From Sulfurimonas sp. (lineage in GTDB: Bacteria > Campylobacterota > Campylobacteria > Campylobacterales > Sulfurimonadaceae), in the NCBI GenBank assembly GCA_030247515.1, contig JAOTSA010000006.1:1-44202 (forward strand): a stretch of DNA of 44,202 bases, in the 5' to 3' direction. The translations under genes and the position numbers were made by a program. The notes under the pieces are model-generated. The model saw only the letters and a program-made list of their open reading frames with translations, made no database searches and was not told the DNA's origin. Below, one piece after another: positions 1-44,202 of this stretch; the stretch's first letter is position 1; each line of letters opens with the position of its first letter.

Positions 1-792
1 ATGAAGATAGTTTTTTTTCTTTTTTTATTTGTTAGCTCTTTTTTTGCGTATGAGAACATAACTCGTTATGATGTTTATGCAACACTTTTTGGGCATGTTG
101 GATACTGTGATGTTCACATAAAAGAGGATGGCAAAAACTATGAAATCAACGTAGTTGCCCAAACCATCGATGCGGCTGCACTCCTTTTGCAAGGAAGAGT
201 TGAGAGTTTCCAGAGCAAAGGTATCATCAAAGATGGCAGATATATCCCCAAAGTTTTTATCAAAACAAAAAAGACAACCAAACGAACAAGAGTTCAAACA
301 TACACATTTAACCATGAAAAAAAAGAGGTTTTACTTGTAGAGGAGAAGATAAAACTTGTAAACAAAACCCGTTTTGACTCACAAAACTTTAGGCTTGTCA
401 CAAGGGAAGTAGAAGAAAAATCACGAAAAGATGAGCTTCTTGACCCATTTGTTGCAGATGATACGCTTAGCATCTATCTGGGAAGCAGATATGGATGTAA
501 TGGAGCAGAAAAAAAACATCTGATTTTTGCAGTTGGCGCACATAATGACAAAAATAACATCCACTATGAGTGTCTTACCGATAAGAAAAAAACTTTAGCG
601 CAACAAAAGCTACAAAGCAGTGCAGACACTCTCTACAACCTCCATGTAGAGCCGCTTGACAAAGATGAGAAAGTAGTTGATGCGCTTCTTGCTTATGACA
701 AAGATGGCTTGTTGCAAGAGGGGTTGATGGATGAAATCTTTTGGGTTGGCAGCATGAGAGCCGTGCGGGTCAGTCATAAAATTTTAAATTAG
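1..792 (+). CDS. DUF3108-like exported protein
   Basis: 263 residues. The first ~17 residues are a hydrophobic signal peptide (MKIVFFLFLFVSSFFA), so the product is probably periplasmic or envelope-associated. The rest has alternating beta-type segments with phrases such as DPFVADDTLSIYLGSRYG in the middle, which resemble the DUF3108 family, a beta-rich envelope family of unknown function. The ATG is the first base of the window, so a longer gene cannot be excluded, but the signal peptide makes this start sensible. A c-type cytochrome follows after 7 bases, suggesting one transcript. The family assignment is a resemblance by eye. Confidence 0.7.
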   Translation: MKIVFFLFLFVSSFFAYENITRYDVYATLFGHVGYCDVHIKEDGKNYEINVVAQTIDAAALLLQGRVESFQSKGIIKDGRYIPKVFIKTKKTTKRTRVQTYTFNHEKKEVLLVEEKIKLVNKTRFDSQNFRLVTREVEEKSRKDELLDPFVADDTLSIYLGSRYGCNGAEKKHLIFAVGAHNDKNNIHYECLTDKKKTLAQQKLQSSADTLYNLHVEPLDKDEKVVDALLAYDKDGLLQEGLMDEIFWVGSMRAVRVSHKILN

Positions 793-799
793 GAAAAAG

Positions 800-1198
800 A
801 TGAGAAAGATTATTGTATGGACACTTTTGGGAATTTTACAGCTTGATGCCAAAGAGATGGGAGAGTTATACTTTAGCGGCAATTGCGTCACATGCCACCA
901 CCCCGTAAAAACCATCTCCGCTCCCTCTGTTGTAGAGTTTAAAAAGAGATACACAAACGCATTTTCAGATAAAAAAGAGTTTGTAAACTATATGTCAAAA
1001 TGGGTTTTAAAACCTACAGAAAAAGGCTCACTCATGCATGACGCTATCCAAAAACATGGGCTGATGCCAGAGCTTGGGTTTGACGAGGAGACACTTAGAG
1101 AGATAGCCTCTTACATTTACGATACAGATTTTACAAAGAAAGGGGAGCTTGATAGTCTCTTTCCCAAAAAAAGTCTATCCAATCGTCCGCTTCATTGA
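800..1198 (+). CDS. Small c-type cytochrome
   Basis: 132 residues with one CxxCH haem c motif (C29-VT-C32-H33) and a later GLMPELGF segment whose Met is a plausible axial ligand. The N-terminus is hydrophobic but short, consistent with export for periplasmic haem attachment. GGAAAAAG directly before the ATG is a good ribosome binding site, and the gene starts 7 nt after the preceding stop. The redox partner cannot be told from the context. Its last 68 bases overlap the end of the convergent phosphoribosyltransferase gene, so the C-terminal ~22 residues share DNA with that enzyme's C-terminus. Confidence 0.8.
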   Translation: MRKIIVWTLLGILQLDAKEMGELYFSGNCVTCHHPVKTISAPSVVEFKKRYTNAFSDKKEFVNYMSKWVLKPTEKGSLMHDAIQKHGLMPELGFDEETLREIASYIYDTDFTKKGELDSLFPKKSLSNRPLH

Positions 1199-1586
1199 CC
1201 CAAAAATCAGGCTCATAAACAGATGTTTTTTTATAAAAAAGTGTTGCTGATTTGAACTCTATGTCTGCAAATTCAGTGGCGAAATACTCCATCACTGCCC
1301 GAAGCGTTTCGCCACTGTCAGAGATATCATCCAGCACCAAAACACGCTTAACATCCTCAAATACGCAACTGCCAAAGAGTGCTATTTTCTCCCTCTTTTG
1401 GCTTTTGTCGTAAAGTTCTGTTCTTATGCTTTGCACCGCTCTTATCTCCAAACCCTCTGCAACTGCATGAGAGAGCGTAAGCCCGCCACGTGCTATGGCG
1501 ACTATGGCATCAAAATGCTCTTTTCTCAACTTCCCAAGAAGTTTGTTTGTATCATCTCTAAAAGATTCGTAACTGTAGTATTTCAT
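1131..1586 (-). CDS. Phosphoribosyltransferase family protein
   Basis: 151 residues from the ATG at 1586. The type I PRTase signature VLVLDDISDSGETL (PRPP-binding loop with two acidic residues) and an upstream IVAIARGGL segment are clear. The family transfers a phosphoribosyl group between PRPP and a base (xanthine/guanine/hypoxanthine type), but the substrate cannot be read from sequence. A longer reading to 1631 is possible. I prefer 1586 because a TATAAT box on this strand ends exactly 6 nt upstream, which would place transcription initiation on the ATG and give a leaderless mRNA. It is convergent with, and overlaps, the cytochrome gene. Confidence 0.82.
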   Translation of the reverse strand: MKYYSYESFRDDTNKLLGKLRKEHFDAIVAIARGGLTLSHAVAEGLEIRAVQSIRTELYDKSQKREKIALFGSCVFEDVKRVLVLDDISDSGETLRAVMEYFATEFADIEFKSATLFYKKTSVYEPDFWVNEADDWIDFFWERDYQAPLSL

Positions 1587-1592
1587 ACGAAA

Positions 1593-1598
1593 ATTATA
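1593..1598 (-). promoter_or_regulatory. -10 box of the phosphoribosyltransferase gene
   Basis: A perfect TATAAT on the minus strand is followed by TTTCGT and then the ATG. The 6-nt gap predicts a leaderless transcript. There is no Shine-Dalgarno sequence between the box and the start. Confidence 0.6.
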
Positions 1599-1638
1599 CA
1601 CTGACATTGCGCAGTTTATGTGTAAAAACATAATTTTT

Positions 1639-1714
1639 GGAAGTGAGGCTTTAGCCTCGCCTAGTAAGGGTACATGGCATATAGAGTTTTGAGCGGGGCT
1701 AAAGCCCCACTTCC
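1639..1714. repeat. REP-like palindromic repeat pair (REPIN-like), family A
   Basis: Two 22-bp palindromic units face each other: 1639-1660 (reads GGAAGTGAGGCTTTAGCC...) and 1693-1714 (reads GCGGGGCTAAAGCCCCACTT...). Each unit has a GGAAGTG head and an internal stem (GAGGCT/AGCCTC or GGGGCT/AGCCCC). They are separated by 32 bases. The same unit recurs at 30767-30830 and inside priA (32380-32476). The arrangement is that of a REP doublet. No RAYT-type transposase lies in the window. Confidence 0.8.
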
Positions 1715-1746
1715 AATGGGATTTGGTATCTTAAGATGAAAATTGC

Positions 1747-1752
1747 TACAAT
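1747..1752 (+). promoter_or_regulatory. Probable -10 box for the LPP20-like lipoprotein gene
   Basis: TACAAT lies 26 nt before the ATG at 1779 and downstream of the repeat pair. AAGGA just before the start is the ribosome binding site. There is no clear -35, as is usual in Campylobacterota. Confidence 0.45.
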
Positions 1753-1778
1753 CGCTTAAGAGAAACAAAGGAATTTAA

Positions 1779-2366
1779 ATGATGATTAAAACTATTTTAT
1801 CTATTACGTTTGCAAGTCTGCTTACAGTTGCAATGAGTGGTTGTTCTAAAAATAAAGATATAGAAGTAGCGAAAAGCGTTGAAGAGTTTGGATGCAAACA
1901 AGAGGGGGTTACTGCGCCACAATGGACGTGTATCACACAATCACAAGAGTATTATGCTGGTGTTGGCATCGCTGAGAAGAGTGCCGCTGGGATGGATCAC
2001 ATGAGAAGAGTAGCGATGGCAAACGGACGTTCGGATTTAGCACAGCAGATAGAGACTCTAGTAAAAGACAAAGTGAGTCTATACACAGGCACAACAGGCG
2101 TCACGGCAACGGAGACGGTTGACAAAACTACCGAGAGCGTCACAAAACAGGTAGCAAAAGTAAACCTCAAAGACTCAAAAGCGGTTGACATGTGGACTGC
2201 TCCATCGGGTGCTATCTTTATGCTTGTTACAGTCTCTAAAAGCGAAACAAATAAGCAGATTAAGAACAACATCAGAACAAGTTTCAACAATGACCAAGCT
2301 CTATGGCAACAGTTTAAAGCAAAAAATGCGTTAGAAGGGCTTGAGAAAGAGTTTGAAGAAAAGTAG
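1779..2366 (+). CDS. LPP20-family lipoprotein
   Basis: 195 residues. The N-terminus is a lipoprotein signal ending in a lipobox (VAMSGC, Cys22), so the mature protein is lipid-anchored. The body contains YYAGVGIAEKSAAG, ALANGRSDLAQQI-like and ETVDKTTESVTKQV segments that match the LPP20 lipoprotein family known from Helicobacter and relatives. The molecular role of this family is not settled. The next gene, another lipoprotein, begins within a few bases of the stop, so the two are probably co-transcribed. Confidence 0.82.
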   Translation: MMIKTILSITFASLLTVAMSGCSKNKDIEVAKSVEEFGCKQEGVTAPQWTCITQSQEYYAGVGIAEKSAAGMDHMRRVAMANGRSDLAQQIETLVKDKVSLYTGTTGVTATETVDKTTESVTKQVAKVNLKDSKAVDMWTAPSGAIFMLVTVSKSETNKQIKNNIRTSFNNDQALWQQFKAKNALEGLEKEFEEK

Positions 2367-2378
2367 AGAGTGACAATA

Positions 2379-3071
2379 GTGAAATATCTTTTCCCATTTC
2401 TATTTTTAACTCTTTTACTTTTTAGCGGATGCTCTCAAAAAGAGGTGGTTGTTGTCGTTGAGATGCAACCAGTAGAGCAAGAGGCAAAAGTAGAAGCACC
2501 ATCCATCGTAAAAATCGATAAAGAGGCAGTTTTACGCAGCACGGTGGTTGAGAGTGCATTGCAACATCTTCATAAAAACAGTGGAAAAGATTGTTCTGGA
2601 TTTGTGGAATTGGTCAATTTTCAAAACAGTGAGCCATACTATAAATCTGGTGAGTTATCAAAATTTTATGACAATACAAATCGCTCTAAAGCCATTTTCA
2701 ATCTTATGAGAGCAAAAAACAGAGTTTTTGAAAAAGAGATTCCAAAAGTCGGAGATTTGGTCTTTTTTGAAGATACACTTCAACACTCAAAGCGAAAAGT
2801 CGGCTCATTTAACATTACCCATATTGGAATCGTAACAAAAATTGATGAGGATGGAACTATCCATTTTATCCATAACACTCAAGGCAAAAACAGAGTTGAC
2901 CAACTAAATATGAACTTTTCACAAACCCCAATCATCTCTGGAAAAAGTGTTAACAGCTATTTAAAAAAATGTGATTCTAGCACGCCAAAACAGAAGTGTT
3001 TAAGTGCTTACTATTTTACTGCATTTGCAACACCGCTTTTTGGCGAGCAAATCATACTAAGCCAAAACTAG
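2379..3071 (+). CDS. NlpC/P60-like lipoprotein (putative peptidoglycan hydrolase)
   Basis: About 230 residues from the GTG at 2379 (reads MKYLFPFLFLTLLLFSGCS). A GTG at 2370 would add three residues. I prefer 2379 because GAGAG lies 8 nt upstream and the signal then begins with a typical MKY. The lipobox LFSGC anchors it to the membrane. The body has the NlpC/P60 hallmarks in order: a catalytic Cys in DCSGFV, GDLVFF, then His in THIGIV and a later HFIHN. Such enzymes cleave peptide bonds in peptidoglycan stems. It follows the LPP20-like gene closely. Function is inferred from these motifs only. Confidence 0.75.
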   Translation: MKYLFPFLFLTLLLFSGCSQKEVVVVVEMQPVEQEAKVEAPSIVKIDKEAVLRSTVVESALQHLHKNSGKDCSGFVELVNFQNSEPYYKSGELSKFYDNTNRSKAIFNLMRAKNRVFEKEIPKVGDLVFFEDTLQHSKRKVGSFNITHIGIVTKIDEDGTIHFIHNTQGKNRVDQLNMNFSQTPIISGKSVNSYLKKCDSSTPKQKCLSAYYFTAFATPLFGEQIILSQN

Positions 3072-3091
3072 CCCATATTTAGATACAATTC

Positions 3092-3097
3092 TATAAT
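3092..3097 (+). promoter_or_regulatory. Probable -10 box for der and the downstream operon
   Basis: TATAAT lies 34 nt before the der ATG, with TAAGG at 3121-3125 as ribosome binding site. It is the only good promoter between the NlpC-like gene and 9308, where gaps are at most 12 nt. This suggests that der and the glycan genes share a transcript. Confidence 0.5.
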
Positions 3098-3131
3098 TAA
3101 CTTCTTCATTCAAAATAATTTAAGGTAACAC

Positions 3132-4625
3132 ATGAAAAAAATCGCCATCATCGGTCGTCCAAATGTCGGTAAAAGCTCGCTTTTCAACAGACTTGTTAAA
3201 AAAAGAGATGCTATCACATCTGACATCGCTGGAACTACAAGGGATGTCAAAAGACGCCATGTTGTTATCGTCGATAAAGAGGCACTTCTTTTAGATACGG
3301 GCGGACTTGACCAAGGGTGTGAACTTTTTGACAAAATCAAAGAAAAATCACTTGAAGCAGCGCATAAAGCTGATATCATCCTCTTTATGGTGGATGGAAA
3401 AAGTATCCCCGAAGATAATGACAAAAAACTCTTTTATGAACTCCAAACATTAGGCAAAGAGGTAGCTCTTGTTGTCAACAAAATCGATAACGACAAGCTA
3501 AAAGACAATCTTTGGGACTTTTACGAGTTCGGCACAGATGCGATTTTTGGCATCTCTGTTTCACATAACAGAAGCGTAAATGCCCTCTTAGAGTGGATTT
3601 ACGACAGATTGCCAGATGAAGATATCATCAAAGCGCAAGAGGAAGAAGAGGATGATGTCAACGTTGTAGAAGAAGATGAGAGCGAATACGATTTTGATGA
3701 TGCAGCGGAGTTTGACGAAGAGGAAGAGGATGACAACTTTTTCTACACAGACGAGGATGAGGAGGAAGAGGAGTTTACAGACGACTCCATCTTTGCACAA
3801 AATGACAAAATCAAAGAGTACAATCCTGAGGATGCAAACCACATAAAAATCTCTATCATCGGACGTACAAACGTCGGTAAAAGCTCACTTTTAAATGCGC
3901 TTTTAGGCGAAGAACGCTCTGTTGTAAGCAGTGTTGCAGGAACTACTATCGACCCAATCGATGAGAGCATAGAGTACAAAGACAAACAGCTTACTTTTGT
4001 TGACACAGCAGGTCTTAGACGCCGTGGCAAGATTGTAGGCATCGAGAAATTTGCGCTTATGCGTACAAAAGAGATGCTTGAAAACTCAAACATGGCACTT
4101 GTTGTTTTGGACGCAAGTGAGCCGTTTTTAGACCTTGATGAAAAAATCGCAGGTTTAGTTGACAGCAACCGCCTCGCATGTATCATCGTACTCAACAAAT
4201 GGGATATCGCAAATAGAGAAGATTATGACAAAATCATCCAAGAGGTGCGTGATAGATTTAAGTTTTTAGCTTATGCACCTATCATCACTCTCTCTGCAAA
4301 ATCACACAGACGTGTTGACAAGCTCTTTGATATGATTTTAGAGATAAACGATAACTACACACAACATATCAAAACATCTGAACTAAATGTTGTTTTAGAA
4401 AGAGCGCTTATCCGCCATCAGCTTCCAAGTATGCGTGGGCAGGTCATCCGCATCTACTATGCAACGCAGTATGAGACAAGACCGCCAAAAATCGCTATCA
4501 TTATGAACAAACCTAGAGGTCTTCACTTTACATATAGACGCTATTTGACGAACAAACTAAGAGAAGCCTTTAACTTTAGCGGAACGCCTGTTTTATTTAA
4601 GGCTAAAAAACGTGGAGAGAAGTAG
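3132..4625 (+). CDS. der: Ribosome assembly GTPase Der (EngA)
   Basis: 497 residues with two tandem G domains, the defining Der architecture. G1: P-loop GRPNVGKSS near residue 8, DTGGL and NKID. G2: P-loop GRTNVGKSS near 244, DTAGL and NKWD. A C-terminal KH-like domain follows (RGQVIRIYYATQ, PPKIAIIMN). Der acts in maturation of the 50S subunit. The linker between the G domains, roughly residues 162-225, is strikingly acidic (long runs of E and D), which makes the protein longer than typical Der proteins of about 440-460 residues. It is the first gene of the run leading into the glycan cassette. Confidence 0.95.
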   Translation: MKKIAIIGRPNVGKSSLFNRLVKKRDAITSDIAGTTRDVKRRHVVIVDKEALLLDTGGLDQGCELFDKIKEKSLEAAHKADIILFMVDGKSIPEDNDKKLFYELQTLGKEVALVVNKIDNDKLKDNLWDFYEFGTDAIFGISVSHNRSVNALLEWIYDRLPDEDIIKAQEEEEDDVNVVEEDESEYDFDDAAEFDEEEEDDNFFYTDEDEEEEEFTDDSIFAQNDKIKEYNPEDANHIKISIIGRTNVGKSSLLNALLGEERSVVSSVAGTTIDPIDESIEYKDKQLTFVDTAGLRRRGKIVGIEKFALMRTKEMLENSNMALVVLDASEPFLDLDEKIAGLVDSNRLACIIVLNKWDIANREDYDKIIQEVRDRFKFLAYAPIITLSAKSHRRVDKLFDMILEINDNYTQHIKTSELNVVLERALIRHQLPSMRGQVIRIYYATQYETRPPKIAIIMNKPRGLHFTYRRYLTNKLREAFNFSGTPVLFKAKKRGEK

Positions 4626-4637
4626 AGAAGCTGGAAA

Positions 4638-6182
4638 ATGGGTATCAGATTAAAATATATTTTTATACTCATTATCGCTCTTAACTCTCTTTTTCTATTT
4701 TATTATCAAGCTTTCATATATAGAGGTTTTTTCAACTCTGATGCGGCAATCGCAAATATCCTTGCACAAGAGATAATCAGCCAAAACTCCTACTACCCGC
4801 AAAGCTGGTGGTATGTCAATGGTGATATTTGGACTTTTTACAAACATACGTTCGCCATCATCTTCACACTTCTTGGGCTTCATGCTTACGATGTTCACAC
4901 GCTCACGGTCATCTCTTTTTTCCTCTTTTCGCTCTGGCTTACTTTTGCATATCTTCGCAAAATCGGCATAGAAGACGAGAGTATCCTTATTGCACTCATA
5001 GGTCTCTCGACGCTCTACTCCCCGATGTACATCCGTGAGGTTCTTGGAGAGAGTGCATATATCTGGTACTACAGTGCAATAATCGGGTATCTTTATGCAC
5101 TTAAACTGTTGCAAAACAGAGAAAAAACTCTTCTGGCTGCTTTTTTGATTTTCTCTATAAGTCTCTTTTTTGTTGCAGAAAATCCTAGCAGATTTGCCAT
5201 CTACTTTCTCGCACCGCTCTTTGCACCGTTTGTTCTTTTTCATGAATATATAGAGATACGTTATAAAAAATTTCTGCTCTATCTTTTTGCAGGTTTGGCA
5301 CTTGGGATACTTTACAGATATTTTATACTCCAACATATTCAGATGCAAGCGGGAGCTGAAAAAACTTTTCTTATTCCATTTGAAGAGTTGCCACAACATA
5401 TCTGGAGATCTTTTGGCGGACTTTGGAATTTTTATGGCGGAATTTGGGAAGACAAAGCTCCTTTTGTCTCCTTTGGCAGCGTGGTTATGCTACTCAAGCT
5501 TCTTTGTGCTACTGCCATCTTTTTTGCTCCGCCATTCTATGCCATTAAAAACAGAGACGCTCTTTCTGCGTTTGAGCGTTACACCATAGCTCTGGGGTAT
5601 AGTGGATTTTTTATCATCTTTGGGATTTACGCCATTACTTCTTTGCATGTAGATGGACTTTATGCCGCAAAAGAAAATATTAGATATATAATTCCATTTG
5701 TGTTGCTAATCTCTGTAGCCAACGGTATAGTTTGGAAGTTTTTTTCAAAAAGAGTGAAGTTTTTACTTCTGTTTTCAATTCTTTTATCCTATCTCTCTAT
5801 CCAAAGCACACTTCAAAAAGATGTTTCGGCTAAGATTATAGAACAAAGAGAAGAAGTTATAAAAATATTGCTTGATAACGGCGTTACTAAAGGGTATGCG
5901 CCTTATTGGCATTCACATGTTTTTACAGTATTGAGTGACAACAAAGTAGAGATAAGACCTCTTGAAGACCTAAACTACAAACGAGAAGCGGGAGCTTGGC
6001 TCTCAAGCTCTTCTTGGTATGACAAAACGGACAAAGGCGGTTCTTTTATCCTTATGCCTAGCGAGAAGATAGAACCATTCGAGAGAGCAACAAAAGAGTA
6101 CAACTTAAGAGAGCCGACCAAAACAATCACGCTGGAGAGATATAAAATCTATCTCTTTGATACAAATCCTATTACCAACTAA
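4638..6182 (+). CDS. Polytopic GT-C-type glycosyltransferase-like membrane protein
   Basis: 514 residues with about 10 hydrophobic segments over residues 8-400 and a soluble C-terminal tail of ~110 residues. The first loop after TM1 carries an acidic pair context (RGFFNSDAAIANIL), as in GT-C enzymes (ArnT/PMT type), whose catalytic Asp lies in the first periplasmic loop. Such enzymes use polyprenyl-phosphate sugars as donors on the outer face of the inner membrane. The next genes encode a polyprenyl-phosphate-type GT2, a sugar aminotransferase and a small flippase-like protein, which supports this role. I do not recognise a named family; a non-enzymatic role is possible. Confidence 0.65.
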   Translation: MGIRLKYIFILIIALNSLFLFYYQAFIYRGFFNSDAAIANILAQEIISQNSYYPQSWWYVNGDIWTFYKHTFAIIFTLLGLHAYDVHTLTVISFFLFSLWLTFAYLRKIGIEDESILIALIGLSTLYSPMYIREVLGESAYIWYYSAIIGYLYALKLLQNREKTLLAAFLIFSISLFFVAENPSRFAIYFLAPLFAPFVLFHEYIEIRYKKFLLYLFAGLALGILYRYFILQHIQMQAGAEKTFLIPFEELPQHIWRSFGGLWNFYGGIWEDKAPFVSFGSVVMLLKLLCATAIFFAPPFYAIKNRDALSAFERYTIALGYSGFFIIFGIYAITSLHVDGLYAAKENIRYIIPFVLLISVANGIVWKFFSKRVKFLLLFSILLSYLSIQSTLQKDVSAKIIEQREEVIKILLDNGVTKGYAPYWHSHVFTVLSDNKVEIRPLEDLNYKREAGAWLSSSSWYDKTDKGGSFILMPSEKIEPFERATKEYNLREPTKTITLERYKIYLFDTNPITN

Positions 6183-6194
6183 GGACTTATTATT

Positions 6195-7112
6195 ATGCAA
6201 ATAAGCGTAATATCGCCTATTTATGGATGCAGAGAATCCATTCAAGAACTTTATGAACAACTCACTTCTGTGCTACAAAAAATCTGTAGCAGCTATGAAA
6301 TCATCTTTGTAAACGATAACTGCCCTCAAAACTCATGGGAAGTAGTCTCAGAAATAGCAAAAAATGATAAAAATATAAAAGCCATCAAACTCTCAAGAAA
6401 TTTCGGACAGCACTATGCCATCACAGCAGGACTAGACTACTGTAGCGGAGCGCATGTCGTCGTTATGGATTGCGACTTGCAAGACAGACCTTATGAGATA
6501 GAAAAACTCTACAAAAAGGCCCTAGAGGGTTATGATGTCGTTCATGGAAGAAGAGTCCAGAGACAAGACAGCTTCTTTAAAACATTTACATCAAAACTCT
6601 TTTATAAAACTTTGGAGTATTTTACAGATACAGAGCATGACCATACCATCGGAAACTTTGGGGTTTACTCAAGAAAAGTAGTAGAAACCATCAAAGGGTT
6701 TAAAGAGAAAAGCAGAGATTTTTTACTGCTTGTCAAAATTGTTGGATTTAAAAAGATAGAGATTGATGTCGAGCATGACGAGAGAGTTTACGGAACATCG
6801 TCATACACACTCTCAAAAATGATAAATCTCGCCATCGACTCCATCGTATCGCACTCAAACAAACCGCTCAAACTTATTATCCAGTTAGGGCTTTTTGTCT
6901 CCGCTCTCTCTTTTTTCGTTGCGGTGGGGTTGGTGGTTGCACACTACACTTACGGTTTTAGTGTAGAGGGATGGACGAGCTTAATGGTCTCTATGTTTTT
7001 TCTCTTTGGGCTTCTTTTTGGTATCTTGGGAACGATTGGGCTATATATAGGCAAAATCTTTGATCAGGTAAAAAACCGTCCGCTTTACATCATAGACGAG
7101 ATAATCAATTGA
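6195..7112 (+). CDS. GT2 polyprenyl-phosphate glycosyltransferase (ArnC/GtrB-like)
   Basis: 305 residues. The N-terminal GT-A domain has ISPIYGCRESI, the nucleotide-sugar-binding VNDNCPQNSW region, and a metal-binding VMDCDLQDRP motif near residue 95. Two transmembrane helices lie at ~230-252 and ~262-288, as in ArnC, GtrB and DPM1-type enzymes that load a sugar onto undecaprenyl phosphate at the cytoplasmic face. The gene starts 12 nt after the GT-C gene, and its stop overlaps the TTG start of wbqC. The sugar is not readable from sequence; the adjacent aminotransferase suggests an amino-deoxy sugar. Confidence 0.85.
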   Translation: MQISVISPIYGCRESIQELYEQLTSVLQKICSSYEIIFVNDNCPQNSWEVVSEIAKNDKNIKAIKLSRNFGQHYAITAGLDYCSGAHVVVMDCDLQDRPYEIEKLYKKALEGYDVVHGRRVQRQDSFFKTFTSKLFYKTLEYFTDTEHDHTIGNFGVYSRKVVETIKGFKEKSRDFLLLVKIVGFKKIEIDVEHDERVYGTSSYTLSKMINLAIDSIVSHSNKPLKLIIQLGLFVSALSFFVAVGLVVAHYTYGFSVEGWTSLMVSMFFLFGLLFGILGTIGLYIGKIFDQVKNRPLYIIDEIIN

Positions 7113-7810
7113 AAAAAGTAGCTATTTTACAATCAAACTATATACCTTGGAAAGGGTATTTTGACATGATAAATATGGTGGATGAGTTTGTTCTTTACGA
7201 CTGCGTCCAATACACAAAAAACGACTGGCGCAACAGAAATCAGATAAAAACGCCTAACGGTGTGCAGTGGTTAACAATCCCATGCCGTTTTGAGTCCATG
7301 AACCAAAAGATAAACGAAACAAAAGTAAGCGACAAACTCTGGGCGAGCAAACATTTTAAGACAATCGTTCAAAACTACTCAAAAGCAAAACACTTTAAAG
7401 AGTACAGAGATTTTTTTGAAAACCTTTATAAAGAGGTTGCCGATGAGGAGCTTTTAAGCGTCATAAACTACAAGTTTCTAGTAGCTATAAATGAGATTTT
7501 GGATATCAAAACAAAAATCTCAAAATGTGAAGATTTTACGCTTATAGAGGGGCAAACTTCAAGGCTCGTTCAAATCTGCAAAGATGCGGGTGCAACGCAC
7601 TACATAAGCGGTCCTGCGGCAAAAGATTATCTCGATGAGAGCTTGTTTGAAGAGGCAGGTATAAAAGTAGAGTGGATGAGCTATAGCGGTTATGGCGAAT
7701 ATGAACAACTCTTCGCACCATTTGTTCACGGTGTAAGCATAATCGATTTGATTTTTAATGAGGGCAGAAATGCTACGAAATATATGAATAGTTTTAAGGA
7801 AAACAGATGA
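7109..7810 (+). CDS. WbqC-family protein
   Basis: 233 residues. The N-terminus VAILQSNYIPWKGYFDMI, followed by EFVLYDCVQYTKNDWRNRNQI, is the characteristic WbqC-family opening. The family is found in O-antigen and glycan clusters and its biochemical role is not firmly established; links to modification of amino sugars have been proposed. The start is a TTG overlapping the preceding TGA (TTGA), and the stop overlaps the next ATG, indicating translational coupling in the operon. It sits directly before the sugar aminotransferase, a common pairing. Confidence 0.85.
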   Translation: MKKVAILQSNYIPWKGYFDMINMVDEFVLYDCVQYTKNDWRNRNQIKTPNGVQWLTIPCRFESMNQKINETKVSDKLWASKHFKTIVQNYSKAKHFKEYRDFFENLYKEVADEELLSVINYKFLVAINEILDIKTKISKCEDFTLIEGQTSRLVQICKDAGATHYISGPAAKDYLDESLFEEAGIKVEWMSYSGYGEYEQLFAPFVHGVSIIDLIFNEGRNATKYMNSFKENR

Positions 7811-8940
7811 TACACTTTAACAAACCACCGCTTACAGGCAATGAAGAACGCTATGTTTTAGAAGCGATGAAAAGCAGCAAAATCTCAGGAGACGGTGCAT
7901 TTACAAAGAGATGTCACAAGTGGTTTGAAGAGAGACTTGGATGCAAAAAAGCACTTTTAACTACAAGTTGTACGCATGCGCTTGAGATGGCGGCACTTTT
8001 GCTTGACATAAAAGAGGGCGACGAGGTTATTATGCCATCATATACTTTTGTGAGTACCGCAAACGCTTTTGTGCTCAGAGGTGCGACTATCGTATTTGTC
8101 GATATCCGCCCCGACACACTCAACATAGATGAGACAAAAATAGAAGAAGCCATAACGGCAAAAACAAAAGTTATCGTACCTGTTCACTATGCGGGTGTTG
8201 CGTGTGAGATGGACACTATCATGGATATCGCATCACGACATGACCTATTTGTGGTTGAAGATGCGGCGCAAGGGATGATGAGCAGTTACAAAGGCAAAGC
8301 ACTTGGAACTATCGGGCATTTTGGTGCATTTAGCTTTCATGAGACAAAAAACTACACAAGTGCTGGAGAGGGCGGTCTTCTTATCATCAATAATGAAAGT
8401 TTTGTCCAAAGAGCCGAAATCATACGAGAAAAAGGGACAAACAGAAGCCTCTTCTTCCGTGGCATGGTTGACAAATACTCATGGGTCGATGTAGGAAGCA
8501 GTTATTTGCCAAACGATATAAGTGCCGCTTACCTCTGGGGTGGGCTTGAGAAAGCTGATGAGATAAATGAAAACCGCCTTAACTCATGGAATAGCTACTT
8601 TGAAAAACTTAGTTTTTTACAAAACGAGGGCTTTGTCGAGTTGCCAACGATTCCTGACGGCTGCATCCAAAATGCACATATGTTTTACCTCAAAGTAAAA
8701 GATTTAGAGGAGCGAACAGCTCTTTTGGATGCGTTTAAAAAAGAGGATATCGGGGCAGTTTTCCACTATGTACCCTTACATTCCGCACCAGCAGGAGTGA
8801 AGTACGGCAGATTTAACGGAGTTGATGCGTTTACGACAAAAGAGAGCGAGAGACTTGTACGACTTCCAATGTACTTTGGATTAAGCGATGACGAGAGAGA
8901 CGCCGTATGCAGCGTTATAAAATCTTTTTACGGTAAGTAA
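7807..8940 (+). CDS. Sugar-nucleotide aminotransferase, RffA/WecE-like
   Basis: 377 residues of the PLP-dependent DegT/DnrJ/EryC1 family. Visible features: substrate region TTSCTHALEMAALLL, PSYTFVSTANAF, VEDAAQG (Asp that pairs with the PLP nitrogen), and the PLP-lysine site FSFHETKNYT. The FHETKN form is that of dTDP-4-amino-4,6-dideoxygalactose transaminase (WecE/RffA), which makes dTDP-Fuc4N from dTDP-4-keto-6-deoxyglucose using glutamate. Other DegT enzymes usually read differently here. The enzymes making the keto-sugar (RmlA/RmlB) are not in the window. It overlaps wbqC by 4 bases and precedes the small membrane protein by 2 bases. Confidence 0.85.
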   Translation: MIHFNKPPLTGNEERYVLEAMKSSKISGDGAFTKRCHKWFEERLGCKKALLTTSCTHALEMAALLLDIKEGDEVIMPSYTFVSTANAFVLRGATIVFVDIRPDTLNIDETKIEEAITAKTKVIVPVHYAGVACEMDTIMDIASRHDLFVVEDAAQGMMSSYKGKALGTIGHFGAFSFHETKNYTSAGEGGLLIINNESFVQRAEIIREKGTNRSLFFRGMVDKYSWVDVGSSYLPNDISAAYLWGGLEKADEINENRLNSWNSYFEKLSFLQNEGFVELPTIPDGCIQNAHMFYLKVKDLEERTALLDAFKKEDIGAVFHYVPLHSAPAGVKYGRFNGVDAFTTKESERLVRLPMYFGLSDDERDAVCSVIKSFYGK

Positions 8941-8942
8941 TC

Positions 8943-9308
8943 ATGGGATATTTCTATATTTTTGGAACAATCTTTTTTACGGTTTACGGACAACTTATCA
9001 TCAAAATGCGTATCGGCAACTACGGCTCACTGCCTGCCGAGACAATGGAAAAGCTCTTTTTTTTACTCAAGCTCTTTTTAGACCCGTTTATCTTTAGCGG
9101 CTTTATCAGCGCATTTTTGGCTTCCATGTGTTGGATGGCGGCTATGACAAAGTTTGAGTTAAGCTATGCCTATCCGTTTATGGGGCTTACTTTTGTTATT
9201 GTGTTTCTTTATTCTGTATTTTTCTTGGGAGAGAGTTTTAGTTTTTACAAACTCTTAGGATTATCGCTTATTGTTGCGGGAGTGATTATAACTTCAAGAG
9301 CGTCATGA
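8943..9308 (+). CDS. Small EamA/SMR-type membrane protein (ArnE/F-like)
   Basis: 121 residues with four predicted transmembrane helices and the end pattern ELSYAYPFMGLTFVIVFLYSVFFLGESFSFYKLLGLSLIVAGVI, typical of EamA/SMR 4-TM proteins. ArnE/ArnF-like proteins of this type are thought to flip undecaprenyl-phosphate-linked amino sugars. With the GT2, aminotransferase and GT-C genes upstream, a flippase role fits; it could instead be an unrelated small exporter. It begins 2 nt after the aminotransferase stop and is the last gene of the cassette. Confidence 0.75.
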   Translation: MGYFYIFGTIFFTVYGQLIIKMRIGNYGSLPAETMEKLFFLLKLFLDPFIFSGFISAFLASMCWMAAMTKFELSYAYPFMGLTFVIVFLYSVFFLGESFSFYKLLGLSLIVAGVIITSRAS

Positions 9309-9352
9309 ACAAAAACTATTGTAAAAAACTCACAGAGCGTCTCGATAAATCT

Positions 9353-9432
9353 CGAAAAATTTATTTTTCGTAGCTTTAGGGGGATGCAAGGGACACTTGT
9401 GTCCCTGCCACCAAAACGGACGAGTTCGTTTT
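9353..9432. repeat. Cluster of three palindromes between convergent operons
   Basis: Three hairpins in 80 bp. 9353-9370 has 7-bp arms CGAAAAA/TTTTTCG. 9389-9406 has 8-bp arms AGGGACAC/GTGTCCCT with a TT centre. 9413-9432 has 9-bp arms starting AAAACG and ending CGTTTT, with one G-T pair. The stretch separates the plus-strand glycan operon from minus-strand hemJ, so some may act as terminators, but none has a clean T tract on its 3' side apart from the short TTTT of the last one. Confidence 0.55.
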
Positions 9433-9447
9433 AGTGTGTAAAATCAA

Positions 9448-9870
9448 TCAAAACGGTTTCATGATAACCATCGCAACGATGATAAGCAGTAAAATCGTCG
9501 GAACTTCATTGTAAGCTCTGAAAAACTTGCCGCTTTTTGTACATTTATCTTCTAAAAACTTCATACGGAAGTGACCAAGCGAGAAGAAGTACGCCATCAA
9601 AATCGCAACAAACAAAATTTTTGTATGCAACCAGCCGTTACCCTTAAACCCAAGCGCAAATGCGAGATAAAAACCGCTAAGCAAAGTTGCCCACATAGCA
9701 GGCATCCCGATGTACTTATAAATCTTCATCTCCATCACTTTTACTACCTTGACAAACCCCTCATTATCGGCATTTTCTGCATGATAGACAAAGAGGCGTG
9801 GCATATAAAAAAGTACCGCATACCATGAGATAAACGAGAGTATGTGGAACCATAAAATCCAGTCGTACAT
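9448..9870 (-). CDS. hemJ: Protoporphyrinogen IX oxidase HemJ
   Basis: 140 residues with four membrane helices. The N-terminal WFHILSFISWYAVLFYMPRLFVYH block, the WLHTKILF segment and the C-terminal NEVPTILLLIIVAMVIMKPF match HemJ, the membrane enzyme that oxidises protoporphyrinogen IX to protoporphyrin IX in haem synthesis. The conserved histidines in helix 1 and in WLH are present. It lies 1 nt downstream of hpf (TAG-T-ATG), so the two form an operon. hemB, an earlier step of the pathway, is about 4 kb away. Confidence 0.9.
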   Translation of the reverse strand: MYDWILWFHILSFISWYAVLFYMPRLFVYHAENADNEGFVKVVKVMEMKIYKYIGMPAMWATLLSGFYLAFALGFKGNGWLHTKILFVAILMAYFFSLGHFRMKFLEDKCTKSGKFFRAYNEVPTILLLIIVAMVIMKPF

Positions 9871-9871
9871 A

Positions 9872-10201
9872 CTACTCGCTCACCACTTCTATCTCTTTTA
9901 TAGAGGTAGCATGATGTGAAATCACTTTGTCATGAAGTCTGCGGAGTGCTTTTGATGCTCTGTCTATCGCCAAATCAATCGCACTGTCCAAATTGTCATC
10001 CGCCTGATTGATAACCACTGGTTGTGCATGCGCTATATGGATATCAAACTCCACCAAAATCCCTTTTTTCTCTTTGTTAAGATTGACATTTACCGTCGTT
10101 ATATCTAGTGAGTATTTTTTAAAAGCCGCAACCGCCGCTTCTATATGCGCCCTTGTGTTGGCTTGAAGTGTAATATCTTTTGCGTGAATTTGTAAATTCA
10201 T
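9872..10201 (-). CDS. hpf: Ribosome hibernation-promoting factor (HPF/YfiA family)
   Basis: 109 residues: NLQIHAKDITLQANTRAHIEAAV at the start, a central VNVNLNKEKKGILVEFDIHIAH and C-terminal ASKALRRLHDKV, as in the S30AE domain that binds the 30S subunit and inactivates ribosomes under stress. It is the short form, lacking the C-terminal dimerisation domain of long HPF. AAAGGA precedes the ATG. It is upstream of hemJ in the same operon. Confidence 0.88.
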   Translation of the reverse strand: MNLQIHAKDITLQANTRAHIEAAVAAFKKYSLDITTVNVNLNKEKKGILVEFDIHIAHAQPVVINQADDNLDSAIDLAIDRASKALRRLHDKVISHHATSIKEIEVVSE

Positions 10202-10260
10202 CTTGTATCCTTTGTATCTCTAAGATAGCCTTATGGTAGCGAAATAAAGTTAAAAAAAAG

Positions 10261-10266
10261 TATAAT
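10261..10266 (+). promoter_or_regulatory. -10 box for trpS
   Basis: TATAAT within AAAGTATAATACCG. The predicted start near 10273 gives a ~120-nt 5' leader that contains the long hairpin at 10291-10372. Confidence 0.55.
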
Positions 10267-10290
10267 ACCGCCTTAAATATTGAAAATGAA

Positions 10291-10372
10291 CTTCCTACAA
10301 AACTAAAAACACGCTCACTAAGGCTTCACTTTGTTGCAGAATCGTTCGCTTAGTTTCTAGTTTTGTAAGAAG
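10291..10372 (+). repeat. Long inverted repeat in the trpS leader
   Basis: The arms CTTCCTACAAAACTAAAAAC (10291-10310) and GTTTCTAGTTTTGTAAGAAG (10353-10372) match over 18 of 20 positions. The 42-base middle can add an ACTAAG/CTTAGT pairing. No T tract follows the 3' arm as in a simple terminator (TCTTTTATTGGG). It may be a structured leader of trpS or a small palindromic insertion. Confidence 0.6.
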
Positions 10373-10393
10373 TCTTTTATTGGGAGTAATTGT

Positions 10394-11359
10394 ATGAGAG
10401 TTTTAACAGGGATTCAGCCATCTGGGGATTTGCATATAGGGAACTATTTTGGGTCTATCAAGCAGATGGTTGAAGCACAGGCACAAAATCAAACATTTGC
10501 GTTCATAGCAAACTACCACGCACAAACAAGCGTGAGCGATGGCAAAAGGCTAGCAGAACTTACCATGCAGTGTGCAACCGACTTTTTAGCACTCGGTATC
10601 GACCCGCAAAAGTCCGTTTTTTGGGTGCAGTCCGATGTTAAAGAGGTGCTTGAACTATACTGGGTTCTCTCCTCATTTACCCCGATGGGACTTTTAGAGA
10701 GAGCGCACAGCTACAAAGACAAAACCGCAAAAGGATTTGCGACAAACCACTCGCTCTTCTCCTACCCTGTTTTGATGGCAGCAGACATCCTCCTCTTTGG
10801 CTCAGAGGTCGTTCCAGTCGGAAAAGACCAGATTCAGCATGTCGAGATAGCAAGAGATATCGCCATAAAGTTTAACAACCAATATGGAGATATTTTGACT
10901 ATCCCGCAGTTTAAAGTCCAAGAAGAGGTTCAAACCGTCCCTGGGATTGATGGACAAAAGATGTCTAAAAGTTATGGAAATATAGTAAATATCTTTGGAG
11001 AAGAGAAATCACAACTCAAGACCATCAAAAAAATCGTAACCGAAAATGTAGCGATGGAAGAGCCAAAAGAGTTTGAAACATGCAATGTTTACAACATGGC
11101 AAAGCTATTTTTGGAAGGTGAAAACCTCATAGCACTACAAGAACGCTATCGCAGAGGCGGCGAGGGACACGGTCACTTTAAAGTCTATCTCGCTGAAGTT
11201 ATGTGGGAGTACTTTAGAGATTTTAGACTGCACAGAGAGTATTTTGAAGCACATCAAGACGAGGTAAGAGAGATTTTGCAAACGGGGGCTAAAAAAGCAA
11301 GAGAAGCCGCACTTCCAACGATTGAGAAGATTAGAAGCGTTACGGGGATTAGGTATTAG
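10394..11359 (+). CDS. trpS: Tryptophanyl-tRNA synthetase
   Basis: 321 residues, the usual size for a class I TrpRS. The HIGH-like motif is GDLHIGNYFGS near residue 13, and the KMSKS loop is GQKMSKSYGN near residue 195. TGIQPSG and the VPVGKDQIQHVEIARD segment are typical of TrpS. GGGAG ahead of the ATG is the ribosome binding site. The leader contains an unusual long hairpin. The DUF4160/DUF2442 pair begins 9 nt after the stop. Confidence 0.96.
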   Translation: MRVLTGIQPSGDLHIGNYFGSIKQMVEAQAQNQTFAFIANYHAQTSVSDGKRLAELTMQCATDFLALGIDPQKSVFWVQSDVKEVLELYWVLSSFTPMGLLERAHSYKDKTAKGFATNHSLFSYPVLMAADILLFGSEVVPVGKDQIQHVEIARDIAIKFNNQYGDILTIPQFKVQEEVQTVPGIDGQKMSKSYGNIVNIFGEEKSQLKTIKKIVTENVAMEEPKEFETCNVYNMAKLFLEGENLIALQERYRRGGEGHGHFKVYLAEVMWEYFRDFRLHREYFEAHQDEVREILQTGAKKAREAALPTIEKIRSVTGIRY

Positions 11360-11368
11360 GATACAATT

Positions 11369-11602
11369 ATGCCCACAGTATTTAGAATTGATGGATTGAG
11401 ATTTTTCTTTTTTAGTGACGAACATCTGCCTCTTCACATACATGTAGAAAAAGCAGATAGCTATATGAGAGTTGAGCTAGAAACGCTAAAAGTTACAGAC
11501 AACTATAAATTTTCTCCGTCTGAGACAAAAAAAGTTTTGTCGATTATACGAGAAAATATGGACACATTAAGAGGAGCATGGAATGAATACTTTAATAACT
11601 AA
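11369..11602 (+). CDS. DUF4160 domain protein
   Basis: 77 residues. MPTVFRIDGLRFFFFSDEH..PLHIHVEKAD followed by a C-terminal helix ending ENMDTLRGAWNEYF is the DUF4160 pattern. These small proteins are commonly encoded next to DUF2442 proteins, and the pair has been suspected of being a toxin-antitoxin-like module; no activity is established. Its end overlaps the next gene by 20 bases, and the two are clearly coupled. Confidence 0.82.
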   Translation: MPTVFRIDGLRFFFFSDEHLPLHIHVEKADSYMRVELETLKVTDNYKFSPSETKKVLSIIRENMDTLRGAWNEYFNN

Positions 11603-11825
11603 GCTTGAGTTTAACGATAGGATATATATCTATCTTGACTCAAAAGATGTACTAACCATACCTTATGACTATACCTCCAAAATCAAGACTGCTTCTACTG
11701 AAGCTTTAAAAAACTATAGACTTATAGGCAATGGAGTGGGAGTTCATTTTGAAGATATAGATGAAGATATATCATTAAGAGGGATTATCTCTTATAAAAT
11801 TTTACATGAACTACAAGCTTCTTAA
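11583..11825 (+). CDS. DUF2442 domain protein
   Basis: 80 residues. The pattern of a short strand-rich N-terminus (LEFNDRIYIYLDSKDVLTIPYDY) followed by LKNYRLIGNGVGVHFEDIDEDISLRGII is that of DUF2442, which typically has a C-terminal segment around the W/F-x-x-L-D-EDISLRGLL motif. It is the partner of the DUF4160 gene, starting inside it. Hemerythrin follows 10 nt later. Confidence 0.82.
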   Translation: MNTLITKLEFNDRIYIYLDSKDVLTIPYDYTSKIKTASTEALKNYRLIGNGVGVHFEDIDEDISLRGIISYKILHELQAS

Positions 11826-11835
11826 GGGGTTTTAA

Positions 11836-12273
11836 ATGTCCGACATAAAAGAGTTTTTGACAAACGACCACAAAGCATGCGATGAGGCATTTGCAGCGAT
11901 GGAAGATGCCGTTGCGGCAAAAAGCAGTGATGCAGAGCGGTTGTATGAGAACTTCTCCAACGACCTCATAAATCACTTTAGCATGGAAGAGATAGTTCTT
12001 TTTCCTATGCTTGGGCAGGCAAATAGTGCCGCAAGCGGTACAACAAAAGCGATGGAGATGGAGCATGAACAGATGCGCTCACTTCTCTCAAAGATGCGCA
12101 AAGCAATAGAGAGCATGGACAAAGAGAGCTTTTTTTCACTCTCCGAAACCCTGATGATACTTATGCAACAGCACAACATGAAAGAGGAGCAACTTCTCTA
12201 TGCACTAGCACAGCAGCACCTCGGCGAAGATGCAGACCACATCATTAGACAGATGCGGTCAGTTATTTATTAG
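11836..12273 (+). CDS. Hemerythrin-like HHE domain protein
   Basis: 145 residues forming a four-helix bundle. Likely di-iron ligands are seen in order: NDHKACDE (residue ~11), [12 protein letters not shown] (~50), EMEHEQM (~76) and [12 protein letters not shown] (~115). Such proteins bind O2, NO or iron and act in storage or stress handling. AAGGGG precedes the start. The last 11 bases overlap the end of convergent argF. Confidence 0.88.
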
Positions 12274-13186
12274 CCAACCAAACCATCAACCCCTTTTGGG
12301 CGTGAAGTCTGTTTTCTGCTTCATCAAAAACGATTTTTGAGTGTTTTTCAAAGACCTCTTCGCTTACTTCATAGCCTCTGTAAGCAGGCAAGCAGTGGAG
12401 GAACTTTGCACTCTCTTGCGCCAGAGACATCATCTCATCATCGACCATAAAGCCTTTAAATGCTTGGATGCGCTGCTCTTTTTCGTCCTCTTGTCCCATG
12501 GAGACCCATGTATCTGTTGTGACGACTGTAGCACCTTTTATCGCCTCTTTTGGGTCATTCATGGTTTTTATGACCGCACCGCTTGTCTTGGCTATCTCAA
12601 GCGCATCTTGAAGTATCTTTGCATCTACCTCGTAGCCCTTTGGCGTGGCGATTCTAAGCTCAAATCCTAGTTTTGCGGCAAGCATCATCCATGAGTGCGT
12701 CATGTTATTTCCATCGCCAACATACGCCGCAACGATGTTTTCGTGTGCGCCATGTTCTACCAAAGTCATATAGTCGGCGAGAAGTTGTACGGGATGGTAG
12801 GAGTCAGTTAAACCGTTGATAACTGGGACTTTTGAGTAAGCGGCAAACTCTTCTATCATGGAGTGTTCAAATGTTCGTATCATAACCATGTCGCACATGC
12901 TAGAAATCACTCTTGCAGTGTCTTTGACAGGTTCGCCTCGTCCCAGATGGATGTCACGGTTGGACAAAAAGAGTGCATGACCGCCGAGCTGAAACATCCC
13001 CGTTTCAAAACTCACACGGGTCCTTGTAGAGCTTTTTTCAAAAATCATGGCAAGTGTTTTGTTTTTTAACTCACCTCTGTAGATACCAGATTTGAGATTT
13101 TGCTTGATTTGCAGACCCAAATCGATGATCTCTAAAATCTCCTCTTTTGTAAAATCTCTAAGTGTTAAAAAATGTCTCAATGCCAT
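12263..13186 (-). CDS. argF: Ornithine carbamoyltransferase
   Basis: 307 residues. The carbamoyl-phosphate loop is [10 protein letters not shown] near residue 53. HPVQ (residue ~132; usually HPTQ/HPCQ) contacts carbamoyl phosphate, and [10 protein letters not shown] near 265 carries the catalytic Cys of OTCases. The enzyme makes citrulline from ornithine and carbamoyl phosphate in arginine synthesis. The start with [15 protein letters not shown] is the usual one, preceded by AAAAGGG. hemB lies upstream on the same strand after a 93-nt gap. Confidence 0.95.
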
Positions 13187-13279
13187 CCCTTTTGAAAAAA
13201 ATAAGCGTTTAGTTTATAACAATTTTCTTTAATCTTGCTACTAAAGTGGTTACGCTTTTATTACAAAGAGTGCAAAAGA

Positions 13280-14251
13280 TTACTTTTGTAACATCTTCGC
13301 GACCTCTTTTGCGTGGTAAGAGATGATGATATCCGCTCCAGCTCTCTTAAAAGCAATCATCGTCTCCATAACCACTCTATCATAATCAATCAAGCCGTTC
13401 ATCCCTGCAAACTTTATCATCGCATATTCGCCGCTTACATTGTAAACTGCCATAGGACGGGAAGTTGCATCTTTTATCTCACGCACGATATCTAGGTACG
13501 CCAAAGCTGGTTTTACCATAAGGATGTCCGCTCCTTGCGCCTCATCGGCGATACTCTCTGCTATCGCCTCTCTTCTGTTTGCAGGGTCCATCTGGTATGA
13601 CGCTCTATCGCCAAATGACGGAGCGGATTCTGCCACATCACGAAACGGTCCGTAGTATCCTGATGCAAATTTTGTGGAGTAGCTCATGATAGGGAGATTT
13701 TCATAACCTGCTTTGTCAAGTGCCTCACGCAAAGTCTGGATAATCCCATCCATCATGCCAGATGGCGCAATCATGTCAGCCCCCGCTTTTGCATGAACGA
13801 TAGCCTGCTGTGCGGAGATACTCAGCGTTGCATCATTGTTTACAGTCTGATGTTTTTCATCAATGATGCCGCAATGCCCGTGGTCTGTGTATTCGCAAAA
13901 ACATAAATCAGTCACGACAAACATCTCTGGATGCGCCTCTTTGATGGAGCGGATAGCTTTTGCAATGATGCCATGCTCACATAGAGAGTCTGAACCGATG
14001 GAGTCTTTGACATCTGGTATCCCAAAGAGGATGATGGCGTAAAGTCCCAGTTTTTTAAGCTCCTCGCACTCTTTTAAAACTTCATCAATGCTCATCTGAA
14101 ACACCCCTGGCATAGATGCAACTTCTGTTTTTATTCCCTCGCCGCCTCTTACAAAAAGCGGATAGATAAAATCGTTTACGCCGACGCTTGTTTCACGCAC
14201 AAGTGAGCGAAGATGTGTATTGAGGCGTGTTCTGCGAAATCTTTGAAACAT
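13280..14251 (-). CDS. hemB: Delta-aminolevulinic acid dehydratase (porphobilinogen synthase)
   Basis: 323 residues. The metal-binding cysteines are in [14 protein letters not shown], the first active-site lysine in [14 protein letters not shown] and the Schiff-base lysine in [18 protein letters not shown] is also conserved. It condenses two ALA molecules to porphobilinogen. AAAGG precedes the ATG. It is divergent from ribA; the 69-bp spacer holds a TATAAT for ribA. Confidence 0.96.
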
Positions 14252-14270
14252 TATTAAACCTTTTTTTAGC

Positions 14271-14276
14271 TATAAT
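14271..14276 (+). promoter_or_regulatory. -10 box for the ribA operon
   Basis: TATAAT in AGCTATAATTTTTG. A start near 14283 gives a ~38-nt leader with AGGA at 14310-14313 before the TTG start. Confidence 0.5.
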
Positions 14277-14320
14277 TTTTGAAAATTTTACCTTTTTAAA
14301 ATTAATTTTAGGACAACTTA

Positions 14321-14884
14321 TTGGGAATCGAAATCTCCGAAATAGCAAATTTACCATCAAGATTTGGCGACTTTAAAGTCAAAGTCTTTAAACAGGGTTG
14401 CAAAGAGCATTTGGTTATCTACAAAGAGCCACTGGGCGAAGTTCCTATCGTGAGAGTTCACTCTGAATGCTTGACAGGCGATGCGATGGGAAGCTTGAAG
14501 TGCGACTGCAGAGACCAGCTAGAACATGCACTCAAACTTGCGTCACAAACAAACGGCATGGTCATCTACCTCAGACAAGAGGGGCGAAATATCGGGCTGC
14601 TCAACAAGATAAACGCTTACGCACTTCAAGACAAAGGTCTCAACACTATCGAAGCCAACCATCAACTAGGATTTGATGCGGATGAGCGAACTTACGAAAT
14701 CGTCCCTTTTATCCTTGCGCATTTTGGCATCAAAAAGATTAAACTCCTTACAAACAACCCAAAAAAGATTGATTCGCTCAGCGGTATCGAGATAGTAGAG
14801 AGAGTGCCAATCATCATGAAGTCAAACCCGCACAACGAAGCCTATCTTGCCGTAAAAAAAGATAGTATGGGGCATATGCTTTAA
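14321..14884 (+). CDS. ribA: GTP cyclohydrolase II
   Basis: 187 residues, a stand-alone GCHII. The zinc cysteines are in [17 protein letters not shown], the GTP-binding region is [15 protein letters not shown], and the C-terminal LLTNNPKK motif is intact. It opens GTP to start riboflavin synthesis. The start is TTG at 14321 with AGGA 7 nt upstream. No other in-frame start fits the family length as well. rsmG starts 1 nt after the stop, and four genes to 16089 appear co-transcribed. Confidence 0.94.
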
Positions 14885-14885
14885 C

Positions 14886-15482
14886 ATGAAAGAGAACTTT
14901 TTAAATTTAAAAACCGCACTTCTTGAACTTGATGCCACACTGCCAGAAAACTTTTTTCACAATATCCAAAAGTACAAAGAGCGTCTTTTTCAGTGGAACA
15001 AAATCCACAACCTCACGGGTGCAAAAGATGAAAAAACCATTGATGCGTTCATTTACGACTCCATCTATCCCATCACCTTTTTACCAAAAGTCAAAAACCT
15101 CTTAGACATCGGTACGGGTGCGGGTTTTCCAGGGCTTATCCTTGCTATGGGTCTGCCTGACACCAAAGTAACTCTTGTAGAACCTCTGGCAAAGCGTGCG
15201 AGTTTTTTGCAGTTTATGAAGGCTGATTTGGGGCTTGACAATGTCACAGTTGTGCAAAAAAGAGTCGAAGAGATGCCGAGTGAAATCTTTGAGCTTGTTA
15301 CTTCACGTGCCGTCATAGAGACAAAGATGCTACTAGAACTTAGCAAAAACTTCCGTAATGCACACTCAAAACTTCTCTTTTACAAAGGGGAGCGGGTTTA
15401 TGACGAAGTTACAAACGAACTGGGCTATAAAATCATAAAAACACAGAAGAGACACTATCTGCTAATGGGAGAAGCGCTATGA
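14886..15482 (+). CDS. rsmG: 16S rRNA (guanine-N7)-methyltransferase RsmG
   Basis: 198 residues. The SAM-binding motif [15 protein letters not shown] lies near residue 75, followed by [14 protein letters not shown] and a later [19 protein letters not shown]-like [14 protein letters not shown] is the N-terminal signature. It methylates G527 (E. coli numbering) of 16S rRNA. It overlaps the next gene by 4 bases (ATGA). Confidence 0.94.
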
Positions 15483-15700
15483 TATGGAAATTTTTACTTA
15501 TTATTGGTGTGATTGCAATTATCTATTTTATATTTATAAAAAAAAGACCAAAAGTACAGAGCGATACAAAAAAAGATGAGCCAAAAAGCAGCGATATGGT
15601 TGAGTGTGCAACATGCGGTATCTACTGCGCACTTGATGACACCATCGTCAGCAACGGCAAATACTACTGCTCAAAAGAGTGTTTAAAGAGGGTAAAATGA
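15479..15700 (+). CDS. PP0621-family small membrane protein
   Basis: 73 residues. One N-terminal transmembrane helix ([19 protein letters not shown]) precedes a charged linker and a C-terminal Cys-rich motif: [10 protein letters not shown]..., then YYCSKECLK. The CxxC...C...CxxxC arrangement suggests a small zinc-binding knuckle facing the cytoplasm, as in the PP0621 family. The function is unknown. ATGA overlaps link it to genes on both sides. Confidence 0.78.
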
Positions 15701-16089
15701 TATTTTTTGGACATAGATTTCTTGCAAGTAAGAGTTTTTACCATATCCAAAGCATAGAGGCGATACAAAACACTCCGCCATCTTCCACACTTTTTGTCGT
15801 CTTTAGCGAAAATAACCTCGATATCATAGAACACATGAAGCGCAATCAACTCCCCTTTGCACTCTCCATCAAAAACATCACAGAGCTTCTTTACGCTTCA
15901 GCTCTTGGTACTTCCTACATTATTGTAGAGAAAAACTTGGCGAAAACATCACAAAACATCGCACAGGAGTATCTTATGGATGCGAAAGTTTTAGCTTTTA
16001 TCTCTGATGAGGAAGATATAGAGGAGCTTGGACTTCTTGGGATTGACGGCGTTATTTTTGCAGATGCGATTGTAAAAATCAACTCTTAA
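15697..16089 (+). CDS. Conserved hypothetical protein, Campylobacterota type
   Basis: 130 residues from the ATG at 15697, which overlaps the previous stop (ATGA) with GAGGGT upstream. A reading starting at 15679 is less likely because it runs inside the previous gene. The protein is alpha/beta with no signal peptide: FFGHRFLASKSFYHI, SSTLFVVFSENNLDIIEHM, and a C-terminal LGIDGVIFADAIV. I do not recognise a named family. The position after rsmG suggests a cytoplasmic accessory role, but nothing specific is visible. Confidence 0.75.
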   Translation: MIFFGHRFLASKSFYHIQSIEAIQNTPPSSTLFVVFSENNLDIIEHMKRNQLPFALSIKNITELLYASALGTSYIIVEKNLAKTSQNIAQEYLMDAKVLAFISDEEDIEELGLLGIDGVIFADAIVKINS

Positions 16090-16124
16090 GAGACATTTCA
16101 TGTACATTTGCAGGATATTTGAGA

Positions 16125-16130
16125 TATAAT
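16125..16130 (+). promoter_or_regulatory. Probable -10 box for the GGDEF/EAL gene
   Basis: TATAAT in GATATAATAGG. It lies upstream of the ATG at 16164 but would be downstream of a TTG start at 16119. This supports the ATG start. Confidence 0.5.
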
Positions 16131-16163
16131 AGGAAACAAGATTTTTACGAATGGTTTCATAAG

Positions 16164-18131
16164 ATGCGTACTTTAAATAGAAATTTTTTAAAAATTATTC
16201 CTTTCCTTTTTTTACTCGTCAGTATGGCGAAGATTTTTTATATATATAGTGAAAAAAAAGAGCATGAGGCAGAATTTGCAAAAAAAGAGGCAGAAGTTTT
16301 AAACAGCTATGCAGTTGAAAACCGAAACTATTATCAGAATCTTTTTTTAGATAAAACACTTGATTTAAATGAAAAGACGCTTCCCGCATTGCCTGCTTTT
16401 AGCTCTCATCCTATCTCTGAAAAATTTTCTCAAAACAACCCGCTTGGCATCATGCTTGCGACTGTTTCAGACAAGCCAAGAAATCCAAAAAACCTTGCAG
16501 ATACTCAAGAACAAAAAGCTATAGAATTTTTCAAAAAAAACCCAAATGAAGGTTCCTACTTTGATAGCCAAAACAGCGAATTTTATCAGTACGCAAGCGC
16601 ACTTAGAGTTGCTCCTGTGTGCCTTAAATGTCATGGCGAAAAAGAAAATGCACCGTTATATATACAAGAAAGATATGAAGCTGCTTATGACTACAAGGTA
16701 GGTGAAGTGCGTGGCATCATAAGCATTCAGATTCCTAAAAAAACACTCAGTGACTATTTTTTACGAGAGTTTTTTGAATCTGCTTTTTATGATTTTCTCC
16801 TCTTTTTGTTCCTGTTTTTAGGCGTGACATACCTACTGCGTTATTCAAAAAAGATTAATGATGTTCTTGAGAGCAAGATTAAGGCAAAAACAGATGAGCT
16901 AAGAGAATCATTTTTTCAAGATAGATTGACGAACCTTCCAAACAGGCTCAAGCTCATAGAAGATGTAGAAAACATCGCCTTAAACGACTCCTCACATTTG
17001 GCACTTGTAAATATTGATGCTTTTAAAGACATCAATGACCTTTATGGTTATGAGATAGGCGATGCTATACTTGTACGAGTCTCCAAGCGCATCAGAGAGT
17101 TTTGTACCGATAAAAATATGGTTTATAAACTTCCAAACGATGAGTTTGCGGTGTTAACAACTGCAGCGATTTCTGAAGATGCGTTTTTATCAGGCATAAA
17201 GAACCTTCTTAACACGATAAGCGAGAAGAAGTTTGAGATTGCTACCCACTCTATCTTTATCTCATTTAGCTGTGGTATCGCTTCAAACAAAGAAGCACTC
17301 CTTATCAAAGCAAATACAGCGTTGCAAATCGCAAAAAGAAACACTAAAAATATCGTTATCTATCAAGATTCTCTGGATGCAAAAGAGCAGATTACCAAAA
17401 ATGCAGATGCGCTTTTAGTTCTTAAAGAGGCGATTGTACATGACCGTATCACCCCTTTCTTTCAACCGATTTACAGTACACGAAACAGACGCATAGAAAA
17501 GTACGAATCTCTTGCTCGTATCATAAAAGAGAATGGGGATATTGTTGTTCCATTTGCATTTTTAGATATCGCCATCAAGTCAAAACTCTATCCTGAGATT
17601 ACCAAAGCGATGATTGTGAAAACTTTTGCATTTTTCAAAGACAAAGAGTATGAGTTTTCCATAAACCTCTCTATCCTAGATATCCAAAACCAAGAGATAC
17701 TTAAGTTTATCTTGACGCAGGTTCAAGCTTTCGATGCACCACAACATGTAGTTTTTGAGATTCTTGAGAGTCATAAGATAGAGAACTATCAAGAGATGAA
17801 AGGCTTTATCAAAGAGGTAAAAAGATACGGATGTAAAATCGCCATTGATGATTTTGGAAGCGGTTATTCAAACTTCTCACACATCTTTGAACTCAATGTT
17901 GACTACCTCAAAATCGATGGCTCACTCGTTAAGTTTATCACGACAGATGAGAGTTCAAGAGTTATCGTTAAAACTATCGTCAACTTTGCATCAAATCTTG
18001 GGCTTAAAACGATTGCGGAGTTTGTAGAAGATAGAGATTCGCTTGAACTTCTTGAGAAGATGGGTGTTGACTTTATCCAAGGGTACTACATAGGAAAACC
18101 AAGCAGTGACCTTTGTGAGGATTTTAGATAA
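16164..18131 (+). CDS. Periplasmic haem-c (DUF3365-like) sensor with degenerate GGDEF and EAL domains
   Basis: 655 residues from the ATG at 16164; a TTG at 16119 would add 15. TM1 (~residues 8-29) and TM2 (~207-225) bracket a periplasmic Tll0287/DUF3365-like domain containing one haem c motif, CLKCH, near residue 153. Next is a GGDEF domain whose signature is PNDEF, so cyclase activity is doubtful. The EAL domain reads ESLARI at the signature and keeps the other catalytic residues: INLS, FEILES, IDDFGSGYSN, LKIDGS, IAEFVED and QGYYIGKP. The product is likely a redox- or gas-responsive c-di-GMP phosphodiesterase. Its end overlaps convergent alr by 8 bases. Confidence 0.87.
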   Translation: MRTLNRNFLKIIPFLFLLVSMAKIFYIYSEKKEHEAEFAKKEAEVLNSYAVENRNYYQNLFLDKTLDLNEKTLPALPAFSSHPISEKFSQNNPLGIMLATVSDKPRNPKNLADTQEQKAIEFFKKNPNEGSYFDSQNSEFYQYASALRVAPVCLKCHGEKENAPLYIQERYEAAYDYKVGEVRGIISIQIPKKTLSDYFLREFFESAFYDFLLFLFLFLGVTYLLRYSKKINDVLESKIKAKTDELRESFFQDRLTNLPNRLKLIEDVENIALNDSSHLALVNIDAFKDINDLYGYEIGDAILVRVSKRIREFCTDKNMVYKLPNDEFAVLTTAAISEDAFLSGIKNLLNTISEKKFEIATHSIFISFSCGIASNKEALLIKANTALQIAKRNTKNIVIYQDSLDAKEQITKNADALLVLKEAIVHDRITPFFQPIYSTRNRRIEKYESLARIIKENGDIVVPFAFLDIAIKSKLYPEITKAMIVKTFAFFKDKEYEFSINLSILDIQNQEILKFILTQVQAFDAPQHVVFEILESHKIENYQEMKGFIKEVKRYGCKIAIDDFGSGYSNFSHIFELNVDYLKIDGSLVKFITTDESSRVIVKTIVNFASNLGLKTIAEFVEDRDSLELLEKMGVDFIQGYYIGKPSSDLCEDFR

Positions 18132-19143
18132 CTACTCTTTTGAGATGCGCTTTTAGTGATGTCAAAACCTCATAACTGATAGTTTTTGCATAAGATGCCA
18201 TAACTCTTGCATCATCAAAAATAAGTAGCTCTTCTTGCGTGCTTATAAACGAACTGTTATCCATGGAGATTCGTCCTACTAATGGCGCATCTTGTGGGGT
18301 TTTGTAACCATTTTGTGCGCAAATACGCAAAAAGCCGTCTCCATACCCAAAATCATAGTTGCTCACAACGCTCTCTTGCATAAGCACACCCTCGCCGCCA
18401 TATCCTACTCTACTACCCTCATGAAGTGTTCTTTGGGAGAGTTTTTTTGCATAAAGTGATAGAATGGGCTTAAACTCTCTTGTGCTAAGTGCATCGGGGA
18501 GTTCCAAACAGCCATACGCCGCAATTCCTACCCTTGCCATATCCTCATCGAAGTTGCTCTCTCTTAAAAGTGCGGCGGAGTTTGAAGAGTGAAAGCGAAG
18601 TGTTTTAAAACCAAATTCAAGACTTAATTTTTGCGCTTTTTCTTTTATCTTCCCAAAGTTCTTTTTTTGCCAAAACCACTCGCTTGTAAGCTCATCCGCA
18701 CTTCCGTGGTGCGTAAAAATCCCCTCCAAAACAAGTTCTGCATTTTTTATGCGCAAAAATGCCTCTTCCAGTTCACACTCATAGATACCGTTGCGGTGCA
18801 TTCCAGTATCCATTTTAAGCTCTACTTTTGTGCCTTTTGGAAACTTCTCAATACTTGTCAAATCATTTATCGTATATCTTATCTTATCGCTTTTTGTAGT
18901 AGGTATATCAGCCAAAGCCAAAATATACTCAAAATAGTTCTCTACTCTTTGCGCTTCGTCTGAGGTACGCACAACCGCCTTTTTTATGCCGTACTCGTGT
19001 GCCATTGATGCCATCTCCAAAAGCCCATGTCCGTACGCATTGTCTTTGAGAACAAGAGCGATTTTATCTACACTTTTGGTACGATTTGCAATAATGTCGA
19101 GGTTATTAAAAAAATTGTTTTTATTTAAAATTATATAAGCCAT
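18124..19143 (-). CDS. alr: Alanine racemase
   Basis: 339 residues. The PLP lysine is in LVLKDNAYGHG near residue 33, the substrate region in KMDTGMHRNGI near 114, the catalytic Tyr in RVGYGGEG and the C-terminal domain in GRISMDNSSF. It interconverts L- and D-alanine for peptidoglycan. It is slightly shorter than typical Alr (~360). A TATAAT ends 6 nt before the ATG, predicting a leaderless transcript. It is divergent from the agmatine-deiminase-like gene with only 16 bp between. Confidence 0.94.
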   Translation of the reverse strand: MAYIILNKNNFFNNLDIIANRTKSVDKIALVLKDNAYGHGLLEMASMAHEYGIKKAVVRTSDEAQRVENYFEYILALADIPTTKSDKIRYTINDLTSIEKFPKGTKVELKMDTGMHRNGIYECELEEAFLRIKNAELVLEGIFTHHGSADELTSEWFWQKKNFGKIKEKAQKLSLEFGFKTLRFHSSNSAALLRESNFDEDMARVGIAAYGCLELPDALSTREFKPILSLYAKKLSQRTLHEGSRVGYGGEGVLMQESVVSNYDFGYGDGFLRICAQNGYKTPQDAPLVGRISMDNSSFISTQEELLIFDDARVMASYAKTISYEVLTSLKAHLKRVVI

Positions 19144-19149
19144 AAGGGA

Positions 19150-19155
19150 ATTATA
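19150..19155 (-). promoter_or_regulatory. -10 box of alr
   Basis: On the minus strand TATAAT is followed by TCCCTT and then the ATG. The 6-nt gap predicts initiation at the start codon. Confidence 0.6.
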
Positions 19156-19159
19156 CCAA

Positions 19160-20155
19160 ATGAAAAGATTTATCGCAGAGTTTGAGGAGCAGAGTTTTAC
19201 GCAAATTATTTTTCCGCATGCAAAGAGTGATTGGGTTGACTATCTGGAGGAAGCGCAAGAAACATTTGCAAATATCATCAACGCCATCATCCGCTACCAA
19301 AAATGCCTTGTCGTGTGTGATGATGTCAAGAGTGTCAAAAGTCGCTTTGCACTGCATGAAAACCTCTTTTTTGTGGAGTATGAGACAAACGACACATGGG
19401 CAAGAGACTGTTCTGTTTTATGTGTGGAAGATGGAAGCGACATAAAGTTGCTTGATTTTACATTTACTGGCTGGGGCGGGAAGTTTGAAGCTTCAAAAGA
19501 CAACGCCATGAGTCAAGCAATCGCACACCGCTACAGCAAAAAACTCACCACTATCGACCTCATTTTAGAGGGCGGCGGCGTGGAGAGTAACGGAGTGGAG
19601 ACCATCTTGACCACTTCAGAGTGCATGCTCAATAAAAACAGAAATGCGCACCTTGAAAAAGAGGAGATGACAAAGATACTCCAAGAAGAGTTTGGAATGA
19701 GCCACATCCTCTACCTAAACCACGGCTATTTGGCGGGAGATGACACCGACTCACACATCGACACGCTTGCCAGATTTGTCGATGAGAAAAGCATCATGTA
19801 TGTCAAATGCGACGATGAGAATGATGAACATTACAAAGAGTTAAAACTTATGGAGGAGGAGTTGCAGACTTTTGCAAAAGAGTATGATTTTAGGCTTATA
19901 GCACTTCCGATGAGTGATGCATGCTACTTTGAAGAGGAGAGACTGCCTGCAACTTATGCAAACTTTTTGTTTGTAAACGGTGCGATTTTAGTTCCGACTT
20001 ATGGCGTGAAACAAGATGAAGAGGCGTTAGAAATCTTTAGAAAAACTTTCCCAGACAAAGAGATAGTTGGTATCAACTGCTTTGCACTTATCAAACAACA
20101 CGGCTCACTTCACTGCGTTACTATGAACTTTGCTAGAGGAGTAGAGCTTATTTAG
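19160..20155 (+). CDS. Agmatine deiminase family protein (peptidyl-arginine deiminase-like)
   Basis: 331 residues of the guanidino-group-modifying superfamily. Conserved sites: NDTWARD near 76, TGWGGK, EGGGVESNG near 134 (acid and substrate), HIDTLARF near 199 and the nucleophilic Cys in GSLHCVTMN near 320. The expected reaction is hydrolysis of agmatine to N-carbamoylputrescine and ammonia, feeding polyamine synthesis; related members act on peptidyl-arginine, so the substrate is not certain. GGGA ~10 nt upstream may serve as ribosome binding site. Its end overlaps a small convergent ORF. Confidence 0.88.
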   Translation: MKRFIAEFEEQSFTQIIFPHAKSDWVDYLEEAQETFANIINAIIRYQKCLVVCDDVKSVKSRFALHENLFFVEYETNDTWARDCSVLCVEDGSDIKLLDFTFTGWGGKFEASKDNAMSQAIAHRYSKKLTTIDLILEGGGVESNGVETILTTSECMLNKNRNAHLEKEEMTKILQEEFGMSHILYLNHGYLAGDDTDSHIDTLARFVDEKSIMYVKCDDENDEHYKELKLMEEELQTFAKEYDFRLIALPMSDACYFEEERLPATYANFLFVNGAILVPTYGVKQDEEALEIFRKTFPDKEIVGINCFALIKQHGSLHCVTMNFARGVELI

Positions 20156-20276
20156 CCTCTACCTCTTTTTTCTCCTCTTGATTTAAAATCTCAAAACCGT
20201 TGTACATCAAATAAGCCGAGAGGCTTAAACCTAAAATTATTAAAATGATTCGTTTTATCTTTTCTATTTTGCTCAT
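20148..20276 (-). CDS. Small single-helix membrane protein, hypothetical
   Basis: A 42-codon ORF starting ATG at 20276. The sequence begins MSKIEKIKRIILIILGLSLS, so residues ~8-28 form one hydrophobic helix after a basic N-terminus, and the tail is charged (NQEEKKEVEAK). This composition is what a real small membrane protein shows. There is no clear Shine-Dalgarno, and the end overlaps the deiminase gene by 8 bases on the other strand. I do not recognise a family; it may be conserved in relatives. Confidence 0.55.
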   Translation of the reverse strand: MSKIEKIKRIILIILGLSLSAYLMYNGFEILNQEEKKEVEAK

Positions 20277-20333
20277 GGCGGAATTTTAACATGAAATTTA
20301 CAAAAATTTAACACATTTGTAACACTATATTTA

Positions 20334-20369
20334 TATAATTAACTAATTTTAAAAATTAAGGTTAATTAT
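20334..20369 (+). promoter_or_regulatory. -10 box and inverted repeat before the TonB-dependent receptor gene
   Basis: TATAAT at 20334-20339 overlaps one arm of a perfect 9-bp inverted repeat: ATAATTAAC (20335-20343) and GTTAATTAT (20361-20369). The second arm ends one base before the ATG and adjoins the TAAGG ribosome binding site. The layout suits a metal-responsive repressor site or a translation-blocking hairpin; the regulator cannot be identified. Confidence 0.4.
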
Positions 20370-22376
20370 ATGATAAGTAGAAGAATCATTCCTTTATCGC
20401 TTGTAACGGTAGCTATTTTAGGAGCAAACGAAGCAACGCTTCCAAACGTCAATGTTGAATCAACTATGATTACAGAGGTAAGCCAAAACGCACAGTTATC
20501 GGCAGATTTGGCACAGGCACTCAGCTCTAGCGTGCCAAGTATAGACATGAACCGCCGCAGCGGTATCGCAAACGACATCTATATCCGTGGACAAAAAAGA
20601 GACAATATCTCTGTCAATGTTGACGGTACAAAAGTTTGCGGTGCATGTGTAAACAGAATGGACCCACCTACATCACATATCGTCACAAACCAAATTGACA
20701 CTGTTGAAGTTATTGAAGGACCTTATGATGTTGAAAACTTTGGAACACTAAGCGGGGGACTTAAAATTACCACAAAAAAACCATCGCTAAAACCTCAGGG
20801 AGAGGTAAATTTTGGAGTTGGAAGCTGGGGATATAAAAAGATAGGAGCAAGTGCTAGTGGCGGTACAGAGCGTATTCGTGCGCTTATCAGTGCATCTTAT
20901 GAGACTAGTGATCAGTATGAAGATGGGGATGACAACACCTTGGCGCAACAGGTTGACAAAGCCATAGCAAACGGTAGCGCTCCTGCAACAGCGGCGTATC
21001 AAGCAAAGTATCACGATGTTGAAGCCTACTCCAAAAAAAGCGTTATGACAAAACTTTTTGTTAAAACTCTTGAAAATCAAGAGATACGTTTGAGCTACAC
21101 AGGCAACAGAAGCGATGATGTTCTCTATGCAAACTCAAAGATGGATGCGGCGTATGATGACTCAAATATCTATAGCATTGAATACAACATCGACGATGTG
21201 ACAAAAGAGTACAAAAATATCAACATTCAGTACTACTACTCCGACGTTGACCATCCGATGGATACAAGATACAGAATGTCTGGTGCCGCAAGCTACAGTA
21301 CAAACCATCTCAAAACTTCTATGCAGGGTATAAAACTCAAAAACAATTTTGAACTTGAGAGCTACAAATTTTTACTCGGACTTGACGGAAGCAGAAGAAC
21401 GTGGGAGGGCGAAAAATACGCAATAAATGCAACAACTGGAGTATTGACTCCGATGGGTGTCAGCCTAACGCACACTCAAACAGACAACGAGGCAGTTTTT
21501 GCAAAAGCGGAGAAGAGTTTTGGCAATTTGAAAATCGAAACAGGTGCTAGATTTGACGCAACAGAGATAGCACCAGACGATGCAACAAAAATCGAAAATG
21601 AATATACTGCATTAAGCGCAAATATCTTAGCAACTTACTCTTTAGATGCTAAAAACAGCCTATTTTTAGGCTTTGGCTCATCTGCACGTGTTCCAGATGC
21701 AAGAGAACTCTATCCGATTGTTGACAACATTACAGGAAACCAAAACCTAAAACAGACAAAAAACAGAGAGTTTGACCTTGGCTATGAAACAAAACAGAAC
21801 AGCTTTACTTTCAAAGCAAAAACTTTCTACTCAATGCTTGAAGATTATATCTATCTCAAAAAAACATCTGTTGCGCCTGCACCAGCGGCATATACTTTTG
21901 AAAACATTGACGCAACAGTTTATGGTGTAGAGCTAAGCGGTTCTTACTTTGTAACTGATGCTATGACGGTTGACGCAAGTGCTTCTTACAAAAAAGGCGA
22001 AAAAGCATCTACTTCTACACAAAGTGACAGAGATTTGGCGGATATGGCTCCACTAAGAGGAAAAGTTGCTCTTAACTATGAGTATATGAACGACTCTACA
22101 GCAACTTTTGAGATGCAAGCATCCGATAGATGGGATGATATAGACAGCAACAGTGGTGAACAAGAGTTGAGTGGATGGAGTGTTTTTAACACAAAAGTAA
22201 AACATGCGCTTAGCAAAAGCACAGACTTGACAGTCGGTATCAACAATCTTTTCGATACCACTTACATACAAAGCAACTCTTATGTTGACTTGATTTTACT
22301 AAACTCAAGCGGCAACACAATGCTTCTTAATGAACCAGGAAGATACTTCTACACAAACCTAAATATCAGGTTCTAA
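20370..22376 (+). CDS. TonB-dependent copper receptor, OprC/NosA-like
   Basis: 668 residues. After a signal peptide (~19 residues) comes a plug domain with IYIRGQKRDNISVNVDGTKV and VEVIEGPYDVENFG, then a beta barrel ending in aromatic-F (YTNLNIRF). The copper-site pattern known for OprC, CxxxM plus HxM, is present as C93-VNR-M97 within CGACVNRMDPPTSH and H295-P-M297 within VDHPMDTRYRM. This points to copper uptake across the outer membrane. No TonB box is obvious. A TATAAT and an inverted repeat lie upstream and a hairpin terminator directly downstream. Confidence 0.87.
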   Translation: MISRRIIPLSLVTVAILGANEATLPNVNVESTMITEVSQNAQLSADLAQALSSSVPSIDMNRRSGIANDIYIRGQKRDNISVNVDGTKVCGACVNRMDPPTSHIVTNQIDTVEVIEGPYDVENFGTLSGGLKITTKKPSLKPQGEVNFGVGSWGYKKIGASASGGTERIRALISASYETSDQYEDGDDNTLAQQVDKAIANGSAPATAAYQAKYHDVEAYSKKSVMTKLFVKTLENQEIRLSYTGNRSDDVLYANSKMDAAYDDSNIYSIEYNIDDVTKEYKNINIQYYYSDVDHPMDTRYRMSGAASYSTNHLKTSMQGIKLKNNFELESYKFLLGLDGSRRTWEGEKYAINATTGVLTPMGVSLTHTQTDNEAVFAKAEKSFGNLKIETGARFDATEIAPDDATKIENEYTALSANILATYSLDAKNSLFLGFGSSARVPDARELYPIVDNITGNQNLKQTKNREFDLGYETKQNSFTFKAKTFYSMLEDYIYLKKTSVAPAPAAYTFENIDATVYGVELSGSYFVTDAMTVDASASYKKGEKASTSTQSDRDLADMAPLRGKVALNYEYMNDSTATFEMQASDRWDDIDSNSGEQELSGWSVFNTKVKHALSKSTDLTVGINNLFDTTYIQSNSYVDLILLNSSGNTMLLNEPGRYFYTNLNIRF

Positions 22377-22387
22377 GCACGCCACAG

Positions 22388-22414
22388 CCTGACTTTTGTC
22401 AGGTTGACTTTTTA
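22388..22414 (+). terminator. Hairpin terminator after the TonB-dependent receptor gene
   Basis: CCTGAC-TTTT-GTCAGG (22388-22403) is followed by TTGACTTTTTAA. The same TTGACT serves as the -35 of the next promoter. Confidence 0.6.
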
Positions 22415-22432
22415 ATCTAAAAAGATTATAAT
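22404..22432 (+). promoter_or_regulatory. Consensus sigma-70 promoter for the small RNA
   Basis: TTGACT (22404-22409), a 17-bp spacer, then TATAAT (22427-22432). This is near-perfect and unusual here, as Campylobacterota promoters seldom have a recognisable -35. The predicted start is near 22438-22440, exactly at the first antisense block. Confidence 0.75.
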
Positions 22433-22438
22433 TTTTCT

Positions 22439-22519
22439 TGCAATCAAGGTTTTTTATTAAGACGATGGAGCGGTAAAAATAGGGTTAGAGGAAGTCATGA
22501 GCCTCTGACCTTTTTTTTT
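22439..22519 (+). ncRNA. Candidate antisense small RNA (antitoxin-like)
   Basis: An ~80-nt RNA is bounded by the promoter above and a strong intrinsic terminator. Its 5' third is complementary to the start region of the 19-codon ORF just downstream on the same strand. 22438-22448 pairs with 22562-22572 (11 bp, inside the ORF), 22454-22463 with 22530-22539 (10 bp, beside the Shine-Dalgarno) and 22466-22470 with 22523-22527 (5 bp). The unpaired gap holds the Shine-Dalgarno and AUG. It contains no ORF of its own. I do not recognise a known RNA family. Confidence 0.6.
22483..22519 (+). terminator. Intrinsic terminator of the small RNA
   Basis: The 9-bp stem GGTTAGAGG/CCTCTGACC (one G-U) with a 10-nt loop is followed by nine T (22511-22519). 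Confidence 0.8.
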
Positions 22520-22550
22520 GCCCTCCAAAGTCTTAATAAGGGGGTTCTTT

Positions 22551-22610
22551 ATGGATAAGCTCTTGATTGCAATCTTGCTTATGTGCATCTTTGCACCGTT
22601 ACTTAGGTAA
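22551..22610 (+). CDS. 19-residue hydrophobic peptide (candidate type I toxin)
   Basis: The ORF MDKLLIAILLMCIFAPLLR is nearly all hydrophobic with charged ends, like membrane-acting type I toxins such as Ibs, although sequence similarity to any of them is not claimed. A strong AAGGGGG lies 6 nt before the ATG. Codons 4-8 and the sequence just upstream of the Shine-Dalgarno are complementary to the 5' end of the upstream RNA. No good separate promoter is visible, so expression might rely on read-through or a weak start. A leader peptide is the main alternative. Confidence 0.5.
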   Translation: MDKLLIAILLMCIFAPLLR

Positions 22611-22613
22611 CGC

Positions 22614-22633
22614 CAAGGGGTCTTTACCCCTTG
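22614..22633 (+). repeat. Hairpin after the 19-codon ORF
   Basis: CAAGGGG-TCTTTA-CCCCTTG starts 4 nt after the ORF stop. It is followed by CCCCC, which could pair with the ORF's GGGGG Shine-Dalgarno, and by a run of seven T at 22648-22654. It may be the 3' end of the toxin-like mRNA or a 5'-3' closing structure. Confidence 0.5.
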
Positions 22634-22667
22634 CCCCCATAAAAGCATTTTTTTATACCAAAAAAGA

Positions 22668-22673
22668 TAGAAT
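22668..22673 (+). promoter_or_regulatory. -10 box of ispG
   Basis: TAGAAT followed by CTCTCT and the ATG. The 6-nt gap predicts a leaderless mRNA, and no Shine-Dalgarno is present. Confidence 0.5.
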
Positions 22674-22679
22674 CTCTCT

Positions 22680-23741
22680 ATGATAAAAAGATACCCAACC
22701 AAAAAAATATTTGTCGGCAGTGTTGCAGTTGGCGGTGATGCGCCTATCAGTGTGCAGTCTATGACATTTTCAAAAACTGCTGATGTGGCAAGTACAGTTG
22801 AGCAGATAAAACGCCTCCATTTTGCAGGGTGTGACATCGTGCGTGTTGCGGTTCCTGAGATGGAAGATGCGCTTGCACTAAAATCCATCAAAGAGCAGAT
22901 TTCACTCCCTCTTGTAGCAGATATCCACTTTAACCACCGTTTGGCACTTGTAGCAGCGGAAGTAGTTGACTGCATACGCATAAATCCTGGCAATATCGGT
23001 TCAAAAGAGCGTGTCAAAGAGGTAGTCAAAGCGTGTCAAGCACGCAACATCCCCATCCGCATTGGGATTAATGCTGGAAGTTTGGAAAAAGAGTTTTTAA
23101 ACAAATATGGACAGACTTCAGAGGGGATGGTAGCTTCTGCCGAGTACAACATCAAGTTTTTGGAGGATTTAGGGTTTGATGACATCAAAATCTCCCTCAA
23201 AGCAAGTGATGTTCAAAGAACGGTTGATGCCTACCGTATGTTGCGTCCAAAAAACAACTATCCTTTTCATCTGGGCGTTACAGAAGCAGGAACACGCTTT
23301 CATGCAACTGTTAAAAGTGCTATCGGTCTTGGCGCACTCCTGCTTGATGGTATCGGCGACACCATGCGCGTAAGCATCACTGGAGAGCTTGAAGAGGAGA
23401 TAAAAGTTGCCCGTGCCATCCTCAAAGACAGCGGTGCGGCAAAAGATGGGCTTAACATCATCTCCTGCCCTACTTGCGGACGCATTGAGGCAGATTTGGT
23501 CACTGCCGTAGGCGAGATAGAGGAGAGAACAGCACACATCAAAGCGCCGCTCAATGTCTCGGTAATGGGGTGTGTCGTAAACGCCATCGGTGAAGCGGCA
23601 CATGCGGACGTGGCTATTGCCTATGGCAAAGGAAAAGGGCTTGTAATGGTCAAAGGCGAAGTAGTCGCAAATCTTGATGAGGACAAACTTGTTGACAGAT
23701 TTGTAGAAGAAGTCGAAAAAATGGCAAGAGAGCTGAACTAA
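22680..23741 (+). CDS. ispG: 4-hydroxy-3-methylbut-2-enyl diphosphate synthase
   Basis: 353 residues. [13 protein letters not shown] near the start, [22 protein letters not shown] and the 4Fe-4S cysteines in [10 protein letters not shown] and [11 protein letters not shown] are diagnostic of IspG (GcpE). It makes HMBPP from MEcPP in the MEP isoprenoid pathway. Its stop overlaps the dnaB ATG (TAATG). The TAGAAT 6 nt before the ATG suggests a leaderless transcript. Confidence 0.95.
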
Positions 23742-25192
23742 TGCAAGAAAATCTTTATAACCTCGCCTTTGAGCGAAGCATATTAAGCTCTATCATCTTT
23801 GAGCCAAGCCAGTTTGACGAGCTAGGTTCACAACTCAAAAAAGATGATTTTTACCTCCCAGCACACCAAGATATCTTTCATGCCATGACGCTTCTTTTGC
23901 AAAAAGACCAGCCAATTGATGAGGAGTTTATCAAAAAAGAGCTTATCCGCTTGAAGAAGTTTGATGAGAGCGTGATGCTAGAAATCCTCTCTGCAAACCC
24001 CATCTCCAACACAAAAGCCTATGTCGATGAGATAAAAGACAAATCCCTCAAACGCCACCTCCTAACCCTTACAACAGAGATAAAAAGAGTGACAGTTGAG
24101 GAAGAACTCTCAAGTGCCGAGGTCATAGATATCGTTGAGAGAAAACTCTATGAGATAACTCAAAACAGCCAAACAAGCGACTTTAAAGACTCTCCAAAGA
24201 TGACGTTTGACACCATGGAGTACATTAAAGAGATGAAGGCACGTGGCAACAGCGTCTTAGTCGGCGTGGACACAGGTTTTCATGAACTCAACAAGATGAC
24301 AACGGGATTTGGAAAAGGGGATTTGGTTATCGTGGCGGCTCGTCCTGCTATGGGTAAAACCTCTTTTATCCTCAACACCGTAAACAACCTCATCGTTCAG
24401 GGCAAAGGAGTGGCATTTTTCTCACTTGAGATGCCAGCAGAGCAGTTGATGCTCAGACTTTTGTCTATACAAACTTCCATACCGTTACAGAAGTTGCGTG
24501 TAGGAGATATGAATGATGAGCAGTGGAGTTCTCTCAATGGGGCGATTGACAGGATGAATAGCGCAAAACTCTATGTCGATGACCATGGAAGCCTTAACAT
24601 CAACCAGCTCCGTTCCAAACTGCGCAAACTCAAAAACCAACATCCAGAAATTGAGATAGCCGTTATCGACTACCTACAGATTATGCAAGGTATCGGCACC
24701 CAAGACAGACACCTGCAAGTTTCAGATATCTCTCGTGGACTTAAGATGCTTGCCCGTGAGCTAAGTATGCCCATCGTCGCCCTCTCACAGCTCAACCGTG
24801 GGCTTGAGAGCCGAAATGACAAACGCCCGATGCTTAGTGACATCCGTGAATCAGGCTCTATCGAGCAGGATGCGGACATTATCCTTTTTGTTTACCGTGA
24901 CGATGTTTACCTCTACAAAGAGGAAAAAGAGCGTGAAAAAGCGGCAAAATCAGAGGGCAAAGAGTTTACTCCTACCTATATTGAGCGTGATGAAGAGGAT
25001 GCGGAGATTATTATCGGCAAGCAGAGAAACGGTCCTACTGGGCATGTGAAGCTTATTTTTCACAAAAAACTTACCCGTTTTGTCGATGCAACGCCACACT
25101 TCCGCTCTGTTGAAACCGTCTTTGAAAATGTGGACACTCGCTCCGCCAACATCGGCTTTGGCAACGACACTATCTCGATGCCGCCTCTGTAG
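23741..25192 (+). CDS. dnaB: Replicative DNA helicase DnaB
   Basis: 483 residues. The N-terminal DnaB domain opens NLAFERSILSSIIFEP, and the RecA-like domain has Walker A ARPAMGKTSF near 202, Walker B AVIDYLQIM, DISRGLKMLARELS and LSDIRESGSIEQDADIILF. It is the hexameric helicase of the replisome. No intein is seen. It is coupled to ispG by TAATG, and comEC starts on the base after its stop. Confidence 0.96.
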   Translation: MQENLYNLAFERSILSSIIFEPSQFDELGSQLKKDDFYLPAHQDIFHAMTLLLQKDQPIDEEFIKKELIRLKKFDESVMLEILSANPISNTKAYVDEIKDKSLKRHLLTLTTEIKRVTVEEELSSAEVIDIVERKLYEITQNSQTSDFKDSPKMTFDTMEYIKEMKARGNSVLVGVDTGFHELNKMTTGFGKGDLVIVAARPAMGKTSFILNTVNNLIVQGKGVAFFSLEMPAEQLMLRLLSIQTSIPLQKLRVGDMNDEQWSSLNGAIDRMNSAKLYVDDHGSLNINQLRSKLRKLKNQHPEIEIAVIDYLQIMQGIGTQDRHLQVSDISRGLKMLARELSMPIVALSQLNRGLESRNDKRPMLSDIRESGSIEQDADIILFVYRDDVYLYKEEKEREKAAKSEGKEFTPTYIERDEEDAEIIIGKQRNGPTGHVKLIFHKKLTRFVDATPHFRSVETVFENVDTRSANIGFGNDTISMPPL

Positions 25193-26461
25193 ATGATAGA
25201 GAGGGTTTCGCTTTTCACATCGTGGCGGGACATCTCTCTTTTTCTTTTTACTTCCCTTTTTATCCTTTTTCTCTCGCTTCTTTTTGAGTACCAAAACTAC
25301 AAAGAGTTTACCCGTTTTGACTCAGCACTTGTGGAAGCCACCGTGCTAAAACAGTATGAGAAGCAAAATGGCAAGAGAACATACCAAGTGCTTAAACTCA
25401 AAGACAGTGACGGTATCACATTTTACACAACCGCCAAAAAATCGCTTCAAGATATGAAAAACAGTCGCCTTAAAATGGAGATTTGGGCAAAAGAGCTTAC
25501 CTTTCTTACCTACCTTACATCGTTTTACGCCACAAGCAAAATCCTTGAGATACAAGAGAATAACACCACAAAAGAGATGGTAAACACCTCTATCGCATCT
25601 GCGCATGAAGACAAAAAAATGGGCAATATCTATCAAGCACTCTACACTGCAGAGGAGGTTGATCAAAAGACGCAAAATGCTTTTTCAAACCTCGGTGTAT
25701 CGCATATCGTCGCTATTAGCGGGTTTCATCTTAGCATCTTAAGTGCATTGCTCTACTTTTTGATTAAGCCTCTTTATGGTTTTGCGCAAGGGCGGTTTTT
25801 TCCATACAGAAACTCAAAATTGGACATATTTATAGTTGTTGCGATTGTTCTTTTTGCCTATACACTCTTTTTGGATGCACCACCATCGCTTGTACGCTCT
25901 TTTGGTATGTTTATCGTGGGATTTTTTCTTTACGACAGAGGCATCAAGATAGTTTCCATGCAGACGCTTTTTGTTACCATCATACTTCTGCTTGCATTTT
26001 TCCCACGCCTTGCATTTTCTCTTGGTTTTTGGCTCTCCGCTGGCGGGGTTTTTTATATATTTTTATTTTTGATTCATTTCAAAAATCTCAATATTTTTTG
26101 GCAGATGGTGGGCATCTCTGTACTTGTTTATCTCTACATGCTCCCCGTAGCACTCTACATTTTTCAAAACTTTAGCATCTATCACCCATTTTCCATCATT
26201 CTCTCTATGCTCTTTACACCATTTTACCCACTTAGCATATTGTCGCATCTGGTAGGATTTGGCGATTTTTGCGACCCATTTTTACTTTGGCTGATGACAT
26301 TAGGGGAAGATGGCGCAAAAGTAGAGTTACATTTGGGACTCTTTTTACTTCACGCCGCCCTCTCTTTTGCCGCCATCTACAGCAAAAAGGCGATGTGGGG
26401 ATTAACCCTCTTTAGCACTCTTATTTTCATATACGCTATGCAACAGGTAGCAGAGTTTTAA
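25193..26461 (+). CDS. comEC: ComEC/Rec2-type DNA uptake channel protein
   Basis: 422 residues. After two N-terminal hydrophobic segments and an OB-like region comes the ComEC competence core: SHIVAISGFHLSILSALLYFLI near 170, PPSLVRSFGMFIVGFFLYDR near 225 and PRLAFSLGFWLSAGGVFYIF. The C-terminal metallo-beta-lactamase-like domain of long ComEC proteins is absent, as is usual in this phylum. It would carry single-stranded DNA across the inner membrane in natural transformation. Its last 60 bases overlap the end of convergent yihY. Confidence 0.9.
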   Translation: MIERVSLFTSWRDISLFLFTSLFILFLSLLFEYQNYKEFTRFDSALVEATVLKQYEKQNGKRTYQVLKLKDSDGITFYTTAKKSLQDMKNSRLKMEIWAKELTFLTYLTSFYATSKILEIQENNTTKEMVNTSIASAHEDKKMGNIYQALYTAEEVDQKTQNAFSNLGVSHIVAISGFHLSILSALLYFLIKPLYGFAQGRFFPYRNSKLDIFIVVAIVLFAYTLFLDAPPSLVRSFGMFIVGFFLYDRGIKIVSMQTLFVTIILLLAFFPRLAFSLGFWLSAGGVFYIFLFLIHFKNLNIFWQMVGISVLVYLYMLPVALYIFQNFSIYHPFSIILSMLFTPFYPLSILSHLVGFGDFCDPFLLWLMTLGEDGAKVELHLGLFLLHAALSFAAIYSKKAMWGLTLFSTLIFIYAMQQVAEF

Positions 26462-27235
26462 CCCATAGATAAAGATAATCCACGACGCATAAATCCACAA
26501 AAAGAGAAACATAAGTATGGAAAAAGAGCCGTACATCGTCTCGTATGCCTTGTTGTAAAAAACATAGTAGATAAAGAGATTTTTGGCGATACTAAAGACG
26601 ACAGAAGCGGCAAATGAGCTTATAAATGAAGCTTTTACGTTGACTTTAACATTTGGTGCTATCTGAAATACAAGAAAAAATAACGCCCAAAGAATGAGAT
26701 AGGGAACATATGGGAGGATGTTTATATCAGCCACGTACTCACTATGTGCCATCAGATTTGCGACATACCCAGTTATATAAAAAGAGACTCCAAGCCCGAT
26801 GGGTGTAAGAGTAAGAAGCGTCCAAAAAGTGGTCACACTCTCCCAAATCCCTCGCACCTTTGCATGAAAAATCTTGTTTGCAATGTACTCAAAGTTTTGA
26901 AAAAAGAGAAGCGAGGAGACGATAACCGCTGCAAAACTTACCGTACTCATCTCAATGGAGTTTTGTAAAAAATTATTCACATGCTCCATTACCGCTCCAG
27001 AGTTAACAGGCATAATATTTGAGAAGATAAACTCTTGAAGCTTCTCATACTGCTGCGAAAAATTTGGCATAGAAGTAAAAAGAGTAAGTGTAATCAAAAG
27101 AAGCGGTACAAGCGTAAAAATAGTATAAAAACTAAGGCTAGCCGCATAAAAAGCAAGGTCTTGGTCTAAAAACATAGATAGCAAAAACTTTATATGTCCA
27201 TAAAGTTTAAGCATCTTACTTTTTAGCTCTTGCAT
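26402..27235 (-). CDS. YihY/BrkB-family membrane protein
   Basis: 277 residues, six transmembrane helices. LAFYAASLSFYTIFTLVPLLLITLTLF near residue 30 and YGSFSILMFLFLWIYASWIIFIYGLKL near 240 are the hallmark YihY/BrkB segments. The family was once called ribonuclease BN; its real role is unsettled and a transport function is often suggested. It follows glcD by 5 bases on the same strand and overlaps comEC by 60 bases at the 3' end. Confidence 0.9.
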   Translation of the reverse strand: MQELKSKMLKLYGHIKFLLSMFLDQDLAFYAASLSFYTIFTLVPLLLITLTLFTSMPNFSQQYEKLQEFIFSNIMPVNSGAVMEHVNNFLQNSIEMSTVSFAAVIVSSLLFFQNFEYIANKIFHAKVRGIWESVTTFWTLLTLTPIGLGVSFYITGYVANLMAHSEYVADINILPYVPYLILWALFFLVFQIAPNVKVNVKASFISSFAASVVFSIAKNLFIYYVFYNKAYETMYGSFSILMFLFLWIYASWIIFIYGLKLCYLLHSVYENKSAKEG

Positions 27236-27240
27236 CGGCT

Positions 27241-28626
27241 TTAGTTAAGCCCCATCTTATAAGGATTCAAGATATTATTAGGGTCAAACGCCATTTTGAT
27301 GGATTTGAAAAGTGCCATCTCTTCAGGGGTAAATGCCATTTTCATGTAAGGTGCTTTTGCAAGTCCTATACCGTGTTCTCCACTCAGCGTTCCGCCTAAG
27401 TCAATCGTTGCTTGAAACACCTCTTCTATGGCTTGATATGCGATTTTTACCTGCTCTGGGTCTTTGCCGTCAACCATGACATTTGTATGCACATTGCCAT
27501 CGCCCGTATGTCCAAAACATGGGATTTTGACATTGTATTTCTGGGCTATGGCATAAAACTTCTCTAAAAGCTCAGGGAGTGCGGAGCGTGGAACTGTTAC
27601 ATCTTCATTGAGTTTCTTGCTTCCATAAACACTTAGTGATGGAGAAGCGTTGCGTCTTGCAAACCAGAGGTCAGACGCTTCTTGCTTATCTTTTGCGATT
27701 TTAAACTCACTGCATCCATTCTCTTTAAATACCTTCTCAATTTGCGCAAGTTGAAAGTCCAAATCCTCTTCTAAGTTTCCATCTACATCTGTTACCAAAA
27801 GTGCACCCGCTTCTACAGGCAGCCCTTTTTTGTAAGTCTGTTCCACCGCTCGTATGGTAAGGTTGTCCAAAAACTCCATCGCAACAGGCGTGATACCGCT
27901 TGCCATCGTTTTATAGACCGCATTCATCGCCTCACCGACACTTGAAAAGATTCCCATCGCTGTTTTTGTCATCTTAGGTTTTGGGATAAGCTTCAAAGTT
28001 ATCTCGGTCAAAACCGCCAAAGTCCCCTCAGAAGCTATCAAAATCCCGCTGATGTTATACCCCGCCACATCTTTGATGGTACGCTTACCCGCTTTGATGA
28101 TATCGCCGTTTGGAAGTACTGCACGTGTTGCCATGACATAATCTTTTGTGATACCGTACTTTGCCGCACGCATACCGCCCGCATTTTCGCTTACATTGCC
28201 GCCGATGCTAGAGTACTCTTGGCTAGCAGGGTCTGGCGGATAGAAGAGTCCCACCTCTTCTACTGCTTTTTGCAACTCCATGTTGATAACCCCTGGTTGT
28301 ACGACTGCAACCATGTTTTTCATGTCAATCTCTAGGATTTTGTTCATGTGTTTTTCCATAGCAAGGACGATACCACCGCTGCTAGGCAATGCTCCGCCCG
28401 TAAAACCGCTTCCTGCACCACGAGGGACTATAACGATACGGTGTTCGTTACAGTGCTTTAAAATCTTGCTGATATCCTCTTCATTTCTAGGAAAGATTAC
28501 CGCATCAGGCTCAAAATGCTCTCGTGTTGCATCATAAGAGTAAGCTATAAGATGCGCTTTATCGCTATAGATATTTTCGCTTCCTACTACTTGACTAAAA
28601 TAGTCCAAATGTTTTTTTTCTATCAT
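27241..28626 (-). CDS. glcD: FAD-linked oxidase, GlcD/D-lactate dehydrogenase type
   Basis: 461 residues from the ATG at 28626, which has GAAGGG 7 nt upstream; a start at 28647 would add seven. FAD-binding segments: PRGAGSGFTGGALPSSGG, PPDPASQEYSSIGGNVSENAGG and GNISG-like AGYNISGILIASEGTLAVL. The C-terminal domain has FGHTGDGNVHTNV and GTLSGEHGIGLAK. Members oxidise glycolate or D-lactate to feed the quinone pool. No GlcE/GlcF partners are adjacent, so D-lactate is as likely. It overlaps pgbA by 32 bases, as part of the glcD-pgbA-csd3 cluster also known in H. pylori. Confidence 0.9.
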   Translation of the reverse strand: MIEKKHLDYFSQVVGSENIYSDKAHLIAYSYDATREHFEPDAVIFPRNEEDISKILKHCNEHRIVIVPRGAGSGFTGGALPSSGGIVLAMEKHMNKILEIDMKNMVAVVQPGVINMELQKAVEEVGLFYPPDPASQEYSSIGGNVSENAGGMRAAKYGITKDYVMATRAVLPNGDIIKAGKRTIKDVAGYNISGILIASEGTLAVLTEITLKLIPKPKMTKTAMGIFSSVGEAMNAVYKTMASGITPVAMEFLDNLTIRAVEQTYKKGLPVEAGALLVTDVDGNLEEDLDFQLAQIEKVFKENGCSEFKIAKDKQEASDLWFARRNASPSLSVYGSKKLNEDVTVPRSALPELLEKFYAIAQKYNVKIPCFGHTGDGNVHTNVMVDGKDPEQVKIAYQAIEEVFQATIDLGGTLSGEHGIGLAKAPYMKMAFTPEEMALFKSIKMAFDPNNILNPYKMGLN

Positions 28627-29428
28627 CTTTTTTCCCTTCAAAATCAAACTCTTCTAGCAAATCTTCAAATCTCTCGCCACCGCTCTTTACTATCTCATAA
28701 AGCCCTTTATGGTCACGGTTTGCCTCTACCATCAACTCATAGTAGTACGGTTCGTACTCCTCAAGCTCATCACTTCCAGCTCCAAACCAGTTAGCGTCAA
28801 TCTCTTCAACTCTGCTATAAAACGGCAGTTTTACCTCTTTTTGCTCTACTTTTGCATCTGTAATTGCCAAAATCTTGAAGCTCTTTGCATCAAGCGTAAA
28901 AACTTTGTTTTGTAAAAAGAGAAAAACAAGTCCCACTGAACTATCAGTACTCATCTGCGAAAAGTCACCTCTTAGCGGTGTCGGGTGTCCGTTGAAAGAG
29001 AGTAGCGTTGCAAAAAGGTCTGGATGTACCCACTGTAGGGCAGAACTCTTTGTGATTTTGTAGTAAATCTCCTCACTTGGAGCTATCAAAAGCCCTCGTG
29101 TGTATCCAAATGCCAAAACGACCTCATCTCCGACTTTGACGCTCCACTTCCCTTTTGGCAATGCACCACTGCTAAGTGCGTCATACTCATTTATGGAGAG
29201 TTTTGCTTTTTTTGTAGTTGCGTCAAAACTCTCTACCACCGCATTTGCAACAATACTTCTTTTGTTATCGGCTATCTTATGCACCACAAAACCACTTACG
29301 CCAACATCAATCTTCTCAACCTCAATGGTTACCTCAGTTGCATCTTCATTTATGCTCATGATGGGAGATTGTACAACAGCTCCAAATAGCTGCAGCACCG
29401 CAAGAACTGATAAAAATATGTACTTCAT
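28595..29428 (-). CDS. pgbA: PgbA-like plasminogen-binding-domain protein
   Basis: 277 residues from the ATG at 29428 (MKYIFLSVLAVLQLFGA signal peptide); a GTG at 29437 would add three. The body, VVQSPIMSINEDATEVTIEVEKIDVGVSGFVVHK and YYYELMVEANRDHKGLYEIV, matches the N-terminal domain of H. pylori PgbA. The lysine-rich C-terminal tail that binds plasminogen in H. pylori is very short here (KKDDRKKTFGLF), so plasminogen binding is not expected in what looks like an environmental organism. The ancestral role is probably in the envelope. Confidence 0.82.
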   Translation of the reverse strand: MKYIFLSVLAVLQLFGAVVQSPIMSINEDATEVTIEVEKIDVGVSGFVVHKIADNKRSIVANAVVESFDATTKKAKLSINEYDALSSGALPKGKWSVKVGDEVVLAFGYTRGLLIAPSEEIYYKITKSSALQWVHPDLFATLLSFNGHPTPLRGDFSQMSTDSSVGLVFLFLQNKVFTLDAKSFKILAITDAKVEQKEVKLPFYSRVEEIDANWFGAGSDELEEYEPYYYELMVEANRDHKGLYEIVKSGGERFEDLLEEFDFEGKKDDRKKTFGLF

Positions 29429-29457
29429 TTTTTCCACTTTGCAAATAATATAGTGCG

Positions 29458-29463
29458 ATTATA
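29458..29463 (-). promoter_or_regulatory. -10 box for the pgbA-glcD-yihY operon
   Basis: TATAAT on the minus strand (GATATAATCG), about 29 nt before the ATG at 29428. Confidence 0.5.
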
Positions 29464-29532
29464 TCAAACAAACCTCACACTAAGGCAAATTTCGTTAAAG
29501 TTTTAAAAAATTCACAGTTACGGTTTTACGGT

Positions 29533-30741
29533 ATGGCACGATTATTCCTCTTTTTACTTTTAGCGATTTCTCTCTATGGCGCACGTGTTGAGACATTTCG
29601 CTGGAGCAATGGCGAAACATACCTCTCCTTTTTAGAAAGAAACAAACTCCCCACAAAACCTCTATTTTACAAACTAGATGAGGATGAAAAACAGCTTACA
29701 GAAGAGATTATCTCAGGTGTTCATTGCAAAGAGACACGAGAAAAAGATGGTTCGATTTTACAAGTTTTTATCCCGCTAAATGAAGAGTTGCAAATCCATA
29801 TCTACAAAAACAAAAATGAGTACTTTTTTGAGACTATTCCCATTATAAGCGAAACAAAAACAGAGGCATTTATCCTTAAAATCGAAAAATCTCCCTATTT
29901 GGACATCCTCAGAGAGACAGGTTCAAAAAAACTCGCTACTATTTTTGTAGAGGGCTTTCAAGATTCACTAAATTTTAAAAGAGACCTCAAAAAAGGGGAC
30001 ACTCTTGCCATGGTTTATGAGCAGAAGTACCGCTTGGGACAACCTTTCTCCATGCCAACGCTTAAAGTCTCTATGATAGAAGTAAATGGCAAAAAACATT
30101 ATGTTTATCTAGGCGAAGACGACAGATATTACAATCAAGACGGAAGCTCCCTTCAGGGCTATTTTCTAGGAACTCCTGTAAAAAACGCAAGAATATCTTC
30201 TGAATTTACAAAAAAAAGATTCCACCCGATTTTAAAAAAGTACCGTGCGCATCTCGGTGTTGACTATGCCGCAGGACGTGGCACACCTATCTTCTCGGCA
30301 GGGGATGGCAGGATAGTTTTTATAGGGGAATCAGCAGGTTATGGAAATGTCACCAAGATTCAACACAGTGACGGATACTTAACCCTTTACGCACACCAAA
30401 ACTCTTTCAAAAAAGGGCTAAGAAATGGCTCAAACGTCAAAAAAGAGGAGATTATCGGTTATGTCGGAAGTACTGGACTCTCCACAGGAGCGCATCTGCA
30501 TTTTGGTCTCTACAAAGATGGCGAGGCTATCGACCCATTGCGTGTTGTGCAAGTCGCTACCAAAAAGATTTCGGGAAAAGAGCGTGATATGTTTTTGAAG
30601 CTTAAAGCCAACTATGACAAAGATATAGACCTCCATGTCACCAACGAGACCAAATTTGTAAGAGCCTCAATGCCAGAAAATGTCTGCTACTTTTTTGATA
30701 CGCAAGAGAGCAAACATGAACAATCCGCTCCAACGAGTTAA
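29533..30741 (+). CDS. csd3: M23 metallopeptidase, Csd3/HdpA-like
   Basis: 402 residues, almost the length of H. pylori Csd3 (about 403). A signal peptide (~19 residues) precedes two N-terminal LysM/inhibitory-type domains and the LytM/M23 catalytic domain. Zinc ligands are in FHPILKKYRAHLGVDYAAGRG (H and D) and in GAHLHFGLY near residue 315. Csd3 trims peptidoglycan stem peptides and relaxes cross-links, controlling helical cell shape. It is divergent from pgbA, keeping the H. pylori neighbourhood. There is no clear Shine-Dalgarno before the ATG. Confidence 0.87.
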   Translation: MARLFLFLLLAISLYGARVETFRWSNGETYLSFLERNKLPTKPLFYKLDEDEKQLTEEIISGVHCKETREKDGSILQVFIPLNEELQIHIYKNKNEYFFETIPIISETKTEAFILKIEKSPYLDILRETGSKKLATIFVEGFQDSLNFKRDLKKGDTLAMVYEQKYRLGQPFSMPTLKVSMIEVNGKKHYVYLGEDDRYYNQDGSSLQGYFLGTPVKNARISSEFTKKRFHPILKKYRAHLGVDYAAGRGTPIFSAGDGRIVFIGESAGYGNVTKIQHSDGYLTLYAHQNSFKKGLRNGSNVKKEEIIGYVGSTGLSTGAHLHFGLYKDGEAIDPLRVVQVATKKISGKERDMFLKLKANYDKDIDLHVTNETKFVRASMPENVCYFFDTQESKHEQSAPTS

Positions 30742-30766
30742 ACTTTCAAGACGTACGCTCTCCATC

Positions 30767-30830
30767 GGAAGTGGGGCTTTAGCCCCGCAAAAAGTTTCAT
30801 TCACATAAGCGAGGCTGAAGCCTCACTTCC
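30767..30830. repeat. REP-like palindromic repeat pair (REPIN-like), family A
   Basis: Inverted units at 30767-30788 (GGAAGTGGGGCTTTAGCC...) and 30809-30830 (GCGAGGCTGAAGCCTCACTT...) are separated by 20 bases, in the convergent gap between csd3 and priA. They are the same unit as at 1639-1714 and inside priA. A pair of hairpins here might also end both transcripts. Confidence 0.8.
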
Positions 30831-30853
30831 CAAAATAGGATATTATCAGTTAC

Positions 30854-32758
30854 CTAACCAAACTCCACAGGATCCATATCTATCTCGGCAAGAGCATTTT
30901 TACACGTACTAACCGCTTTGATGATATCCGTACTCTTCTCTGAACGCAAAAGTATCTCAAAGCGGTACTTATCCGCCACCCTCTCGATGCCACACTTCCC
31001 AAAACCGACCATTTCTACACTTGCAAACGTACGTAAACGCTCCACCATCTCTAACATCGCATCTTGCGCCCTCACTCCGTTTTTGTGTGAAAATAGAACT
31101 CTGCAAAGTTTTTTATAAGGCGGATAAAGCTCTTTGCGGTACTCTTTTTCATCCTCTAAAAATGCCTCATAATTCTCTACAAAAACTTTAAAAAACTCCT
31201 CATTAAAGCTCTGAACAAGCACTTTGGCACTCTCTTTGCGCCCGCTTCGCCCCGCTACTTGTATAAGTGTGGAAAGTGCTTTTTCTCTCGCTCTGTAGTC
31301 GCTCATGCCCAGCATGTTGTCCATCCCCAAAACCACTGCCAACGCCACACCATGGTAGTCATGTCCCTTACTAAGCATCTGCGTTCCGATAAGTATGTCT
31401 ATCTCTTTGGCATTAAACCGCTCCAACATCTGCTCAAGCTTTTTTGCCGTCGTGATGGTATCTCTGTCAAACTGTTCTACTCTGGCTTCACTTATCTGCT
31501 CTCGCACCTCTTTAAGTGCCTCCGCTGTTCCAAGCCTTGAACTTACCAAATGCCCACTCCCGCACTCTGAACACTTTTGCGGTATAGCTTGTGCAAAGTT
31601 GCAGTAGTGGCACTTGAGGGAGCGGGTTTTTTGATGCACGCTCATCCCAACACTGCAAAAAACACACTTGTATGTATAGCCACAATCCCCACAAATAAGA
31701 TACTTAAAGTTCGCACGAGTAGGAAGAAAAAGGATAGACTGCTCCCTTTGCTCTACACTTTTTTGCAGATAATGCACTACAAGCGGCGAGAGCCTCTCCA
31801 CACTTTGCTCATAGATAAACTCTTTTTGAGCGTTGAAGTAACCACCTTTAAGTCTAAAATATGGAAACTTAACATAGCTAGTCAAACTCGGCGTCGCACT
31901 CCCAAGTACAACAGGCACATTATGTACCTTTCCCATATAGATGGCGATGTCTCTGGCATTGTAGCGGGGACGTGAGGAGGATTTGTAGCTATCGTCATGC
32001 TCCTCATCCACCACCACAAGTCCCAAATCCGCAATCGGCAAAAAGAGGGCTGAGCGTGGACCTGCTACTATCATCGCACTTCCATCATGGATAGACGCAA
32101 GTGCTTTTTTCTTTTGAGCAGGTGTGAGTTTAGAGTGCCAAAAAACAACACTCTCGCCGAAATGAAGCTTCAGCCGCTTACTCATCTGAGGTGTCAGCGA
32201 GATTTCAGGCATAAGAAAGATAGAACGCTTTTTTTGCAAAAGCATCTCTTCAAAGTAACGCATATAAATCTCTGTTTTACCGCTTCCTGTGTCGCCAAAA
32301 AGCAGAGAGACGGAGTGCTTTTTTAGAAATTCTAGTGCTTCATTTTGTTTTTCAGAGAGAGTGATACTAGCAAAAGAGGGCGAGGCTGAAGCCTCACTTC
32401 CAAAGTCTGCCGCATTAACAAGGAAGTGGGACTTTAGTCCCGCATCAAAAGAGGGTGAGGCTGAAGCTTCACTTCCAAAAGGGGTCATAACCCCAAGTGA
32501 TTCGCCAAGTGAGCAAAAGTAGTAAGAAGCCATAAAAGTTGCGATTTCTAGTTGCTTTGGCGAATAGCAAAAAGTGCTTGTCTCTAAAATCTCCAAACAC
32601 TCAAAAGACGGCTCATCACACCCCCCAACAACCACACCCTCAACCTCTTTACCCCGCACAAGAACGGTTACTTTTGCGCCAAGAGAGATGGTATGCTGAC
32701 TTTTATAGGTTAATGGTTCTAGCGGGGAGTTAAGAAGTGCGATGTTATAGTAGTTCAC
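30854..32758 (-). CDS. priA: Primosomal replication restart helicase PriA
   Basis: 634 residues from a GTG at 32758. Walker A LLFGDTGSGKTEIY near residue 153, VVVDEEHDDSYKSS, and the zinc-binding cluster CGDCGYTYKCVFC...CHYCNFAQAIPQKCSECG are diagnostic. PriA reloads DnaB at collapsed forks. Residues ~94-130, between the N-terminal domain and the helicase domain (ITLSEKQ), are encoded by three family-A palindromic repeats. They contain FGSEASASPSF twice (94-104 and 119-129). The reading frame is intact through the insertion, which lies in a natural linker. No Shine-Dalgarno is evident. Confidence 0.93.
   Translation of the reverse strand: MNYYNIALLNSPLEPLTYKSQHTISLGAKVTVLVRGKEVEGVVVGGCDEPSFECLEILETSTFCYSPKQLEIATFMASYYFCSLGESLGVMTPFGSEASASPSFDAGLKSHFLVNAADFGSEASASPSFASITLSEKQNEALEFLKKHSVSLLFGDTGSGKTEIYMRYFEEMLLQKKRSIFLMPEISLTPQMSKRLKLHFGESVVFWHSKLTPAQKKKALASIHDGSAMIVAGPRSALFLPIADLGLVVVDEEHDDSYKSSSRPRYNARDIAIYMGKVHNVPVVLGSATPSLTSYVKFPYFRLKGGYFNAQKEFIYEQSVERLSPLVVHYLQKSVEQREQSILFLPTRANFKYLICGDCGYTYKCVFCSVGMSVHQKTRSLKCHYCNFAQAIPQKCSECGSGHLVSSRLGTAEALKEVREQISEARVEQFDRDTITTAKKLEQMLERFNAKEIDILIGTQMLSKGHDYHGVALAVVLGMDNMLGMSDYRAREKALSTLIQVAGRSGRKESAKVLVQSFNEEFFKVFVENYEAFLEDEKEYRKELYPPYKKLCRVLFSHKNGVRAQDAMLEMVERLRTFASVEMVGFGKCGIERVADKYRFEILLRSEKSTDIIKAVSTCKNALAEIDMDPVEFG
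32380..32476. repeat. Three family-A palindromic repeats inside priA
   Basis: Units at 32380-32401, 32422-32443 and 32455-32476, in alternating orientation. The first and third, with flanks, form a 35-bp near-direct repeat spaced 75 bp (25 codons). They differ at two positions, both synonymous in priA (GAG/GAA, TCG/TCA). The middle unit has a compensated stem change (GGGACT/AGTCCC instead of GGGGCT/AGCCCC). Confidence 0.85.
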
Positions 32759-32788
32759 TAGCTATCAATCAAAATTTACCAAGTTTTT

Positions 32789-33145
32789 TCATATTTGATG
32801 CAACTCCACAGTTTTGACAACTTGAGCATTGAGAAGTTGTTTATCTGATGTCACTAAGATGGCATCATTATCCAATGCACTTGCAACAATAATGCTATCT
32901 GGAAGTTTAAGTTTTGACTCTTTTCTGATTTGTATGGTTTTTTCTTTGACGCTTTTTGTAAGTTCTATAGACTCAAATTGACTTAGCAATCTTTTCAAAA
33001 TCTCTTCATCACTCTTTGTGAGTTTGGCATAAGAGAGTAGCTCAATCTCTGTGATGATAGAGACCAAATACTTACCATCTCTTAGTTTTAAACCCTGATT
33101 TAAGGCATAGATGATGGTGTTTGTGTCAAGCAGATATTTACCCAT
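32789..33145 (-). CDS. VapC-like PIN-domain ribonuclease toxin
   Basis: 118 residues from the ATG at 33145 (GGA 7 nt upstream); a GTG at 33157 would add four. The PIN-domain acidic residues are present: KYLLDTNTIIYAL (D7), ITEIELLSY, LPDSIIVASAL and LVTSDKQLL. Such proteins are Mg-dependent RNases acting as toxins. The upstream gene ends 2 nt before this start and is its probable antitoxin. It lies immediately upstream of priA. Confidence 0.85.
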   Translation of the reverse strand: MGKYLLDTNTIIYALNQGLKLRDGKYLVSIITEIELLSYAKLTKSDEEILKRLLSQFESIELTKSVKEKTIQIRKESKLKLPDSIIVASALDNDAILVTSDKQLLNAQVVKTVELHQI

Positions 33146-33147
33146 AC

Positions 33148-33363
33148 CTAGTTCCACTCAGCTCTTATCTCTTGTTGCCACCCAAGAGGGTCTTGCATGG
33201 TTTTAAATGCTTCTATTTTATAAGCAGACATATCTATAAAAGAGCCATCTCTATCCCGTACCGTGTCTTCTACAACCTGAATTTCACTTGTGTTGAGATT
33301 TTTTAACAAAAACATTAAATGCGCATAAGCATTGTTGCCTACATTGAGTTTGATTGTATGCAT
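33148..33363 (-). CDS. Probable antitoxin partner of the PIN toxin
   Basis: 71 residues from the ATG at 33363, preceded by AAGGAGATAGT. Longer readings upstream run through the palindromic repeat and are unlikely. The sequence has an N-terminal strand-helix part (HTIKLNVGNNAYAHLMFLLKNL) and an acidic middle (VVEDTVRDRDG) before a C-terminal W-rich end (LGWQQEIRAEWN). It is not a clear AbrB, RHH or Phd type; it resembles small antitoxins coupled to PIN toxins seen in this phylum. The role is inferred from position. Confidence 0.7.
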   Translation of the reverse strand: MHTIKLNVGNNAYAHLMFLLKNLNTSEIQVVEDTVRDRDGSFIDMSAYKIEAFKTMQDPLGWQQEIRAEWN

Positions 33364-33384
33364 CTTTACTATCTCCTTTTCTTT

Positions 33385-33414
33385 CTCGCTCCCATGCTCT
33401 TGCGTGGGAACGAG
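33385..33414. repeat. Palindromic repeat, family B
   Basis: CTCGCTCCCATGC-TCTT-GCGTGGGAACGAG: a 13-bp stem with one mismatch and one G-T. It resembles the widespread CGTTCCCACGC...GCGTGGGAACG palindromes of many bacteria. It sits between the antitoxin start and the upstream pseudopilin gene. Confidence 0.65.
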
Positions 33415-33458
33415 AAAATCTATCTTAATTCTTAAGTTGGTCGCAGTAAATCTCTCTT

Positions 33459-33911
33459 TTAGTTGGTAAGCTGAGAACACTCGGTTCCGCTAGTGCATAA
33501 AAACTGTCCTCTTTTGGATGCGTTTGTTTCGGTGTTATCGTAGTATGTGAAATTATTTTCACTTGAGCCGACGTAGTAGCGGTAGGTGCCGTTATCAACT
33601 CCGTCTCCCCCATCATCCCATTTGCCTGAAGCACTGCTACTTGTGAAACCTTGTGTAAGTACCCCGCCAAACAGCCCATTTGCATTGTCAAGGTTTGCAC
33701 GTGTTATCCACTTTGCATCCCCTTTGATAAGCCTTGTTTGACGCTCATTGACTATGCCGGCTCTTATGGTTGCTACATCGCCTTTGCCTTTGGCTATCTC
33801 TGCATCTTCTCTTAAAGGGGCGATTCTTGGGTATGCCACCGCCGCCAATATACCCAATACGACTATGATAAAAACAAGTTCTATAAGAGTAAATGCGGGA
33901 GAGGACTTCAT
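33459..33911 (-). CDS. Type IV pilin-like / type II secretion pseudopilin
   Basis: 150 residues. The prepilin leader is MKSSPA, with cleavage expected before FTLIEL (Glu at +5), followed by a ~20-residue hydrophobic helix (VFIIVVLGILAAVAYPRIAPL). The residue before the cleavage site is Ala rather than the usual Gly. The C-terminal half is Gly/Asn-rich with two cysteines (LCTSGTEC). It is likely a minor pilin or pseudopilin. A second pseudopilin gene lies 113 nt upstream. AAGG precedes the ATG. Confidence 0.85.
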   Translation of the reverse strand: MKSSPAFTLIELVFIIVVLGILAAVAYPRIAPLREDAEIAKGKGDVATIRAGIVNERQTRLIKGDAKWITRANLDNANGLFGGVLTQGFTSSSASGKWDDGGDGVDNGTYRYYVGSSENNFTYYDNTETNASKRGQFLCTSGTECSQLTN

Positions 33912-33975
33912 GAGGAACCTTGGGTAATGATTTTGAAACTATCCTAAGATAACTTGAAAATAACTACTTTAGTCT

Positions 33976-34004
33976 GCATTCCACCTCGGGAGAGGTGGAA
34001 CGAG
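33976..34004. repeat. Palindromic repeat, family B (variant)
   Basis: GCATTCCACCTC-GGGA-GAGGTGGAACGAG: a perfect 9-bp stem (TTCCACCTC/GAGGTGGAA). The outer bases GCATTCC...GGAACGAG match the family-B type at 33385. It lies between the two pseudopilin genes. Confidence 0.6.
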
Positions 34005-34024
34005 AAAAACGAGAAAAGAAAAAA

Positions 34025-34492
34025 TTAGAAAGACGCCTTTGATACGTTAAAGTCACTAGCAACTGTCGCAGTAGTTTTTGTACTATACCAAAATCTCGGC
34101 AAGTCAGTATCATTTCCATCACGGCAATAAACATAAACATTATTCGTACTATCAGCTAAAATAGGATTAGCAGTAGTAGCAGATGCAGCAGTACAATTTG
34201 CCTCATCTGCAGATCCAAACTGAGTAGGAATCTCCATGTAGTAAGACAAATCATTCTTAGGGCTGCTTTGTGCAGCAATAAAGCCCTTAATGCTACCATT
34301 ATATGAAGACACCGCTTTCGAATACAAGCTTGGTCCAACAACACTATTCAAGTTAGCAACAAACTCACCAGCCTTTGCAACTCTCGCACTTTCTTGAACT
34401 CCAACCAATTTCGGAAGCGCAACCGCCGCCAAAATACCTATGATGACGATGACGAAAATCAACTCTATCATTGTAAAACCAGCTCTTTTCAT
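34025..34492 (-). CDS. Type IV pilin-like / type II secretion pseudopilin
   Basis: 155 residues. The leader is MKRAG with cleavage before FTMIELIF (Gly at -1, Glu at +5), followed by the hydrophobic helix FVIVIIGILAAVALPKLVGV. The rest is a globular domain with two cysteines (ANCTAA, YVYCRDGN). AAAGGAG is a strong ribosome binding site. It is paired with the downstream pseudopilin gene. The two may serve pili, secretion or DNA uptake (comEC is ~8 kb away), but assembly genes are not in the window. Confidence 0.88.
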   Translation of the reverse strand: MKRAGFTMIELIFVIVIIGILAAVALPKLVGVQESARVAKAGEFVANLNSVVGPSLYSKAVSSYNGSIKGFIAAQSSPKNDLSYYMEIPTQFGSADEANCTAASATTANPILADSTNNVYVYCRDGNDTDLPRFWYSTKTTATVASDFNVSKASF

Positions 34493-34604
34493 AAGAACTC
34501 CTTTTGTAGAAAAATTCGGCTATGCTCATAACCTTGACTATTATTATGAGGTATAGAAGATTAATTGTCGCTTAATAGATTTAGAGTAACCAAAGGAAAT
34601 ACCC

Positions 34605-34631
34605 CTTGTGGTACTTGTGGTACTTGTGGTA
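34605..34631 (+). repeat. 9-bp tandem repeat, three copies
   Basis: CTTGTGGTA repeated three times without change, then CAAG. It is intergenic, ~110 bp upstream of the pseudopilin gene at 34492. The copy number could vary by slippage. Confidence 0.8.
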
Positions 34632-34681
34632 CAAGTTTGGAATGACGAAGTTTGTGAACTTCCGTTTATCTTCCTTAGGGT

Positions 34682-34825
34682 TTAGTAAACTTCATCATGT
34701 GTCCCGATGTTGAACAAGATAATCTCGTTATCTACAATTTTCAAAATAAGAATGATTCGATATTCATATGTCAAACTAACCGCATGATACTTTGAAGCGT
34801 ATCGCTCAGTTTTACGCAATCTCAC
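34682..34825 (-). pseudogene. Truncated RelE/ParE-type toxin remnant
   Basis: A 47-codon reading frame (GTG start at 34825). Its C-terminal two thirds, YEYRIILILKIVDNEIILFNIGTHDEVY, is the typical end of RelE/YafQ-type toxins. The N-terminal ~40 residues of a complete toxin are missing: in this frame there is a stop two codons before the GTG. No antitoxin gene is adjacent, except perhaps the 18-codon ORF that overlaps it. It lies in the 378-base gap between fliW and the pseudopilin gene, which otherwise holds only the 9-bp repeats. Confidence 0.65.
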
Positions 34826-34868
34826 GTTTTAGCTCCGCAATATAACTCTTCACCCTCTTTGTTCGCAT
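34812..34868 (-). other. 18-codon ORF between fliW and the toxin remnant
   Basis: MRTKRVKSYIAELKREIA starts 2 nt after the fliW stop and overlaps the toxin remnant by 14 bases. It is basic and helical. It could be a leftover of an antitoxin or of a gene once following fliW. Expression by coupling to fliW is possible. No function is claimed. Confidence 0.3.
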
Positions 34869-34870
34869 CC

Positions 34871-35251
34871 CTACTTTTTCAAATAGTCAGAAATCTTCTC
34901 TGCAACGCCGTATTTTGTAGATTCTGAGAGGATTGTCTGTGCAGCTTTTTTGGTGTCTGTGTTGAAAACCATCGGTCCTATGAAGTTTACAAGAGACTCT
35001 TCAACAGGGTTTTGGATAAGCAGGATGTTTAAAATCAGGATATTTGATTTTTCATCTATACCAAGAAGCTCTTGCAGTGCATCTGCAATCTCAAAATCAT
35101 ACTCTCTAAGGGCAAAAGGGTTTATGAGAGTAAAAGAGATGTTTGCATCCTCAACAGACTGCATTTTCATAAAGTTATCATCAATCTTTTCCAGCGTTAC
35201 TTGTTTTAGATTTTCAAAGCCTAAGATGGGTGCGCAAACGTCAAATTTCAT
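34871..35251 (-). CDS. fliW: Flagellar assembly factor FliW
   Basis: 126 residues. ILGFENLKQVTLEKIDDNFMKM, then the characteristic SFTLINPFALREYDFEI and the NFIGPMVFN segment identify FliW, which binds flagellin and antagonises CsrA. It is divergent from bamD-lon, an arrangement also known in Campylobacter. AAAGGA precedes the ATG, and TACAAT upstream serves as -10. Confidence 0.92.
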   Translation of the reverse strand: MKFDVCAPILGFENLKQVTLEKIDDNFMKMQSVEDANISFTLINPFALREYDFEIADALQELLGIDEKSNILILNILLIQNPVEESLVNFIGPMVFNTDTKKAAQTILSESTKYGVAEKISDYLKK

Positions 35252-35277
35252 GGAGAGTCCTTTTGTTTATTTCGTCT

Positions 35278-35283
35278 ATTGTA
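35278..35283 (-). promoter_or_regulatory. -10 box for fliW
   Basis: TACAAT on the minus strand (GTTACAATAG), about 26 nt before the ATG. Confidence 0.45.
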
Positions 35284-35337
35284 ACACTTAAACCATAAAA
35301 ATATACACAGTTTAATGTGCGTTATATAACTTTTGGA

Positions 35338-35343
35338 TAGAAT
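35338..35343 (+). promoter_or_regulatory. -10 box for bamD-lon
   Basis: TAGAAT in GGATAGAATAAC, 31 nt before the bamD ATG; a TACAAT at 35355-35360 is an alternative. Confidence 0.4.
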
Positions 35344-35374
35344 AACAACTTATCTACAATTAGGATTAAATATA

Positions 35375-36127
35375 ATGGTATTGAAAAATTACGTATTTCT
35401 GGTGTTTGCGGCGGTTATGCTCTTTAGCGGCTGTTCTAAAGATGCTATCGAAGAGTATAACAAACCAGCAAATTACTGGTACTCAAAGATAGTGGAAAAA
35501 GTCTCTGACGGTGATTTGGAAAAAGCGGATGCTTACTACAGTTCACTTCAGGGAGAACACGTTGGTTCGCCTCTGCTTCCTGAAGCGACGATGATACTCG
35601 CACTTGCGCATATGCAGCATGAAGAGTACCTTTTGAGTGAACACTTTTTGGATGAGTATATCAAGCGTTATGCAACACCAAACGAGAAAGAGGATGCGGA
35701 GTTTTTAAAAATAAAGGCAAAATATAAAGCACTTCCGCACCCAAGACGTGATCAGGTTCTTATAGACGAAGCCTTAACGCAAGGCGAAGCGTTTAAAGAA
35801 AACTATCCAAACTCTATGTACTATGAAGTTGTCAACACGATGCTAGTGCGTCTATATCTTGCACGCTATGTCTTAAATGAGGAGATATCAGACCTATATG
35901 ATAGACTTGACAAGCCAAAAAGCGCACGCTACTACAGAGAAGTCAGCCCTCAATCTTGGATTGTGGAAGATGAGCTAGACAGAGCAAAAGCACCTTGGTA
36001 TAGAGCATGGTTTGAGGGAGACGGGAGAGAGAGTTGGTATGGTTTCATGATACCAGATACACAAAGTGTTGTTTCACGAAATTCTATCAAAGAAGAAGAT
36101 GCTAATGAGACAAAGGGAGATAAGTAG
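35375..36127 (+). CDS. bamD: Outer-membrane assembly lipoprotein BamD
   Basis: 250 residues from the ATG at 35375, which has AGGA upstream; an earlier start at 35333 would put 14 residues before the signal and is unlikely. The lipobox is MLFSGC. TPR-like helices follow: YWYSKIVEKVSDGDLEKADAYY, EATMILALAHMQHEEYLLSEHFLDEYI and EAFKENYPNS. BamD is the essential lipoprotein of the BAM complex that inserts beta barrels into the outer membrane. lon follows 2 nt later. Confidence 0.9.
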   Translation: MVLKNYVFLVFAAVMLFSGCSKDAIEEYNKPANYWYSKIVEKVSDGDLEKADAYYSSLQGEHVGSPLLPEATMILALAHMQHEEYLLSEHFLDEYIKRYATPNEKEDAEFLKIKAKYKALPHPRRDQVLIDEALTQGEAFKENYPNSMYYEVVNTMLVRLYLARYVLNEEISDLYDRLDKPKSARYYREVSPQSWIVEDELDRAKAPWYRAWFEGDGRESWYGFMIPDTQSVVSRNSIKEEDANETKGDK

Positions 36128-36129
36128 TT

Positions 36130-38541
36130 ATGAAGCTAAGCGATTATAGTAATTTTCCTGCCGACATACCCGTTATCGCAGAGGATGAAATTTTCTTATA
36201 CCCTTTTATGATAGCACCGCTTTTTTTAAGCGATGAGAGCAACATAAAAGCGGCTACAAAAGCCATAGAAGAGGGTTCTTTAGTTATCGTATGCCCTACA
36301 AAACCCTCATTTGAGGGCGAAAGAAACTTTGAGGCACTCTATGATGCGGGCGTTGTTGGCTCTATCATGCGTAAAGTCGCTCTTCCTGATGGAAGAGTAA
36401 AAGTTCTTTTTCAAGGTCTCTCACGTGCAAAAACTTCTGCAAAAGTGAGCGAAAATCCGCTTGTTGCAACTGTAAATATCATCGAAGCAACAAGTGTCAA
36501 CTCTCTCAAAATTGATGCGATTTTAGAGATATTGCGTGAAAAAGTGAGAAAACTCTCATCTGTAAGCAACTATTTTCCCCCAGATTTGCTCCGCACCATC
36601 GAAGAAAATCATGATTACAACCGTATTATCGACCTAATTTGTTCTACCGTCAAACTAAAAAAAGAGCAGGCTTATGCACTTTTTGTCGAGTCAAATACTG
36701 AAAAAAGATTTTTAGAGCTTATAGAGCATATCATAGATGAGATAGAGGCAAACAAACTCCAAAAAGAGATTCGCTCCAAGGTACACACGCACATAGAAAA
36801 AGTCAACAAAGAGTACTTTTTAAAAGAGCAGCTCAAGCAGATACAAAAAGAGCTTGGAAGTGATACCTCAAGAGATGAAGAGCTTGAAGAGTATAGAAAA
36901 AAACTTCAGGCAAAAAAAGAGAAGATGAGTGCAGAGGCGTACAAAGAAGTAGGAAAGCAGATAGAGCGATACTCACGCATGCATCCTGACTCTTCGGATG
37001 CTTCCATGACGCAGACATATCTCGACTGGGCTTTGGAGATTCCTTTTGGAGATGAGAGTAAAAAAGAGCTAAAAATAAGTGAAGTAGAGGCGCAACTCAA
37101 CAAAGACCACTTCTCGCTTGAGAAACCAAAAGAGAGAATCGCAGAGTTTTTTGCAGTCAAAGAGCTTATGGAGCTAAGAGGCATAAAAAGTACATCGGGA
37201 GCTATTTTGTGTTTTTGGGGACCTCCAGGAGTTGGAAAAACATCGCTTGCAAACTCAATCGCTGTAGCGTTAAAACGCCCGCTTGTGCGTATAGCACTTG
37301 GTGGGCTAGAAGATGTCAATGAGCTAAGAGGGCATAGAAGAACTTATGTTGGCGCAATGCCAGGACGCATCGTTCAAGGGCTTATCGACGCTAAAAAGAT
37401 GAATCCTGTAGTTGTTTTAGATGAGATAGACAAAGTAGCGAGAAATGGGAGAGGCGACCCAACGGCGGCACTTTTAGAAGTGCTTGACCCCGAGCAAAAT
37501 AGTGCGTTTAGAGACTATTATCTCAACTTCAACATTGACCTCTCAAAAGTTATATTTATAGCAACGGCAAATGACGTGGGCAATATCCCTGCACCATTGC
37601 GTGACAGGATGGAGTTTATAGGCATCAGCTCCTACACACCGCAAGAGAAGTATGAGATAGCTTCACGATATCTTCTGCCGCAAGAGCTTAAAAAACATGG
37701 ACTCAAAAAATCAGAAGTTACTATCTCAAAAGTGGCACTCAAGGAGCTTATCCATAGCTATACACGTGAGGCAGGTGTGCGTAATCTTCGCCGCCGCATC
37801 GCAAATATGGCAAGAAAAGTTGCACGGGAGATTTTGGAGCATCCTGAGGTTTCCAAAGTCTCATTGAGTGTTAAAAATCTCAAAGATTACTTTGATAAAA
37901 CAGTTTTTGAGATAGAAAAAACAGACAAGATTCCAGTAGTTGGAGTTGTAAACGGTCTGGCGTGGACGGCAGTTGGGGGCGATGTACTCAAAATAGAGAG
38001 TATTCGCATAAAAGGCAAAGGAAGTATGCAACTTACGGGAAGTTTGGGTGATGTGATGAAAGAGTCCGCTCATATCGCATATAGTGTTGTTAAAACGCTC
38101 ATCGACACCAAAAAGCTCAAGATTGATGCCAAAAATATCCCGCTCTCTCCAAAAGAGGCAGAAGAGAATGCAAAAGTTGATGCAAGTGAAGTATATAAGC
38201 GTTACGACCTGCATATCCATGTTCCAGACGGAGCGACACCAAAAGACGGACCAAGTGCAGGGATTGCTATTGTGAGTGTTATCGCATCTATTCTTAGTGG
38301 CAGAAAGGTACGTTCAGAGATTGCTATGACGGGAGAAGTATCTCTAAGTGGAGATGTACTTCCTATCGGTGGGCTTAGAGAAAAGCTAATCGCAGCACAT
38401 AAAGCTGAGATGAGTAAAGTGCTTATCCCGATAAAAAATTATGAGAGAGATTTGGAAGATATTCCAGATGAGGTAAAAACGTCACTAGAAATAATCCCAG
38501 TGAGTAAAATAGAAGAGGTGCTTAGTCACATTCTTGTTTGA
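36130..38541 (+). CDS. lon: ATP-dependent protease La (Lon)
   Basis: 803 residues. The N-terminal substrate-binding LON domain (~1-200) and coiled coil are followed by the AAA+ module with Walker A FWGPPGVGKTSLA near 363 and Walker B VVVLDEIDK. The protease domain has the catalytic dyad Ser in KDGPSAGIAI near 695 and Lys in GGLREKLIAA. It degrades misfolded and regulatory proteins. It is co-transcribed with bamD, and a hairpin follows the stop. Confidence 0.96.
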   Translation: MKLSDYSNFPADIPVIAEDEIFLYPFMIAPLFLSDESNIKAATKAIEEGSLVIVCPTKPSFEGERNFEALYDAGVVGSIMRKVALPDGRVKVLFQGLSRAKTSAKVSENPLVATVNIIEATSVNSLKIDAILEILREKVRKLSSVSNYFPPDLLRTIEENHDYNRIIDLICSTVKLKKEQAYALFVESNTEKRFLELIEHIIDEIEANKLQKEIRSKVHTHIEKVNKEYFLKEQLKQIQKELGSDTSRDEELEEYRKKLQAKKEKMSAEAYKEVGKQIERYSRMHPDSSDASMTQTYLDWALEIPFGDESKKELKISEVEAQLNKDHFSLEKPKERIAEFFAVKELMELRGIKSTSGAILCFWGPPGVGKTSLANSIAVALKRPLVRIALGGLEDVNELRGHRRTYVGAMPGRIVQGLIDAKKMNPVVVLDEIDKVARNGRGDPTAALLEVLDPEQNSAFRDYYLNFNIDLSKVIFIATANDVGNIPAPLRDRMEFIGISSYTPQEKYEIASRYLLPQELKKHGLKKSEVTISKVALKELIHSYTREAGVRNLRRRIANMARKVAREILEHPEVSKVSLSVKNLKDYFDKTVFEIEKTDKIPVVGVVNGLAWTAVGGDVLKIESIRIKGKGSMQLTGSLGDVMKESAHIAYSVVKTLIDTKKLKIDAKNIPLSPKEAEENAKVDASEVYKRYDLHIHVPDGATPKDGPSAGIAIVSVIASILSGRKVRSEIAMTGEVSLSGDVLPIGGLREKLIAAHKAEMSKVLIPIKNYERDLEDIPDEVKTSLEIIPVSKIEEVLSHILV

Positions 38542-38545
38542 TGAG

Positions 38546-38566
38546 TACGCACAAAAAAAGTGCGTA
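38546..38566. terminator. Hairpin between convergent lon and the response regulator gene
   Basis: TACGCAC-AAAAAAA-GTGCGTA, a perfect 7-bp stem 5 nt after lon's stop. A second palindrome, CACTTAT-ACA-ATAAGTG (38571-38587), covers the stop of the opposite gene. Neither has a strong T tract, so terminator function is tentative. Confidence 0.45.
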
Positions 38567-38573
38567 ACATCAC

Positions 38574-38948
38574 TTATACAATAAGTGAATCTATCTTTTC
38601 CATAAGCTCAACGCTTCTTATAGGCTTCATCAAGAAGCTGTTTGCTCCAAGCTCTAAAGCCTCGGTCTTTTTTGTCTCATCAGTTGTTAAAACGATGATA
38701 GGGGTTTGTTTGATGTTGTCATCCAAGCGCACAACACGCAATACTTCCAGTCCATTCATAATAGGCATGATGATATCCAAAAGAACAAGATCAATATCAT
38801 GTCTTGATTTGATTTGAGCGATAGCATCAGCCCCGTTTTTAGCTTCAATGACCTCTTTTACGTTTGGATTTTTTGAGAGCATTGATTTTAAAAGTTTGAG
38901 GTTTATCAAATCATCATCAACTGCAAGTATAGTTAGCTCTTTTGACAT
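38574..38948 (-). CDS. CheY-like response regulator
   Basis: 124 residues, a lone receiver domain. The acidic pocket is AVDDDLIN, the phospho-acceptor Asp is in LVLLDIIMPIMNG near residue 56, and the conserved Thr/Lys are in VLTTDE and FLMKPI. There is no output domain. It starts on the base following the hybrid kinase stop, making it the last gene of the phosphorelay operon, and it is probably the final or diffusible acceptor. Confidence 0.9.
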   Translation of the reverse strand: MSKELTILAVDDDLINLKLLKSMLSKNPNVKEVIEAKNGADAIAQIKSRHDIDLVLLDIIMPIMNGLEVLRVVRLDDNIKQTPIIVLTTDETKKTEALELGANSFLMKPIRSVELMEKIDSLIV

Positions 38949-41198
38949 CTAGTTTCCTTCTTTGGTGTGTTTTTCAAAAAGAGATTTTAACACATCTCTA
39001 GTAACAACATTGCTGATTATCTCATCTACAACCTGTGCAAATTGACCGCTATTTTTTTGCATAGAGTCATCTACTAAAACAACATAAGAGTTGAGCTTGT
39101 TGGTATCGCTCAATTTTCTGATATCTCCAACAATTGCAGTGACATCAAGGTCGTTGTACTCTTTGTCTAAAAGGACGACTTTATAAGAGTAGTTGTTGAT
39201 AAGTTCTTGAAAATCAACAGCAGAAGAGGCAACTTCATATGTTAAACCACCCATTGACTCAATCACTTTCGCATAAAGTTTTGTCTCAAAAACACTCTTT
39301 TTTGCCAGAAGGATATCTGCTCTATACTCTGAAGCAATAGTATGATGTTGCGCTGCTGCATCAATCTTCTCTATCAGTATCTCTTGTACGCTCTCAGTAT
39401 GTGGTATAGCTGGGTGGCTGACATGCTCTTGATCTGCCTCTACGATAAAGTCAAAGAGGAACATGTTGAGTACAGAAATAATCTCTGTTCTTACAAGTGG
39501 TTTTGTTGTATATTCATCCAGACCCGCCGCCAAAAATCGCTCTCTATCACCCTTAAGTGCATTTGCTGTAAGCGCAACTATAGGAATATGTGGTCGTTTG
39601 TAGTCCTGTTCCCACTCTAAAATCTCGGCTGTTGCTTCAACGCCATCTATAAATGGCATCTGAATATCCATGAAAATAAGGTCAAATTTGCCATCTTTTC
39701 TTTTTTGAAACGCATCAAGTCCATTATTGGCGATAGTAACACTTAGCCCTAAATCTTCCAAAGTTCGTTTGATAAGTTTTTGGTTGATTACATTATCTTC
39801 AGCAACTAAAACATGTGCAACAAACTTAGATTTTTCAAGATCAAATTTCTTGCGTGGACCTTTTTTGACAACATGCTGTGTTGCATGCAACGTGATGTAG
39901 TTTTCCAAAGTCTGCTTGATTTTGGAAGTGTGAATAGGCTCATAAAGTATCTTGTAGATATCCAGACCAAGTGAGTCTATGCGCTTCATGAGATTTGATT
40001 TTGTTAAAACAATTAGATGCTGTGGAAGTTCTGAGAACTCACGCAACGTCTCTTCATTTGTATAGTCATAATCAACAAAAAGAAGGTTATAGTTTGTATC
40101 TTGTGAGAGCAATCCTATCTTAGAGATGTCATTGAAAGTTGCATAAGTAACTCCATAGTAATCAAGATACTCTCTTAAGTTTTTATCCTGTTTTTTAGTT
40201 TTATGCGCATCACTTAGTATAAGTGCTTTGAGTGAACTATAGTTGCCATGTGAGCTTTCATTTAGCGTCTCTACTTCTTCAAAATCAATAGTAAAGAAGA
40301 AAGTTGTGCCTTCGCCTATCTTGCTTTCAAGGTCAAGTTTTCCGCCCATAAGCTGAACGAAATTGCTAGAGATGGTTAGCCCAAGACCAGTTCCGCCATA
40401 TTTACGTGTAATAGAAGTGTCGGCCTGACTAAATGCTTCAAATATTCTTGATTTTTGCTCACTGGTTACACCAATACCGCTATCTTGAACCTCAAATTTA
40501 ACTCTTGTTTTGCCAGTTTCATCAGATGCGATACGTCTAATGTTGACATTGATAGAACCACCATTGTTTGTAAACTTGACCGCATTAGAGAGAAGGTTGA
40601 TGATGACTTCTTTGAGTTTGGTCGGGTCGCCTTTGAGAGGAAACTCAAGGCTAGGATCAACAAAACATCCAAGGTTGATATGTTTTTCACTTGCACGAAC
40701 CGCATAAACTTCAACTGCACTCTCAAACTCAATAATAGGGTTGAATGCAATATTTTCAATCTCAAGTTTATTGCTCTCAATTTTAGAAAGGTCAAGGATG
40801 TTGTTGATAATCTCAAGGAGGTTTTCAGAACTCTTTTCGATAATATCTACAAACTCACTTTGCTCCTCTTTTAATCCTGAATCTTTTAGAAGTTCGGTAA
40901 AACCAACGATTCCGTTGAGTGGTGTACGAATCTCATGTGACATATTTGCCAAGAACATAGATTTTGCTTCACTTGCTTCTTGTGCAGAAACTTTGTCTTT
41001 TTTCGTCTGTTCAATAATCTGTTCGAGAAGCTCGTATGCTAGGTCAGTACCTTTGGATGTTTGTAAGTCGATTTTTTCACCCTGAGAGTCATAGTCCCTT
41101 GCAACTTTTTTTAGGACGTTTTCAAGGTGTTTGATGTTGGTAGCAGTTTCAGTAGATAGCACATACTTAAAAACGCAAGAATAATAGAAATAAGCCAT
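38949..41198 (-). CDS. Hybrid histidine kinase, C-terminal part of a frameshifted NIT kinase
   Basis: The kinase core has the H-box MFLANMSHEIRTPLNG (His ~88 of this reading), N-box LLSNAVKFTNNGG and G-box YGGTGLGLTIS. Next come a degenerate receiver (LLFVDYDY), a good receiver (VAEDNVINQ...LIFMDIQMPF) and a second degenerate one at the C-terminus (VVLLDKEY). The first ~12 residues of this reading are probably not real. The natural N-terminus is the NIT sensor gene upstream, and the frames join near 41169-41173 by a -1 shift. The text after the junction, YVLSTETATNIKHLENV, looks like a normal post-TM HAMP-like linker. Confidence 0.85.
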   Translation of the reverse strand: MAYFYYSCVFKYVLSTETATNIKHLENVLKKVARDYDSQGEKIDLQTSKGTDLAYELLEQIIEQTKKDKVSAQEASEAKSMFLANMSHEIRTPLNGIVGFTELLKDSGLKEEQSEFVDIIEKSSENLLEIINNILDLSKIESNKLEIENIAFNPIIEFESAVEVYAVRASEKHINLGCFVDPSLEFPLKGDPTKLKEVIINLLSNAVKFTNNGGSINVNIRRIASDETGKTRVKFEVQDSGIGVTSEQKSRIFEAFSQADTSITRKYGGTGLGLTISSNFVQLMGGKLDLESKIGEGTTFFFTIDFEEVETLNESSHGNYSSLKALILSDAHKTKKQDKNLREYLDYYGVTYATFNDISKIGLLSQDTNYNLLFVDYDYTNEETLREFSELPQHLIVLTKSNLMKRIDSLGLDIYKILYEPIHTSKIKQTLENYITLHATQHVVKKGPRKKFDLEKSKFVAHVLVAEDNVINQKLIKRTLEDLGLSVTIANNGLDAFQKRKDGKFDLIFMDIQMPFIDGVEATAEILEWEQDYKRPHIPIVALTANALKGDRERFLAAGLDEYTTKPLVRTEIISVLNMFLFDFIVEADQEHVSHPAIPHTESVQEILIEKIDAAAQHHTIASEYRADILLAKKSVFETKLYAKVIESMGGLTYEVASSAVDFQELINNYSYKVVLLDKEYNDLDVTAIVGDIRKLSDTNKLNSYVVLVDDSMQKNSGQFAQVVDEIISNVVTRDVLKSLFEKHTKEGN

Positions 41199-42163
41199 AC
41201 TGCGAACGTTATGATAAGTACTCGAAGAGAATCTTTTTGTACACCCTGCGCTTTGTCGTTCATAGTTTTTAAAAGTAGATTCTCTGCTTCTGAGATAACG
41301 TTAATCTTTTCAGAAATCATAGTAAACCATACACCAGAGAGTGTTTCGTATTCACCACTTGATGATGTAGCAAGGATGCCAGTTCTTTCGCCATTGATAT
41401 CTTGTAAGAGGCTTAAATACTCTTCTGTTTTAAAGATAGCATCTAATTTTTTTAGAAGCTCTTTATTTTGAATATTATCATAACTAAGCGCATCTGCTTT
41501 ACCAATCATGGTAATCCATTTGCTTAAATCCTCTTCCGTTAACTTAGTTGAGTGAGAGATGTTATAAGACATAAACGCTCTCTCAATACCTGAAGCCTCT
41601 TTAGCGTTAACTATCGTGATATATAAAGAGTATAACTCACTAATCTCTTTGTCAACTTGATTTTCCGTAACTTGCGTAAGCTGCTTGATAAACTTTGCTT
41701 GTGTCGGGTTATATACGGTTGAAAATATCTCATCAAATGTAATCTTTTTTTCATCAATAAGAGGTCTTACTGATTTGATTTTTGCCATAGCTGCAGTAAC
41801 ATCGTTTACATTTGCTTGAACTGCACTTCTATTTTCAGGGTTAATATCTAAAGTTTTTTCTTTTTGAGCCTGCTCAACATATTTTAAAACTTTATCATCA
41901 ACAATTTTTCTTTGCTCATGCAGTGATTTGAGAGTGTTGGCAGCCGCCTCACTACCGATATACATCGCACTCATACCACGCTCTCTAGCGATGTTTGTAA
42001 CTATTTCATTTAAGTGTGTGTTCAGTTCTAGCTTGTCTTGCAGACCTTGCGCCACCTTATATGCCATAAACGAACTGTAAACATAATAACTCGTCATCGA
42101 AAAGAGTATTACAATCGGTAAAAGACCAATCAGTCTTAATCTGTTTTTTAAACTAAGTCGCAT
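41111..42163 (-). CDS. NIT-domain sensor, N-terminal part of the frameshifted hybrid kinase
   Basis: 350 residues. TM1 (~10-33), then a long helical periplasmic nitrate/nitrite-sensing-type (NIT) domain with NIARERGMSAMYIGS and FMSYNISHSTKL, then TM2 (~317-340, VLIITFAVWLISIILAFLSM). The frame then leaves into KLLPTSNTLKTS and stops. Restoring one T to the run of five T before AAGTATG would join it to the kinase as AFFKYVLSTETATNIKHL. The gene starts by overlapping the HPt gene's stop (TAATG). Confidence 0.82.
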   Translation of the reverse strand: MRLSLKNRLRLIGLLPIVILFSMTSYYVYSSFMAYKVAQGLQDKLELNTHLNEIVTNIARERGMSAMYIGSEAAANTLKSLHEQRKIVDDKVLKYVEQAQKEKTLDINPENRSAVQANVNDVTAAMAKIKSVRPLIDEKKITFDEIFSTVYNPTQAKFIKQLTQVTENQVDKEISELYSLYITIVNAKEASGIERAFMSYNISHSTKLTEEDLSKWITMIGKADALSYDNIQNKELLKKLDAIFKTEEYLSLLQDINGERTGILATSSSGEYETLSGVWFTMISEKINVISEAENLLLKTMNDKAQGVQKDSLRVLIITFAVWLISIILAFLSMCYLLKLLPTSNTLKTS

Positions 42164-43659
42164 TATTTATCCTCTTTTTTTGATATAAGTGTCAAGATTG
42201 CAATAGACTGCTCTATATAATCTCTGATTTGTACAGTATCTACTGCACTAAGAATGCCCTCTAGGGATGTGTCAAATTCGTGTATTCGCATATTTTCATT
42301 CATTCCTTTAAATTTTAGTGCGGCATTTTTGTAAGCGGATAAGTCACCATTTTGTACTGCACTCTCTAAGCTTAGTATTATCTCTTTTACCTCAATGAGG
42401 TAATCATCAAAAAGCTCATTGAAGCTCTCTATATCTAAGCCCATCTCATATGCAATTTTTGCTTTGTCATAATGAAGAACAACATCTGCTTCATCGTCGA
42501 TGATTTCCAGTGGCTCTTCGTATGGTGTTAAATAGTTATCTTCAATGGGTTTTTCAATCTCCACAACTTCAGGAATCTCTACATAGCTCGGCTCACTCTG
42601 TTTTAAAATCAGAGGTTCATCTTTAAAAGACAAAATCAAATCTTCATCATCTTCTTTGTCTGCCACAGAGGTTTGTGAAGGTGCAACCTCCGCATTTTCA
42701 TTTTTTGCTAATTTGTTGATGATTTTATAAAATCTATCAAGGTTTGTATTTATCTCATGCTCATCATAGGATGTGTTGACGATTTTAAGTGCATCAAGTG
42801 CATCCTCAATCCTTAAGTTTGCAGCAACGCCTTTGAGTTTATGGGATTGGATTTTAAGATTATCCATATTCTCATGTTTAAGAGAGTTATAGAGATCCTT
42901 TTTAAAGCTATTTGCTTGCGCTATAAAGTCTTGAATAAACTCTTCTACGAGGTCAATCGGCAATCCTAAATCGTGTGACGCTACTTGCGGGTCATAGACA
43001 TAACTTTCAAAAGGAGATACTTCTTCTATCTCTGGCAGTTTTACCTCTGGCAGTGGCTCTTTTATGATTGCTTGAACAACAGGTTCTGCCTTTTGCACAA
43101 CAGGCTCTTCGGCAAGCAAATCATGCATGTCTATTGTAATTTCACGTGGTTTGCTTGGAGCTGCATAAACTGGCTCGTTGGACTCTTCTTCATAAGGGTC
43201 TTTAATGATACGAGGGCTTTGACTCTCATAACTAGGCTCTTTTTTAGGAGGAGTTAAGTCACGCATGATTGTTTTTTGCTCAGCTCTTTGCGTTGATGCT
43301 GTAGTGATGATTTGCGCTTCTTGTGTTTGTGAGAGCGACTTAAGATTTAAAAGCTCTATGATAAAAGCTTTTTGTGAAGGATTGTCTATAAGATAAATCG
43401 TTTTTACGGCGACATTGGTTGTGAATTTTCTATCTTTTGCACTGATAATGGCTTTTGCATCTGCTCCACTCTCATTGCAAGCGATATAATCAATCCAATG
43501 CACATGGTTAAAGTTGTGAATAAGACCAGGTGCTTTGATGAAAAGGTCCGCAAAATCTGCAGTAGCCGTTAGCAATTCTGCTACACTTGAGAATCCCAGA
43601 GCTTTGAGGTCAGACTCATCTATCCCCAAGAACTCTTTTTTGTAGTTATAAATTAACAT
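42163..43659 (-). CDS. HPt phosphotransfer protein with one intact and one degenerate HPt domain
   Basis: 498 residues. The N-terminal ~110 residues form a PAS-like fold by appearance (MLIYNYKKEFLGIDESDLKALGF). A long acidic, proline-rich linker follows (~115-225). HPt1 (~230-315) has the phospho-acceptor His273 in IQSHKLKGVAANLRI. A second HPt-like domain (~405-495) reads ALKFKGMNENMRI, with Leu448 in place of the His, so it cannot accept phosphate. The protein is likely a phosphorelay intermediate or scaffold for the kinase encoded downstream, to which it is coupled by TAATG. Confidence 0.82.
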   Translation of the reverse strand: MLIYNYKKEFLGIDESDLKALGFSSVAELLTATADFADLFIKAPGLIHNFNHVHWIDYIACNESGADAKAIISAKDRKFTTNVAVKTIYLIDNPSQKAFIIELLNLKSLSQTQEAQIITTASTQRAEQKTIMRDLTPPKKEPSYESQSPRIIKDPYEEESNEPVYAAPSKPREITIDMHDLLAEEPVVQKAEPVVQAIIKEPLPEVKLPEIEEVSPFESYVYDPQVASHDLGLPIDLVEEFIQDFIAQANSFKKDLYNSLKHENMDNLKIQSHKLKGVAANLRIEDALDALKIVNTSYDEHEINTNLDRFYKIINKLAKNENAEVAPSQTSVADKEDDEDLILSFKDEPLILKQSEPSYVEIPEVVEIEKPIEDNYLTPYEEPLEIIDDEADVVLHYDKAKIAYEMGLDIESFNELFDDYLIEVKEIILSLESAVQNGDLSAYKNAALKFKGMNENMRIHEFDTSLEGILSAVDTVQIRDYIEQSIAILTLISKKEDK

Positions 43660-43674
43660 AGATTCCCTTCGTCA

Positions 43675-44079
43675 TTAGATATTGCTATTTTGTTGCAATT
43701 TTTCATTTTCTTGAATATTTTTTCTTGGAGATGGTTTGCTAACAGAGATATAACCTGTCATTTGATCTTGCGCATTAAAAATGGGAGCAATTTCAATATC
43801 AATCCAATAGTACAGTCCGTCTTTACGGAGATTTTTAAGCATACCATTATAAACTTGTCCACTTTTTAAGGTGTTCCACATCTTCTCAAAAATCGATTCA
43901 TGAGTGTCAGGATGTTTTGTTATACTGATGTTATTGCCTAGAAGCTCATCAAGCATATAGCCAGACAGCTCACAAAACTTTCTGTTTGCAAATGTTACAT
44001 TGCCATGCAAATCAGTTTGAACGATAGCCACTTTACCTTCGAAAAAATACTCTTCATTTTTTGGTATAACTTTATTCAT
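43675..44079 (-). CDS. PAS-domain sensor protein, Aer-like
   Basis: 134 residues, a single PAS domain: VQTDLHGNVTFANRKFCELSGYMLDELLGNNISITKHPD, then KNLRKDGLYYWIDIEIAPIFN and GYISVSKP. This is the Aer-type PAS that can bind FAD or haem. There is no transmembrane segment or output domain, so it must act through a partner, presumably the HPt/kinase proteins encoded next. It is the first gene of the operon. Confidence 0.88.
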   Translation of the reverse strand: MNKVIPKNEEYFFEGKVAIVQTDLHGNVTFANRKFCELSGYMLDELLGNNISITKHPDTHESIFEKMWNTLKSGQVYNGMLKNLRKDGLYYWIDIEIAPIFNAQDQMTGYISVSKPSPRKNIQENEKLQQNSNI

Positions 44080-44115
44080 AAAAAAACCTAGTGTTAAAAA
44101 TCACAGAATCCGCTA

Positions 44116-44121
44116 AATATA
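44116..44121 (-). promoter_or_regulatory. -10 box of the phosphorelay operon
   Basis: TATATT on the minus strand (GCTATATTTAGC), 36 nt before the PAS gene ATG. The rest of 44122-44202 is AT-rich with no gene visible. Confidence 0.45.
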
Positions 44122-44202
44122 GCATTAATAGTTTAAAAAAAAACTTATATGTAACTATTTTTTATTATATTTGCATCTTTTACATTTAAAACTGCACTTA
44201 TC

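Follow-up and report, generated by a model that had tools for sequence, protein, structure and literature searches.

The stretch of DNA analysed here (the window) comprises 44,202 nucleotides and corresponds to contig C49 of the draft Sulfurimonas genome G000. It carries an intact priA gene on the reverse strand (30854..32758) encoding the 634-aa primosomal protein N', the replication restart helicase. Apart from a winged-helix domain, all PriA domains (3'DNA-binding domain, DEAD, Helicase_C, Zn ribbon and PriA_C) are matched in Pfam despite an insert between the first two of them. On the same strand, the 3'DNA-binding domain (PF17764, residues 14-93) is encoded at 32480..32719, the DEAD helicase domain (PF00270, residues 137-293) at 31880..32350, and the intervening linker (residues 94-129) at 32372..32479 is REP-derived.

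The array within priA, at 32371-32480, consists of three REP-like units in the orientation - + - and codes for residues ~94-130, in agreement with an earlier note on this DNA that had described three such units inserted in frame; the insertion is thus compatible with translation. A 34-nt direct repeat is present at 32371-32404 and 32446-32479 (75 bp start to start, 94% identical). Both copies encode the peptide FGSEASASPSF (residues 94-104 and 119-129) and differ at two sites, each a third codon position, as had also been noted. All three units were identified by pattern match and belong to a family designated here family A, fitting GGAAGTG-NNN-CT-NN-AG-NNN-CGC, one of them with one mismatch. 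When each 22-nt unit was folded singly as RNA, the first unit in the priA sense, GGAAGTGAAGCTTCAGCCTCAC (32455..32476, reverse strand), showed a partly decayed stem (hairpin z -0.6), the inverted unit between the direct copies, GGAAGTGGGACTTTAGTCCCGC (32422..32443, forward strand), formed a clear hairpin (z -4.1 on its own strand and -2.6 on the priA strand), and the unit of the second direct copy, GGAAGTGAGGCTTCAGCCTCGC (32380..32401, reverse strand), formed a moderate hairpin (z -2.4). The units therefore have the 20-40 bp stem-loop size of REPs/BIMEs, one of the three being decayed. Since the hairpin z of a whole linker is a weak detector for multi-unit arrays (-1.1 for the window linker), family patterns and stem length were also applied. 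A known structured RNA was rejected, the Rfam match being sub-threshold (20.9 bits vs a gathering score of 51).

Family A is not confined to priA. At up to three mismatches, GGAAGTGNNNCTNNAGNNNCGC has 10 matches in the window compared with 1.9 by chance, and seven of the 10 have 0-1 mismatch. A repeat search of the window genome with family patterns and selected stretches revealed 22 copies of family A (GGAA + hairpin + CGC), 18 of them exact, and none of the reversed control pattern. Only four of 21 distinct copies lie within ORFs and the remainder are intergenic, a dispersal like that of REPs. Inverted pairs, the arrangement seen in BIMEs, occur on contigs 49 (three places), 83, 138 and 178, and because many copies pair head-to-head elsewhere, the priA array is considered REP/BIME-like. 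One strong BIME-like inverted pair at 30767..30830 (units at 30767 and 30809; z -6.0) lies 23 bp 3' of the priA stop codon and may influence the priA message at its 3' end; another is located at 1639..1714 (units at 1639 and 1693). In addition, hairpins resembling family B (described below) and a family H are found at 33385-33414 and 33977-34002, near PIN-domain and pilin-like genes upstream of priA. The Y1 (HUH) REP-associated transposase (PF01797) had no match in the 99.98% complete window genome, with control genomes positive, so that a RAYT was rejected as the mobiliser.

An AlphaFold2 prediction from 18 sequences (mean pLDDT 82.7) places residues 98-128 in disorder (pLDDT < 50) between well-folded domains on either side, supporting the earlier proposal that the peptide is tolerated as a linker. 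From helix 96-99 to helix 136-147 the model contains no folded domain, and hence nothing like the winged-helix domain of PriA; in relatives with an unfilled site this stretch comprises only about 16-21 aa. The top sequence match, and second-best fold match, is PDB 6DCR, E. coli PriA minus its winged-helix domain. Because of the disordered segment and this match, the insert is placed by the model at the site of the winged-helix domain of E. coli/Klebsiella PriA, a domain that the window PriA is predicted to lack. In both the 6DCR protein and the window PriA the 3'DNA-binding domain is joined to the helicase core without a winged helix; however, the deletion in 6DCR is engineered, whereas the Campylobacterota PriA is naturally short, with a predicted disordered linker at that place.

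The linker of the related UBA6792 (locus L085) is homologous to that of the window; its three direct units keep the same 75-bp register and are accompanied by two inverted ones, compared with two and one, respectively, in the window. The unequal copy number indicates tandem duplication or loss after insertion, and alignment of the two linkers makes the previously suggested duplication following insertion likely. Only the N-terminal part of priA and the linker were compared, because an N-gap follows the linker in the UBA6792 scaffold. UBA6792 was dropped as a 94% relative on account of this gap and of nucleotide identities of 84% vs 90% on its two sides. N-gaps also adjoin the linker in priA of G064 and G096. 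Two different priA N-terminal halves, L085 (family A array) and L103 (family B), are present in the UBA6792 bin, which probably mixes strains. Among the UBA6792 direct copies, one pair differs synonymously and the two other pairs each at two amino acids, and these copies are 2-3 amino acids apart from those of the window; in these alignments, nothing points to conservation of the peptide. The synonymous-only difference between the window copies, to which the earlier note gave weight, is real but uninformative because it involves just two sites, with a 1/9 chance of falling at third positions if each position is equally probable. Purifying selection on that basis was rejected, given this chance and the non-synonymous differences in two of the three UBA6792 unit pairs.

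Across the genus, 114 priA linkers from 112 Sulfurimonas genomes were surveyed. Linker length ranges from 17 to 102 aa, being mostly 17-24 aa without an insert and up to 102 aa with one. With thresholds calibrated on shuffled linkers, 54 of the 114 linkers, representing 52 of the 112 genomes (about 46%), were scored as carrying inserts; family A status was set at two mismatches, as the null rate at three mismatches is 3% per linker. The inserts, all in frame and at one site, belong to at least five distinguishable dispersed families. Family A carries a GGAN tag plus hairpin (GGAA in the window genome, GGAT or GGAG in relatives), family B reads TTCCCA..TGGGAACGA and encodes SHAEHGN, family C reads CGTCATYCYRARCTTGAYTYRGRATC and encodes RHSKLDLES or ILNQVQDD, family D reads GTCATTGCGAGCGAAGCG and encodes VIASEARQS, and family E reads CCAGRYTTCARYCTGGGCT and encodes TQVSTWA. 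Other hairpin inserts beyond families A-E include GTTCCACCTC..GAGGTGGAAC and more. Outgroup linkers are mostly 16-20 aa, and such inserts were not seen in the parsed ones, a reading that leaves aside the longer L382. The priA gene of G021 (L110 / L089), with a family B linker, shows an apparent frameshift at a T run just after the linker, outside the element.

In most tested cases the family residing in priA is also a dispersed repeat of the same genome, with reversed controls at 0 throughout. Copy numbers are 113 (G062), 58 (G075) and 51 (G078) for family C, 31 (G004) for family D and 31 (G026) for the GGAT form of family A. Two families share one linker in G062 and G104 (C + D) and in G112 and G103 (B + D), tandem expansions occur in the linkers of G016, G075 and G125, and elements that look decayed by eye occur in those of G063, G066, G122 and G138. 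On a tree of the remaining PriA sequence, parsimony requires at least 25 presence/absence changes or at least 38 family changes, in which gain and loss are not distinguishable. The close sisters G032 and G078 differ in that the site is empty in the former and occupied in the latter. The sisters G106 and G072 differ by 24 codons, in frame and precisely at an inverted element pair, and the short allele keeps GGATGTG; from the alignment, this looks like a partial deletion. Relatives lacking the residues of the window array have unrelated inserts or a short linker, and the residues were not found to be shared from unrelated DNA. The segment is therefore not ancestral, in agreement with the earlier view of it as an insertion. 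Beyond the scope of the earlier note, several repeat families unrelated to one another are concentrated in the priA linker throughout the genus, making it a hotspot.

The concentration of repeats at this site is pronounced. Over the priA loci compared, families A-E were scored 65 times within linkers totalling 9.8 kb and 17 times in flanking DNA of 126 kb, but not once in the other 198 kb of priA. The density in the linker is ~50-fold that of the flanks, most of which is coding sequence. As the family patterns originated from priA linkers, these raw counts are biased, and they were therefore checked with genomes outside the pattern definition and with a complete-genome census of G078. The genomes G060-G082, not used for the patterns, contain 409 copies. 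With these spread across 150-400 kb of intergenic DNA, a 54-bp site should hold 0.06-0.15 copies, yet exact matches were found in five linkers (G062, G065, G072, G075 and G078). Among the 51 family C copies in the complete genome G078, 48 are intergenic, two lie in priA and one in an epimerase gene. In the window genome, the only long genes hit by 21 family A and 31 family C copies are priA (three) and a gene for an MmeI/Eco57I-like restriction enzyme (one).

Within priA, each family and orientation is also read almost always in one frame, with 10/10 copies for A+, 11/11 for B, 10/10 for C+ and 8/8 for E. Alternative frames are often open, and the frame used is not always the most hydrophilic. 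A single frame per family may reflect peptide selection, phase-specific entry or shared ancestry of some inserts, in which case the tree would overstate the number of independent insertions.

Taken together, the most probable explanation, in which we have reasonable confidence, is that the linker is a dispensable disordered segment that recurrently captures resident REPs, amplifies them in tandem and lets them decay. In Sulfurimonas PriA, a short disordered linker would join the 3'DNA-binding domain to the helicase core and would act as a tolerant landing pad, because its length and sequence are nearly unconstrained. The REP-type palindromes resident in each genome would enter it by some transfer process, and only in-frame, stop-free versions would survive, such an insert being presumably near-neutral for PriA. 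Direct copies could then grow or shrink as tandem units via slippage or recombination, a putative origin of the 75-bp repeat, and old elements would decay to ordinary-looking linker as new ones arrive; the three-unit GGAA-tagged array would be the current occupant in the window. The linker density nevertheless suggests something in excess of simple tolerance, unless only a small share of intergenic DNA is really unconstrained. The single frame per family and the lack of a match to a REP-associated transposase in the window genome also count against this explanation. A reading beyond tolerance, in which palindromic elements truly target the priA linker or are selected there and REP mobility is linked to a replication-restart gene, appears doubtful.

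One alternative assumes that each family entered priA once or a few times long ago, and that the present patchwork arose through later losses, gene conversion involving dispersed copies and horizontal transfer of priA alleles. In line with such a history, members of one family share a frame and lie at similar positions, the G000 and UBA6792 linkers appear homologous, and UBA6792 has two different priA N-termini. However, the families are scattered over clades and match the repeats of the local genome, and we judge this history rather unlikely.

Alternatively, REP mobilisation, by an enzyme or by fork-associated single-strand transfer, could prefer the DNA of the priA linker or of its surroundings. 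A preferred entry point would account for the ~50-fold density over flanks and the one frame per family, and it would fit elements that, by eye, begin in many species ~0-5 codons from a conserved [PA][FY] motif, as well as extra copies that cluster close to priA in G000 and G078. However, families that are unrelated and differ in their ends (GGAN, CGTC, TTCCCA and CCAG) would all need one target, and alignments of sister pairs revealed neither a common target sequence nor a target duplication, which makes a preferred entry point unlikely.

Still less probable is that the inserts are adaptive, the altered linker changing PriA activity (fork loading, or the mutation or recombination rate). It is consistent with this idea that priA is one of just two genes with a family C copy in G078 and one of two long genes hit among the 52 sampled family A or C copies in G000, and that a bias to replication/repair genes is also described by Di Nocera et al. 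2013 (PMC3733652). Nonetheless, sequence, length and family all vary freely, presence differs between close sisters such as G032 and G078, and sugar epimerases and restriction enzymes are also carriers. Finally, although the units are short when taken alone, an ordinary protein sequence that is palindromic by coincidence has practically no chance of being the explanation and is refuted by the dispersed intergenic copies, the absence of reversed-pattern matches genome-wide and the sister species without the insert.

The recurrent-capture reading can be set beside known systems. Intragenic REPs are already known, as they were described, with a bias to replication/repair genes, by Di Nocera et al. 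2013, in which one shared REP site (recB of two Xanthomonas species) is given, effects of REPs in UvrABC, RecBCD and polymerase genes are speculated upon, and CGTC repeats are said to be generally without associated transposase genes; priA does not occur in its main text. Like the REPs/BIMEs of the GTAG and CGTC superfamilies portrayed there, the window repeats are 20-40 bp stem-loops that carry a short unpaired tag at the 5' end. They are dispersed, lie mainly between genes and form head-to-head pairs, and the in-frame genic copies share the leaning towards replication/repair genes. In contrast to the GTAG or CGTC tags of these superfamilies, the family A tag is GGAA, GGAT or GGAG; family C starts with CGTC, and family D units (TCATTGCGAG...) often follow CG, giving CGTC. 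The likeness to Rickettsia palindromic elements with a different unit, proposed earlier, is supported as an analogy: both are in-frame palindromes in protein genes and apparently tolerated. Rickettsia elements, however, hit many genes, whereas here one site of one gene dominates, and family A, set against them by description, is without the CGTC tag that PMC3733652 gives for RPE-4 and RPE-6. No open paper joining a Rickettsia palindromic element with PriA was found in the literature. Compared with the one shared site given in the 2013 study, here five or more families return to a single site across the genus, and a multi-family, single-site hotspot in priA of this extent appears undescribed in the searchable literature.

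The bias of REPs to replication/repair genes has been noted since 2013 without a test. With more than 100 species in which a single core-gene site is variously empty, filled, expanded or decayed, neutral tolerance, targeting and adaptation become separable. About half of the Sulfurimonas species sampled show one spot in a core gene serving as a recurrent landing pad for repeat DNA, and selfish repeat DNA is able to provide a protein linker, time after time, with the greater part of its sequence.

Across the loci compared, other carriers are nucleotide-sugar epimerases/dehydratases, a type I restriction HsdR and a DUF4214 protein. Family A is in frame in two restriction-modification genes, L070 (G000, MmeI/Eco57I-like) and L132 (G021, HsdR). 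In-frame REP units were also observed in epimerase/dehydratase genes of three genomes, L128 (G072), L134 (G064) and L333 (G078), which encode RmlD, an RmlB-like protein and another epimerase. Nucleotide-sugar epimerases/dehydratases thus form a second recurrent gene class, with seven units at two sites in RmlD.
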